A DNA stretch of 64,000 nt from Azonexus sp. R2A61. Lineage in GTDB: Bacteria > Pseudomonadota > Gammaproteobacteria > Burkholderiales > Rhodocyclaceae. The notes under the pieces were generated by a model. It made no database searches. It saw only the letters and a program-made list of their open reading frames with translations, and had not been told where the DNA came from. Both the position numbers and the translations under genes were made by a program. The stretch lies in the NCBI RefSeq assembly GCF_021401135.1, contig NZ_JACBFO010000005.1, positions 62,001 through 126,000 on the forward strand, written 5' to 3'. This document shows, piece by piece, positions 1 to 64,000 of this stretch (within the stretch, counting starts at the first letter, position 1; every line of letters starts with the position of its first letter).

Positions 1-680
1 CAATCGGCGCCGATCTGCGTCTGCTCGGCCGGGATTTCGGCTATGAACGTCCTGCCGCCGAAGCCGCCGAGAATCGCCTGCAATGGCGCTGGTGGTGCCG
101 TCACGGCGAACAGGTGATCAAGCGCTCGCTGGCCTACCCGGGGCTGCGCGGCCCGACGCAACTGCTCAATGCCAGCGTCGCGCTGGCCGCTCTGGAAGCG
201 ATTGCCGATCGACTGCCGGTCACCATGCAGGCGATCCGCCCGGGCTTGATCGAAACCGAATTGACCGGCCGTTTCCAGGTGCTGCCCGGCAAACCGGCCA
301 TCGTGCTCGATGTCGGTCACAACCCGCAGGCCGTTTCCGTGCTTGCCGGCAACCTGGGCAACATGGGTTTCTTCGACCGTACCCACGCGGTGGTCGGCAT
401 GCTCGCCGACAAGGATATCGCCGGTGCGCTGAGCGTACTCAAGGGGCGGGTCGATGTCTGGCATCTGGCATCGTTGTCCGGGCCGCGGGCGACGACGGCA
501 GAGCAGTTGGCGGAAATCATTGCGACGCATGTGCTGGGCGGCGAGACGGTTTGTCATGCCTCGCCGGAAGCTGCCATGCAGGCAGCCCGGAGTCGGGCCG
601 GCGAAAGTGATAGAATCGTCGCCTTCGGTTCGTTCTATACGGTGGCCGGGGCGCTCAGGGCGCTTGGCCGGAAAGCCTGA
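1..680 (+). CDS. folC: FolC, dihydrofolate/folylpolyglutamate synthase (C-terminal part, cut by left edge)
   Basis: Bifunctional cytosolic enzyme that adds glutamate to dihydropteroate and then to folates. The reading frame is open from base 3 and gives about 225 residues, roughly the C-terminal half of a protein usually near 430 residues; the ATP-binding N-terminal half lies outside the window. The Mur-ligase-type C-terminal domain is recognisable from the LLNASVALAAL stretch and the VLDVGHNP motif, which corresponds to the D-x-x-HNP signature of the family. It is followed after 5 bases by a SPOR-domain gene and then cvpA-purF, the same order as in many proteobacteria, so it probably heads or belongs to that operon. 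Confidence 0.93.
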   Translation, partial: IGADLRLLGRDFGYERPAAEAAENRLQWRWWCRHGEQVIKRSLAYPGLRGPTQLLNASVALAALEAIADRLPVTMQAIRPGLIETELTGRFQVLPGKPAIVLDVGHNPQAVSVLAGNLGNMGFFDRTHAVVGMLADKDIAGALSVLKGRVDVWHLASLSGPRATTAEQLAEIIATHVLGGETVCHASPEAAMQAARSRAGESDRIVAFGSFYTVAGALRALGRKA

Positions 681-685
681 TTTTC

Positions 686-1477
686 GTGGAAGACAACGAC
701 GCACAGCTGCAATTGAAGAAGCGCGCGCGGCGGCGCCTGGTGGGGGCCGTCTTCTTCGCCTCCGTCGTCGCCATCGTGCTACCGATGGTCATGGACCAGG
801 ATCCGCGCCCGCCGGTTCAGGATGTCGAGATTCGCATCCCGGGCCAGGACGACAGGGCCTTTGCGCCGACCCAGGCGGTCGCTCCGGCGCCTCAGGAAAG
901 CCCCGCCGAGGAGCCGCGCTCGACGCCGCTACCGCGGCCGGAGCGGGAAGCTCCGCCGGCTGCTGCACCGGAAGCCACTGCCAGACCGCTCGCGCCGACC
1001 GCCCGTGTGCTCGATAGCGAGCGGGTGACGCCTGCCAGATCCGACGAAAAACCCAAGGTCGAGGAAAAACCCAAGGTCGAGCCGAAGCCCAAGCCAGCCA
1101 CCGACAAGGACGCACCCAAACCCGCCAAGTCCGTCGACAAGCCGGCCGAGGACAAGAACAAGGTCAAACCGGCCGATGACGAGGCCCGACGTGCGGCGGC
1201 GATTCTTGCCGGCAAGCCGGCGGAGGCTTCGCAGGTCAAAAACGGTGGGGAATTCCTCATCCTGATCGGGGCGTTTTCCGATCCGGTCAACGTCGCCAAT
1301 CTGAAGAAAAAGCTCGGCGAGCAAGGCATCAAGACCTTCACCGAACCGCTGGATACGCCGCAAGGCAAGAAAACGCGGGTCCGGGCCGGGCCCTTCCCGA
1401 ATCGTGACGCGGCCGAGAAGGCGCTCGACAAGATGCGGCGGATCGGGGTTTCCGGCGTTGTTGCCGCCAAGTCATGA
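686..1477 (+). CDS. SPOR-domain protein, DedD-like
   Basis: Predicted inner-membrane protein of the cell-division envelope machinery. One transmembrane helix lies near residues 18-36, after a short basic cytoplasmic tail (KKRARRR). A long Pro/Lys/Glu-rich linker then spans roughly residues 50-185. The C-terminal SPOR domain (about 188-263) should bind peptidoglycan stripped of stem peptides at the septum. The start is GTG. The gene lies between folC and cvpA, as dedD does in E. coli, and its stop overlaps the cvpA start by four bases (ATGA). The linker contains an exact 18-bp tandem duplication. DedD identity is inferred from architecture and position, since SPOR domains themselves diverge strongly. 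Confidence 0.85.
   Translation: MEDNDAQLQLKKRARRRLVGAVFFASVVAIVLPMVMDQDPRPPVQDVEIRIPGQDDRAFAPTQAVAPAPQESPAEEPRSTPLPRPEREAPPAAAPEATARPLAPTARVLDSERVTPARSDEKPKVEEKPKVEPKPKPATDKDAPKPAKSVDKPAEDKNKVKPADDEARRAAAILAGKPAEASQVKNGGEFLILIGAFSDPVNVANLKKKLGEQGIKTFTEPLDTPQGKKTRVRAGPFPNRDAAEKALDKMRRIGVSGVVAAKS
1046..1081 (+). repeat. 18-bp perfect tandem duplication inside the SPOR-protein linker
   Basis: Two identical, in-frame, back-to-back 18-bp units (1046-1063 and 1064-1081) each encode a six-residue Lys/Pro/Glu-rich block. A third, diverged copy seems to follow. This is the kind of low-complexity linker that gains and loses units by slippage. Confidence 0.9.
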
Positions 1478-1965
1478 CGATTTTCGATTATGTGGCCATT
1501 ACCGTGATCGTGCTTTCCCTCGGTTTCGGCCTGTGGCGCGGCATGGTCAGCGAGATGATCGCGCTGGCCGCCTGGGGACTGGGTATTTTCGCCGCCTTCC
1601 GGTTCGGCGTCGAAGCCGGTGCGGCAGTCTTTTCCGGGGTCGAGGATCCGACCGGTCGCGCGCTGCTCGGCTGCGTGCTCATTTTTGTCGGGGTGCTGGT
1701 GGCGATGGCTATCGTGCGCATCCTGATCCTCAAGGCAGTCAAGGCGCTTGGCTTGACCGTCTCGGACCGTCTGCTCGGCATGTTCTTCGGTGTCGTGCGT
1801 GGCGTGCTGATCATTCTGGTGCTGGTCGCGCTCGGTGGCATGACTGCGGCACCGACCCAGCCATGGTGGCGTGAAGCCACGCTGGCGCCCCCTCTCGAAA
1901 CAGCCGTGCTGGCGCTGAAACCGCTGCTGCCGCACGACCTCTCGAAACGAATTCGATTCAGTTAG
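1474..1965 (+). CDS. cvpA: CvpA family inner-membrane protein
   Basis: Small integral membrane protein of 163 residues, matching the usual size of CvpA. About four hydrophobic helices are visible, starting with [15 protein letters not shown]. The family was named for colicin V production; later work links it to envelope stress resistance, but the molecular function is not settled. It overlaps the upstream SPOR gene by four bases and precedes purF by 13 bases, so it is co-transcribed with purine synthesis as in E. coli. Confidence 0.9.
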
Positions 1966-1978
1966 GCAGGATAGACAC

Positions 1979-3517
1979 ATGTGCGGGATTCTTGGCGTCA
2001 TGGCGAACACGCCGGTCAACCAGTTGCTTTACGACGGCCTGATGGTGCTCCAGCATCGCGGCCAGGATGCGGCCGGGATTGCAACGGCGGAGGGCAATAC
2101 CTTCCATCTGCACAAGGGGCCCGGCCTGGTGCGCGATGTCTTCCGGACGCGCAACATGCGTGCCTTGCCCGGCAACTGGGGCATCGGCCACGTCCGTTAT
2201 CCGACGGCCGGTTCGGCCTGGAATTTCGCCGAGGCGCAGCCGTTCTACGTCAATTCGCCGTTCGGCCTGGTGCTCGGTCACAACGGTAACCTGACCAATG
2301 CCGACCAGTTGAAGGACGAGATGTTCCGGCTGGATCGCCGGCACATCAACACCAATTCTGATTCGGAAGTGCTGCTCAACGTGCTGGCGCACGAACTGCA
2401 GTCGGCCGCGCACGGTTACGAACTCGACGTCGACAGCATCTTCCAGGCCGTCGCCGGGGTGCATCGCCGCTGCCGTGGCGCCTATGCGGTCGTCGCCATG
2501 ATTTCGGGCTACGGCCTGCTTGCCTTCCGCGATCCGCACGGCATCCGGCCGCTGATCTACGGTGAGAACGATGCGCCGGACGGCAAGGAATATCTGGTGG
2601 CCTCCGAGTCGGTTGCGCTCGATACGCTGGGTTTCAAGGCGGTGCGCGACATCGAGCCGGGCGAAGCGATCTTCATCGACCTCGAACACAATCTGCACAG
2701 TCGCCAGTGCGCACAGCAGCCGATCTACGCACCGTGCATCTTCGAGTATGTCTATCTGGCCCGGCCGGATACGGTGATCGACGGCGTTTCGGTTTACGAG
2801 GCCCGGCTGGCCATGGGCGAGTTGCTGGCCGAAAAGGTCAAGGTCAACATTCCGGTCGACGAGATCGATGTGGTCATTCCCATTCCCGATTCCAGCCGTC
2901 CGTCGGCGATGCAACTGGCGCAGGTGCTGGGCATCCCGTTCCGTGAGGGCTTCGTCAAGAACCGCTATGTCGGCCGGACCTTCATCATGCCCGGTCAGGC
3001 CATGCGCCGGAAGTCGGTACGCCAGAAGCTGAACACCGTCGGCCAGGAGTTCAAGGGCAAGCGCGTGCTGCTGGTGGATGATTCCATCGTGCGCGGCACG
3101 ACCAGCCACGAAATCGTCGAAATGGCCCGCGCCGCGGGGGCGGTCAAGGTCTACTTCGCATCGGCCGCGCCGCCGGTACGCTATCCCAATGTTTACGGGA
3201 TCGACATGCCGACCCGTGCCGAATTGATCGCCACCGGTCGTACCGATGCCCAGATTGCCGCGGAAATCGGTGCCGATGCGCTGGTTTACCAGGATCTGGC
3301 GGCGCTGAAGGAGTCGGTCACCCGTCTGCGGCCGGACCTGACCGTGTTCGATGCGTCCTGTTTCGACGGTTGCTACATCACCGGCGACATCGATCAGCAT
3401 TATCTCGACGCCGTCGAGGGCCGCCGTGGCGGCAAGCCCTCTGGCAAGAACGACGAGGATGGAGACGGCAAGGCCTCGCAGCAGCTGGTGCTGGGGCTGG
3501 CCGGCGGGCAGGATTGA
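1979..3517 (+). CDS. purF: Amidophosphoribosyltransferase
   Basis: Catalyses the committed step of purine synthesis, PRPP plus glutamine to 5-phosphoribosylamine. The protein starts MCGILGVM, so Cys2 becomes the N-terminal nucleophile directly, without the propeptide seen in Bacillus-type enzymes. The glutaminase domain shows GHNGNLTN near residue 100. The PRPP-binding signature [14 protein letters not shown] lies near residues 362-375. At 512 residues it matches the E. coli-type enzyme. It is the fourth gene of the folC..cvpA-purF operon, and metZ starts four bases after its stop. No PurR-like operator was recognised next to it; any control probably acts upstream of folC. Confidence 0.97.
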
Positions 3518-3521
3518 TACG

Positions 3522-4709
3522 ATGAGCGAACACGACAAGCCGGCCTACCGTCCGGAAACGCTGGCCGTCAGGGCCGGCCAGCAGCGCAGCCAGTTCGGCG
3601 AGCACGCCGAGGCGCTGTATCTGACCTCCAGTTTCGTCTTCGAGAGTGCGGCCCAGGCGGCGAAGCGTTTCTCCGGCGAAGAAGAGGGCAACGTTTATTC
3701 GCGGTTCTCGAACCCGACCGTCAGCATGTTCGAGGAACGGCTGGCTGCGCTCGAGGGGGCGGAAGACTGCGTCGCCACGGCCAGCGGCATGTCGGCGATC
3801 ATGGCGCTGGTGCTGGCTCACCTCAAGCAGGGCGACCACATCGTGGCGTCGAACAGCCTGTTTGGTGCAACCGTTCAGTTGTTTTCGAACATCCTGGCGC
3901 GTACCGGCATCACCACCACCTTCGTGTCACATACCGATCCGGCCGCCTGGGAAGCGGCGATCCGTCCGGAAACCAGACTGTTCTTCCTGGAAACCCCGTC
4001 GAATCCGCTGACCGAAATTGCCGATATTTCGGCGTTGACCGCAATTGCTCACGCGCACGGCATCCTGGTCGCCGTCGACAACTGTTTCTGCACGCCGATC
4101 GTGCAGCGGCCGCTCGACCTCGGGGTCGATCTGGTCGTGCATTCGGCCACCAAATACATCGATGGTCAGGGCCGGGTGCTTGGCGGAGCTGTCTGCGGTG
4201 CGAAGAAGCTGACCGATGAAGTCTTCAAATATCTGCGTACCGCCGGCCCGACCCTGTCGGCGTTCAATGCCTGGGTGCTGCTGAAGGGCCTGGAAACGCT
4301 GCAGGTGCGTATCGAGGCGCAGGCGGCTCGGGCTGCCCGGTTGGCGGCCTGGCTCGAGACGCACCCCAAGGTTGCCCGGGTTTTCTACCCCGGCCTGCCT
4401 TCGCACCCTCAGCACCAACTGGCGATGCAGCAACAGAAGAGCGGCGGTGCAATCGTTTCCTTCGAGGTGAAGGGCGCACGCGAACAGGCGTGGGCGGTGG
4501 TGGACAACTGCCGCTTGCTGTCGATCACCGCCAATCTGGGCGACGTCAAGACGACGATCACCCATCCGGCGTCGACCACGCATGGACGGATCACGCCGGA
4601 AGCCCGGGCGGCGGCGGGAATCAGCGAAGGTCTGCTGCGTGTTGCGGTCGGCCTGGAAGCGGTCGAAGACCTGCAGGACGACCTGGCGCGCGGGCTGGCG
4701 CTGATCTGA
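3522..4709 (+). CDS. metZ: O-succinylhomoserine sulfhydrylase
   Basis: PLP-dependent enzyme of the Cys/Met metabolism family, predicted to make homocysteine directly from O-succinylhomoserine and sulfide. The PLP-binding lysine is in SATKYIDGQG (Lys211). The protein has 395 residues, close to the family norm. The ATG at 3522 is preferred over upstream in-frame starts because those lie inside purF. Position directly behind purF is the usual place for metZ in pseudomonads and betaproteobacteria, which supports metZ over metB or metC; the sequence alone cannot fully exclude another gamma-family specificity. The stop codon abuts the stop of the convergent gene with no spacer. Confidence 0.9.
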   Translation: MSEHDKPAYRPETLAVRAGQQRSQFGEHAEALYLTSSFVFESAAQAAKRFSGEEEGNVYSRFSNPTVSMFEERLAALEGAEDCVATASGMSAIMALVLAHLKQGDHIVASNSLFGATVQLFSNILARTGITTTFVSHTDPAAWEAAIRPETRLFFLETPSNPLTEIADISALTAIAHAHGILVAVDNCFCTPIVQRPLDLGVDLVVHSATKYIDGQGRVLGGAVCGAKKLTDEVFKYLRTAGPTLSAFNAWVLLKGLETLQVRIEAQAARAARLAAWLETHPKVARVFYPGLPSHPQHQLAMQQQKSGGAIVSFEVKGAREQAWAVVDNCRLLSITANLGDVKTTITHPASTTHGRITPEARAAAGISEGLLRVAVGLEAVEDLQDDLARGLALI

Positions 4710-5801
4710 TCAGCGCAACAGCTTGCCGTCGCGTGTCACGACGCTGAGCTCGACGAAGTCCGAGGGGCGCGATGGACGCTCGAAATCGAGCGCGAAACCG
4801 CCCAGCCTGAGTTTCCCGCTGGCGCTCAGGGCGCGGCGAAGCGCCGTTGGCGTGATTTCGCTGGCGCCGTTCAGCGCAGTGACCAGTACCCGGGCCGCGA
4901 TGAAGCCCTCCAGCGTTGCCGGCGAGGCCGGCTCATCGGCGTAACGTGCCATCAGTCGCCGGTGCTCGCGGGCGATTTCGCTCGGGGCGTTGGGCGAAGG
5001 GACGACCTGGCTGACGATCAGGCCGCGTGCCGCCTGCTGGCCCATCACCTCGGTCAAGGTCCGGATATCGGCCTGCGATGAGGTGGCCAGGAAAGCGCCC
5101 GGATCCCGCTTGCGGTATTCCCGGAAAAAGTTTGCCACGCCAAGCGTGTCGGCAATGGCCAGCACGGCTTGCGGTCGACGCGCGAAAACGGCCTGAATCG
5201 CTTCCGGCTGATTGGCGCTCCGGTTCAGCAGGACTTGGCGGACAGCGATGCCGATCCCCAGCCCCGTTGCGCGTTGCTCGATTTGCGCGATGGTCGCGCC
5301 CGGAAGATCATTGCCATGCAGCAGCGCAAAGCTGGCGATCCCGAACTGTTGCAGTTGCGCCAGCATGGCGACGATTTCGTCGTCCAGTGAGGGGCGCAGG
5401 GCGATTGCGCCATCGCCGGCGGCCGGTGCGTAGCCGATGGTGGCGAACAATGGCAGTCGGCCGGCGCGTACGGCCGGATCGCGCGCCACGGCATCGATCG
5501 TTGCATCGCCGACGATGCCGAACAGCACATCCGGGCGTTCGGCCAGCAAGCGCCGGGCCGGGGCATCGGCAGTGTCCACCAGGCGATGGACGATGCGTCG
5601 GCCGCGGATGCCGCCGGCGAGATTGACGTGATCGAAATAGACCTTGGCACCCAGCGCGAAGTCGCGCTGATAATCAGCCGATCCGGATCGGGGGGCCAGT
5701 GGCTGGGCGACCACGATGGGGGTCGGCGGTACGGTCTGGGCATGCAGGACAGCGCTGAGGCTGCCGAGCAGCATTGCCAGTGCGATGAAACGGGACTTCA
5801 T
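4710..5801 (-). CDS. ABC transporter substrate-binding protein, branched-chain amino acid type
   Basis: Periplasmic binding protein of the Leu/Ile/Val (periplasmic binding protein type 6) superfamily. The start at MKSRFIALAML gives a normal signal peptide of about 21 residues ending in VLHA. The mature part begins with the IVVAQPLAPRSG strand and contains the GIRGRRI segment typical of this fold. It has 363 residues. No permease or ATPase gene is nearby, so it is an orphan; the ligand is unknown and a signalling role is possible. A paralogue sits at 21378-22520. Its 3' end touches metZ. Confidence 0.82.
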   Translation of the reverse strand: MKSRFIALAMLLGSLSAVLHAQTVPPTPIVVAQPLAPRSGSADYQRDFALGAKVYFDHVNLAGGIRGRRIVHRLVDTADAPARRLLAERPDVLFGIVGDATIDAVARDPAVRAGRLPLFATIGYAPAAGDGAIALRPSLDDEIVAMLAQLQQFGIASFALLHGNDLPGATIAQIEQRATGLGIGIAVRQVLLNRSANQPEAIQAVFARRPQAVLAIADTLGVANFFREYRKRDPGAFLATSSQADIRTLTEVMGQQAARGLIVSQVVPSPNAPSEIAREHRRLMARYADEPASPATLEGFIAARVLVTALNGASEITPTALRRALSASGKLRLGGFALDFERPSRPSDFVELSVVTRDGKLLR

Positions 5802-5994
5802 GTGATGCCTTGCTGAAGCGGGCCGCACACTTTGCCCGGGAAATGTTGCCGGCCGATGAAATGCCGTTCCGGCGACAGGCGTTTCGCGGCTTGCCCCAAG
5901 ACAGGGTAAAATTGCCACCCCAATCATGCCGCCGCAGGTTGTGCGCGGCAGCCATCCGGCCGACGTTCGTTGCCGGCTCCAAGAAAGTTTTCCC

Positions 5995-7290
5995 ATGAAG
6001 TTTTCCGACCTCGGCCTGAGCGCCGACATCCAGCGCGCTGTTGCCGAACAGGGCTATGACACGCCGACGCCGATCCAGCAGCAGGCCATTCCTGCTGTGC
6101 TTGCCGGCCACGACCTGATGGCCAGCGCCCAGACCGGTACCGGCAAGACCGCCGGGTTCACGCTGCCCATCCTGCAACGTCTGACGGCCGGTGCCAACGA
6201 CTGCCTGTCCCGCGTCGCCCGGACGCCGCGCGTGCTGGTGCTGACGCCGACGCGCGAACTGGCGATCCAGGTCGAGGAGAGCGTGCAGACCTACGGCAAA
6301 TACCTGCCGGTCAATTCGCTGGCCGTCTTCGGCGGCGTCGGCATCAATCCACAGATCGCCAATCTGCGTCGCGGTGTCGATATCCTGGTGGCGACGCCGG
6401 GCCGTCTGCTCGATCACGTGCAGCAGTCTACGGTCAACCTGTCCGGCATCGAGATTTTCGTCCTCGACGAAGCTGATCGCATGCTCGACATGGGCTTCAT
6501 CCGGGATATCCGCAAGATCATCGCGTTGTTGCCGAAACAGCGCCAGAACCTGTTGTTTTCGGCGACCTTTTCACCGGAAATCCGCGAACTGGCGGGGGGC
6601 TTGCTCGAGCAGCCGGTGTCGGTCGACGTTGCGCCGCGCAATACGGCGGCGGAGACGGTGACGCAGAAGGTCATCGAATGCAACCGCGAGCAGAAGAAGG
6701 AATTGCTCAAGCATTTGTTCACCACGCGCAGCCTGCATCAAGTGCTGGTCTTCGCCCGTACCAAGCATGGTGCCGATGCGCTGGCGCGCACGCTGGACAA
6801 GGCCGGCATCAAGGCGGCGGCGATTCATGGCGACAAATCGCAGGGCGCGCGCACGCGGGCCTTGTCGGAGTTCAAGGACGGCAAGCTGGCGGCACTGGTC
6901 GCCACCGACATCGCGGCACGCGGCATCGACATCGATGCCTTGCCCTACGTGATCAATTATGAACTGCCCAACGTGGCCGAGGATTACGTTCACCGCATCG
7001 GCCGTACCGGCCGCGCCGGCATGGAAGGCGAGGCGATCTCGCTGGTCTGTCACGACGAGCGTCCGCAGCTGAAGGACATCGAAAAGCTGATCCGGCGCAC
7101 GCTCGAGCGCATGGTGGTCGATGGCTTCGAGCAGGCTGCCGTGGCGGCGCCGCGCCCGGTCCAGCCGCCGCGCCAGCCGCGCAAACCGGCCGCCGCCGGC
7201 AATGCCGGCAAGAGCCGTCAGGGGAGTGGGAAAAATGCCCCCGCGGGCGGTCGACCGCAAGGGCATCATAGCGGCAAGCGTCATCACTGA
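5995..7290 (+). CDS. rhlE: DEAD-box RNA helicase, RhlE type
   Basis: ATP-dependent RNA helicase expected to act in rRNA maturation and RNA turnover. Visible motifs in order: Q motif ([10 protein letters not shown]), motif I (AQTGTGKT), Ia (PTRELAIQ), DEAD at residues 158-161, SAT (FSATFS), and motif VI ([10 protein letters not shown]). The first 60 residues closely follow the RhlE pattern. A basic, Gly/Pro-rich tail of about 45 residues follows the core and probably binds RNA. The ATG at 5995 has only a weak purine-rich site upstream. A possible -10 (TAAAAT) lies near 5908-5913 in the 193-base gap behind it. The last codons contain a copy of the GCGGTCGACCGC palindrome. Confidence 0.93.
7247..7258. 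repeat. Copy of GCGGTCGACCGC palindrome at the rhlE 3' end
   Basis: A perfect 12-bp palindrome that is also the core of the 32-bp palindrome at 26987-27018. It lies within the last 15 codons of rhlE and encodes part of the non-conserved basic tail. Whether it is a member of a dispersed repeat family is an inference. Confidence 0.5.
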
Positions 7291-7311
7291 TTGCTTGCCT
7301 GAGTAAAAGAT

Positions 7312-7359
7312 GGAAGGTCGGTGAAGACCTTCCTCGGCGGCTTCGGGGGAAGCAGCCGA
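7312..7359. terminator. Two hairpins between convergent rhlE and cytochrome gene
   Basis: First hairpin at 7312-7333: GGAAGGTC, six-base loop, GACCTTCC. Second at 7334-7359: a ten-base stem with one mismatch around a GGGGG-containing loop. Neither has a long U-run, so they are plausible but not textbook terminators. They fill most of the gap between the two convergent 3' ends. Confidence 0.5.
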
Positions 7360-7367
7360 AAAGCTGA

Positions 7368-8051
7368 TCAGGGGGCGAAGCGCGACATGTAGTCGGCGAC
7401 CGCCTGCAAATCCTTGTCGTCGTACGGCTTGATGGTGCTGACCATGTCGGGATTGGCATTGCGTCGATCGCCGTTGCGGATCAGGATCGATTCGCGCAGC
7501 AGATACTTGTAGTGTTGGCCGGAGACGCGCGGATAGAATCTGGCGCTGTCCCCCTGCCCCTTATTGCCGTGGCAGACGATGCAGTCGCGGGCATAGATTT
7601 CCTCGCCTCGCGCCAGGTTGTTGCCATCGCCCTTGCCATTGTCGGGAGGAACCGGCAGGGCCTGCAGGTAGACCGCAATGTCGGCGATTTCCTGGGGGGT
7701 CACGGCGTGCTTGTCGATGAACGGGAACATTTTCTTGTTGTCGCGCCGTCCGGCGCGCACATCGGTCATCTGTTTGATCAGTACCGTGGCATGTTGTCCG
7801 GCCAGCCGCGGATAGCTGCCGTCGGGACGTCCTAACGCGGTGGCTCGGTGGCAACCCTGGCAGATCTCGAAGGCGATTTCGCCGCGCAGGGCATCGCCGC
7901 GAGCGCTCAACGCCTGCAGCTTTTCCGCGTACATGGCGTTCCAGACATAGCCGTCGCTCTCGATACCGGCGGCGTGCGGCTGGTTTTCCTCGGCGCCGGT
8001 CTGGGTTGCTGCGGCGAGCAGCAGGGACAGGATGAACAGATGTTTTTTCAC
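7368..8051 (-). CDS. Diheme c-type cytochrome, c4-like
   Basis: Periplasmic electron carrier. The start is GTG with a good GGGGAGAAAG site; the N-terminus is a signal peptide (about 20 residues, ending TQTGA). Two class I cytochrome domains each carry one CXXCH heme site: CQGCH at 64-68 and CIVCH at 157-161. A 40-residue segment precedes the first heme, longer than in classical cytochrome c4. The repeated PRLAGQH / PRVSGQH motif marks the c4 family. It is the last gene of the decaheme/porin cluster, 16 bases after the other c4 gene, so it likely shuttles electrons between the conduit and inner-membrane enzymes. Confidence 0.88.
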   Translation of the reverse strand: MKKHLFILSLLLAAATQTGAEENQPHAAGIESDGYVWNAMYAEKLQALSARGDALRGEIAFEICQGCHRATALGRPDGSYPRLAGQHATVLIKQMTDVRAGRRDNKKMFPFIDKHAVTPQEIADIAVYLQALPVPPDNGKGDGNNLARGEEIYARDCIVCHGNKGQGDSARFYPRVSGQHYKYLLRESILIRNGDRRNANPDMVSTIKPYDDKDLQAVADYMSRFAP

Positions 8052-8067
8052 GAAGCTTTCTCCCCGA

Positions 8068-8670
8068 TTATTGCAGGCTGGCCATGTATTCGGCGACCGC
8101 TTGCATTTCCTGTTCGGTCATCCGTTCCGCCACGGCGCGCATGACCTTCCCTTTGTCGTTGTCCCTGACGCCGCTCTTGAAATCGTTCATCTGTTGCAGC
8201 GTGTAGGCCTGATGCTGACCGGCCAGCCTCGGGTAGCGGGCATTGCCCTGGGCGCGCGGTTGGTGGCAGCCCATGCAGCCGGGAACGCCGGTTTCGACAT
8301 TGCCGTCTTCGTAGATCGCCTTGCCGGCGGCGAGCAGGCCGGGGTCGCCGACCGTGCCGGGTGTCGGCTTTTGGGCTGCGTACCAGGCTGCCAGCGCCGG
8401 CACGTCCTGTTTGCTGAAGCTGTCCAGGATCGGTGCCATGACATCGTTCCGGCGTTTGCCGCTGAGGAATTCGTTCAGCTGCTTTTCGAGGTAGGTCGCA
8501 TGTTGACCGGACAGTTTCGGAAAGTTCGGTACCACGCTGTTGCCGCCTTCTCCGTGGCAGGCCATGCAGATGCTGCCGGCGAGTTCCCCGGCATCGGCGC
8601 TCCAACCCGGTGTGGCACCGAACAAGGCGCCGATGAACAGGCAAGCGCGGGTAATCTGGTGTCTTTTCAC
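8068..8670 (-). CDS. Cytochrome c4-type diheme cytochrome
   Basis: Periplasmic diheme cytochrome of 200 residues, the usual size for cytochrome c4. The start is taken as GTG at 8670, because it has a GGGGAA site six bases upstream and is followed at once by a signal peptide (KRHQITRACLFIGALFGA.., cleavage after WSA). Heme motifs are CMACH (35-39) and CMGCH (132-136), each with the downstream P-x-L-x-GQH signature. It starts 16 bases after the outer-membrane barrel gene. In this setting it probably carries electrons to or from the decaheme conduit; the direction cannot be read from sequence. Confidence 0.9.
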   Translation of the reverse strand: MKRHQITRACLFIGALFGATPGWSADAGELAGSICMACHGEGGNSVVPNFPKLSGQHATYLEKQLNEFLSGKRRNDVMAPILDSFSKQDVPALAAWYAAQKPTPGTVGDPGLLAAGKAIYEDGNVETGVPGCMGCHQPRAQGNARYPRLAGQHQAYTLQQMNDFKSGVRDNDKGKVMRAVAERMTEQEMQAVAEYMASLQ

Positions 8671-8686
8671 ATTAGTTCCCCAAAAG

Positions 8687-11407
8687 TCACAGCCGGACAT
8701 TGAGCAGGACGCCGAGCATGTTGATCCGGTAGCCCTGTGCGCCGCCGTCCATGAATACGCCGGCACCGGTGCCGATCGGGATGACGCCGCCCAGGCCGTT
8801 GTAATGCCAGTCGTCGATCTTGCCGCGTTCGTGTCGGTAGAGCAGGCGGACCAGAACCGATTTGCTGAGCGGCTTGAGCATGTTCAGTTCAAGGGTGTGC
8901 TGAGAGGTTTTCAGGTCCTCGAATCCGCTACCGGCCAGTGCCGCCTGTGCAGCGGCCATGTTGGCCGGGGTGCTGTAGCTGATCTCGGTGCGGCCCAGCG
9001 AGTAGGTGTAATTCATGTCGACCAGCACGTCGCGGATCATCTGCTTGACGCCGAGCCCGAAGGTGTCGCTGGTGTCGCGGTGCGTTTGCGACCAGAGATT
9101 GGCGGCGTTGAATACTCGTCCGGTATTCGGATCGGCGCACAAGTATTCGGCGTTGTCGATGGTCAAACCGTTATTGCCGATGTTGCAGTTGAAGCCGGCC
9201 ACCGCGCCGCTGGGCACGCCTTGTTGCTTGATCTTGCCTTGCTGCCGGGAATAGAAGGCGTAAACGTTGGTCTGGGCGCCGGGTTGCCAGGATAGATCAA
9301 GGTTGAGCGATCCCAGGCGCTGGTGGTCGACGCGTCCGTATTCGGAATCGGGGTATTTCATGTCCTTGAACTGGGTGGCAATGCCCAGATCGAGGTCGTG
9401 TCGAAGCATGTAGTTGAAGCGGGCATTGACGATGTTTTGGTTGCGGTCTGCCAGGTCGTATTTGCGTAGCCGCGAATTCATGTGCACCACGAAAGTCGTC
9501 AGATTGGTGCCGACAGCGGTGGACGGGTCCCACAGATAGCCGCTGTAGAAATCCGTATAGGGATGATGGGTCTGGTATTCGTCGCCGCGGCGTCGGTCAT
9601 GTTCGAAGGAAAGGCGCAGCGTGCCGTCGCGCACCCCCCGATTGACGTAGCCCAGCTTGTATTTGTCTTCCCAGGTTTCGTCGCGCTCCCGATGGTCGCG
9701 GTGATAGATTTCCCGCTCGTAGCCGGCGCTGATGCTGCTGGCCTTGCCAAGCCGGTAGTCGGCATCGACAGCGTAGATCAGTTGCTTGTAGTCGAACGGG
9801 ATATTGCGGATGTAGGCGTTGCCGGTCGCCGTCGAGCCGAAGGAGGTGCCGCTGCCGTCGTTGACCACGCGACCCCAGACGCCCGTACAGCCGTAGCCGC
9901 TGGCGGTATTCGCCGGATCGCCGCCGGCCGCGCTGTTGCAGAGCAGGAATTCGGTATGGTTTCTGGTTTCGTAATAGCGGACCTTGCCTTTGACGTTGAG
10001 CGTATCCAGCGGATTGAGCGACAGGCCGAGATCGATGAGCCTGGTGTCGATGCGCGCGTCGGCCGTCTTCCGGCTGAGGGAATCCGTGGTGTGCCAGTTG
10101 CTCAGGCCGGCGGCCACGACATTCGGATTGACCGTAAACGGAATCAGGTCGTCGTTCTGGCGCGAGGTGGCCAGCGAAACGACGGCGGTGAAGCGTCCTT
10201 TCCAGAGGTCCGGGAGTTGTCGGGCGTATTCTCCTTTGGCGCTGTAGTAGTCATTGTTCGGGTAGAGGTCGAGCCGTCCCTGCGAGAAGCCGCCGTTGGC
10301 CGCCGTGACCCCGTTGAGATTCAGCGCCCCGAAGTTGTTGACTGAGGTGATGTTGTCGAAGGTCAGCGTATCGATGTTATTTCGGAACCAGGAGGCGTTG
10401 ACCGTGAGATTGAAGGCGTTGAGCTTGTCGGCGTATTGCACCCCGGCGATCAGGTCGTTGGTCCGATAGTCGATCGGTTCGGCAATTTCGACGTTGGCAT
10501 TGGTGCCGCCGCCGCCCCAGGTAACGCCGAAGGGGCGAGCACCTTCGCGTTTTTCGCTGGTGAAGCTGGCGAAGAATTTCCATTTGTCCAGAAAGCTCAG
10601 GTCAGCCCGAACGCCGCCCTTGCTGCGCGTGATGCCGAGTCGCGATTCGCCGGTTGCGGCCAGTGCGGCGTTGCCGGCTGTGACGAATTCGCCTTGCGTC
10701 TGGACGGTGTTTGCGCCGACGCCATCAAGTGCCGGTGTCTTGATGCCGCCAACCCGCACACCGTTGGCCAGGGCGGTGGACGACAAGGTCAGATTGCCGG
10801 TGCCGACGCCGTCGTAAAGCGATCGGTAGCTGGTTGTGAAGGTATGTGTTGTCTGGTTGTAGAAGGCTTTGATTTTCCAGAGGTTGTACTGGCCGAATTG
10901 CAGGCTGTAGAACTGGTCTCCCTGACCGACGGCGCCACCGTTCGCTTCGATGAAACCGTTGTCTTGCGGGTTTTCCGCGTTGATGCCGAAACTGCTGATA
11001 TACGGGCCGTTCTCCAGATCCTTGTAACGTGTGAAGCCTTGCGATTTCCGGTCGCCATCCACGCCAATCACACCGGCTTCGACATGGCCCAGCAGGGACC
11101 ATTCGCCGACCTTCGTTTCGGCGGCCCTGACCTGGGTCGGCATCTCGTACATCTGGCCGGTTGGTGTGTGCGCGACCGGATCGTAGGTAGCGCCGACGCC
11201 TTCGCTGTCCGGCGGATTGCCATAGCGTGCCGGATCAACGCCTCTGGTATGCATTGCATTACCGATACTCGTGTCCTGGCCGACGCCGGAATCGGCCATG
11301 GCCGTTCCGTACTGGGCAATGGCCAGAGCGACCGAGGTGGCGATCAAGGTGCTACGGAAGTGCGTTTCCCCGTCGCCGGCGCCGTGCTGGACTGTGCGTA
11401 TTTTCAT
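8687..11407 (-). CDS. Decaheme-associated outer membrane protein, MtrB/PioB family
   Basis: Outer-membrane beta-barrel of 906 residues that should sheath the decaheme cytochrome encoded just upstream, so electrons can cross the outer membrane. A signal peptide (about 38 residues, ending TAMA) is followed by many alternating hydrophobic/polar strands rich in Tyr, Trp and Asp, and the chain ends in a short strand (GVLLNVRL) as barrels of this group do. The length is longer than Shewanella MtrB (about 700) and nearer to PioB/MtoB types. No N-terminal CXXC pair like that of Shewanella MtrB is present. The gene follows the decaheme gene by 17 bases. The family call is from architecture and context. 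Confidence 0.88.
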   Translation of the reverse strand: MKIRTVQHGAGDGETHFRSTLIATSVALAIAQYGTAMADSGVGQDTSIGNAMHTRGVDPARYGNPPDSEGVGATYDPVAHTPTGQMYEMPTQVRAAETKVGEWSLLGHVEAGVIGVDGDRKSQGFTRYKDLENGPYISSFGINAENPQDNGFIEANGGAVGQGDQFYSLQFGQYNLWKIKAFYNQTTHTFTTSYRSLYDGVGTGNLTLSSTALANGVRVGGIKTPALDGVGANTVQTQGEFVTAGNAALAATGESRLGITRSKGGVRADLSFLDKWKFFASFTSEKREGARPFGVTWGGGGTNANVEIAEPIDYRTNDLIAGVQYADKLNAFNLTVNASWFRNNIDTLTFDNITSVNNFGALNLNGVTAANGGFSQGRLDLYPNNDYYSAKGEYARQLPDLWKGRFTAVVSLATSRQNDDLIPFTVNPNVVAAGLSNWHTTDSLSRKTADARIDTRLIDLGLSLNPLDTLNVKGKVRYYETRNHTEFLLCNSAAGGDPANTASGYGCTGVWGRVVNDGSGTSFGSTATGNAYIRNIPFDYKQLIYAVDADYRLGKASSISAGYEREIYHRDHRERDETWEDKYKLGYVNRGVRDGTLRLSFEHDRRRGDEYQTHHPYTDFYSGYLWDPSTAVGTNLTTFVVHMNSRLRKYDLADRNQNIVNARFNYMLRHDLDLGIATQFKDMKYPDSEYGRVDHQRLGSLNLDLSWQPGAQTNVYAFYSRQQGKIKQQGVPSGAVAGFNCNIGNNGLTIDNAEYLCADPNTGRVFNAANLWSQTHRDTSDTFGLGVKQMIRDVLVDMNYTYSLGRTEISYSTPANMAAAQAALAGSGFEDLKTSQHTLELNMLKPLSKSVLVRLLYRHERGKIDDWHYNGLGGVIPIGTGAGVFMDGGAQGYRINMLGVLLNVRL

Positions 11408-11424
11408 GTCCCTCTCCCCCTTCG

Positions 11425-12384
11425 TTAGCGCTGGAAGCGCGAGCCGGCCGGATGATTGCTGCCGTGAATCTGCGAATGGCAGTTCTGGCAGGATCGGCTC
11501 ATCACGCGAGCATTCAGGTTGGCGCCGGCCACCCCGAGCTGGTTGGCCGTCTGGTTGGCGCTATAGAAGGCCGATGGGTGATTGGTGTTGGCGTGGCACT
11601 GTTGGCACAACTGCGGGCGGGCGGTCTGCAGCAGCTTGTCGTGGTTCGAGCCATGCGGCGAATGACAATTCATGCAGTTTTCCCGAACTGGCGCGTGTTC
11701 CCAGATGAAGGGGCCACGTTTTTCGGCGTGACAGGCGTAGCAGAGTTCGTTGACGCTGTCCGCCTTGAGCAGTGGCTTGGTTACCGAGCCGTGCGGGTTA
11801 TGACAATCGACACAGCTCATTTTCCCTTCAGGAACCGGCATGTGCGAGCGCTTGTGAAATTCGGAACGCTGCTGGCGGTGGCAGGTCTGGCAGGTTTCGG
11901 TGATGCTGGCTTTCTTGAGCAGCCCCTGCGCTGAAAATTTGGCCATCGGATTGTGGCAGTCGCTGCAGGAAAGCTTGTTTCCCGCGTGTGCGGAGCCCGG
12001 CCAATGCATCCGGTTGCCTCCCTGGTGACAGGTCAGGCATTGCGCCGTCTGCTTTTCGACCGGTGTTCCCCATTCCCTGGTGAAACCGATGATCAGGCTC
12101 TTGTTTTCCGCATCCTTGGCGTGCAGCGAACCCGGACCGTGACAGGCTTCGCAGACTTGACGCTCCTGATCGTTCTTCGGGTTCTGCCGGAATACTTTGG
12201 CGTGGAGGGTGTCCCGGAAATGTGCGTTTTCCTGGCCATGGCAGGCGATGCACTGCTTTTCGCCGATGTAGGTGGCCTTGTGCATCGGATCGTCGGCGGT
12301 CAGCGCATTCTTGCCGAGCATGCCAGCAATCATGACGAGGGCGACCAAGCCGAAGCGCACCGCAGATCTTGTGGTGAGTGCCAT
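11425..12384 (-). CDS. Decaheme c-type cytochrome, MtrA/DmsE type
   Basis: Periplasmic decaheme cytochrome that inserts into the partner barrel and conducts electrons through the outer membrane. The start MALTTRSAVR gives 319 residues with a signal sequence (LVALVMIAGML); GGAGG lies 11 bases upstream. Exactly ten CXXCH motifs are visible, at residues 45, 78, 116, 140, 165, 191, 215, 237, 260 and 299. Size and heme count match MtrA, PioA, MtoA and DmsE. An in-frame ATG at 12459 would add 25 residues without a signal-like character and is less likely. No gene for a surface cytochrome (MtrC/OmcA) or quinol oxidase (CymA) is adjacent. Confidence 0.92.
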   Translation of the reverse strand: MALTTRSAVRFGLVALVMIAGMLGKNALTADDPMHKATYIGEKQCIACHGQENAHFRDTLHAKVFRQNPKNDQERQVCEACHGPGSLHAKDAENKSLIIGFTREWGTPVEKQTAQCLTCHQGGNRMHWPGSAHAGNKLSCSDCHNPMAKFSAQGLLKKASITETCQTCHRQQRSEFHKRSHMPVPEGKMSCVDCHNPHGSVTKPLLKADSVNELCYACHAEKRGPFIWEHAPVRENCMNCHSPHGSNHDKLLQTARPQLCQQCHANTNHPSAFYSANQTANQLGVAGANLNARVMSRSCQNCHSQIHGSNHPAGSRFQR

Positions 12385-12620
12385 GCTTTCTGTTTCCTCC
12401 ATCGGGGCTTCGTCGCAACGAATTCTCCAGGCCAGCGCCTGGAGAAGCCCCTCCTCCATGTTTATGTCTCTTCAATCGCTACGCGGATAGCGTGCAACCG
12501 GCTTTTTTTGTCACAGGGAGGTTTTTCCGCCGACCTCCCTGGCAGGCAGAATAGAGGAGGGGAGGAAGGTCGGTCTTGCCGGAAAGTGCACGATTAGTTG
12601 CCTGTAAGTGCACAAGGCGT
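12385..12620 (-). promoter_or_regulatory. Control region ahead of the decaheme/porin operon
   Basis: This 236-base gap between the regulator stop and the decaheme start holds several elements. Two exact direct repeats AAGTGCAC lie at 12584-12591 and 12606-12613, 22 bp apart start to start (two helical turns), as AraC-type sites often are. A 9-bp inverted repeat with a ten-base loop spans 12514-12541; it has no U-run on either strand. An 8-bp stem with a CAGC loop lies at 12425-12444, probably in the leader RNA. A possible minus-strand -35 (TTGCAC) is near 12491-12496 but no convincing -10 follows. The operator role is inferred. Confidence 0.45.
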
Positions 12621-13580
12621 TCAGCGGGTAGCGCCCCGGTTTTCTTCGCGAAATTCACGCGGAGAGCGTCCAAAACGCTTCTGGAACAGCCGGCTGAAGT
12701 GCGCGGCATCATTGAATCCGTAAGCGTAGGCAATCTGCGCGATGGTCCATCCTTGCGCCGAGCCGAGTTCGAGTTTGCAACGTTGAAGGCGCCGTTCCTG
12801 GACCCATTGCATCAGATGCAAGGGTTCGTCCCGGAACAGGCTGTGCAGATAGCGGGGTGACAGCCCGACGGCCTGGGATATCTTGGCAACGCTGAGTTCG
12901 GGGTCGGCGAGATGGGTTTCGATAAACTGGCGAATCCGTTGCCGATGGTAGGTGCGTAGCCGGGAGGATTCGGCGCTTCCACCATCTTCCTTGGCGCCAA
13001 CTGCCGATCCGAGGAGTCCGAGCAGCATGCGGCCGGCTGCGCTACGGCAACTGCGGCCGAGCTGTTCCGCGTTGCGCTGGAACGAAACCGCCCAGTCCAG
13101 CAACATGCCGGCGGGGCCACCGTCGGCGGCCAGAGGTTTGCCTGCCTGGCTTTCCCAATCCGGGCAGTATTCCGAGAGCAAGGATCCGGGAAAGGCCAGA
13201 ATCATGTGGGTGGTGTTGTCCGGGTGAAAGATCATTCCCTTGTCAGCCAACGGAAAGACGCAGATGCTGCGCGGTTCCATCAGCATTTCCGGATGTCCCT
13301 CGTGGCGTCGGACGCAGTAGCCTTCGATATTGATGTCGGCGAAGGCATAGGTGCTTTCGCTGTTTTGCCAACTGGCCCGAAATGCCGAGCCCCGGCGCGT
13401 ACCGATGGCAACCTCGCCCAGCGACCAGGCTGCGATCGATTGTTCGAAAGCCTGGTCACCAAAGGGCTCCACCCGACTGTCGACGCCGAGGTGTTCCCGC
13501 ATGTGCGCCGCCCACCAGTCCGGTTTGTCGCCGGCTGCGACGTGTTCCGTACTGAATTCGATACGTTCTTGCGCAGACAT
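12621..13580 (-). CDS. AraC-family transcriptional regulator
   Basis: DNA-binding regulator of 319 residues. Residues 1-200 resemble the AraC-binding-like sensor domain found in activators such as those of the PF14525 type. The C-terminal AraC/XylS DNA-binding domain has its two helix-turn-helix units near 229-250 and 278-303, with the typical IAYAYGFNDAAHFSRLFQKRFG signature split across the second. The start at 13580 has a strong GGGGAGGGGG site. It is encoded just upstream of and in the same direction as the decaheme operon, so it is the natural candidate for its regulator. The effector is unknown. Confidence 0.9.
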   Translation of the reverse strand: MSAQERIEFSTEHVAAGDKPDWWAAHMREHLGVDSRVEPFGDQAFEQSIAAWSLGEVAIGTRRGSAFRASWQNSESTYAFADINIEGYCVRRHEGHPEMLMEPRSICVFPLADKGMIFHPDNTTHMILAFPGSLLSEYCPDWESQAGKPLAADGGPAGMLLDWAVSFQRNAEQLGRSCRSAAGRMLLGLLGSAVGAKEDGGSAESSRLRTYHRQRIRQFIETHLADPELSVAKISQAVGLSPRYLHSLFRDEPLHLMQWVQERRLQRCKLELGSAQGWTIAQIAYAYGFNDAAHFSRLFQKRFGRSPREFREENRGATR

Positions 13581-13807
13581 ACCCCCTCCCCTGGGCAAGC
13601 AAGCGGTGGCGGAGGTTCCTTGAGGAATTTTTTGACTGACGCCGAGCCGATTGCGGGTCTCAAAGCTTTTCTGCGCTGAACTCCTAGATGTTTCTTGCCT
13701 TTGTGCCAAGGCTTCCGAAAACTGCCGCAGACACTAGCGCGCCCGAAGAGAAAAACATAATTGTTTTTTTCTTTCGCAGTAATAGCGTTCGACTATAGTG
13801 AATCGAT
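13581..13807. other. Intergenic region between recQ 3' end and the AraC-type gene
   Basis: These 227 bases hold the leader of the AraC-type gene (minus strand). They include an AT-rich block near 13745-13810 (runs of A and T with an imperfect inverted repeat at about 13747-13779), unusual in this GC-rich window, which likely contains the promoter. No gene was found. Confidence 0.4.
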
Positions 13808-15649
13808 TTATGTATTAGGAATTCTTGTTGCCGAGTTCTCGTCGCGGATCAGTGCCAGCAATTCCTCGCCGTAATGTTCGATCTTGGCCGAACCCATGCC
13901 GCTGATCCCGGCCAGCAGCCCGTGGCTGACCGGGCGCGATTCGGCGAGTTCGCGCAGGGTCTTGTCGTGCAGGATGACGTAGGCCGGGACGCCTTGTTCG
14001 CGTGCCGTGTCGGCTCGCCACTTGCGCAGCAACTGGAAAAGCGCCTCGTCGGCTGGTGAGAGGTCGCTGATCGGCACACTACGGTTGCCGCGCGGCGTGG
14101 TCGGACGCTTTTTCGTCGGGCGGCGCAGGGAGACGGTTCGCTGTCCCTTGAGCACATGGCGGGCCTCCTCGGTCAGGCGCAGCGCTCCGTGCTCGGTCAT
14201 GTCCACGTGTACCAGGCCGGCAGCGGCCAACTGACGGAAGATGCTCTTCCAGTCACGTTCGTCCAGATCGGCGCCGACGCCGAAGGTTGGCAACTGGTCG
14301 TGCCCCCACTGGCGCATCTTGTCGCTGGCCTTGCCGCGCAGGACATCGATCAGATGTCCGACGCCGAAGCGCATGCCGGTCCGGTAGATGGCCGACAATG
14401 CCTTTTGCGCCGCCTGGGTACCGTCCCAGAGTTCGGGCGGTTCGGCGCAGACGTCGCAGTTGTTGCAGGGTTCGCGCGCTTCGCCGAAATAGTTGAGCAG
14501 GACCTGGCGCCGGCAGCGCGGTGCTTCGCAATAGGCGAGCAGTGCGGTCAACCGTTGCGCTTCAAGGATTTTCTGGTGCTCGGCGGCGGCCGATTCGGCG
14601 ATCCGTGCATGCTGCAGTGCGACGTCCTGCATGCCGTAGGCCATCCAGGCTTCGGAGGGCTCACCGTCGCGTCCGGCTCGCCCGGTTTCCTGATAGTAGG
14701 CTTCGATGCTCTTCGGCAGGTCGAGATGGGCGACGAAGCGGACGTCGGGCTTGTCGACGCCCATGCCGAAGGCGATCGTCGCGCACATCACCAGGCCTTC
14801 CTCGCGCAGGAAACGGCGTTGGTTGGCAGCACGCTCCTCGGCCGGCAGGCCAGCATGGTAAGCCAGCGCCGGATAACCCTGGGTACTCAACCAGGCGGCG
14901 GTTTCCTCGACCTTCTTGCGCGACAGGCAATAGACGATGCCGGCCTGGCCCTTGCGGCCGGCCAGGAATCCGAGCAGTTGCTGGCGGGCATTGTCCTTTT
15001 CGACGACGGTGTAGCGGATGTTCGGCCGGTCGAAGCTGGACAGGAAAACGCGTGCTTCGGCCAGACCGAGACGTTGCTGCATCTCTTGCTGCGTCGCCCG
15101 GTCGGCGGTGGCGGTCAGCGCGATGCGCGGGACCGCCGGGTAGCGCTCGTGCAGCGCTGACAATTGCAGATATTCGGGGCGGAAATCGTGTCCCCATTGC
15201 GAAACGCAGTGCGCTTCGTCGATGGCGAACAAGGCCAGCCTGCCTGCCTCGTTCAGGGCATCGAGCATGGCCAGTGTGCGGTCGAGCATCAATCGCTCGG
15301 GGGCGATGTAAACCAGGTCGAGCGTGCCGTTGAACATGGCCTGCTCGACGGCTTGGGCGGTTCGCCAGTCGAGCGTCGAGTTGAGGACGGCGGCCTTGAC
15401 GCCAAGTTGGGTCAGGGCGTCCACCTGGTCCTGCATCAGCGCAATCAGCGGCGAAACGACGATGGCACAACCGGTGCGCAGCAGAGCGGGAATCTGGTAG
15501 CACAGGCTCTTGCCGCCGCCGGTCGGCATCAATACCAGGGCATCGCCGCCGCGGGCAACGTGCTCGATGATCTCGGCCTGCGCGCCGCGGAAGGCCGGGT
15601 AGCCGAATACGTCGCGCAGGACGTCGAGGGCGGAGCTTGCGGTCGACAT
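13808..15649 (-). CDS. recQ: ATP-dependent DNA helicase RecQ
   Basis: 3'-5' DNA helicase of recombination and fork repair. Visible in order: Walker A ([12 protein letters not shown]), DEAH box followed by [13 protein letters not shown], helicase C-terminal motifs with [10 protein letters not shown], the zinc site (C-x-x-x-x-CRRQ..CNNCDVC), winged helix, and a C-terminal HRDC domain. It has 613 residues, the typical RecQ length. The start at [11 protein letters not shown] lies four bases after the lpxH stop, so its ribosome site sits inside lpxH and translation is probably coupled. It is the last gene of the six-gene minus-strand operon that begins at 19847. Confidence 0.96.
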
Positions 15650-15653
15650 CGCG

Positions 15654-16385
15654 TCAGGCCGGATTTTCCGGCAGCACGGCTTCGCGTCGTAGCGTCTCGC
15701 CGTCCCAGACCAGGCAGTCGCCACGGTCCTCGTGCCAGTCGCCGAGCACCCAGCGTTCGACATGGATGCCGTCGACGATATGGTCGTGCGTCGCCGGCTG
15801 GTGGGTATGGCCGTGGATGAAGGTGGCGTAGCCGTGTTCGCGCAGGAAATCGTCGGTGGCGGCCGGCGTCAGGTCTTCATAGGTGTTGCGGCGTTGCTTG
15901 TTGCGGGCGCTGCGCCAGCGGATGTAGCTGCCAAGCAGGCGGCGGAACCAGCGCGGTCGGGCCAGCATGCGCGTCAGCCAGGCCGGATCACGGACTTTTC
16001 GCCGATAGGCGACGTAGGCCGGGTCGTCCAGACACAGCGCATCGCCGTGCGATAGCACGAAGGACCAGGAAGGAAGGTCGAGTGGGCAGGGATCGGGCAG
16101 CAGCGTGACGCCGCTGGCGGCGGCAAAAGCCGGGCCGAGCGCGAAGTCGCGGTTGCCGTGCATGACGTGGATTTTCAGGCCCTGGTCGCTGGCCTTGCGC
16201 AGCGCGCCGATGATGTTGCGGTGCCAGGCATCGTCGACATCGTCGCCGACCCACACTTCGAACAGGTCGCCGAGAATGTACAGCGCCTCCGCCTGGCGTG
16301 CTCGCCCGGCGAGAAAGCCGAGGAACAAAGCAGTCGCCCCGGGGGACCGGGGCGACAGGTGGAGATCGGAAATGAAAAGGATCAA
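15654..16385 (-). CDS. lpxH: UDP-2,3-diacylglucosamine diphosphatase
   Basis: Metallophosphoesterase of lipid A synthesis that releases UMP from UDP-2,3-diacylglucosamine at the inner face of the inner membrane. The calcineurin-like metal motifs are clear: FISDLHL at the N-terminus, [20 protein letters not shown], and HGHTHQPA near the C-terminus. The protein has 243 residues, as LpxH usually does. Its start overlaps the ppiB stop by four bases. The presence of lpxH fits a Gram-negative betaproteobacterium. Confidence 0.96.
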
Positions 16386-16879
16386 ACGATCTCGGCCTTT
16401 TCGATGATCACGTCTTCCTTCGGCACGTCCTGATGGAATCCCTTGTTGCCGGTCGGCACGCTGCGAATCTTGTCGACCACTTCCAGGCCTTCGACGACCT
16501 GGCCGAAGACGCAGTAGCCCCAGCCCTGGCCGGACGGTGCCTTGAAGTCGAGAAAATCGTTATCCACGGTGTTGATGAAGAACTGGGCGGTGGCCGAATG
16601 CGGGTCGCTGGTACGGGCCATGGCGATGCTGCCGCGAACGTTCTGCAGACCGTTGGCAGCCTCGTTCTCGATCGGATCCTGGGTCGGCTTCTGATCCATG
16701 CCGACGACAAAGCCGCCGCCCTGGATCATGAAATTCTTGATCACGCGGTGGAAGATGGTGCCGTCGTAATGGCCGGCTTCAACGTAGGCCAGGAAGTTGG
16801 CAACTGTCTTCGGCGCCTTTTCGGCGTCGAGTTGCAGCGTGATCGTGCCGTGGTTGGTGGTGAGCTTGACTTGCGACAT
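16382..16879 (-). CDS. ppiB: Cytosolic peptidyl-prolyl cis-trans isomerase (cyclophilin B type)
   Basis: Cyclophilin that speeds proline isomerisation during folding. It has no signal peptide, so it should act in the cytoplasm. The core shows [29 protein letters not shown] and [14 protein letters not shown], all standard cyclophilin segments. It has 165 residues, matching E. coli PpiB. It lies 12 bases after the exported paralogue ppiA and overlaps lpxH by four bases. Confidence 0.95.
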
Positions 16880-16891
16880 GGAGCGCTTTCC

Positions 16892-17458
16892 TTACTTTTC
16901 CGAGATGATCTTGACGCTTTCGATGACGACCGGCGTGCGCGGTACGTTCTGGTGCATGCCGGCGCTACCGGTCGGTACCTGGGCAATGCGGTCGACGACG
17001 TCCATGCCCTGGACGACCTTGCCGAATACCGCATAACCCCAGCCATCGAAGGATGGGTAGTCGAGATTGCCGTTGTCGGCATGGTTGATGAAGAACTGGG
17101 CGGTGGCCGAGTTGGGGTCGCGGGTGCGCGCCATGGCAATGCTGCCGCGCACATTGCGCAGGCCGTTGCGCGATTCGTTTTCGATCGGCGCGCGTGGCGT
17201 TTTCTGCTTCATCGCCGCATCGAAACCGCCACCCTGGATCATGAAGCCGGGAATCACGCGATGGAAAACGGTGCCCTGATAGAAGCCGTCCTTGGCGTAC
17301 TGAAGGAAGTTGGCGGCACTTTTCGGCGCCTTGTCGGCATCCAGTTCGACAACGATGCGCCCCTGATTGGTGTTCAGCTCAACGGTCGGCGCAGCAATGG
17401 CGCCTGCGGTCGACATCAGGAAAAGGGCAAAAATGCCCAGCTGTTTGCACTTGTTCAT
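16892..17458 (-). CDS. ppiA: Exported peptidyl-prolyl cis-trans isomerase (cyclophilin A type)
   Basis: Periplasmic cyclophilin that assists folding of envelope proteins. The start [14 protein letters not shown] gives a signal peptide of about 22 residues ending in GAIA. The mature domain has [13 protein letters not shown] and [16 protein letters not shown]. It has 188 residues, like E. coli PpiA. Longer in-frame starts would run into the L,D-transpeptidase gene and remove the signal from the N-terminus. The start overlaps the preceding stop by four bases. Tandem ppiA-ppiB is a duplication with different cell locations. Confidence 0.94.
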
Positions 17459-18762
17459 GCGGCTCCCTCGTAAATGATTTTCCAGCCACCGTCCTCGTGG
17501 ATCCAGTACTGGCGTTTCTTCATCCGGTTGTTGAGATTGTTGCTGCGATAGTCCTGGTCGAAGGTGACCACCAGGATGTCTTCCTTGCCCGGGTTGCGGA
17601 ATACGGACAGATTGGCGAGATCGACCTTGATCCATTCCTTGCCGTTGTTGACCTGGCGCTTCTGGGCGGCGAACTGTGCGAAATCCTGGCCGTTGGCATT
17701 GAAGCGGCGCGAATAGTGCGACAGGTAGCGCTCGACGTCGCGGCTCGCCCAGTCCGTGCGCCAGCTGTCGATGGTCCGGTTCAGTTCGTCGCGTTCCCGG
17801 GTCCAGTCATCGAGCGACAGCCACTCGATTTGCGGGCTGATGATCACCGGCGTCAGGCCGACCTGAAGGTTGTTGCGGATCGCGTCGAGGTCCTGGTTGG
17901 TCAGCACGACGCAGCCGTCGGAAGCGCGCGGCGGGCGGGCGAAGGTGTCGGATGGCGTGCCGTGCAGCCAGATGCCGCTGCCGCTGCGCCCCTGGCGGCG
18001 ATCCCATTCGTTCGGGTAATTGATCGGAAAGGCCCCGTTGCCATAGAGGTCGGGAAGTTTCTGGCGGGAAAGGTCGGCGGTCACGTGGTAAACCCCGATC
18101 GGCGTTTTCTTGTCGCCTTCGGAGAGCTTGTCGGCGCCAAGCTTGCCCTGGGTGATGTAGTAGTCGGCGACAAAGCGCGGCCGCCCGCCGTTGGCAACAT
18201 CGTTCTGGTAGAGATAGAGCCGCGAACGCGCGGAGTCGACCACCACGGCGTAGCGCTGGTCCGGCCGCATCTGCAACAGGTAGCGGGGAACGAATTTTTC
18301 CTGTGGCCGGTCACGGTAGGCACGCAGCCGGGCGATGGCTTCCGCCCGCAGGTCGTCCACCCGTTCGCTCGGGGCGCCGGCGGCCGCGCCCATCGTGCGG
18401 ATGGGTTGTGTCCGGGCAAGCAGCAGATCGCCCTTGATCAGGTAGGCAAGCCGGTAATTGGGGTGTTGCTGGATCAGGTTTTCCGTCAGCTGCAACGCAT
18501 TGCCCAGGCGGTTTGCTTCGATTTCGGCAAAGATGCGCGCCAACTGCGCATCCGGGCCGCTATCCGAGACCGTGGCCGGCAACGGTGTGCTGGCTTGCGG
18601 TTGCGGGTTTTCCTGGTGGGTGGGCCATACCGGTGGCGATTGATCCGGCGGTGCAAACGAAGCGACGGAAGCGTGGCTTCCGTCGTCGTGCTGCATGAAG
18701 AATGCAATGCCCAGTACTGCCAGGAGTGCGACGCCTGGCAGGATGATTCTTCTCAGGCGCAT
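17455..18762 (-). CDS. L,D-transpeptidase with C-terminal NTF2-like (Cds6-type) domain
   Basis: Predicted periplasmic peptidoglycan enzyme that makes 3-3 cross-links or attaches ligands to meso-diaminopimelate. An N-terminal membrane anchor (residues about 5-23) is followed by a spacer, then the YkuD catalytic domain with the HGTPSD..SDGCVVL signature containing the catalytic Cys. The last about 105 residues form a separate NTF2-like domain with W-x-x-DW-x-S..YLSHYSRRF. The same domain ends the next gene upstream. It has 435 residues. Start and stop overlap both neighbours (1 and 4 bases), so it is translated as part of the operon. Confidence 0.9.
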
Positions 18763-19847
18763 CAGCGGGCGTTTTCTTCCTTGATCAGCCAGCGGTTGCC
18801 GCTACGCACGAAGACCAGGGTCTTGCTGCTGCTGCTGTTCAGGCCGGGAGCGCTGTATTCCTGGCGGAAACGGACGGTTGCCCGGTCGCCGTCAACAGTG
18901 ATCTTCGGATCGGAATAAGACACGGAAATTTTCCCGGACTTGCCGGCAATACGCTGTTCGCGTTCGGTTTCCCAGGCTTTGCGACTCATGCCCTTCGGCG
19001 TGTTGAAGTCGTTGGCGTAGGCGGCGAAGTAGCTCTTCATGTTCTTGCTGGACCAGGCCTTTGCCCAGTTGGCCAGTGCCTTGGTTACTTCTTCCTGGGC
19101 GCCGGACTGCGGATTGGCAACCGGTGCCGGTTTCGTTTCGACCGGGCGTTCGACGGCCGGTGCCACGGTGGTGGCGGCCGCGCCCGGAGTCGACGCGACG
19201 ACGGAGGCGCTGGGGGGGGCGACAGGCTTGGCTGGCGGCGGTGCCACCGGGGCCGGTTGCTGGGCGGCCGGGGCGGCGGCCACCGGCGGCGCGGGTGGGC
19301 GAACGTTACCCTTGCCCGAGGTGGTAATCAGGTCGCGAATCAGGGCCAACTTGTTCTGCGTCGCCGGATTCGTGCCGTCGAGTTGCAGCGCCTTGTCGTA
19401 GGCCTGGCTGGCCAGCTTGGCGTAAACATCGCCCAGGTTCTCGTAAGCGATGGCGTAGGAAGGATGGGTGCGGATCGCCATCTCCAGCGCCGTGCGTGCC
19501 TTGTCGTACTGTTTTTGCTGGGCGTAGAGCACGGCCAAGTTGTTATACGGTTCCGGCAGTTCCGGGTAATCCTCGGAAAGCTTGGTGAATACGCCGATGG
19601 CGTCGGCCGGGCGATTCAGTTCCGTCAGGATCAGGCCTTTCAGGAAGCGACCCTGCGCGTCTTTCGGGCGACTGCTCAGGTACGCATCGGCTTTCTCCAG
19701 TGCCTGGGGGTATTGCCCCTGCTTGATGAGACGCTGGATATCGGGAAGATTGTCGGCAAAGGCGGAAGCCGAGAAGCCGACGGTCAGGCCGAGTACAAGG
19801 GCGCGGAGCGTCCGGAAGCGAGGCTGGAACAGGGATTTGGAGGTCAT
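18762..19847 (-). CDS. Exported TPR protein with C-terminal NTF2-like domain
   Basis: Predicted periplasmic scaffold. The signal peptide (residues 1-31, ending SAFA) is followed by about four tetratricopeptide repeats (residues about 35-165), then an Ala/Pro/Val-rich linker of about 75 residues, then a C-terminal domain with NWAKAWSSKNMKSYFAAY that resembles the C-terminal domain of the adjacent L,D-transpeptidase. It has 361 residues. The pairing suggests that the two proteins share a partner or substrate, perhaps at the cell wall; this is inference. It is the first gene of the minus-strand operon, divergent from cysS with about 100 bases between. Confidence 0.85.
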   Translation of the reverse strand: MTSKSLFQPRFRTLRALVLGLTVGFSASAFADNLPDIQRLIKQGQYPQALEKADAYLSSRPKDAQGRFLKGLILTELNRPADAIGVFTKLSEDYPELPEPYNNLAVLYAQQKQYDKARTALEMAIRTHPSYAIAYENLGDVYAKLASQAYDKALQLDGTNPATQNKLALIRDLITTSGKGNVRPPAPPVAAAPAAQQPAPVAPPPAKPVAPPSASVVASTPGAAATTVAPAVERPVETKPAPVANPQSGAQEEVTKALANWAKAWSSKNMKSYFAAYANDFNTPKGMSRKAWETEREQRIAGKSGKISVSYSDPKITVDGDRATVRFRQEYSAPGLNSSSSKTLVFVRSGNRWLIKEENAR

Positions 19848-19948
19848 CGCCGTGTTACAATTCAGAGGTTTCTAATTTCCCGATTCTATCAAAGAAGGCG
19901 CCGATGCCATAGGTCTGACAGCGCTCGTTTCCTTTCTTTACACACGTC

Positions 19949-21316
19949 ATGCTCAAGATATTCAACTCGCTGCACCGCGAAAAGCAGGTTTTTCAGCCCA
20001 TCGAGCCGAACAAGGTGCGCATGTATGTCTGCGGCATGACCGTTTACGATTTTTGTCACCTGGGTCATGCCCGGGTCATGGTTGTGTTCGATATGGTCTA
20101 CCGCTGGCTGAAGGCTAGCGGTTATGACGTGACCTATGTGCGTAACATCACCGACATCGACGACAAGATCATCCGACGTGCCGCCGAAAACGGCGAAACG
20201 ATTCAGCAACTGACCGACCGTTTCATCGCGGCCATGCATGCCGATGCCGATGCGCTGGGGGTGTTGCGCCCGGATCACGAGCCCAGGGCGACCGAGTTCG
20301 TGCCGGAAATGCTTGAGCTGATCGATCGTCTGACGGCCAATGGGCTGGCTTATCAGGCGACCGACGGCGACGTGAACTACGCGGTCCGAAAATTCCCGGG
20401 CTACGGCAAGCTGTCCGGCAAGTCGCTCGATGATTTGCGCGCCGGCGAGCGGGTCGAGGTCGATCAGGCCAAGCAGGATCCATTGGATTTCGTGCTCTGG
20501 AAGCACGCCAAGCCGGGTGAGCCGGCCTGGCCGTCGCGTTGGGGCGATGGCCGACCGGGTTGGCACATCGAATGTTCGGCAATGAGCTCGAAGCTGCTTG
20601 GCAAGCATTTCGACATTCATGGCGGCGGTCAGGATCTTCAGTTTCCGCACCACGAGAACGAGATTGCCCAATCCGAAGGCGCCAATTGCTGCTCCTTCGT
20701 CAATTACTGGATGCACAACGGCTTTGTCCGGGTCGACAACGAAAAGATGTCGAAATCGCTGGGCAATTTCTTCACCATTCGTGAGGTGCTGGCCAAATAT
20801 GATCCGGAAGTCGTCCGCTTCTTCATTTTGCGCGCGCACTACCGTAGTCCGCTGAATTATTCGGACGCCCATCTCGACGATGCGAAGCGTAGTCTCGACA
20901 GTCTCTACTTCACCTTGCGCGATGTGCCGCCGGCGGCGGTCGACATCGATTGGGCTCAGGATTTCCCGGCGCGCTTTGCTGCGGCGCTGAACGAGGATTT
21001 CGACTCGCACGGGGCGGTATCGGTACTTTTCGAACTGGCGACGGAAGCCAATCGGCAGAAGAGTGCCGCGCTGTCCGGTCTGTTGCGGGCGCTTGGCAGC
21101 GTGCTCGGCCTGTTGCTGCGGGAGCCGCTGGTCTATCTGCGATCCGGCAGCCAGGGCGGCCCCGACGAAGCCTGGATTGAACAGCGCATTGCCGACCGGG
21201 CTACTGCCAAGAAAGCCAAGAATTTTGCCGAGGCCGATCGTCTGCGCGACGAACTCAAGGCTGCCGGGATCGTGCTCGACGACAGTCCGCAGGGAACCAG
21301 CTGGCGCCGGGCCTGA
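19949..21316 (+). CDS. cysS: Cysteinyl-tRNA synthetase
   Basis: Class I aminoacyl-tRNA synthetase that charges tRNA-Cys. The zinc-binding and HIGH-type motifs appear as [19 protein letters not shown], and the KMSKS loop as [11 protein letters not shown]. Zinc ligands continue in HIECSAMS and [15 protein letters not shown]. It has 455 residues, the expected size. It is divergent from the TPR gene and ends in a strong bidirectional terminator. Confidence 0.98.
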
Positions 21317-21331
21317 AGTGCCCAAGTAAAG

Positions 21332-21360
21332 AAAAACGGCCCGTTTTCGGGCCGTTTTTC
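21332..21360. terminator. Bidirectional intrinsic terminator after cysS
   Basis: A perfect 12-bp stem (AAAAACGGCCCG, TTTT loop, CGGGCCGTTTTT) lies 15 bases after the cysS stop. A-run on one side and T-run on the other make it work for cysS and for the convergent binding-protein gene. Confidence 0.95.
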
Positions 21361-21377
21361 CTGGTGGACCGCAGCAA

Positions 21378-22520
21378 TCAGCGCAATACCTTGCCGCCCG
21401 GTCCGATGACGGTCAGTTCGACAAAATGCGAACCACCACGCTGGGCGGGTGAGTAATTGATGCGGTATCCGCCGAAGTCGACGGCATTCAGTCCCTCCAG
21501 CGTCGCCACCAGCTTTTCCCGGGTGAGATCCTTGCCGGCACGGCGCAGTCCTTCGACCATCGTGCGTGCCATTAGGTAGCCTTCCAGACCGTAATAGGAA
21601 TAGGCCCCGGGTTTGGCGGCCAGCTTCTGGTAGTCGCGGACGACCGGCACGGTATCGTTCCAGGGATAGGGAACGACCTGGGAAACGCCAATGCCGCGCG
21701 CTTCCTGGCCCAGTTCCTGAACCAGCTGTTCGGTGCCGACCGGGGACAGCGTCATGAACATCGGATGCTGTCCGGCCCGTTTCATCGCGCGGACGAAGGC
21801 GGCGGTCGGCTTGTACAGGGTGACCATGACGACGGCCTGCGGGTTACCCTTGGCGATGGCGGCGACTGCCGGCCCGACCTCCAGGGAATTGCGTTCGACG
21901 GTGCCGACGGCCGACGGGGCCAGGTTGTGTTTCTTCAGCGCGGCAGTCACGCCTTCCAGGCCGGCCTTGCCGAAACCATCGTTCTGGTAGAAAACGGCAA
22001 TGCTGCGCAGTCCCAGCGAAACCATCTGGCTGACAATCGCTTCGGTTTCGTCCGCATAGCTGGCTCGCACATGGAACATGTAGCGGCCGTTCGGGTTGGC
22101 GGTCAGCGATTCGCGCAGGGTGCCGGCCCCGGAAATCGTGCCGACCAGCGGCACCTTGGCGGGGCCGAAGACGCTGTTCATTGCTTCGGTGGTCGGGCTC
22201 GATCCATAGAAGGAAAGCAGCGCGAAAACATTCTTGTCCTTGATCAGGGCCTTGGTATTGGCGACCGTGCGGTCGGTTTCGTAACCGTCGTCAAGCGCGA
22301 TCAGTTCAAGTTTTCGGCCATTAACGCCACCGGCCTTGTTGATCTGCTCGAAATAGGCCTTGATGGTCCGTCGCATGTCTTCGCCATAGGCGCCGTTCGG
22401 GCCGGAGAAGGGGGCGGACATGCCGAGCACGATGCTGTTATCGCTGACTCCGGGTTCGGCCCAGCAGAGGCTCGACAGAGTGATGGCGCCGATGGCTGCC
22501 AGCCGTTTCAGGACATGCAT
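21378..22520 (-). CDS. ABC transporter substrate-binding protein, branched-chain amino acid type
   Basis: Periplasmic binding protein of the Leu/Ile/Val superfamily, 380 residues. The signal peptide ends near CWA. The body starts with IVLGMSAPFSGPNG and has INKAGGVNGRKLELIALDDGYE, the classic N-lobe signature. It is a diverged relative of the protein at 4710-5801 (similar C-terminal ends, with GGFALDFERP versus GGYRINYSPA, then FVELTVI). No permease or ATPase is adjacent. Ligand unknown; such orphans can serve other transporters or sensor systems. Confidence 0.85.
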   Translation of the reverse strand: MHVLKRLAAIGAITLSSLCWAEPGVSDNSIVLGMSAPFSGPNGAYGEDMRRTIKAYFEQINKAGGVNGRKLELIALDDGYETDRTVANTKALIKDKNVFALLSFYGSSPTTEAMNSVFGPAKVPLVGTISGAGTLRESLTANPNGRYMFHVRASYADETEAIVSQMVSLGLRSIAVFYQNDGFGKAGLEGVTAALKKHNLAPSAVGTVERNSLEVGPAVAAIAKGNPQAVVMVTLYKPTAAFVRAMKRAGQHPMFMTLSPVGTEQLVQELGQEARGIGVSQVVPYPWNDTVPVVRDYQKLAAKPGAYSYYGLEGYLMARTMVEGLRRAGKDLTREKLVATLEGLNAVDFGGYRINYSPAQRGGSHFVELTVIGPGGKVLR

Positions 22521-22584
22521 GATCGTCTCCCCTATTGCTGTTGTCAGCTTTGGATTCTAGCAGCGTCATGCCAGTGCAGGGAAT

Positions 22585-22608
22585 GCGGCCGATCCGGGGA
22601 TCGGCCGC
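22585..22608 (-). terminator. GC-rich hairpin after dnaJ
   Basis: Perfect inverted repeat GCGGCCGATCC / GGATCGGCCGC with almost no loop, nine bases beyond the dnaJ stop on the minus strand. There is no U-run, so it may be a Rho-assisted terminator or 3' stabiliser rather than a classical terminator. Confidence 0.5.
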
Positions 22609-22616
22609 CGGGGGAG

Positions 22617-23753
<1,137 letters not shown>

Positions 23754-23780
23754 GATCGCTTTCTCTTGTTCGCGTATCGT

Positions 23781-24917
23781 TTAGCGGGCGGTGAAGGGCT
23801 CGCCCCAGACCAATTCGTCGTTATTGCCGCGCCACCACAGCAGCCACTCGCCGCAGCCGTCGCGTTCGCAGGTGCGATGGGCGACGCGCTGCACGGTCAG
23901 GTAGCTGGCCTCGTCCCGTCCATCGGCCGAGCGCTCGCGTTTGCCGACGCGGGCGACGAGCAGCACGCTGTGCTTGCTGTCCGGAAAGTCCGGGTCGATG
24001 CCGCTCAGTTGCAGCGGTGCGCTCCAGTCACGCTGGGCACTGCGTACCAGTGCCGTGTCGCGGGTCAGCATGCGTTCCAGGCGGACGATCACGCCCACCG
24101 TCCGGCCTTCCCAGCGGAAGGGGTTTTCATCGAGTTGCCGAGGCGTGATCCAGGTGGCGATGCCATATTGCCGGCTCAGGTCCATGAACTGCTTGCGCGC
24201 AGCGGCCTGTTTCTCGGCGTATTCGGCTTGTTGCCGGGCCTGCTGGGCCTTGCGCGCGGGTTCGTTGGAATAGCCGTTCAGCTTGCCCGATTCGATGTCG
24301 TAGCGGGCACGCACCACCGGGTTGGGGAGCATGCCGTTGGCGCGCGGCCGGAGCGCTTCGTCAAAAATGCCGAGGTCGGGGCTGCGCGTTTCCTTCGGAC
24401 AGGCCGCGAGGTAGGCGCGGGCGCCCGCTTCGAGCAAGCGCCGGGCCGCATCGTCGTCGCTCAGATCGGTCTTGCCGGCCTGCAGGGCAACCTGTTCGAC
24501 CTGGCAGAGCACGGGAGGTCCGTCCTGCCGGCTGCGGCTGACGAAATGCAGATCGGTGCCGCCGGCTTTTCCCATGGCGATGACATAGCGGTCGCCGGGG
24601 GCTGGTTCGATGCTGCCCTTGATCTTCTGGCCATCGAGGAAGACGCCGTTACGGAATTCGCCTTCCCAGGCAGCCTTGACCTTCATGTCGGCGTAGCGGT
24701 ACAGCCACTCCGCCTTGCCCTTGCCTTCGGCCTTGCCGTCGCGGCAGCCGCCGCTGTAGCGTAGCGCGTAGTCGTAGGGCGTCAGCATCGACGGTGCCCA
24801 GACCTGGCAGTGCCGGTCGAGATCCTCGGTATAGCCGCTCTCGTGACCGGCGCCCTTGGCCAGCGCGGGGGCGGCCGGGAGCAGCAGGGCAAGCAGGAGC
24901 AGGGGCAGCTTCGACAT
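23781..24917 (-). CDS. Exported protein of unknown function between dnaK and dnaJ
   Basis: No family was recognised with confidence. The start MSKLPLLLLALLL gives a clear signal peptide (about 20 residues, cleavage near ALA). Residues 45-95 contain MORN-like elements (YSGGCRDGKAEGKGKAEW, then WEGEFRNGVFLDGQ). A Gln/Ala/Lys-rich, probably helical stretch lies near 230-255. The C-terminal third includes ENPFRWEGRTVGVIVRLERM and a C-x-x-x-x-C pair (CERDGC). It has 378 residues. It sits in the heat-shock operon, 27 bases ahead of dnaJ and 68 after dnaK. Export from a cytosolic chaperone operon suggests an envelope-stress link, but that is conjecture. Confidence 0.75.
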   Translation of the reverse strand: MSKLPLLLLALLLPAAPALAKGAGHESGYTEDLDRHCQVWAPSMLTPYDYALRYSGGCRDGKAEGKGKAEWLYRYADMKVKAAWEGEFRNGVFLDGQKIKGSIEPAPGDRYVIAMGKAGGTDLHFVSRSRQDGPPVLCQVEQVALQAGKTDLSDDDAARRLLEAGARAYLAACPKETRSPDLGIFDEALRPRANGMLPNPVVRARYDIESGKLNGYSNEPARKAQQARQQAEYAEKQAAARKQFMDLSRQYGIATWITPRQLDENPFRWEGRTVGVIVRLERMLTRDTALVRSAQRDWSAPLQLSGIDPDFPDSKHSVLLVARVGKRERSADGRDEASYLTVQRVAHRTCERDGCGEWLLWWRGNNDELVWGEPFTAR

Positions 24918-24985
24918 CGGCGGTCTCTCGGTAAACGGCCAACGGGGATGGCGAGCCACCCCCGTTTCCTGGCCGGAAGCGTGGG

Positions 24986-26920
<1,935 letters not shown>

Positions 26921-26959
26921 GATTTACGTTCCTTGAATGTTGAATTGCCGATGTTCGTG

Positions 26960-26987
26960 AATTGGGGGCGCGGCCCCCGATTTCAAG
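26960..26987 (-). promoter_or_regulatory. Sigma-32 promoter of dnaK
   Basis: On the minus strand the -35 CTTGAAA (26981-26987) and -10 CCCCAATT (26960-26967) are separated by 13 bases. This closely matches the heat-shock consensus CTTGAAA-N11-16-CCCCATNT. It starts about 40 bases before the dnaK ATG. The -35 touches the 32-bp palindrome. Confidence 0.85.
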
Positions 26988-27018
26988 CCGTTTCTTGCGG
27001 TCGACCGCAAGAAACGGC
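26987..27018. repeat. Perfect 32-bp palindrome between grpE and dnaK
   Basis: Two perfectly complementary 16-base arms, GCCGTTTCTTGCGGTC and GACCGCAAGAAACGGC, meet with no spacer. It lies eight bases after the grpE stop and overlaps the dnaK -35 by one base. There is no U-run in the grpE direction. It may act as an mRNA processing or attenuation structure, a protein-binding site, or a member of a dispersed repeat family, since its core recurs at 7247-7258, 40908-40919 and 47785-47798. Confidence 0.9.
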
Positions 27019-27026
27019 GATTTTTG

Positions 27027-27584
27027 CTATTTGCCCTTGGCGACCATGACCAGCGCCGGACGCAGCACGCGGTCGGCGATCAGGTAGCCCTTCTGCAGCA
27101 CGGTGACGACAGTGTTGGCTTCCTGTTCGGCATCGACCATGCCGATCGCCTGATGCTTGTGCGGGTCGAACTTCTCGCCGACCGGATTGACCTCGGTCAG
27201 GGCGTTCTTCTCGAAGGCGGAGACCAGTTGCTTCAGGGTCAGCTCGACGCCGGACTTGAAGTTCTCGACGGTCTGCTCGGGCACCGCCAGCGCGGCTTCC
27301 AGGCTGTCCTTGACGGCCAGCAGTTCGCCGGCGAACTTCTCGACGGCGAACTTGTGCGCCTTGGAGATATCTTCCTGGGCGCGGCGGCGGATGTTCTCGC
27401 CTTCGGCCTTGGCCCGCAGCCAGGCGTCGTGGTGTTCGGCGGCCTTCTGTTCGAGGGCCTTGAACTGTTCCTCGATGCTCGGCAGCGTATCGATGTTGGC
27501 GGAAGCGGCCGTTTCGACGTTTTCCTGAGCGGTGGTGCTGGCGTTTTCCTGGGGGTCCTGCTGAAGGTTTTCCTGATCCGACAT
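27027..27584 (-). CDS. grpE: Nucleotide exchange factor GrpE
   Basis: Homodimeric exchange factor that releases ADP from DnaK. An acidic, Gln/Asn-rich N-terminal tail is followed by a long coiled coil (about residues 40-110) and the C-terminal beta domain with [16 protein letters not shown] and [16 protein letters not shown]. It has 185 residues. It is the first gene of the operon; AGGGAGA lies just upstream of the start and a sigma-32 promoter about 30 bases upstream. Confidence 0.98.
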
Positions 27585-27612
27585 ACGTCAATCTCCCTAT
27601 GAATCTCCAAGA

Positions 27613-27640
27613 AGCTGGGGACGTTTTCCCGCATTTCAAG
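27613..27640 (-). promoter_or_regulatory. Sigma-32 promoter of grpE
   Basis: On the minus strand -35 CTTGAAA (27634-27640) and -10 CCCCAGCT (27613-27620) have a 13-base spacer, the same layout as the dnaK promoter. The expected transcript start leaves a leader of about 20 bases before the grpE ATG. Confidence 0.85.
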
Positions 27641-27722
27641 GCGTCGACCGGAAAATATCTTTACCTTGTCCGACTGGCCGCCGTGCTACGATGAAATCTT
27701 GTAATTCGTCACTGCTTTCCGT

Positions 27723-29090
27723 ATGGAAAACATCGGTAAATACCGCGTGATCCGGGAGCTCGGCAAGGGCGCCACGGCTACCGTCTATCTGTGCGACGAT
27801 CCCGATGCCGGACGTCAGGTTGCGGTCAAGGTGATCCGCTTCGGCCAGGATTGTGCCGCCATGTCGCGGCGCATGCGCAAGTTGTTCCAGAACGAGAACA
27901 TGGTGTCGCGCCGACTCGATCACCCGAACATCGTCCGGGTCTACGATGCCGTGGTCGAGGACGATTACGCGTATCTGGCAATGGAATTCGTCGACGGCTT
28001 CAGCCTCGAACAGCATACCCGGATCGACAAGCTGCTGCCGATGCACCGCGTCACCGGCATCATCTTCAAGTGCTGCATGGCGCTGGATGCCGCTTACCGG
28101 CAGGGCATCATCCATCGCGACATCAAGCCGGCCAACATCATGGTCGCGGCCAACGATGAGCCCAAGATCGCCGACTTCGGTCTGGCCCTCAACATGAACA
28201 AGAATCTCGACCGGGATTCCACCTTCATCATGGGGGTAGGCTCGCCGGCCTACATGTCGCCCGAGCAGATCAAGGGCTATCCGCTCAACCAGAAGACCGA
28301 CATCTATTCGCTCGGTGTTGTGATGTTCCAGTTGCTGACCGGGCGTTTACCCTTCCGTGCCAACAACCAGGCGACCTTGATCTACAAGATCATCAACACT
28401 GACGCCCCGGCGGTCACCTCGCTCAATCCCAATCTGCCCGAAGGGCTCAACGCCATTCTCCGGAAAGCGCTGGAGAAGGACCTGTATGGTCGCTACCGTA
28501 ATGCAGCGGAGATGGCCAAGGATCTGTCCGCCGTCCGCTATCAGATTCTCGAGGAAGACGCGACCGAGCGGGACAACCGCCATTTCGACCAGTTGCGTCG
28601 TCTCGAATTCTTTACCGAGTTCGAGAACATCGAGATCTGGGAGGTGCTGCGTGTTTCCGTCTGGCGCGAGGTTGCGCCGAATGTGGCATTGATTCGCGAA
28701 GGCGAACGTAACCGGATGTTCGGTATCGTCATCTCGGGCTGCGTCGAGATTTCCATCGAGGGCAAATCCTTGTGTCGCCTGGGGGCCAGCGAGCCGGTCG
28801 GCGAGGTGGCGTTCCTGCACCCCGATAGCGATCAGCGTCATGCCACGGCGGTTACCCTGGAGCCGACACTGTTCCTGGAAATCAATGCCTCGGCGTTGGC
28901 GCTGTCGTCGGAAGAGTTGCTGGAGCGCATGCGTAATGCCCTGCTCGGCAGGATGATTCGGCGCTTGCGCGAGGTCAACAAGATCGCGGCGGCCCAGGGG
29001 CAGCCTGCAGCGTTGAGCGGAACCGGTTCGCTGATCGGTGGCGGTGCCCGTTACGGCGGTGGAATGGACCTCGAACTGGCGCCGCCGTAG
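27723..29090 (+). CDS. Ser/Thr protein kinase with C-terminal cyclic-nucleotide-binding-like domain
   Basis: Eukaryotic-like (Hanks-type) kinase. Key residues are present: glycine loop (ELGKGATATVY), Lys36 in VAVKVI, HRDIKPAN with catalytic Asp133, DFG at 151-153, and SPAYMSPEQ. The kinase domain ends near residue 270. Residues about 305-420 look like a cNMP-binding fold (LIREGERNRMFGIVISGCVEI, then VGEVAFLHPDS), so a small ligand may control the kinase. No transmembrane helix is visible in its 455 residues, unlike PknB-type kinases, so it is probably cytosolic. It is divergent from grpE and monocistronic, ending in its own terminator. Target unknown. Confidence 0.9.
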   Translation: MENIGKYRVIRELGKGATATVYLCDDPDAGRQVAVKVIRFGQDCAAMSRRMRKLFQNENMVSRRLDHPNIVRVYDAVVEDDYAYLAMEFVDGFSLEQHTRIDKLLPMHRVTGIIFKCCMALDAAYRQGIIHRDIKPANIMVAANDEPKIADFGLALNMNKNLDRDSTFIMGVGSPAYMSPEQIKGYPLNQKTDIYSLGVVMFQLLTGRLPFRANNQATLIYKIINTDAPAVTSLNPNLPEGLNAILRKALEKDLYGRYRNAAEMAKDLSAVRYQILEEDATERDNRHFDQLRRLEFFTEFENIEIWEVLRVSVWREVAPNVALIREGERNRMFGIVISGCVEISIEGKSLCRLGASEPVGEVAFLHPDSDQRHATAVTLEPTLFLEINASALALSSEELLERMRNALLGRMIRRLREVNKIAAAQGQPAALSGTGSLIGGGARYGGGMDLELAPP

Positions 29091-29115
29091 CGGTAAACGT
29101 GAACTGTGTCGGCCA

Positions 29116-29146
29116 AGGCCACCAACAGTTGCTGGTGGCCTTTTTC
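29116..29146 (+). terminator. Intrinsic terminator of the Ser/Thr kinase gene
   Basis: Stem AGGCCACCA / TGGTGGCCT (29116-29141, eight-base loop) followed by a run of T. It lies 25 bases after the kinase stop and just ahead of the convergent chemoreceptor 3' end. Confidence 0.9.
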
Positions 29147-29154
29147 TTGCCGGT

Positions 29155-30774
29155 TCAGACCTTGAAGCGGCCGACCAGGGTGCCGAGGCCTTCGGCCAGA
29201 CGTTTCAGATCGTGCGCAGCGCCCGCCGTTTGTTCGACGGCGCCAGTATTGTCGCGGGCCATGCCGGCGATGGCTTCGATGTTGTGTTCGACATCGCCCG
29301 AGAAACGGCGCTGCTGATCGGTGGCGGATGCAATCGTGTCAAGCCCGTGGCCAACCTCGGTCACGGAACCGTTGGTGGCCTGGAGCACGTCTGACACCGC
29401 GGAGACCGCTGCCTGGCTGCTTTCCAGGTGGTGGATGCCGGCGTCGATGCTGCGGCGCACGGCAACCGATTGGGCGCTCAGGCTGGCGGTGATCGCATCG
29501 ATTTCACTGGCCGAGCGCGAGGATTTTTCCGCCAGTTTGCGGACTTCGTCGGCAACGACCGCAAAGCCTCTGCCCTGTTCACCGGCTCGCGCCGCTTCGA
29601 TGGCCGCATTCAGCGCCAGCAGGTTGGTCTGCTCGGCAATATCCTTGACCTCGCGTGTCATCTGCGTGATGGCATCGGTATTGCGCACGAAATTCTCGAC
29701 CGAATCGGCCATTTCCTTGACCGCCTTCTCGACCACGTCCATTTCGCCAAGCAGTACCTGCAGATTGCGGCTGCCTTCGTTGGCCCGGGCCAGGCTTTCC
29801 TGCGATTGCGACTGAACGTTCTCGGCGCTTTGGGCGATCGAGGATATGCTCGAAACCAGTTGTTCGACCGCAGACGCTGCCTCGATGGACTTTTCATTCT
29901 GCTGGTGGGAGCTCTGCGATACCCGGTCGGCACTGTCGGAGAGTGCGGCGACCCGCGCGGACACCTGACTGGCCGCATCGCGAACCTGGCGCACCAGATT
30001 GTTGAAGTTTTCCATCATCTCGTTGAACACGGCGGCGGCCTGTCCGACCTCGTCCTGGCCCTTGACCGGTAGTCGGCGTGTCAGGTCGCCCTCGCCGCGG
30101 GCGATGTCGGCCAGTCCCTTGCGCAGGCTTTCAAGTGGCGTGGTCACGAAATGATTGGTCAGCAGGTAGATGATCAGCAGCAGGCCACCCAGTGCCACCA
30201 GTGCGACGCCGGCGATCTTCAGACGGAAACTGGCGACTTCGGCCTCGACCGAATCCAGCGAGACCTTCATGCTGACCATGCCGAGCACGGTACCTTCCGG
30301 AACCTGGTGGCAGAGGATGCAATCCTTGCCCAGATAGTTCTTCGACGCCATCGTCGGATTGATCACGTGCAGAAACGAGTTGCCGCCTTCCGATTCGACG
30401 GCGATATAGGGCTTGCCGCTGCGCATCACTTCTTCCTCGCGTGGCGTCATCGGGCGCCCGGCCTTGGCATCGGGGCCGAACAGCTTGACGACGGCGTCGC
30501 CGCGAGCGACATGCAGATCCTTGATGATCGATAGTTGCTTGATTTGATCGAGGAAAACCTCGCGCTGTCCGACCGTACCGGTGATCATCATGCCGGTCAG
30601 CCCGGCCATGGTCATTTCGTGGATGCTCTGGGCGAAGTCCTTGGCCTGATTGATCGCGGTTTCGCGGTTGACCTGGGTCGTCCAGAAAATGGCGCCAGCC
30701 CAGATCAGGGCCAGGACAATCCAGATCGCAGCAGTCAGACGGACCCAGATTCTGGAGTTGGCAAAACTCGGCAT
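29155..30774 (-). CDS. Methyl-accepting chemotaxis protein with a c-type heme motif in its sensor domain
   Basis: Inner-membrane chemoreceptor of 539 residues. Helix 1 is at about 12-33, the periplasmic sensor at 34-185, helix 2 at 186-206 and HAMP at 207-260. The cytoplasmic signalling domain has the conserved hairpin ([20 protein letters not shown]). The sensor contains CILCH at residues 152-156, a c-heme attachment site. It resembles the heme-binding PAS-like sensors described for Geobacter chemoreceptors, so it likely senses redox state or a gas. The ATG at 30774 with GGAGAG upstream is preferred to a longer start. It sits 35 bases after the EF-hand-like gene. Confidence 0.9.
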
Positions 30775-30809
30775 GACAGACTCTCCCTCGCAAACCCTGC
30801 GCTCTTTGT

Positions 30810-31874
30810 TCAAGCGCTCAGATCGATTTGCTGAATTGTGCCAGCCGTACCATCTTCATGCAAAAAAATTCCAGAAGTGCGAATTTGGCCGAGCAAGCCA
30901 TTGGCATCGTTCTTGATGTCGAACGGGGTGGCAACGCGACTCAACGATATTGCGCCGACTCCCGCCGCGAGCAGTCCGATCCCCGTTCCTTCGGCCTTGC
31001 TACCGGGGTTCCAGAGACTGAGACGGGAGAAAATCGCATCGTTTTCATCGATCCAGCCGTTGCCGTCATCGTCGTATTTCGCCAATTCGGCGAAGCCGTC
31101 GCCGGACTGCGGGCCGAACATCTCACTGCCATCGTTGATCTGGCCATCGCCGTTGCGATCGAATACCAGGTAGCCGCTACCGGCTGCCAATTGGGCAATC
31201 TGCTCGGTTTTTCCGTCAGCATCCAGATCGAACGCAAAGCGCTGGTCGACCAGATCGGCGGCTTTGCCGCCGAAATTGATGACCAACGGGTCGACCTTGC
31301 GTGCCGCGTCACCGAGCCGGATGCTGGTCGTGCTTTCTTCGCGGTAGCTGCGCGACATGTTGAGCTGGAGGCTGAACGAGATTTCGCGTCCGTCGGCCGT
31401 CTTGACCTGCCCGCTGGCAGCAAAGCTGGTCTGCTCGACTTCGCTGTAAACCTCGCGGCGATCGTATTCGATACCGAAGCCGGCGGGCTGCTGGGCGCTC
31501 TGTCCGGTTTGTCCCTCCTGTCCCCGGTGACTGCTGCCAGCGGTTTGCCCGATCCGTTGGCTGAACTCGTCCGGGCTGAAGACGCGCATCCGTTGTCCGG
31601 TCAGTGCTTCAAGGACAAGGCGGATGAGCAGCATTTTCGGGTCTTCGTCGAGGGCGGCGTTGCTGTTGTCCGGCGCTGTCGCCTCCGGCAGCTTGGCCGC
31701 AGCAAGGCCGGCATCGGATAAGGTCACGCGCTCGCCCAAGGTGCGGGGCGCGGCATCCTGGGGGGCATCGTTGGGGCGCTGCCCGATCCACAAGCGGAAA
31801 TTTTCCTGGATTTCGTGGCGCTGCTCGCTGACATGGGTCGCGGACAACTGCAATTCGGCGCTGGCGATTTTCAT
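30810..31874 (-). CDS. EF-hand-like calcium-binding protein of unknown function
   Basis: Protein of 354 residues without a signal peptide or membrane helix. The N-terminal half is low in recognisable motifs, with a short helical segment ([15 protein letters not shown]). The C-terminal half has three Asp-rich loops of EF-hand/dockerin type: [22 protein letters not shown] and [13 protein letters not shown], in the order seen in proteins that bind calcium outside the cell. A conserved [14 protein letters not shown] context is common in bacterial proteins of unknown role. The ribosome site is weak. A sigma-28-like promoter lies just upstream, which ties it to motility genes. Secretion without a classical signal is possible. 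Confidence 0.7.
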
Positions 31875-31908
31875 GGGAGGACCTGCGATGGTTCTGCTGA
31901 CCTCCTCA

Positions 31909-31935
31909 TTAACGGCATCTCGCCGCCTAAGTTAA
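31909..31935 (-). promoter_or_regulatory. Possible sigma-28 (FliA) promoter
   Basis: Minus-strand TTAA (31932-31935), 15 bases, then GCCGTTAA (31909-31916). The flagellar consensus is TAAA-N15-GCCGATAA: seven of eight bases match in the -10 and three of four in the -35, with exact spacing. It precedes the EF-hand-like gene and the chemoreceptor, which fits a motility regulon. The -35 overlaps the thioredoxin stop codon. Confidence 0.55.
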
Positions 31936-32375
31936 ATTTTGTGAAGTTGCCCTTGCAGCCAGCGTTTCAGGGTGCCGAGGTCGACCGCGCCGGCGTGCCG
32001 GGCGATTTCGCGTCCGTCGCTGAACAGTGCCAGCGTCGGAATGCTGCGGATACCGTAACGGGCAGCCAGCGCCGGTTCTGCTTCGGTATCGACCTTGAGC
32101 AGGCGAATCTGCGGTTCCAGTTCCCGTGCGGCTTGCTCGAAAACCGGCGCCATCATCCGGCAGGGGGCGCACCAGGGGGCCCAGAAATCGACCAGCAAGG
32201 GCAGGTCGTCCCGTTGCAGATGATGTTCGAGGTTGGCTGTGCCGACGTTGAGCGGCTTGCCGGTGAATAAGGCCAGGCCGCATTTTCCGCAGTTCGGCGC
32301 AGCTCCGGTTTTTGTCGCGGGAAGACGGTTGACCGCAGCACAGTGCGGACAGACGACATGCAGGGACGTGTTCAT
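31932..32375 (-). CDS. trxC: Thioredoxin with N-terminal zinc ribbon (TrxC type)
   Basis: Cytosolic thiol-disulfide oxidoreductase. The N-terminal zinc site has Cys9, Cys12 (CPHC), Cys29 and Cys32 (CGKC). The thioredoxin domain carries the active site WCAPC at 68-72 and the cis-Pro loop SIPTLALF. At 147 residues it matches E. coli thioredoxin 2 (139). The start MNTSLHVVCPHC is chosen because homologues begin shortly before the zinc site. It lies 54 bases after hemH. Confidence 0.93.
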   Translation of the reverse strand: MNTSLHVVCPHCAAVNRLPATKTGAAPNCGKCGLALFTGKPLNVGTANLEHHLQRDDLPLLVDFWAPWCAPCRMMAPVFEQAARELEPQIRLLKVDTEAEPALAARYGIRSIPTLALFSDGREIARHAGAVDLGTLKRWLQGQLHKI

Positions 32376-32429
32376 CGGCGGGCTCCTTTGATCCGTTTCT
32401 CCCAACAGGTGAGGGAGCTGGCGATGATT

Positions 32430-33533
32430 TCAAGTCCTGGCGCCGAGCTGCCGCGCGTGTCGTGTGGTTTCTTCCAGCACGTGAGGGTCCGGCCTGTCGC
32501 GGCTTGGCCAGCCGGCGAGATGGCGTTCGGCGAGATCGGCGAGTGCGGCGATCCAGTCGGCGTCTTCGTTGAGTGCCGGAATGTAGTGATACTCCCGGCC
32601 GCCTGCCTGCAGAAAATCGTCGCGACCTTCCTGGGCGATTTCCTCAAGCGTCTCCAGGCAATCGGCGACGAAACCCGGGCAGATCACATCGACGCGGCGC
32701 AGACCGCTTTTGCCCCAATCCTGCAACGTGGGTGCTGTGTAGGGTTGCAGCCATTCGGCCTTGCCGAACCGGGACTGGAAGGTGATCTGGTAGCGATTTT
32801 CCGGCAGTGCCAGGCGCTCGGCCAGCAATCGACCGGTCTTGTGGCATTCGCAGAAGTAGGGATCGCCGAGTTCGAGGCTGCGCTTCGGCAGGCCGTGAAA
32901 ACTGATGAGCAGGCGGCCGTCGTGGCCGAGGTCGCCATTTTGTTGCCAGTGTCGCCGTACGCTTTTTTCCAGCGCATCCAGGTAGCCGGGGTCATCGTGG
33001 AAATTGCGCACGAAGCGCATTTCCGGCTGATTGCGTGTCTTCAACAGCCATTTTGCCGCGACGTCGACGACCGTTGCCGTCGTGCTGGCGGCGTATTGCG
33101 GATACATCGGCAGCACCAGAATACGGCGAACGCCTTCGGCCTGAAGTTTGCCGAGGACCAGCGGCAGCGACGGGGTGCCGTAGCGCATGGCCCAGGTAAC
33201 CTGTAGCGCGTGGCCGCGCTCGCCGAGCAGGCCTTTGAGCAGTTTGCTCTGGCGCTCGGTATGGACGCGCAGCGGCGAGCCTTCCGGCAGCCAGACCGAG
33301 GCGTACTTGGCCGCCGACTTTTTCGGCCGGGTGTTGAGGATGATGCCGTTCAGGATCGGCCACCACAGCAGCCGCGGAATTTCCACGACGCGTGGGTCGG
33401 ACAGGAATTCTTTCAGGTAACGGCGCAACGCCGGTGCATCGGCGGCATCCGGGGTGCCGAGATTGACCAGCACGACAGCGGTACGGGCCGGCATGTCGTG
33501 ACGATGCGGCGGTTCGGTACGGTAACGGGACAT
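32430..33533 (-). CDS. hemH: Ferrochelatase
   Basis: Last step of protoheme synthesis, insertion of ferrous iron into protoporphyrin IX. The N-terminus after the start at 33533 reads [20 protein letters not shown], then LVNLGTP, as in betaproteobacterial HemH. The central MRYGTPS segment and the SFHGLPKRS motif with the catalytic His are present. It has 367 residues. The start codon overlaps the hrcA stop by one base (TGATG), so the two are translationally coupled. Heme supply is relevant to the many cytochromes encoded nearby. Confidence 0.96.
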
Positions 33534-34561
33534 CAGTTGTCGTTCTTCGAGGAAAGGGCGCTGGACAGCAGGCGGGCGGTGATGTCGACGATCGGGATGA
33601 CGCGTTCGTAAGCCATGCGGGTCGGGCCGATCACGCCGAGCGAACCGACGACCTGTCCGTCCACCTGGTACGGTGCGGCGATCACCGAGCATTCGTCGAG
33701 CGGCGCGATGCCGGATTCTCCGCCAATGAAGATACGCACGCCCTCGGCCCGGTTGGATACATCGAGCAGTCGCATCAGGCTGGAGCGTTGTTCGAACAGA
33801 TCGAACAGTTCGCGCAGGCGCTTCATGTTGGAAGAGAGCTCCTCGACATCGAGCAGATTCTTCTCGCCGGTCAGGACGTAGGCTTGAGCGTTTTCCGAGA
33901 GCGCTGCGTCGCCGGCCTCCAGCGTCAGCGCCATCAGCGGCTTGATGTCATCGCGCAGGCGCTGGATTTCCTGCGCCAGACGCTGGCGGATCTGCTCGAA
34001 GTCTAGCCCGGCAAAGTTCTGGTTCAGATAGTTGGCGGCGCTGACCAGTTCGGCCGGGGAGTAGCTGCGTTCGGTGGTCAGGATGCGGTTTTGCACGTCA
34101 CCGTCGCTGGTCACGATGATCAGCAGGATGCGTTTCTCCGCCAGGCTGAGGAATTCGATCTGGCGAATCCGGCTGCTGGTGCGTCGCGGGGTGATCACCA
34201 CGCCGGCGAAATGCGTCAGCCCGGACAGCAGTTGCGAGGCACTGGCGATGATCTGGCTCGACGGCAGGCCGTGCAGGGCGCCTTCCATTTCCCCGAGTTG
34301 CTGCGCGGCCAGCGGTTGTACGGTCAACAGGCTGTCGACGAACAATCGGTAACCGCGAGCTGTCGGCACGCGGCCGGCTGAAGTGTGCGGGCTGGCGACG
34401 AAGCCGGCTTCTTCGAGATCGGCCATTACGTTGCGGATCGTTGCCGGCGAAAGGTCCAGCCCAGAAAATTTCGACAAGGCGCGCGAGCCGACCGGTTGTC
34501 CGTCGGCGATGTAATGTTCGACCAGGGTCTTCAGCAGGGTGCGTGCGCGTTCGTCCAGCAT
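33533..34561 (-). CDS. hrcA: Heat-inducible transcription repressor HrcA
   Basis: Repressor that binds CIRCE elements, usually ahead of groESL. The N-terminal winged helix ([23 protein letters not shown]) is followed by [18 protein letters not shown] and the GAF-like domain with [16 protein letters not shown]. It has 342 residues. No CIRCE repeat (TTAGCACTC-N9-GAGTGCTAA) was seen in front of grpE, dnaK or hrcA in this window, so its targets are probably elsewhere. It is divergent from nadK with under 50 bases between the starts. Confidence 0.96.
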
Positions 34562-34608
34562 GCGGCGATTCTACCGAAAACCGGCGAGGCGGCGGCAAGG
34601 CGTTTTTT

Positions 34609-35526
34609 ATGCAAGAATTCGGCCCCATGAATCGCCTGCGCCATCCTCGTACCATCGCCCTGGTCGGCAAGTACCACAGCCCGGAAATCGCCGAGTCGCT
34701 GCGGCGGCTGGCCGAGTACCTGTACGAGCGCGGGGCTTCGGTGTTCATCGAGCGGGAAACGGCCGAGCATATCGGTAAGCTGGTCGATCTTTCGCGCTGG
34801 GTGACCTGCGGTTTCAATGATATCGGCGCCCATGCCGATGTTGCCATCGTGCTCGGTGGCGACGGCACCATGCTCAACGCGGCACGCCGCCTGGCCCGTT
34901 ACTGCGTGCCGCTGGTCGGCGTCAATCAGGGGCGTCTCGGTTTCATGACCGACATCGCCCGGGAAGACATGCTGACCTGCATGGACGATCTGCTGGACGG
35001 TCGTTTCACGCCGGAAAGCCGGATGTTGCTGGCGGCCGAGGTCATTCGCGACGGCCGTGAGCTGGCCGAAAACCTGGCGCTCAACGACGTCGTCGTCGAC
35101 AAGGGGGCGATTGGCCGCCTGATCGAACTGGAACTCTTCATCGATGGCGAGTTCGTCTACAACATGCGTTCCGACGGCCTGATCGTGTCGACGCCGACGG
35201 GCTCGACTGCCTATTCGTTGTCGGCCGGCGGGCCGATCCTGCATCCGACGCTGACCGGCATCGCGCTGGTGCCGCTGTGTCCGCATGCATTGTCCAACCG
35301 GCCGGTGCTGGTCGATGACCATGCCGACATCGAACTGCGACTGGTTCAGGCGGCCGATGCGCGCATCCACTTCGACGGCCAGGTGACGCTCGATCTGCAG
35401 CGAGGCGATTCGGTTCGCTTGCGTCGTTCCGAACATTCGATCCGCTTCCTGCATCCGCCCGGTTACAGCTATTTTCCGATGCTGCGCCAGAAGCTGCACT
35501 GGAGCGAGAAACCGAAAGGGCCGTAA
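34609..35526 (+). CDS. nadK: NAD kinase
   Basis: Phosphorylates NAD to NADP in the cytosol. The family motifs [13 protein letters not shown] (GGDG), [12 protein letters not shown] and [16 protein letters not shown] are all present. The ATG at 34609 is taken because AAGG lies eight bases upstream; an in-frame ATG at 34627 would give 299 instead of 305 residues and is also possible. The stop overlaps the recN start by one base (TAATG). Confidence 0.95.
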
Positions 35527-37184
35527 TGCTGCGTCAACTGACCCTGCGCGATTTCGTTATTGTCGATCGGCTGGAACTGGAGTTTTCCGGTGGTTTTGGC
35601 ACGTTGACCGGAGAAACCGGGGCCGGCAAGTCGATCCTGATCGATGCGCTGGCGCTGGCGCTTGGCGAACGCGGTGATGCCGGCGTCGTCCGGGCCGGTT
35701 GCGACAAGGCCGAGATCGTCGCGGTTTTTGACATTTCCGGGCTGTCGACCGTCAAGGACTGGTTGCGCGCCAACGATCTCGATGTCGATGACGAGATCCT
35801 GTTGCGGCGCGTGGTTGATGCAAGTGGGCGCTCACGAGCCTGGGTCAACGGCACGCCGGCGACGGTGCAGCAACTGCGGGAAGTCGGCGAATGGCTGGTC
35901 GATATCCATGGCCAGCATGCGCATCAGTCCTTGCTGCGCAGCGATGCGCAACGACAGTTGCTCGACGCCCATGCCGGCCTGCAGGGAGCGGTGAAGACGG
36001 TGGCCGAGGCGTGGCGGGCGTGGCGCGACGACGACAAGGCTCTGCGCGATGCCAGCCTGGGGGCGGAAGCCTTGCAGCGCGAACGCGAACAACTCGAATG
36101 GCAGATCGGCGAACTGGAAACGCTGGCGCTGGGTGAGGACGAATGGGCGGCGCTGGACGTCGAGCACCGACGGCTCGGCCACGCCGCCGGGCTGATCGAC
36201 GGCGCGCAGTACGCGCTGGCGGTGCTGGCCGATGACGATGCCGCCTGCGAACGCCAGATCGATCAAGTGGCTTCCCGCCTCAGTGGTCTCGCGGAGTACG
36301 ATCCGGCCCTGGCCGAGGTGGCCAAACTGCTCGATTCGGTACAGGCCGAGTTGTCGGATGCCATATCCACGCTGCGTCGTTACGCGGATCGCGTCGATCT
36401 CGATCCGTCGCGCCTGGCCGAAGTCGAGCGGCGCATCGAGGCGGTCCTTGCCCAGGCTCGTCGGCATCGGGTGCAGCCGGCGGAATTGCCGGCCTTGCTG
36501 GTCGATGCACGCTCCCGCTTCGAGGCACTGAACGCGGCCAGCGATCTGGCGGCGCTCGAAGCGCGCGCGGCAGCGGCGCGTTCGACCTATTTCGCCGCGG
36601 CGCAGGCACTGTCCGCGGCACGGGCCAGGGCGGCCGAGGAGATGGCCGGCGAGGTGAGCGCGACGATGCGTCAGCTGGCCTTGTCGAGCGGACGTTTCGA
36701 AGTGGCCTTGCTACCGGTCGACGGTGGTGCGGTCTACGGGCTGGAGCAGGTTGAATTCCGGATCGGCGGGTTGGCCGGCAACGAAGCGAAACCGCTGGCC
36801 AAGGTGGCGTCGGGTGGCGAGCTGTCGCGTATCAGTCTGGCCATCCAGGTGCTGACCTCGCGTTCGGCCAGCGTGCCGACGCTGATCTTCGATGAGGTCG
36901 ATGTCGGGATCGGCGGCGGTGTTGCCGAGATCGTCGGCCGGCTGTTACACAAACTGGGGTGCGAGCGTCAGGTCTTGTGCGTGACGCATTTGCCGCAGGT
37001 GGCGGCGCGTGCCGACTGGCAGTGGCAGGTGGCCAAGACGACCCGGGAGGGCGTAACGCTGTCGTCGATACGAGCGCTCGACGCCGCCGGGCGGGTCAAC
37101 GAAATCGCCCGCATGCTGGGTGGCGTCGAACTGACCGAGATCACCCTGCAGCATGCCCGCGAAATGCTGCGGTCGACCGACTGA
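35526..37184 (+). CDS. recN: DNA repair protein RecN
   Basis: SMC-like ATPase of double-strand break repair. It has Walker A (GETGAGKSILIDAL) at the N-terminus, long coiled coils in the middle, and the C-terminal ABC signature VASGGELSRISLAIQV with Walker B TLIFDEVDVGIGG. It has 552 residues. It is translationally coupled to nadK, a common pair in proteobacteria. No LexA box was recognised next to nadK. Confidence 0.97.
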   Translation: MLRQLTLRDFVIVDRLELEFSGGFGTLTGETGAGKSILIDALALALGERGDAGVVRAGCDKAEIVAVFDISGLSTVKDWLRANDLDVDDEILLRRVVDASGRSRAWVNGTPATVQQLREVGEWLVDIHGQHAHQSLLRSDAQRQLLDAHAGLQGAVKTVAEAWRAWRDDDKALRDASLGAEALQREREQLEWQIGELETLALGEDEWAALDVEHRRLGHAAGLIDGAQYALAVLADDDAACERQIDQVASRLSGLAEYDPALAEVAKLLDSVQAELSDAISTLRRYADRVDLDPSRLAEVERRIEAVLAQARRHRVQPAELPALLVDARSRFEALNAASDLAALEARAAAARSTYFAAAQALSAARARAAEEMAGEVSATMRQLALSSGRFEVALLPVDGGAVYGLEQVEFRIGGLAGNEAKPLAKVASGGELSRISLAIQVLTSRSASVPTLIFDEVDVGIGGGVAEIVGRLLHKLGCERQVLCVTHLPQVAARADWQWQVAKTTREGVTLSSIRALDAAGRVNEIARMLGGVELTEITLQHAREMLRSTD

Positions 37185-37187
37185 AAA

Positions 37188-37793
37188 TCAGAAAAACCGC
37201 AGCAGACGGCCGGCGGCAATGAGCGCCAGCAGCAGGAAGAACACGCCGCTGAGACGGTGTATCCAGACCAGCGGCAATTTGTTGAGCAGGCGTCGACCGG
37301 CGTAGATGCCAAGCAACGAGGTGCAGGACAGGGCCAGCGTGGCACCGGCCCAGACGGCCGACAGGTCGGTGCTGCTGCCCAGTCCGGCAACCGCAATCTG
37401 GGTCTTGTCGCCGAATTCGGCGAGAAAGATCATCAGGAAAGTCGTGGCGAAGATGCCGTGTCCGGGCTTCTCGTCCACGGTTTCGTCGTCGTCATCCGCT
37501 TTGTGGCGCAGTGCGAGAACGCCGAAAACGGCAAAGAGCAGCCCGACTGCCAACGTGACCACCCATTCCGGCAGCCAGGCAGCGACGGCCGCGCCGAACA
37601 GCACGGCCAGCAGATTGAGCAGCGCAAAAGCGGAGATGGCGCCAAGGGCGACCGGCAGCGCGCGGTGCCGGGCTGCCAGCGTCATGCAGACAAGCTGGCT
37701 CTTATCGCCGAATTCGGCCAGGCCAATCAGCAGGAAGGAGGCGCTGGCCGAAGATAACCAACTGCCGTCGGCAGCCAGGGAAAAACCTTGCAC
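37188..37793 (-). CDS. GDT1/TMEM165 family (UPF0016) transporter, likely Mn2+ exporter
   Basis: Integral inner-membrane protein of 201 residues with six predicted helices in two homologous halves. Each half carries the family signature: LAEFGDKSQ near the N-terminus and LAEFGDKTQ in the middle. An Asp/Glu-rich cytoplasmic loop (DDDDETVDE) separates the halves. Members export manganese or exchange cations for protons; bacterial MneA of Vibrio is an example. It lies six bases downstream of fur in the same direction, which suggests joint expression and metal-related control. Confidence 0.9.
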   Translation of the reverse strand: MQGFSLAADGSWLSSASASFLLIGLAEFGDKSQLVCMTLAARHRALPVALGAISAFALLNLLAVLFGAAVAAWLPEWVVTLAVGLLFAVFGVLALRHKADDDDETVDEKPGHGIFATTFLMIFLAEFGDKTQIAVAGLGSSTDLSAVWAGATLALSCTSLLGIYAGRRLLNKLPLVWIHRLSGVFFLLLALIAAGRLLRFF

Positions 37794-37799
37794 CGGGAA

Positions 37800-38255
37800 T
37801 CAGGCCTCGCCGTTTTCGAGCGCTTGCTGTTCGTCCCGGTGAGGGCACTTCTCCTTGGTGCAACTGGCATAGAGATACAGCGCGTGGTCCTGGATCTTGA
37901 AGCCGCGTTCGTCGGCGATCATGTTCTGGCGGCGTTCGATTTCCGGATCGTAGAATTCCTCGACGCGGCCGCAATCCACGCAGACCAGGTGGTCGTGATG
38001 CTTGCCACGGTTGATTTCGAAGACCGCCTTGCCGGATTCGAAGAAATGGCGCTCGAGCAGGCCAGCCTGCTCGAATTGCGTGAGTACCCGATAGACGGTT
38101 GCCAGGCCGATGTCCATGTTTTCGGCGATCAGCATGCGATAGACGTCTTCCGCCGTCATGTGCCGCATCGTTCCCTTTTCGAACAGTTCAAGAATCTTCA
38201 GTCGCGGAAAGGTGGCTTTCAAGCCGATGCTCTTGAGGCTCTGCGGGTCGCTCAT
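37800..38255 (-). CDS. fur: Ferric uptake regulator
   Basis: Iron-dependent DNA-binding repressor. The winged helix ([15 protein letters not shown], then [15 protein letters not shown]) precedes the dimerisation domain with the His-rich metal site [11 protein letters not shown] and a second Cys pair (CTKEKC). It has 151 residues. It is divergent from bamE, an arrangement seen in many beta- and gammaproteobacteria. No clear Fur box was seen in the 91-base gap. Confidence 0.97.
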
Positions 38256-38346
38256 CGTTCTGTTTCCTAAGGCTCGGGGAGGCGGAGTATACGTGTATTT
38301 CGGGTATGATATACCGCTTCAAAGCTGATCGAAAAATCCTCTCCCC
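38256..38346. promoter_or_regulatory. Divergent fur / bamE promoter region
   Basis: The gap holds candidate -10 hexamers for both directions: TATGAT (38305-38310) for bamE and TATACT on the minus strand (38287-38292) for fur. A short inverted repeat GGTAT-GAT-ATACC spans 38304-38316. The -35 elements are weak on both sides. Confidence 0.4.
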
Positions 38347-39638
<1,292 letters not shown>

Positions 39639-39644
39639 TCGACC

Positions 39645-42206
39645 ATGAAGTCCCGCCTGCTGCAGCGCCAGCTTGAAGAGCTCTTTGGTGGGGCAGGGGA
39701 AGAGGATGTCAGGCGCGTTCTGGTGGAAGCCGGCGTGGCGCCGGACTCACCCCTGGTCAAGGCGTTCGAACGCTTGCTCGGCTTGGTCGACGCTTCGTAT
39801 GTGGCCTATGCCAATGTGAATGCCTGGTCGGTCCAGTTGTCCGGCGATGCGCTGTCAGACTGGAATTTGCGTGCCGGAACGATCGATTCCGGTCGCCAAT
39901 GGAAGGAGATGCTGGGTTATACCCAGACCGATCTGGACAACAGCATCCTGCAATGGCAGCGGCTGGTTCATCCGGATGATCTGCGCGGTCTGCAGTCCAG
40001 CATTGCCGCGCATACCCGTACGCAGGACCGTAATTTCGAGATTGAATGCCGGCTCAAGGGCAAGGACGGTTTGTGGCGCTGGTTCCTGGTTCGCGGGGCG
40101 GTTGCCGGTCGGGATGCCAGTGGCGAGCCGGTCCGGATGCTGGTGCTGCAGCGCGACATCAGTCAGGCGAAAGTGGCCGCCGGCGAATTGATCGGGGCAA
40201 GGGATGCGGCCGAGGCGGCGAACAAGGCGCGCGGGGCTTTTCTTGCGAACATGAGTCATGAAATCCGGACGCCGATGAACGGCATCATCGGCATGACCGA
40301 GTTGGCACTTGATACCCAGCTGGATGCCGAGCAGCGGCATTATCTGAAAACCGTCAAATCCTCGGCTGAATCCCTGCTGACCATCGTCAACGACATTCTC
40401 GATTTTTCGAAGATCGAAGCGGGGCGGATGGAGTTCGAATCGGTTCCGTTTTCACTTCACGATGCGATGCTCGAAGCGGTGCGCATGCTCGCCGTTTCCG
40501 CTCACAAGAAAGGCTTGGAGCTGATCGTCGATCTGCGGCCCGAGGTGCCGCAGCGGGTGATCGGTGATCCGACCCGTTTGCGGCAGGTCATTATCAACCT
40601 GGTCGGTAACGCGGTGAAATTCACCGAGCGTGGCGAGGTAGCGGTGCAGGCTGCCGTGCAGGAAATGCTTGCCGATGCGGTGGTTCTGCGCTTTTCGGTC
40701 CGCGATACCGGCATTGGTGTTCCGGCCGACAAGCAGCAGGTCATCTTCGATGCCTTTTCCCAGGCCGATGCATCAACCACCCGACGTTTTGGTGGAACCG
40801 GTCTGGGGCTGGCCATCTGCGCCAGGTTGGTCCAGTTGATGGGCGGCAAGATCTGGCTGGAGAGCGTTCCGGGTCAGGGGACCACCTTTCATTTCACCGC
40901 GCGTCTGGCGGTCGACCGCGAGCGTTCACCGGAAGCCGATGCCGCAGTGAAACTCTATGCCGGGCGGCGAGCGCTGGTGGTGGATGACAGTGCCGCGGCC
41001 GGGCGTTGCCTAGTCGAGTTGCTGTCGATGCAGGGGGTTCAGGCGACGGCGGTGAGCGACATGGCGCAGGCGGTGGCAGCCATCGAGAAGACTCGGGCCA
41101 TGGAGTTTCCGTACGACTATCTGATACTCGACGCCGGCATGTCGGCACCAGGCGGGATGGCGTTCGTCGAAAAATGGGGAAAGGACAATCCGGAGCGTCT
41201 GCTGGTGACTTTGACGACCGAAAACCAGCGTCAGGATCTGGGGCGTTTGCGCGAACTTGGTGTCGCATTGCACTTGGTCAAGCCGATCGGTGGCGGAGAT
41301 CTTGAGGTGGCGCTCGGTTTGGCCGAGCATGCCGACAGTCTGGTGGCGCGCGAGGTGTTCCGGCTCGATCCTTTCCAGGTCGAGGAAGCTGGCGTACCGG
41401 CAAGCAAAGGCATGCGCGTGCTGCTGGTCGAAGATAATCCGGTCAATCAGGAGCTGGCCTTGCGTTTGCTGGAACGCCAGGGGCATCAGATCAAGGTGGC
41501 GAACAATGGTCAGGAGGCGGTCGACCTGTTCGAGGCCGGTAATTTCGATGTCATCCTGATGGACATGCAGATGCCCGTCATGGGCGGGGTTGAGGCTACC
41601 GAAATCATCCGTTCCCGTGAAATGCGTCGCAGTTGGGTGGTTTCCCATGAGTTCAGGCCGGTCTATATCGTGGCCATGACGGCCAATGTCATGGCCAGTG
41701 ACCGCGATCGCTGCATGGCGGCTGGAATGAACGACTATCTGGCCAAGCCCCTGCATCCGGATGAGCTTTATGCGGCCTTGCGGCGCGCGCGGGGCGAGGA
41801 GCTTGGCGTGGTTTCGGTTGGGCTGCCTGCCGCGCAGCCCGGTTCGCCGGTTTCCGGCCTCAATCTGCAGGCAGCGCTCAACGACATCGGTGATGCCGAA
41901 CTGTTGGCGACAATGGCTCAGATGTTCCTCGGGGAGTGGGAACTGCATCTTTCGCGGCTCGAAGAGGCAATTTCGGTCGAGGAGGCGTCATCTGCCCGTT
42001 TGCAGGCGCATACCTTGAAGAGTCTGGTGGCGATGTTTCATGCCGACGATGCGCGTCGTCTGGCGATGGATATCGAGCAGCGGACGGCGTCTGGCGGTAG
42101 CGTGGATTGGGTCGCCTGTCGTCAGCGCTTTGCCGAGCTGAGCGCAGAGATGGCATGCATCAGGCCGCTGCTCCAGCGGTTTGTCGAGACGCGTGTAATC
42201 CCTTGA
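39645..42206 (+). CDS. Hybrid sensor histidine kinase with two receivers and an Hpt domain
   Basis: BarA-like phosphorelay protein of 853 residues without any transmembrane helix, so it is probably cytosolic. An unassigned N-terminal segment (1-70) precedes a PAS domain (about 75-175; YTQTDLD, RLVHPDDL). HisKA has phospho-acceptor His205 in SHEIRTP, and the ATPase domain has FSQADASTTRRFGGTGLGL. Receiver 1 has Asp496, receiver 2 has Asp640 in ILMDMQMP, and the C-terminal Hpt has His789 in AHTLKS. No response regulator with a DNA-binding output is adjacent, so the final target is unknown. It lies seven bases after dapB. Confidence 0.92.
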   Translation: MKSRLLQRQLEELFGGAGEEDVRRVLVEAGVAPDSPLVKAFERLLGLVDASYVAYANVNAWSVQLSGDALSDWNLRAGTIDSGRQWKEMLGYTQTDLDNSILQWQRLVHPDDLRGLQSSIAAHTRTQDRNFEIECRLKGKDGLWRWFLVRGAVAGRDASGEPVRMLVLQRDISQAKVAAGELIGARDAAEAANKARGAFLANMSHEIRTPMNGIIGMTELALDTQLDAEQRHYLKTVKSSAESLLTIVNDILDFSKIEAGRMEFESVPFSLHDAMLEAVRMLAVSAHKKGLELIVDLRPEVPQRVIGDPTRLRQVIINLVGNAVKFTERGEVAVQAAVQEMLADAVVLRFSVRDTGIGVPADKQQVIFDAFSQADASTTRRFGGTGLGLAICARLVQLMGGKIWLESVPGQGTTFHFTARLAVDRERSPEADAAVKLYAGRRALVVDDSAAAGRCLVELLSMQGVQATAVSDMAQAVAAIEKTRAMEFPYDYLILDAGMSAPGGMAFVEKWGKDNPERLLVTLTTENQRQDLGRLRELGVALHLVKPIGGGDLEVALGLAEHADSLVAREVFRLDPFQVEEAGVPASKGMRVLLVEDNPVNQELALRLLERQGHQIKVANNGQEAVDLFEAGNFDVILMDMQMPVMGGVEATEIIRSREMRRSWVVSHEFRPVYIVAMTANVMASDRDRCMAAGMNDYLAKPLHPDELYAALRRARGEELGVVSVGLPAAQPGSPVSGLNLQAALNDIGDAELLATMAQMFLGEWELHLSRLEEAISVEEASSARLQAHTLKSLVAMFHADDARRLAMDIEQRTASGGSVDWVACRQRFAELSAEMACIRPLLQRFVETRVIP

Positions 42207-42209
42207 ATT

Positions 42210-42239
42210 TGCCTGAAAAGCCCCTTTTCGGCTAAAATA
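42210..42239 (+). promoter_or_regulatory. Predicted sigma-70 promoter of carAB
   Basis: TTGCCT (42210-42215), 18 bases, TAAAAT (42234-42239), placed just after the kinase stop codon and about 85 bases before carA. It would let carAB be expressed separately from the bamE-dapB-kinase genes. Confidence 0.55.
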
Positions 42240-42257
42240 GTAGGGTTTGAAATTGCA

Positions 42258-42287
42258 CAAGCGGGGAGGCGAGAGCCTTCCCGCTTG
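42258..42287 (+). other. Stable leader hairpin ahead of carA
   Basis: A 13-bp stem (one G-U pair) from CAAGCGGGGAGGC to GCCTTCCCGCTTG closes a GAGA tetraloop of the GNRA type. It lies in the predicted carA leader, 36 bases before the GTG start. There is no U-run, so it does not look like a terminator. Confidence 0.7.
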
Positions 42288-42323
42288 GCACATGAATAAG
42301 CAGAAAATAACAGGAGAGCCGAC

Positions 42324-43487
42324 GTGTCGCTGCTGCCCTCATTCACACCCGCCATCCTCGCCCTCGCCGACGGGACGGTTTTCAAGGGCCAATCCATCGG
42401 CGCCGACGGCGTCACCAGTGGTGAAGTCGTTTTCAACACCGCGATGTCCGGCTACCAGGAAATTCTTACCGATCCTTCCTATTGCCGCCAGATCGTCACG
42501 CTGACCTATCCGCACATCGGCAATACCGGTTGTAATGCCGAAGACTTCGAGTCGGGCGCCAATTATGCGGCCGGTCTGGTCATCAAGGATCTGCCGCGCT
42601 GCGCATCGAGCTGGCGTAGCGAGGATGACCTCGGTTCCTATCTGAAGAAGCACGGCATCGTCGCCATTGCCGGCATCGATACACGCAAGCTGACCCGCAT
42701 CCTGCGGGAAAAGGGGGCGCAGGCCGGTTGTATCCTGACCGGTGCGGATGCCGACCAGACCAAGGCGCTGGCCATGGCGCGCGCTTTCCCCGGTTTGGCC
42801 GGGATGGATCTGGCCAAGGTCGTTTCGGCGAAGCAGCGCTTCGACTGGACGCAGACCGAATGGGCGCTCGAAGGCGGCTACAAATCTGTTGGCGACACCC
42901 GTTTCCATGTGGTCGCCTATGATTTCGGCGTCAAGCACAACATCCTGCGCATGCTGGCCGAGCGTGGCTGCCGCCTGACCGTCGTGCCGGCGCAGACGCC
43001 GGCGGCCGATGTGCTGGCAATGAAGCCGGACGGCGTTTTCCTGTCCAACGGTCCCGGTGATCCCGAGCCCTGCGATTACGCAATTGCCGCCATTCGTGAA
43101 CTCCTTGAGCGTGGCGTGCCGATCTTCGGCATCTGTCTGGGCCACCAGTTGCTTGGTCTGGCGTCCGGCGCCAGGACGCTGAAGATGAAGTTCGGCCACC
43201 ACGGTGCCAACCATCCGGTCAAGGACATGGACACCGGCCAGGTGCTGATCACCAGTCAGAATCATGGTTTTGCGGTCGACGCCGATTCCCTGCCGGAAAA
43301 TCTCCGGGCCACGCACGTTTCGTTGTTCGACGGCTCGTTGCAAGGGATCGCCCGCACCGATGTGCCGGCCTTCTCCTTCCAGGGGCACCCGGAAGCCAGC
43401 CCCGGCCCGCACGACGTGGCCTACCTGTTCGATCGCTTCCTCGACACCATGACGCGCGGCGTGGCTGCGCTCAACAACGCGCAATAA
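42324..43487 (+). CDS. carA: Carbamoyl-phosphate synthase small subunit
   Basis: Glutaminase subunit that supplies ammonia for carbamoyl phosphate (arginine and pyrimidine synthesis). The start is GTG with AGGAGAG upstream. The class I amidotransferase triad is visible: the nucleophile in [11 protein letters not shown] and the His in [11 protein letters not shown]. It has 387 residues. It precedes carB by 21 bases. Confidence 0.97.
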
Positions 43488-43508
43488 GCGGCACAGAGAG
43501 AGATAACG

Positions 43509-46715
<3,207 letters not shown>

Positions 46716-46727
46716 GACCAACCCGAA

Positions 46728-46763
46728 CCGCCGGGTTGCCCCGCTCGGGCACCGGCGGTTTTC
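46728..46763 (+). terminator. Terminator-like hairpin between carB and greA
   Basis: Stem AACCGCCGG / CCGGCGGTT with an inner TGCCC / GGGCA stem, followed by TTCCTTT. It lies 12 bases after carB. It probably ends most carAB transcripts and may allow some read-through into greA. Confidence 0.75.
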
Positions 46764-46779
46764 CTTTGGCAGGAAAACC

Positions 46780-47256
46780 ATGAACAAAATTCCGTTGACC
46801 GTAATCGGTGCCGAGAAGCTGCGCGAGGAATTGCATCGCCTGAAGACGGTCGACCGTCCGAGCGTCATCGCGGCGATCGCCGAAGCGCGTTCGCACGGCG
46901 ATCTCTCCGAAAACGCCGAATACGATGCCGCCAAGGAGCGCCAAGGCTTCATCGAAGGGCGCATCCAGGAGGTCGAAGGCAAGTTGTCGAATGCCCAGAT
47001 CATCGATCCGAAACTGCTCGATGCCGATGGTCGCTGCGTTTTTGGCGCCACGGTCGAGATGGAGGATCAGGATTCCGGCGATACCGTGACGTACCAGATC
47101 GTCGGCGAAGACGAGGCTGACATCAAGGTCGGCAAGATTTCGGTCAATTCGCCGGTCGCTCGCGCGCTGATCGGCAAGTACGCCGGTGACATCGCTCAGG
47201 TTCAGGCGCCGGGCGGGATGCGTGAGTACGAAATCATCGACGTTCGTTACGAGTGA
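46780..47256 (+). CDS. greA: Transcription elongation factor GreA
   Basis: Rescues backtracked RNA polymerase by stimulating transcript cleavage. The N-terminal coiled coil ([13 protein letters not shown], then [15 protein letters not shown]) contains the acidic tip, and the C-terminal FKBP-like domain has [14 protein letters not shown]. It has 158 residues. The start at 46780 has AGGAAAA upstream. carB-greA linkage is common in proteobacteria. Confidence 0.97.
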
Positions 47257-47260
47257 GCCG

Positions 47261-47722
47261 ATGCGTCGCGTCGCCGAAGCCCTTTATCTGATTGCCATCA
47301 CCCTCTGGGTCGGCGGCCTGTGGGTCGTCGGTTACCTCGTGGCGCCGGTGCTGTTTGCCCATCTCGGTGACCGGCAACTGGCCGGCCAGATGGCCGGACG
47401 CCTGTTTACGCTGATCGGCTGGATCGGTCTGGGCGCCGCCGCTTATTTGGCGGTGTTCCTGGTCGGACGTTGGGGGGCGGCCTTCCTCAAGCGTGCGGTG
47501 TTCTGGCTGGCGCTGGTCATGGCGGCGATGGCGGCCGTCCAGTTGTTCGGCATCCAGCCGCTGATGGAGCAACTGAAATTGCAGGCCTTGCCGCGCGAGG
47601 TCATGGAGAGCGTTCTGCGCGACCGCTTCGCCACCTGGCACGGCGTGTCCAGCGTGCTCTACCTGGTGCAGAGCCTGCTGGGTTTGTGGCTGGTGATCTG
47701 GAGCGGGCGCGGGCTGCGCTGA
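47261..47722 (+). CDS. DUF4149-like membrane protein
   Basis: Integral inner-membrane protein of 153 residues with about four helices (first: YLIAITLWVGGLWVVGYLVA). The LWVGGLW...APVLF pattern is typical of the DUF4149 family found next to greA and yhbY in betaproteobacteria. Function unknown. It starts four bases after greA, and its TGA abuts the stop of convergent yhbY. Confidence 0.8.
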   Translation: MRRVAEALYLIAITLWVGGLWVVGYLVAPVLFAHLGDRQLAGQMAGRLFTLIGWIGLGAAAYLAVFLVGRWGAAFLKRAVFWLALVMAAMAAVQLFGIQPLMEQLKLQALPREVMESVLRDRFATWHGVSSVLYLVQSLLGLWLVIWSGRGLR

Positions 47723-48076
47723 TCAGCCCTGGAAGCTGCGCTTGGTACGCCGCGGTCCGGCGGCCCGGGGTTTTTGTGCATTCTTGCGGTCGACCGCAGC
47801 TTTTTCGGGATTTTCCCGGAATACGACCAGCAATTTGCCGATGTGCTGGACCGGCGCGGCGTCGAGTTCCTGGCAGATGCGCTCGAGGTAGGCCAGGCGG
47901 TCATCGCGACTGTCGCCATAAACACGAATCTTGATCAGTTCGTGCGCCTTGAGCGACAGATCGATTTCCCGCAGGACGGCATCGGTGAGACCATTCTCCG
48001 AAATCGAAACGACGGGATTCAGACCATGGGCCTGGGCGCGCAGTTCGCGGACCTGGGCGGAATTCAGTTGCGGCAT
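47723..48076 (-). CDS. yhbY: Ribosome assembly RNA-binding protein YhbY
   Basis: CRM-domain protein that binds 23S rRNA during 50S assembly. The core (residues 1-95) has [20 protein letters not shown] and the G-x-x-G loop region [14 protein letters not shown] basic tail of about 25 residues follows (117 residues in total, against 97 in E. coli). The tail codons include a copy of the GCGGTCGACCGC palindrome. It is divergent from rlmE with 35 bases between. Confidence 0.93.
47785..47798. repeat. Copy of TGCGGTCGACCGCA palindrome at the yhbY 3' end
   Basis: A perfect 14-bp palindrome sharing the CTTGCGGTCGACCGCA core of the 26987-27018 palindrome. It is near the 3' end of yhbY within the non-conserved basic tail, the same relative position as the copy in rhlE. 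Confidence 0.55.
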
Positions 48077-48111
48077 TTAAAAACCTTTCAAAAACGGCAT
48101 TTTACCGAAGA

Positions 48112-48729
48112 ATGAAGCGAACCAGAACCAGCAAGGCATGGATGCGGGAACATGTGAACGATCCTTACGTCCAGCTTGCCAGAAAAGAAGGCTGGCGCTC
48201 ACGCGCCGCGTTCAAACTGATGGAGATCGACGACAAGGACAAACTGCTCAGGCGCGGTGAAGTGGTCGTCGACCTTGGCGCAACCCCCGGCGGCTGGTCG
48301 CAGGTTGCGGTAGAGCGGGTGGGGAGCGAGGGTTTGGTGTTCGCGCTCGATCTGCTGGAGATGGCGCCGATCCACGGTGTGCATTTCATCCAGGGGGATT
48401 TCCGCGAAGACGATGTGCTCGAACAGCTCGAAGCGCTCCTCGGCGATCGCCGGGTGGGGCTTGTAATGTCGGACATGGCCCCCAATATGTCCGGTGTGCC
48501 CTTGGTCGATCAGGCGCGTGTGATGCATCTGGCCGAGCTTGGACTGGAGTTTTCGCGGGCGCATTTGAAACCGGATGGCGCTTTTCTGGTCAAAGTTTTT
48601 CAGGGCAGCGATTACGAAAGCTTCGTCAAGGCGATGCGCGAGACCTTCAGGACGGTTGCGGTACGCAAGCCGGACGCCTCGCGTGACCGCAGTCCCGAGA
48701 TTTACCTGCTCGGTCGCAACTTGCGCTGA
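48112..48729 (+). CDS. rlmE: 23S rRNA 2'-O-ribose uridine methyltransferase
   Basis: Methylates U2552 of 23S rRNA with SAM; a heat-shock protein in E. coli. SAM-binding motif [15 protein letters not shown] and the [10 protein letters not shown] segment carry the first members of the K-D-K-E tetrad; FLVKVFQG supplies a later one. It has 205 residues. It precedes ftsH, the conserved heat-shock pair. No sigma-32 promoter was clear in the 35-base gap; one could lie inside yhbY. Confidence 0.97.
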
Positions 48730-48785
48730 CCGATTTTGTTTAGAATGGCATTTTTGTCGCTCGACGCAGTCAAAGGAGAGCCCGC

Positions 48786-50666
48786 TTGAACAACATGTTC
48801 AAAAATCTCGCGATCTGGATGGTCATTGGCCTGGTGCTGATGACGATCTTCAATCAGTTCAATTCCCGGCAGGTCGCTCCCGGCTCCGTCGAGTATTCCC
48901 AGTTCCTCGACGAGGTCAAGCAAGGCAAGATCACCAAGGTGGTCATGGAAGGTCGTACGCTGAAGGCGACGACGACCGAAGGCCGGCGCATGACGACCTA
49001 CGCGCCGCCCGATCTGTGGCTGGTTTCGGACCTGCTGAAGAATGGCGTCAAGGTCGAGGCCAAGCCGGAAGAAGAACCGTCCTTCCTGATGAACATCTTC
49101 GTCAGCTGGTTCCCGATGCTGCTGCTGATCGGTGTCTGGGTCTTCTTCATGCGCCAGATGCAGGGCGGCGGCAAGGGCGGGGCTTTCTCGTTCGGCAAGT
49201 CGCGGGCCCGGATGATGGACGAAAACCAGAACAACCTGACGTTTGCCGACGTTGCCGGTTGCGACGAGGCCAAGGAAGAAGTCCAGGAGTTGGTCGACTT
49301 TCTGCGCGATCCCTCCAAATTCCAGAAACTCGGTGGCCGCATTCCCAAAGGCGTGCTGATGGTCGGCAACCCGGGGACCGGCAAGACCCTGCTGGCCAAG
49401 GCAATTGCCGGCGAGGCCAAGGTGCCGTTCTTTTCGATCTCTGGCTCCGATTTCGTGGAAATGTTCGTCGGTGTCGGTGCGGCGCGTGTCCGCGACATGT
49501 TCGAAAACGCCAAGAAGCATGCGCCGTGCATCATCTTCATCGATGAAATCGACGCCGTCGGTCGCCATCGCGGCGCAGGCCTGGGTGGTGGCAACGACGA
49601 ACGCGAACAGACCTTGAATCAGCTGCTGGTCGAGATGGATGGCTTCGAAGGCCACACCGGCATCATCGTCATCGCCGCCACCAACCGTCCGGATATCCTC
49701 GATCCGGCGCTGCTGCGTCCGGGCCGCTTCGACCGTCAGGTCGTCGTGCCGTTGCCGGACATCCGCGGTCGTGAGGAAATTCTCAAGGTGCATATGCGCA
49801 AGGTGCCCATTGCCGGGGACGTCAAGGCTGATGTGATCGCGCGTGGTACCCCGGGCTTCTCCGGCGCGGATCTGGCCAACCTGGTCAACGAAGCCGCGTT
49901 GTTTGCTGCCCGTCGGAACAAGCGTCTGGTGGACATGGACGACTTCGAGATGGCCAAGGACAAGATCATGATGGGCGCAGAGCGTCGCAGCATGGTGATG
50001 ACCGAAGAAGAGAAGATGAACACGGCCTACCACGAGTCCGGCCATGCCGTCGTGGCCAAGCTGGTGCCGAAGTCCGATCCGGTACATAAGGTCACGATTA
50101 TTCCGCGTGGTCGCGCCCTGGGGCTGACCATGCAATTGCCGGAACAGGATCGTTACGCTTACGACAAGCAGTACCTGCTGTCGCGCATTGCTGTTCTCTT
50201 CGGTGGACGTATTGCCGAAGAACTGTTCATGAATCAGATGACCACGGGGGCGTCGAACGACTTCGAGCGTGCGACTTCGATGGCGCGTGACATGGTGACG
50301 CGTTACGGGATGTCGGAACTTGGTGTGATGGTGTACGGCGAAAACGAGGGTGAGGTATTTCTCGGCCGCTCTGTGACCCAACACAAGAATGTCTCGGAAG
50401 CGACGATGCAGAAGGTCGATGCGGAAATCAGCCGTATTCTCGATGAACAGTACGGGCTGGCCCGCCGCCTGCTGGATGAAAACAGGGACAAGGTCGAGGC
50501 GATGACCAAGGCGTTGCTCGAGTGGGAAACCATCGACGCCGAGCAGATCGATGACATCATGGCCGGCAAGCCGCCGAGGCCGCCGAAGCCGTCGCCTTCC
50601 TCGATTTCGCCGCCGCCTTCCGATAGTGCCTCGGGCGCCGAACCCAGCGCACCAGCGACGGCCTGA
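48786..50666 (+). CDS. ftsH: ATP-dependent zinc metalloprotease FtsH
   Basis: Membrane-anchored AAA protease that degrades misfolded membrane proteins and regulators such as sigma-32 and LpxC. The start is TTG at 48786 with AAAGGAG seven bases upstream; the ATG at 48795 would be too far from it. Two transmembrane helices (about 5-24 and 100-122) flank a periplasmic domain. Walker A is GNPGTGKT and Walker B IIFIDEID; zinc motif HESGH lies near residue 418. It has 626 residues. A -10-like TAGAAT (48741-48746) precedes it, so an independent promoter is possible. Confidence 0.97.
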
Positions 50667-50685
50667 TCCAATACCGATTCATTTT

Positions 50686-50709
50686 CCGGGGGCTTCTGCT
50701 CCCGGTTTT
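50686..50709 (+). terminator. Terminator-like hairpin between ftsH and folP
   Basis: Stem CCGGGGG / CTCCCGG (one G-U pair, six-base loop) followed by TTTT, 19 bases after ftsH and just ahead of the folP start. It may reduce read-through rather than stop it. Confidence 0.65.
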
Positions 50710-50715
50710 CATTTC

Positions 50716-51549
50716 ATGCCCCCTGTTCTGCGCTGCGCTGGTTACGAACTCGAGCTGAGTCGTCCGCTACTGATGGGTATCGTCAATCTGACCCCGGATT
50801 CGTTTTCCGGTGATGGTCTGGCGACGGATGTCGCCAGAGCGATAGCCCATGCCGAGGAACAATTGAAGGAAGGCGCCGAGATTCTTGACATCGGCGCCGA
50901 GTCCTCTCGTCCCGGGGCGATTCCGACCCCCGAAGACGAAGAGTTGCGGCGCTTGATACCGGTACTGGCGGAAGTTACCCGCTGGGGCGTGCCGGTCTCG
51001 GTCGATACCTACAAGCCCCGTGTCATGCGGGCCGCTATCAAGGCTGGCGCCGCGATGATCAATGACATCTGCGCCTTGACCGAGCCGGGGGCTGTGGATG
51101 CTGTGATTGATAGTGATTGTGCCGTGTGCGTGATGCACATGCAGGGGCGGCCCGGAACAATGCAGTCCTCGCCGGCTTATGGCGATGTGGTGGCCGAGGT
51201 CAGCAGCTTTCTGGGGAGTGTCGTTGATCGCTGCCGACAGGCGGGAATCGCTCGCGATCGTCTGCTGGTCGATCCGGGGTTCGGTTTTGGCAAGACGCTG
51301 GAGCACAATATTGCGTTGTTTCGCGCGTTGACCGCAGATATCTGGTGCGGCTTGCCGTTGCTGGTCGGGGTGTCGCGCAAGACCATGCTCGGGCAGATTA
51401 CCGGCCAGCCTGTTGAATGCCGTCAGGTTGCCAGTGTCTCCGCTGCCTTGCTGGCTGCGATGAAGGGGGCTGCCATCCTGCGCGTTCATGATGTGGCGGC
51501 AACGCGGGACGCACTGGCGGTGTGGTCGGCAATAGAACAAGGAGATTGA
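50716..51549 (+). CDS. folP: Dihydropteroate synthase
   Basis: Joins para-aminobenzoate to the pterin diphosphate in folate synthesis; target of sulfonamides. Motifs visible: [36 protein letters not shown] and the C-terminal RVHDV. It has 277 residues. The ATG at 50716 has little Shine-Dalgarno character, but longer starts would overlap ftsH in another frame. glmM follows after two bases, the standard ftsH-folP-glmM order. Confidence 0.96.
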
Positions 51550-51551
51550 CG

Positions 51552-52910
51552 ATGGGGAGAAAATATTTCGGTACCGATGGCGTTCGTGGGCGGGTCGGTG
51601 AGGCGCCAATCACGCCGGATTTTGTGATGCGTCTTGGCTACTCGGCAGGGCGTGTGCTGGCGCAGCGCTGTTTGATGCCGGCTGGCGAGCGGCCGACCGT
51701 GTTGATTGGAAAAGACACGCGGGTTTCAGGCTACATGCTGGAGTCCGCCCTGGAAGCCGGGTTTGCTGCAGCCGGTGTCGACGTGTGCCTGGTCGGTCCG
51801 ATGCCAACACCGGCGGTTGCTTATCTGACGCGCGCTTTACGGTTGCAGGCGGGAATCGTGATTTCTGCTTCGCACAATCCGTATCAGGATAACGGGATCA
51901 AGTTTTTCTCGGCAGCGGGAACCAAGTTGCCGGATGAGGTCGAGGCCGCGATCGAGACTGGAATCGATGCGCCGATGGACTGTGTGCCGCCGGAGGCCAT
52001 TGGTCGTGCCCGGCGGATCGATGATGCGCGCGGTCGTTACATCGAGTTCTGTAAAAGTACCTTCCCTAACGATTTTGATTTGCGCGGCCTCAAAATTGTC
52101 GTCGATTCGGCACATGGAGCGGCCTATCACATTGCCGCCGATGTCTTTCACGAACTGGGGGCCGATGTTGTCGCTATCGGGGCCCAGCCGAACGGCCTGA
52201 ACATCAATGCCGGTTTTGGCGCAACGGCGCCGGCAGCCTTGCGTGAAGCGGTGGTCGCACACTGTGCCGATCTCGGGGTGGCGCTTGATGGCGACGCCGA
52301 TCGCCTGCAGATGGTCGATTCGGAGGGGGGCTTGTATGACGGAGATCAGTTGCTTTATGCGATCGTCCGCTCACGTGCCCGCCATGCGCCGGTTTCCGGT
52401 GTGGTCGGTACCTTGATGAGCAATCTGGCGCTGGAACACGGATTGGCTGCGATCGGCGTACCGTTTGCGCGGGCGGCCGTCGGTGACCGCTACGTTGTCG
52501 AGATGCTGCAGCAGAAAGGCTGGCTGTACGGCGGAGAGAATTCCGGCCACATCCTTGCCCTCGATCGCCACAGCACCGGAGACGGTATTGTGGCCGCCCT
52601 GCAGGTGCTTGCCGCGCTCAGGGAGTCGGGGGGCTCATTGGCAGATCTGTTGGGCGAATTGGTGTTGTATCCGCAGAAGTTGATCAATGTACCTATCGTC
52701 AGAGGCTTCCCGTGGCGTGAAAACAGGGAGATTGCGCAGGTGGTCGACAAAGTCGAAGCGGACCTTGCCGGCAGGGGGCGGGTCCTGCTTCGTCCGTCCG
52801 GTACTGAGCCATTGCTACGGGTGATGGTTGAGGGTGAATCCGCGGAGGATGTCCAGCAGGCGGCCGAGGCAATCGCCAGTGCGGTTCGCTCTGCAATCAC
52901 CGCAGGGTGA
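51552..52910 (+). CDS. glmM: Phosphoglucosamine mutase
   Basis: Converts glucosamine-6-phosphate to glucosamine-1-phosphate for UDP-GlcNAc and hence peptidoglycan and lipid A. The N-terminus is [12 protein letters not shown]. The active-site phosphoserine is in [11 protein letters not shown], the metal-binding loop is DGDADRLQ, and [12 protein letters not shown] binds phosphate. It has 452 residues. GGAGA precedes the ATG at 51552. Confidence 0.98.
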
Positions 52911-52917
52911 ACGTTGA

Positions 52918-52947
52918 TTGACCATGAAAACCAGCGACCGATATAAT
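52918..52947 (+). promoter_or_regulatory. Predicted sigma-70 promoter of tpiA-secG
   Basis: TTGACC (52918-52923), 18 bases, then a perfect TATAAT (52942-52947), 31 bases ahead of the tpiA ATG. It may also drive secG and the tRNA-Leu gene. Confidence 0.75.
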
Positions 52948-52978
52948 CCCGTGGTTTTGGCTAACGGAAGCACCGGGC

Positions 52979-53728
52979 ATGCGCCGTAAGATCGTTGCGG
53001 GAAACTGGAAAATGCATGGGAGCATTGCTGCAAATCGGCAATTGCTGCTTGATGTGCTGGCCGGGCTTGGCGATGTCTCCTGCGATGTTGTCGTCTGCCC
53101 GCCTTTTCCCTATCTGGCTCAGGTGGCAGAGCTTCTCCAGTCGAGCCGGGTAATGCTGGGGGCGCAGCACGTCAGCGAATTTGCGGTTGGTGCTTACACA
53201 GGCGAAGTCTCAGCGGCAATGCTGGCCGAGTTCGGTTGTCGCTATGTATTGGTCGGGCATTCGGAGCGGCGTAGTCTCTATGGCGATGACGATGCAAGGG
53301 TCGCTGCCAAGTTTCGGGCCTTGGTGGACTCGGCGCTGATACCCGTCTTGTGCGTTGGCGAGACCCTTGTGCAGCGCGAGAGGGGTGAGACTGAGGCGGT
53401 GGTGTCGCGTCAATTGGAGGCGGTGCTCGACCAGGTCGGCGTTGACGCATTTGCGTCCGGTGTGGTGGCTTACGAGCCGGTCTGGGCCATCGGTACGGGG
53501 CTTACGGCAACACCGGAGCAGGCGCAGCGGGTCCATGCTGCAATGCGCGCCTTGTTGGCGGAGCGTGATGCCGGCCTAGGGGCCGGCATGCGTATTTTGT
53601 ACGGTGGTAGTGTCAAGGCACAGAACGCTGCCGAGCTGTTTGGGCAGCCGGACATCGATGGTGGTCTGATTGGCGGGGCATCGCTGCAGTCGACGGATTT
53701 TTTGGCAATTTGCCGTGCGGCAAACTGA
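52979..53728 (+). CDS. tpiA: Triosephosphate isomerase
   Basis: Glycolytic and gluconeogenic enzyme interconverting the triose phosphates. Active-site elements: Lys in GNWKMHG, His in GHSERR and Glu in AYEPVWAIGTG; the phosphate loop is ILYGGSV. It has 249 residues. AACGGAAG lies upstream of the ATG. It precedes secG by 16 bases. Confidence 0.98.
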   Translation: MRRKIVAGNWKMHGSIAANRQLLLDVLAGLGDVSCDVVVCPPFPYLAQVAELLQSSRVMLGAQHVSEFAVGAYTGEVSAAMLAEFGCRYVLVGHSERRSLYGDDDARVAAKFRALVDSALIPVLCVGETLVQRERGETEAVVSRQLEAVLDQVGVDAFASGVVAYEPVWAIGTGLTATPEQAQRVHAAMRALLAERDAGLGAGMRILYGGSVKAQNAAELFGQPDIDGGLIGGASLQSTDFLAICRAAN

Positions 53729-53744
53729 TAGATAGGCATTGAAC

Positions 53745-54116
53745 ATGAACTGGTTGTTTTCCATCGTATTGACGGTCCACATTCTGGTGGCGCTCGCCAT
53801 CATTGGTCTGGTGCTAATGCAGCATGGCAAGGGTGCGGACATGGGGGCTGCGTTCGGTAGTGGCGCGTCCGGCAGTCTGTTTGGCGCCTCGGGCTCGGCG
53901 AATTTTCTCAGCCGAACCACGGCGGTTCTGGCGGCCGTGTTTTTTGCCACCAGTCTGACGCTTGCATTTATTGCCTCCCAAAAGCCAAAAACGTCTGGCA
54001 GTCTGATGCAGGATTCTGTACAATCGCAGCCTGTTTCGCCGGCGGCTCCTGCGGCTGGTGAAGCGCCAAAGAGCCCGGCTGCTGCTGGTTCGAAGGCGCA
54101 GGACATTCCGAAGTAA
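53745..54116 (+). CDS. secG: Protein translocase subunit SecG
   Basis: Small subunit of the SecYEG channel in the inner membrane. Two helices are visible ([20 protein letters not shown] and [20 protein letters not shown]), joined by a Gly/Ser-rich loop. A hydrophilic Ala/Pro/Ser tail follows. The ATG at 53745 is preferred to a TTG two codons earlier because TAGG is spaced eight bases from it. It has 123 residues. secG followed by tRNA-Leu is conserved across many proteobacteria. Confidence 0.95.
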
Positions 54117-54169
54117 ACGCAAGGAGTCTTCCCGGTCATAGGTCCTCTCCGGGAGGGCGGAAAATTAGT

Positions 54170-54254
54170 GCCGACGTGGTGAAATTGGTAGACACGCTAT
54201 CTTGAGGGGGTAGTGGCGCAAGCTGTGCGAGTTCGAGTCTCGCCGTCGGCACCA
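54170..54254 (+). tRNA. leuU: tRNA-Leu (anticodon GAG)
   Basis: An 85-base tRNA with CCA encoded. The acceptor stem GCCGACG / CGTCGGC pairs perfectly. The anticodon stem CTATC / GGTAG encloses TTGAGGG, with anticodon GAG at 54204-54206. A long variable arm and the GTTCGAGTC T-loop mark a class II leucine tRNA. Position between secG and nuoA is standard for betaproteobacteria. Confidence 0.97.
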
Positions 54255-54322
54255 AATAATTAACTGGGGTGGTTCGTTTTTTTGAGCCGTCTCGAATAAA
54301 ACTGACAATTTGGCGGCGGATG

Positions 54323-54694
54323 ATGGAAACCTACTTTCCTATTCTGATGTTCGTGCTAGTTGGGGTTGCGGTCGGTGTCCTGCCGGTTGCAATGGGTTTC
54401 ATTCTTGCTCCCAGCAAGCCCGATGCCGAGAAGCTATCGCCCTATGAGTGCGGCTTCGAGGCCTTCGAAGATGCGCGCATGAAGTTTGATGTGCGCTATT
54501 ACCTAGTCGCTATCCTCTTCATTCTTTTCGATCTCGAAGTTGCGTTCCTGGTCCCCTGGGCGACGATCTTCAAGGATATCGTGGCGAACGATGCCATCAA
54601 GGTTTTCGGTTTCGTCGAAATGATCGTTTTCGTTGCCATCCTGACCGTGGGCTATGTCTATGCCTGGGCCAAGGGGGCGCTCGAATGGGAATGA
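54323..54694 (+). CDS. nuoA: NADH-quinone oxidoreductase subunit A
   Basis: Membrane subunit of complex I with three helices. The family segments [14 protein letters not shown] and [19 protein letters not shown] are clear. The start is either of two adjacent ATG codons (54320 or 54323). It has 123 residues from the second. It is the first gene of the nuo operon, 68 bases after the tRNA; the leader has a TTGAGC that might be a -35, but the promoter is uncertain. Confidence 0.95.
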
Positions 54695-54703
54695 GGTCGC
54701 AAG

Positions 54704-55180
54704 ATGGCCATTGAGGGAATCCTGCAGGAAGGTTTTGTCACCACGACGGCTGACAAGCTCATTAATTACATGCGTACTGGCTCCATGTGGCCGATGACCT
54801 TCGGTCTCGCTTGCTGCGCGGTGGAGATGATTCACGCCGGCTGTTCGCGCTACGACCTTGATCGCTTCGGCGTAGTCTTCCGGCCCAGTCCGCGGCAGTC
54901 CGACGTGATGATCGTCGCTGGTACGCTGACCAACAAGATGGCGCCGGCGCTGCGCAAGGTGTATGACCAGATGGCCGAGCCGCGCTGGGTCATTTCCATG
55001 GGCTCCTGTGCCAATGGTGGCGGCTATTATCATTATTCCTATTCGGTGGTGCGCGGCTGCGACCGTATCGTGCCGGTTGACATCTATGTGCCAGGCTGTC
55101 CGCCGACGGCCGAAGCCTTGCTCTACGGCATTATCCAGCTGCAGAACAAGATTCGTCGCACCAATACCATTGCCCGCTAA
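54704..55180 (+). CDS. nuoB: NADH-quinone oxidoreductase subunit B
   Basis: Peripheral-arm subunit holding cluster N2, the last iron-sulfur center before quinone. Cys ligands are in [15 protein letters not shown] and VPGCPPT; the two adjacent cysteines are typical. It has 158 residues. It lies nine bases after nuoA. Confidence 0.97.
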
Positions 55181-55199
55181 ATTTCGAGGCTGATCCCAT

Positions 55200-55805
55200 A
55201 TGTCTGCCAAGCTGGAAGCGCTTAGCCAACAACTGCAGGATCGTTTCGGGGACAAGCTGCTGTCGAAAAAGCTTGCTCTGGGCGAGTTGACCGTAGAGGT
55301 CGCTGCGGCTGATTACCTTTCGATCATGCAGGCTCTGCGTGACGAAGCGGAATTCTCTTTCGAGGAGATGATCGACCTGTGTGGGGTCGATTATTCCGAT
55401 TACGGTGCCGGTGGCTGGCAGGGTAAGCGTTTTGCCGCGGTTGTTCATCTCCTCTCGCTGACGCACAACCGGCGTCTGCGGGTGCGTGTTTTTGCCGAGA
55501 GCGATGAATTTCCGGCGGTCGATTCGATCGCATCAGTGTGGACCAGTGCCGGCTGGTTTGAGCGCGAGGCGTTCGACCTGTTCGGGATTGCCTTCGTCGG
55601 TCACGAAGACCTTCGTCGCATCCTGACCGATTATGGTTTTATCGGCCACCCGTTCCGCAAGGATTTCCCGATTTCCGGGCATGTCGAGATGCGTTACGAC
55701 CCAGATCAGGGGCGTGTCGTCTATCAGCCCGTGACCATTGAACCGCGTGAAAACACGCCGCGCATTGTCCGCGAAGATACCTACGGGGATCCGGCACATG
55801 GCTGA
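55200..55805 (+). CDS. nuoC: NADH-quinone oxidoreductase subunit C
   Basis: Peripheral-arm subunit (30-kDa type) that packs against NuoD. The signature [20 protein letters not shown] is present, followed by HPFRKDFPI. It has 201 residues as a separate protein; in E. coli nuoC and nuoD are fused, so the split form fits betaproteobacteria. Its end overlaps the nuoD start by eight bases. Confidence 0.97.
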
Positions 55806-57051
55806 TATCCGCAATTTCACCCTCAACTTCGGTCCGCAGCACCCGGCGGCGCACGGCGTACTGCGTCTCGTGCTTGAGCTGGATGGCGAAGTCGTCCAGC
55901 GTGCCGACCCGCATATCGGTCTGCTTCATCGGGGTACCGAAAAGCTTGCCGAGACCCGTACCTGGGTGCAGTCAGTGCCGTACATGGATCGTCTCGACTA
56001 TGTGTCGACGATGTCCAACGAGCACGCCTACTGTCTGGCGGTCGAGAAGCTGCTACAGATTGAGGTGCCAGAGCGCGGCAGGTACATCCGCACGATGTTC
56101 GACGAAATCACGCGCATCTTGAACCACCTGCTGTGGATCGGTTGTCATGCGCTCGACGTCGGTGCGATGACCATGGCGCTTTATACCTTCCGCGAGCGCG
56201 AAGATTTGATGGATGCCTACGAGGCGGTCTGTGGGGCGCGTCTGCACGCAGCCTACTACCGGCCCGGCGGTGTCTATCGAGATCTGCCCGATCGCATGCC
56301 GCAATATCGTGAATCGACCTGGACCAATGCTGCACGTGCCAAGGCCATGAACGAGAATCGCGGCGGCTCCTTGCTGGATTTTCTGGAAAATTTCACCGAG
56401 CGTTTTCCGAAATATCATGCCGAATATCACACCCTGCTGACAGATAACCGCATCTGGAAGCAGCGTCTGGTCAATGTTGGTGTCGTCAGTCCGGAGCGTG
56501 CCAAGCAACTGGGTTTCACCGGTGCCATGCTGCGCGGTTCTGGCATCGAATGGGATTTGCGCAAGAAGCAGCCCTATGCGGCTTATGACAAAGTCGATTT
56601 CGACGTGCCCGTCGGCGTTAACGGTGACAGCTACGACCGTTACCTCGTGCGCATGGAAGAGATGCTGCAGTCGAACCGCATCGTGAAGCAGTGTATTGCT
56701 TGGCTGCGTGCCAATCCGGGACCGGTGATCACCGACAACCACAAGGTGGCACCGCCGCAACGTGAATCCATGAAATCCAACATGGAAGAGCTGATTCACC
56801 ATTTCAAGCTGTTTACCGAAGGGATTCACGTGTCGCCGGGCGAAGCCTATGCGGCCGTCGAACATCCGAAGGGCGAATTCGGTATCTACTTCATCTCGGA
56901 TGGCGCGAACAAGCCATACCGGATGAAGATTCGTGCTCCGGGCTTCGCTCATCTGGCCGCCATGGATGAAATGGCGACCGGGCACATGCTGGCCGACGTC
57001 GTTACGATCATCGGCTCCCAGGATATTGTTTTTGGCGAGATCGACCGCTGA
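55798..57051 (+). CDS. nuoD: NADH-quinone oxidoreductase subunit D
   Basis: 49-kDa type subunit that forms the quinone-binding pocket with NuoB. The start [20 protein letters not shown] matches family N-termini; [12 protein letters not shown] and the C-terminal FGEIDR are also standard. It has 417 residues. It overlaps nuoC and nuoE (1 base, TGATG). Confidence 0.98.
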
Positions 57052-57524
57052 TGTTTTCCGCTGAAACCCTACAGAAATTTGCCCGCGAGGTCGCCAAGTA
57101 TCCGGCCGACCAGAAACAGTCCGCAGTCATGGCCTGTCTGGCTCATGCTCAGGAAGAAAAGGGCTGGTTGCCACCCGAGGCGATCGAGGCTGTGGCCAAC
57201 TATCTCAGTATGCCGCCGATCGCGGCCTACGAGGTCGCTTCGTTCTACAACATGTACGACCTCAAGCCGCTCGGCAAGTACAAGATCACGGTCTGTACCA
57301 ACCTGCCGTGCGCGCTTTCCGGCGGTTATCACGCCGGCGAGTATCTGCAGCACAAGCTGGGTATTGGCTACAACGAGACCACTGCCGATGGCAAATTCAC
57401 GCTGAAGGAAGGCGAGTGCATGGGCGCCTGCGGCGATGCGCCGGTGTTCATCGTCAATAACCGTTCGATGTGCAGCCACATGCATCCGGAACAGATCGAC
57501 AAGCTGCTCGAGGAGTGCAAATAA
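57051..57524 (+). CDS. nuoE: NADH-quinone oxidoreductase subunit E
   Basis: 24-kDa type subunit with a [2Fe-2S] cluster of thioredoxin-like fold. The four ligands are in CTNLPC and CMGACGDAP. It has 157 residues. It overlaps nuoF by one base. Confidence 0.97.
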
Positions 57525-58852
57525 TGGCCATGATGGGGGCAATCAACCCGGTCCTGATGGCCGGTCTGAACGGTGACGACGGCTGGCACCTGAAGGATTA
57601 CGTCGCGCGTGGCGGTTACGAGCAGCTGAAGCGCATCCTGCAAACCGGTCTGACCCAGGAAGACGTGATCAGCGAGGTCAAGAAATCCGCGTTGCGTGGT
57701 CGGGGCGGTGCGGGTTTTCCGACTGGACTGAAGTGGTCCTTCATGCCGCGCTCCTTCCCGGGTGACAAGTATGTCGTCTGTAACACCGACGAAGGTGAGC
57801 CGGGGACCTTCAAGGACCGTGACATCATGCGCTACAACCCGCATGCGGTCATCGAAGGAATGATTATTGCCGGCTTTGCGATGGGTGCCAGTCGCGGGTA
57901 CAACTACGTTCACGGCGAAATCTGGGAAATCTACCAGCGCTTTGAGGCAGCCCTAGACGAGGCTCGCGCGGCCGGGTTGCTGGGCCAGAAGATTCTTGGC
58001 ACCGAATTTTCCTTCGAGTTGTTCGCCCACCACGGTTACGGTGCCTACATCTGCGGCGAGGAAACCGCGCTGCTCGAATCGATCGAAGGCAAGAAGGGCC
58101 AGCCGCGCTTCAAGCCGCCGTTCCCGGCCTCCTTCGGTCTGTACGGCAAGCCGACGACGATCAACAACACGGAAACCTTTGCCTCCATTCCCTTCATCCT
58201 GAAGATGGGCGGCGAGGAGTTCCTCAACCTGGGCAAGCCGAACAACGGCGGCACCAAGCTGTTCTCGGTGTCCGGCCATGTCAATCGCCCGGGTAACTAC
58301 GAAATTCCGCTTGGTACCTCGTTTGCACAACTGCTTGAAATGTGCGGCGGTATGAGAGGCGGACGCAAGCTGAAGGCAGTGATTCCTGGTGGGTCATCGG
58401 CGCCGGTATTGCCGGCCGAGGTGATCATGGATTGCACGATGGATTACGACTCGATCAGCAAGGCGGGTTCGATGCTCGGCTCCGGTGCCGTGATCGTCAT
58501 GGACGAGACGGTGTGCATGGTCAAGGCGCTAGAGCGCTTGTCGTTCTTCTATCACGAAGAATCCTGCGGCCAGTGCACGCCCTGCCGTGAGGGAACGGCG
58601 TGGATGTACAAGGTGGTGCATCGCATCGAGAACGGTCAGGGCAAACCGGAGGATCTGGATCTGCTCAACAGCGTGCTCGGCAACATCGCCGGTCGTACCA
58701 TCTGTGCGCTCGGTGACGCGGCAGCCTTCCCGGTGCAAAGCTTCATCAAGCATTTCGGCAAGGAGTTCGAGCACCACATCGAACACAAGACCTGTCTGGT
58801 GCCGAAGGACGTGCAGTGGGCCGGCAGCGGCTTCCACAAGATTCCGGCCTGA
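57524..58852 (+). CDS. nuoF: NADH-quinone oxidoreductase subunit F
   Basis: NADH- and FMN-binding subunit with cluster N3. [13 protein letters not shown] binds nucleotide, FMN is bound near [13 protein letters not shown], and the [4Fe-4S] ligands are in [12 protein letters not shown] and a later Cys (TICALGD). It has 442 residues from the ATG at 57524, which overlaps the nuoE stop. Confidence 0.98.
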
Positions 58853-58891
58853 CGGCCTGGTTGTCAAAGAAACTGGCTACAAGGTAGCGAC

Positions 58892-61225
58892 ATGCTAGAA
58901 ATCGAAATCGACGGCAAGAAAGCGCAAGTGCCCGACGGCAGCACGGTGATGGATGCCGCGCAGCAGTTGGGTGTTTACATCCCGCATTTCTGCTATCACA
59001 AGAAACTCTCGATTGCCGCCAACTGCCGGATGTGTCTGGTGCAGGTCGAGAAGGCGCCGAAGCCGTTGCCTGCCTGCGCGACGCCGGTGACCAACGGCAT
59101 GAAGGTGTTTACGCACTCCGATCTGGCGGTCAAGGCGCAGAAGGGGGTGATGGAATTCCTGCTGATCAATCACCCGCTCGACTGTCCGATCTGCGATCAG
59201 GGCGGCGAGTGTCAGTTGCAGGACATGTCCGTCGGTTACGGCCCGATGCAGAGCCGCTACACCGAGGAAAAGCACGTCGTCTTCCACAAGAACGTCGGTC
59301 CGCTGATTTCGATGGAGGAAATGAGCCGCTGCATCCACTGCACGCGCTGCGTTCGCTTCGGCCAGGAAATTGCTGGCGTGATGGAACTCGGCATGGCCAA
59401 CCGCAACATGCACTCCGAGATCATGACTTTCGTCGGTCGCACGGTCGACTCCGAATTGTCGGGAAATATGATCGACCTGTGCCCGGTCGGCGCTCTGACT
59501 TCCAAGCCGTTCCGCTATACGGCCCGCTCTTGGGAGTTGCAACGCCGCAAGTCGGTCAGCCCGCACGATTCGGTGGGTGCCAATCTGGTCGTTCAGGTCA
59601 AGCACGACAACGTGATGCGCGTTTTGCCGCGCGAGAATGAAGCCGTCAATGAGTGCTGGATTTCCGACAAGGAACGTTTCGCCTACCAGGCCCTGAATTC
59701 CGATGAGCGCTTGACCCGTCCGATGGTCAAGCAGGGTGGGGAATGGCGGGAAGTCGACTGGAATGTGGCGCTGGACTATGTCGCTCACGGGCTGAAGGAT
59801 GTTGCCCGCAATCATGGCGGCGATGCACTGGCGGCACTGGCGGCGCAGCATGCCACGGTTGAAGAACTCTTCCTGCTGGGCAAGGTTTTCAAGGGCCTGG
59901 GTAGCGGCAACATCGACTTCCGTCCTCGGCAAAGCGACTTTTCGAGCGACTTCAAGCGTGCCGGTGCGCCGTGGTTGGGCATGCGTCTGGCCGATATCAA
60001 GGATCTCGATGCCGCGCTCGTTGTCGGCTCTTTCCTGCGCAAGGATCATCCGCTGATCGCACAGCGTCTGCGTCAGGCAGCCAAGAAATATACCAAAGTA
60101 AGCCTGTTGTCGGTGACAGCCGACGACCAACTGATCAGTCTGCACGGTCGTCTGACGGTTGCGCCGTCGCAATTGGCTGCTGCGCTGGCGGCGATCGTCA
60201 AGGCGGCTGCCGAATCCAAGGGGGTTGCCGTTCCTGTCGACCTGACATCGGTCACTGTTTGCGAAGAAAGCCGCAAGATCGCGCAGAGCTTGCTGGAAGG
60301 CGAAAAGCGCGCGGTATTCCTCGGCAATGTGGCGACGCAATCTGCCGAGGCGACACAGATTCACCTGCTGGCCAACCTGTTGGGTGAATTGACCGGTGCC
60401 AGCGTCGGTTTCCTTGGCGAAGGTGCGAATACCGTTGGTGCTCACCTGGCCTGGGCCCTGCCGAGCAATGCCAATGCTCGTCAGATGTTCGAACAACCGC
60501 GCAAGGCCTATGTTCTGCTCGGCATCGAGCCTGAACTCGATTGCGCCAATCCACAGCAGGTATTGTCTGCACTCAAGCAGGCCTCAATGGTGGTGGCACT
60601 CTCCGCTTTCAAGCATGGGCCAGCGTTCGACTATGCCGACGTGATGTTGCCGGTTGCTCCTTATACCGAAACCTCCGGTACTTTCGTCAACATCGAAGGC
60701 CGCGTGCAGTCGTTCAATGGTGTGGTCAAGCCGCGCGGTGATGCCCGTCCGGCCTGGAAAGTGTTGCGAGTGCTGGGCAATGTCCTGAACCTGTCGGGCT
60801 TCGACTACACCAGCAGCGAGCAGGTTCGTGACGAGGTGCTCGGTACCGACGTTGAATTTGCCGCTGGCCTGAACAATGGCTTGAACGGCATTTCCATCGA
60901 CTTGTCGGCGTCGACCGCAGCAGGCTTGCAACGGATTGCCGACGTGCCGATCCACTTTGCCGATCCGCTGGCCCGTCGTGCGCCGGCGCTGTTGCAGACG
61001 GCTGACGGCGTCGCGCCTACCCTGCGTGCTGCCGCCGCGACGCTGGCGGCCATCGGCGTCGAGCCCGGTGCATCGGTGCGGGTTCGTCAGGGCAATGGCG
61101 AGACCGTGCTGGTCGCCCGTCTCGACGACAAGGTGCCGGCCGGCTGCGTGCGCGTCGCCGCGGCGCATCCGACGACTGCGATGCTGGGCGAAATGTTCGG
61201 CGACATCTCCGTGGAGCGTGCATAA
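58892..61225 (+). CDS. nuoG: NADH-quinone oxidoreductase subunit G
   Basis: Largest peripheral subunit, 777 residues. The N-terminal ferredoxin domain has a [2Fe-2S] site (CYHKKLSIAANCRMC..C). The His/Cys [4Fe-4S] motif (HPLDCPICDQGGECQLQD) and a second cluster (CIHCTRCVRFG) follow. The rest is a molybdopterin-oxidoreductase-like region that no longer binds the cofactor. nuoH starts at the base after its stop. Confidence 0.97.
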   Translation: MLEIEIDGKKAQVPDGSTVMDAAQQLGVYIPHFCYHKKLSIAANCRMCLVQVEKAPKPLPACATPVTNGMKVFTHSDLAVKAQKGVMEFLLINHPLDCPICDQGGECQLQDMSVGYGPMQSRYTEEKHVVFHKNVGPLISMEEMSRCIHCTRCVRFGQEIAGVMELGMANRNMHSEIMTFVGRTVDSELSGNMIDLCPVGALTSKPFRYTARSWELQRRKSVSPHDSVGANLVVQVKHDNVMRVLPRENEAVNECWISDKERFAYQALNSDERLTRPMVKQGGEWREVDWNVALDYVAHGLKDVARNHGGDALAALAAQHATVEELFLLGKVFKGLGSGNIDFRPRQSDFSSDFKRAGAPWLGMRLADIKDLDAALVVGSFLRKDHPLIAQRLRQAAKKYTKVSLLSVTADDQLISLHGRLTVAPSQLAAALAAIVKAAAESKGVAVPVDLTSVTVCEESRKIAQSLLEGEKRAVFLGNVATQSAEATQIHLLANLLGELTGASVGFLGEGANTVGAHLAWALPSNANARQMFEQPRKAYVLLGIEPELDCANPQQVLSALKQASMVVALSAFKHGPAFDYADVMLPVAPYTETSGTFVNIEGRVQSFNGVVKPRGDARPAWKVLRVLGNVLNLSGFDYTSSEQVRDEVLGTDVEFAAGLNNGLNGISIDLSASTAAGLQRIADVPIHFADPLARRAPALLQTADGVAPTLRAAAATLAAIGVEPGASVRVRQGNGETVLVARLDDKVPAGCVRVAAAHPTTAMLGEMFGDISVERA

Positions 61226-62275
61226 ATGGACGCACTGATGAATTTCGGACAGGGTATGTTCGGCGGCGCCTGGCCGGCCGTATGGACCCTGATCAAGATT
61301 GTCCTGATCGTCGCGCCGCTGATGCTCGGGGTTGCCTACCTGACCTATTTCGAGCGGAAGGTGATCGGCTTCATGCAGGTGCGTATCGGTCCCAACCGGG
61401 TCGGTCCGCTTGGCCTGATTCAACCGATCGCCGATGGTCTCAAGCTGCTGCTGAAGGAAATCATCGTGCCGAGCGGCGCGAACAAGGCGGTGTTCATCAT
61501 CGCTCCGATGCTGGCCATCGGGCCGGCGCTGGCCGTCTGGGCCGTCGTCCCCTTTACCGATTCCCTGGTGCTTGCCAACATTGATGCCAGCCTGCTCTAT
61601 ATCATGGCGATCAGTTCGATCGGGGTGTACGGCATCATCCTGTCCGGCTGGGCTTCGAATTCGAAATACGCCTTCCTCGGCGCCCTGCGTTCGGCGGCCC
61701 AGATGGTGTCCTACGAAATCGCGATGGGTTTCTCGCTGATCACCGTACTGATGATCTCGAATAGCCTGAATCTGGTCGATATTGTCAATGGCCAGGCCAG
61801 CGGGCGTTTTGCGGACTACGGCCTGGGCGTGTTGTCGTGGAACTGGTTGCCGCTGCTGCCGATGTTCGTGGTTTACCTCATTTCCGGTACCGCTGAGTTG
61901 AACCGCGCACCGTTCGATATCGCCGAAGGCGAGTCGGAAATCGTAGCCGGTTTCCACGTCGAATACTCCGGCATGGCCTTTGCGCTGTTCTTCCTGGCCG
62001 AATACGCGAACATGTTCCTGATCGCAGCGCTGACCTCGCTGCTCTTCCTCGGTGGCTGGCTGTCGCCGGTGGGCTTCCTGCCCGACGGAATTCTCTGGCT
62101 GTTCGCCAAGATGGCCTTCGTGCTTTTCCTTTTCCTGTGGTTCCGCGCCACCTTCCCCCGTTACCGTTACGACTTGCTGATGCGCCTTGGCTGGAAGGTT
62201 TTCCTGCCGTTGTGTCTCATCTGGCTGGTCGTGGTCGGGGTGTGGATGCTGTCACCGCTGAATATCTGGAACTGA
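61226..62275 (+). CDS. nuoH: NADH-quinone oxidoreductase subunit H
   Basis: Membrane subunit that completes the quinone cavity at the junction of both arms. About eight helices; the signatures [20 protein letters not shown] and [16 protein letters not shown] are clear. It has 349 residues. Confidence 0.98.
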
Positions 62276-62285
62276 GGAGAGACGA

Positions 62286-62774
62286 ATGGGTTCGATGAAG
62301 GAAGTCTTCAACAGCCTCTTCCTCAAGGAGCTGTTGAAGGGCATGTCGGTGACGGGCAAGTATTTCTTTGCTCGCAAGATTACCGTGCAATACCCGGAGG
62401 AAAAGACGCCGCAGAGTTTCCGTTTCCGGGGGCTGCACGCATTGCGGCGTTATCCCAACGGCGAGGAGCGCTGTATCGCCTGCAAGCTGTGCGAAGCAAT
62501 CTGTCCGGCCATGGCGATCACCATCGACGCCGAGCCGCGCGACGATGGCTCGCGCCGCACAACGCGCTACGACATCGATCTGACCAAGTGCATCTTCTGC
62601 GGTTTCTGCGAGGAAGCCTGTCCGGTCGATGCCATCGTCGAGACGCGCATTTTCGAATATCACGGCGAAAAGCGCGGTGATCTCTACTACACCAAGCAGA
62701 TGCTGCTGGCCAACGGTGATCGCTACGAAGCGCAGATTGCCGAAGACCGCGCGCTGGATGCGACTTACCGCTGA
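62286..62774 (+). CDS. nuoI: NADH-quinone oxidoreductase subunit I
   Basis: Subunit carrying clusters N6a and N6b. Two [4Fe-4S] motifs: [12 protein letters not shown] and [12 protein letters not shown]. It has 162 residues. It lies ten bases after nuoH with GAGGAGAG upstream. Confidence 0.98.
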
Positions 62775-62786
62775 CAGGATACCGAG

Positions 62787-63383
62787 ATGGATTTCCCGAC
62801 CTTCGTCTTCTTTTTCCTCTCCGCGATTCTGGTTTTCGCCGCGTTGCGCGTGATCACGGCGCGCAATCCGGTCTATGCCGCCCTGCACCTGATGCTTGCC
62901 TTCTTTACCTGCGGCGGCATCTGGGCACTGCTGCAGGCCGAGTTTCTGGCGATTGCAATCATTCTGGTGTATGTCGGCGCGGTGATGGTGCTGTTCCTGT
63001 TCGTCGTCATGATGCTTGACATCAATCTGGACCGTATCCGTCAGGGCTTCTGGAACTATCTGCCGCTGGGGGCTGTGCTCGGTTTTCTGATGGTGCTCGA
63101 AATGGGCCTGGTGCTGGGCAGCAAGTACTTCCAGGTGCCGGCGGCGGAAGCCGTGGTGCCGGCGGGGGTTTCGAACACCAAGGAAATCGGGGCGCTGATG
63201 TTCACCGACTACGTCTACCCGTTCGAATTGGCCTCCATCATCCTGCTGGTCGGCATGATCGCCGCCATCGTCCTGACCTATCGCGGGCCGAAGAAATCGA
63301 AGATTTCCAACCCGAATACGCAGGTCTTCGTAAAGGCCAAGGACCGCATGCGCGTGGTTCAGATGCCTGTTGAAAAAGACTGA
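62787..63383 (+). CDS. nuoJ: NADH-quinone oxidoreductase subunit J
   Basis: Membrane subunit with five helices, including the distorted helix region IILVYVGAVMVLFLFVVMML that matters for proton coupling. It has 198 residues. It lies 12 bases after nuoI. Confidence 0.96.
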   Translation: MDFPTFVFFFLSAILVFAALRVITARNPVYAALHLMLAFFTCGGIWALLQAEFLAIAIILVYVGAVMVLFLFVVMMLDINLDRIRQGFWNYLPLGAVLGFLMVLEMGLVLGSKYFQVPAAEAVVPAGVSNTKEIGALMFTDYVYPFELASIILLVGMIAAIVLTYRGPKKSKISNPNTQVFVKAKDRMRVVQMPVEKD

Positions 63384-63395
63384 TCCGGGGCCAAC

Positions 63396-63707
63396 ATGCT
63401 GACGCTTTCCTTATCCCATTTCCTGATCCTCGGCGCGATCCTGTTCGCGATCAGCGTGGTCGGCATCTTCCTCAACCGGAAGAATCTGATCGTCCTGCTG
63501 ATGGCCATCGAACTGATGCTGCTTGCGGTCAACATGAATTTCGTCGCGTTTTCGCATTATCTGGGCGATCTCTCCGGACAGATTTTCGTTTTCTTCATCC
63601 TGACCGTCGCGGCGGCCGAGGCAGCTATCGGCCTGGCCATCCTGATCGTGCTGTTCCGCAACCTCAAGAGCATCCATGTGGATGACCTGGGCAGCCTGAA
63701 GGGTTAA
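63396..63707 (+). CDS. nuoK: NADH-quinone oxidoreductase subunit K
   Basis: Small three-helix membrane subunit, MrpC-like. The conserved Glu residues are in [19 protein letters not shown] and [12 protein letters not shown]. It has 103 residues, slightly above the usual 100-101. It lies 12 bases after nuoJ. Confidence 0.97.
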
Positions 63708-63710
63708 TCC

Positions 63711-64000
63711 ATGGAAATGCAAAACCTCTACCTGCTCGTTCCGCTGGCGCCGCTTGTCGGCGCGATGATCGCCGGCCTTTTCTGTCGCGTGATTCCCCGC
63801 TGGCTGGCCCATACCGCGACGATTGCCGGCGTGGCGACGGCTTTCGTCGCTTCGCTGATCATCTTCAAGGATGTGACCGCCGGCAATACCTTCAACGGCC
63901 CGGTCTACACCTGGCTGACCAGCGGTGATTACACCTTCGAAATCGGTTTCCTGATCGATACGCTGACCGCGACGATGATGCTGGTCGTCACCTTCGTCTC
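63711..64000 (+). CDS. nuoL: NADH-quinone oxidoreductase subunit L (start only, cut by right edge)
   Basis: Antiporter-like proton-pumping subunit. About 96 residues are visible, beginning MEMQNLYLLVPLAPLVGAMI, with the first two or three helices and the FLIDTLTATMMLVVTFV segment typical of NuoL. It starts three bases after nuoK. The remaining five-sixths of a protein near 600-680 residues lies outside the window. Confidence 0.95.
   Translation, partial: MEMQNLYLLVPLAPLVGAMIAGLFCRVIPRWLAHTATIAGVATAFVASLIIFKDVTAGNTFNGPVYTWLTSGDYTFEIGFLIDTLTATMMLVVTFV

Follow-up and report, generated by a model that had tools for sequence, protein, structure and literature searches.

The window, a stretch of 64,000 nucleotides from Azonexus sp. 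R2A61, carries on its minus strand a compact set of four genes. The first (11425..12384) encodes a decaheme c-type cytochrome of the MtrA/PioA type, with 319 residues, ten CXXCH motifs and a signal-peptide-like start; an alternative in-frame start at position 12459 would give a protein of 344 residues. It is followed by the gene for an MtrB/PioB-type outer-membrane barrel of 906 residues (8687..11407) and by two genes for diheme c4-type cytochromes, each with a GTG start and two CXXCH motifs, c4a (8068..8670; 200 residues) and c4b (7368..8051; 227 residues). The successive intergenic gaps are 17, 16 and 16 bases, and the set encodes 10+2+2 = 14 hemes. The decaheme gene, the 906-residue barrel, the two c4-like genes in one direction, the tiny gaps and the heme count had all been proposed in an earlier sequence-only reading of this DNA, and all were confirmed. 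The arrangement is not due to chance, since the same gene order recurs in other genomes.

Upstream of the set and on the same strand lies a gene for an AraC-type transcriptional regulator (12621..13709), called with a TTG start, an inner ATG giving a shorter protein. A terminator-like hairpin is found 3′ of c4b (7312..7333, minus strand). Neither feature had been picked up before. The hairpin is a consensus match only, and such hairpins show no excess across the region (9 observed versus 8.2 expected); a promoter scan gave one site versus 1.4 expected. The module is flanked by a gene for an RhlE-type RNA helicase (5926..7290, plus strand), which does not reach the cut-off of the models for RhlE, and by a gene for a RecQ helicase (13808..15763, minus strand), identified by a family match. 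Further out, purF and an O-succinylhomoserine sulfhydrylase gene are located on the RhlE side and LpxH beyond RecQ.

We looked at the same site in other members of the genus. In 17 chosen congener stretches around the RhlE-type gene, RecQ was within reach in nine, with 0.6 to 6.1 kb between the two, and no decaheme or barrel was found in any of the 17; the two shortest intervals contain other single open frames. Within the genus, four of 76 genomes, this one included, encode a related barrel (E<=1e-20). The other three congener barrels are 35-47% identical to that of the window, and the best one in other genera of the family reaches 53%. As the congener sites vary in length and lack decaheme and barrel, the comparison indicates that the cluster was inserted as an accessory element where the spacing between housekeeping genes is variable. 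Its base composition does not mark it as foreign (GC 0.602; 6.5-kb windows have a mean of 0.616 and a standard deviation of 0.015), so its accessory nature rests on its distribution. Viral contigs searched with patterns derived from the decaheme yielded no matching stretch.

The decaheme scored 267 bits with TIGR03508 (cut-off 192.2), and among solved structures it matches 6r2q_A, from the Mtr complex (E 3.7e-68). Its first heme motif lies at residue 45 of 319, and it has no long N-terminal extension. The barrel scored 244 bits with TIGR03509 (cut-off 240) and 328 bits with Pfam MtrB_PioB, and its predicted structure contains about 26 long strands. The locus thus combines an MtrA-type decaheme with an adjoining barrel of the MtrB/PioB fold, as do the members of the MtrAB/PioAB/MtoAB superfamily. 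These similarities argue strongly that the four genes encode an outer-membrane electron conduit; the trees described below place it with PioAB in one half of the MtrAB superfamily.

Both c4a and c4b match the Cytochrom_C family, and the closest solved structures for both are those of cytochrome c4 (E 1.2e-42 for c4a and 8e-22 for c4b). They fit two-domain diheme cytochromes c4 with His/Met coordination, the ligands being assigned by conservation only. Candidate Met ligands were detected at both hemes by a scan of short segments in 15/15 rows for c4a and 15/15 for c4b; by alignment column, they were found in 15/15 rows for three of the hemes and in 93% for heme 1 of c4b. The nearest solved c4 sequence, that of 6q2u, also occurs in entries 8smr and 8snh beside a cbb3 oxidase subunit, which suggests a cbb3 oxidase as the acceptor.

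The genome encodes a single barrel of the MtrB/PioB family, and it contains further c4-like proteins. The sequence-only reading had found no MtrC-like surface cytochrome. There is none in the cluster, and a search of the genome for MtrC/OmcA with TIGR03507 gave no match at E<=10, a family search of this kind missing unrelated surface cytochromes. Its claim that no quinol oxidase is encoded holds for the cluster, where a CymA-like gene is absent; elsewhere in the genome, there is, besides the decaheme, one protein of the NapC/NirT family, below the cut-offs of the curated NapC models. Its neighbors resemble nap genes, judged by size and sequence start only. It could act as a quinol dehydrogenase, and we counted it against electron uptake. 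With a paired-CXXCH model, nothing but the decaheme exceeded the cut-off; the weak matches led to an octaheme protein that belongs to the tetrathionate reductase family and has a hydrophobic stretch at its C terminus. SoxB, SoxA, SoxZ, SoxY and SoxC were all above their cut-offs, RuBisCO (presumably form II, given the model matched) and phosphoribulokinase are present, and a CbbR-like regulator was found below cut-off. On the strength of the RuBisCO, phosphoribulokinase and Sox genes, the host is likely to be a facultative sulfur lithoautotroph.

We then placed the decaheme in a phylogeny of 75 rows, comprising 23 from the main clade to which the window belongs, 7 from its sister loci, 11 of the PioA type and 34 others; rows shorter than 290 residues and eight long-branched or redundant rows were left out, an earlier tree having had 92 rows. 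Loci with a CymA-like tetraheme served as a synteny proxy for MtoAB, and DmsE was represented at most by Shewanella-type sequences. The main-clade, sister and PioA-type rows together formed one side of the tree (support 99/96), in which the PioA rows (100/98) and the main clade plus sisters (99/96) were separate. The decaheme of the window is therefore sister to the PioA clade of HiPIP-bearing operons and not inside it. The other side (33 rows, 96/93) holds MtrC-bearing loci, CymA-bearing loci and a row scoring 638 bits with Shewanella baltica MtrA; 6 of the 7 CymA-associated rows are found there, and a long-branched CymA-type row (L228) falls in between. Trees holding the clade together with a six-row block, of which four rows are CymA labeled, were rejected (p-AU 4.6e-12), as were those holding it together with the Shewanella-type block (p-AU 0.0016). 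These tests are stricter than they look, as they also break other groups apart. The sequence-only reading had likened the locus to PioAB and MtoAB jointly. The Pio half of that comparison is borne out; PioAB and MtoAB do not make one group, as the CymA-type loci lie mostly elsewhere and joining the block that includes four of them to the clade is rejected. The outcome named there as a refutation, a grouping with DmsE (here at most the Shewanella-type sequences) or MtrA combined with an MtrC and a CymA elsewhere in the genome, was looked for and not found.

Gene order was compared at related loci. The named loci, 79 in number, come from the best 80 of 236 places and are thus near relatives; among these best 80 places are Thauera linaloolentis, T. 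butanivorans, Pseudothauera, Rhodocyclus tenuis, Rubrivivax gelatinosus, Thiocapsa roseopersicina, Thiocapsa KS1, Thiococcus pfennigii, and Azonexus and Opitutaceae MAGs. Wider rows were taken from evenly drawn genomes, with matches in 27/370 genomes of the class and 24/397 of the phylum, plus 12/297 in one order. For the counts, the window was included, two exact duplicates were dropped and at least 4.4 kb of downstream sequence was required, which 58 of the 80 main-clade loci (window included) had after the decaheme gene. Related loci are not independent, and no Fisher test was relied on.

Two c4 genes follow in 36 of these 58 loci, one c4 in 2, an azurin-type gene in 8 and a HiPIP-like gene in 1. 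The c4-c4 pair had been proposed as a lineage-specific variant; a variant it is, but a widespread one and not specific to a lineage. In the eight sister loci, one c4 gene was found in four; in L285 it is accompanied by an azurin, and in L229 by both a HiPIP and a cupredoxin. A HiPIP gene lies after the barrel in 8 of the 10 PioA-type loci with enough sequence, and the one such HiPIP compared with solved structures matched PioC (6xyv). Altogether, a c4, azurin or HiPIP carrier was found in 45/58 main-clade, 4/8 sister and 8/10 Pio loci, i.e., 57/76 on the PioA side of the tree, versus 2/35 on the other side. MtrC-like cytochromes, defined by at least 8 CXXCH motifs, more than 500 residues and a position within 9 kb (the sequence around the loci being often shorter), had the opposite distribution, with 0/58, 0/8 and 1/10 (L316), or 1/76 in all, versus 18/35. 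CymA-like genes were found in 3/58, 0/8 and 0/10 loci, versus 9/35. The azurin and HiPIP calls were checked by Pfam for seven sequences and by solved structures for one of each. As the counting profiles for these two families were seeded from the PioA side, with 8/9 azurin and 8/10 HiPIP hits being seeds, their absence on the other side was tested less strictly than that of c4.

No recognized carrier gene was present downstream in 13/58 main-clade and 4/8 sister loci; L163, counted among those lacking a downstream carrier, has both c4 genes upstream. A four-heme protein is encoded upstream in three main-clade loci, and at L099 it is preceded by a two-heme frame of 148 residues. With 2 kb of upstream sequence required, the window included and the two duplicates kept, an AraC-type gene was found upstream on the same strand in 23/71 of the loci at 58% or more, versus 0/40, 0/9 and 0/7 in the other groups. 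Mapping partner types on the decaheme tree required 14 changes under a three-state coding, a number that fell to 3 once loci having neither kind were left out. In this count, Thauera rows with an upstream tetraheme were scored as carrier bearing, as were two other-side rows, one of which (L212) also has an MtrC-like gene.

In a tree of c4 proteins (48 of 96 sequences, in which the other c4-like proteins numbered only four, all from the own genome), c4b formed one clade of 15 conduit-linked rows (100/100). c4a did not form a single clade. The diheme carriers found beside MtrC made up a clade of their own (100/100), apart from the c4 proteins studied here. Neither of the two c4 proteins of the set reaches the cut-off of the PdsA model (330 bits), c4a scoring 70 bits and the second c4 protein 34 bits.

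Taken together, these results make inward electron flow the best reading, and we consider it probable. An outside donor would reduce the decaheme, possibly Fe(II) or a mineral containing it, a reduced shuttle or another cell. Sitting in the barrel, the decaheme would pass electrons across the outer membrane, and c4a and c4b would carry them through the periplasm to a cbb3-type oxidase or another high-potential acceptor. The proteins would form a complex, and the AraC-type regulator may control the gene set. The c4, azurin and HiPIP families are known for high potentials, and MtrA-type decahemes usually have low ones. A low-potential decaheme would pass electrons downhill to such carriers, which favors uptake. 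The lack of an MtrC-like cap and of a dedicated quinol dehydrogenase, and a branch repeatedly paired with carriers of high-potential families, likewise make inward flow likely. The lithoautotrophic gene content of the host also speaks for uptake. The entry of electrons had already been suggested in the sequence-only reading. That suggestion stands as the best reading and agrees with the placement on the PioA side; one argument then given for it, the presence of soluble carriers, is weak by itself. Soluble diheme carriers alone do not show direction, because PdsA serves MtrCAB beside CymA or NetBCD and belongs to an export pathway, according to passages of PMC8805035. The same Met scan was positive in 10/10 PdsA-like carriers beside MtrC, so that such carriers are no proof of uptake. 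The carrier rule is not clean either, since a HiPIP or c4 is reported beside MtrAB together with OmcA in a section of PMC8877833.

PdsA also sets a precedent for the opposite direction (PMC8805035, same passages), in which quinol would reduce, through bc1 or the NapC/NirT-type protein encoded in the genome, c4a and c4b, and these the decaheme, which would discharge to a high-potential acceptor, for example an electrode, Mn(IV) or humics. The score of c4a with the PdsA model points the same way, even though it is under the cut-off, as does a tetraheme gene in three Thauera-type loci, whose start lies 3.3-3.4 kb ahead of the point where the decaheme gene ends. According to part of PMC4876122, the Azonexus isolate WE2-4 produced an anodic, i.e., outward, current at 522 mV versus SHE; this observation counts against uptake insofar as that isolate carries the cluster. 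Nevertheless, the 58 main-clade loci lack an MtrC-like cap in the sequence around them, the window-type c4 proteins are separate from the PdsA-like carriers beside MtrC, and Pio, the sister system, takes electrons up. Moreover, c4-type carriers are generally more oxidizing than MtrA-type decahemes, and if this applies here, export would run uphill. We thus regard outward flow as unlikely.

The conduit might also work as a reversible valve that equilibrates the periplasmic cytochrome pool with redox material outside, serving redox balance and no dedicated respiration. Its patchy, accessory distribution in the genus and the carrier-less loci are consistent with this, and Mtr-type conduits can run both ways, as described in parts of PMC8805035 and PMC10734462. 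The tight order of the four genes and the c4b clade suggest a defined path, however, and we find this explanation quite unlikely. That the conduit supplies a reductase outside the cell, as DmsEF does with DmsAB, is most improbable: the decaheme passes the DmsE family model, which also takes MtrC- and HiPIP-linked decahemes, but no such enzyme is encoded in or next to the cluster, and the rejected grouping with the Shewanella-type block disfavors DmsE.

If inward flow holds, Pio-like electron uptake would extend far past the phototrophs, to Thauera and the Verrucomicrobia of lakes. According to PMC10734462 and PMC8805035, uptake and export versions of MtrA are not cleanly separated, and direction cannot be read from them; in the latter, PioA and MtoA form no function-specific clade and fall among the MtrA sequences of full MtrCAB modules. 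The separate PioA side obtained here differs from that grouping, whose sample consisted of MtrCAB loci and a few references, apparently without the clade of the window. In our tree, soluble carriers from high-potential families go with one well-supported side, MtrC and CymA with the other; this provides a testable rule for genomes. More speculatively, and rather doubtfully, the PioA side might consist of plug-in uptake conduits with HiPIP, azurin or one or two c4 exits, whose partner type tells the direction, with c4a, in the c4-c4 form, leading downhill to cbb3 and c4b to bc1 run in reverse for NADH; uptake of the Pio kind would then occur in many nonphototrophs, among them Thauera, relatives of Azonexus and Opitutaceae. 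Such a split of flow between Cyc1 and CycA1 is proposed for Acidithiobacillus in the relevant part of PMC10654088. Pio/mto homologues of Thauera and Rubrivivax are already reported in that source, and there is prior art for taking a c4 or HiPIP beside MtrAB to indicate Fe(II) oxidation (PMC8877833, section cited). In the open-licence literature, to which our search was confined, neither the c4-c4 clade nor the azurin form nor the carrier rule was found described, and all three apparently are not in print.

Among known systems, PioABC, from the sister clade, is similar in layout, with a decaheme, a barrel and a soluble high-potential carrier in an operon devoid of MtrC and CymA. PioC, shown by experiment to carry electrons from PioA to the reaction center (PMC10304953, in part), is a HiPIP, whereas the window has a pair of c4 proteins and no match to a HiPIP profile downstream of its decaheme. 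The PioA-type decaheme rows have 471-516 residues in 5 of 11 cases and 334-388 in the other 6, versus 319 here, and Pio-type barrels have 727-868 residues in 9 of 10 loci (L276 included), with one called at 958, versus 906. PioABC belongs to phototrophic Fe(II) oxidizers, whereas the hosts of window-type loci include nonphototrophs. MtoABD-CymA (ImoA) of Sideroxydans and MtoABCD of Dechloromonas aromatica likewise combine a decaheme and a barrel without MtrC and are proposed to mediate uptake. They differ by an accompanying inner-membrane cytochrome and the monoheme MtoD (passage of PMC5566968), which was recently proposed to feed a terminal oxidase in view of its high potential (PMC13390432, in part); the cluster of the window has no CymA/ImoA, MtoC or monoheme MtoD.

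DmsEF has DmsAB, whereas the neighbors here are the AraC-type, RecQ and RhlE-type genes, with no molybdenum reductase among them. MtrCAB with PdsA, in Vibrio and Aeromonas, resembles the window in that a diheme periplasmic carrier is encoded with MtrAB, but it has MtrC and a quinol dehydrogenase and its carriers belong to a separate clade. The MtrAB clusters of Ectothiorhodospiraceae have an adjoining c4 or HiPIP, which was taken to indicate Fe(II) oxidation, and they are reported with OmcA; the clade described here, the c4-c4 pair and the azurin version do not appear in that passage of PMC8877833. Finally, Cyc1 and CycA1 of Acidithiobacillus ferrooxidans are also two c4 proteins in one Fe(II) pathway, one directed toward the oxidase and one toward bc1 (PMC10654088, part cited), but they are fed by Cyc2 and rusticyanin and not by an MtrAB-type conduit.

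The interval between the RhlE-type helicase gene and the RecQ gene, which spans 7291-13807 in the window and holds the c4-c4 cluster there, proved to be variable within the genus, and the short inserts that occupy it differ, as seen at the congener loci L072 and L090.

In the decaheme tree, the decaheme of L092, a locus on a contig labelled Desulfovibrionaceae, was placed as the sister of the window's decaheme (99/93). A second decaheme encoded on that contig belongs to the opposite side, the one that holds the MtrC-bearing, most CymA-associated and Shewanella-type rows, and it is possible that the contig was misbinned. Thauera linaloolentis harbors a second decaheme-barrel pair together with a monoheme gene (L036:812-4335), approximately 3 kb from its c4-c4 cluster, and the decaheme of this second pair was also located on that other side. 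Two adjoining MtrAB-type pairs were observed at L087, from a congener, where they are divergent, and at L109, from a Nitrosomonadales MAG, where they are in tandem.

The strain's own genome codes for a tetrathionate reductase-family octaheme cytochrome (L230:8391-10079, equivalent to C7:351390-353078; TIGR04315, 633 bits). It also contains a Sox cluster and a Calvin-cycle cluster that includes RuBisCO (L319 and L322; C6 910-930 kb and C8 221-241 kb). The Sox cluster lies close to a c4 gene and is accompanied by a monoheme gene and by another gene, of 425 residues, that looks FccB-like; an NCBIfam search with the latter returned no match at 1e-30.

The genes for putative carriers that follow the barrel were surveyed in relatives. 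An azurin-type gene lies immediately 3' of the barrel in MAGs of Opitutaceae and other Verrucomicrobia (L157:11567-12019, L134:11759-12235, L141:11815-12285 and similar ones). At one sister locus, cupredoxin, c4 and HiPIP genes follow the barrel consecutively (L229:12265-13770).
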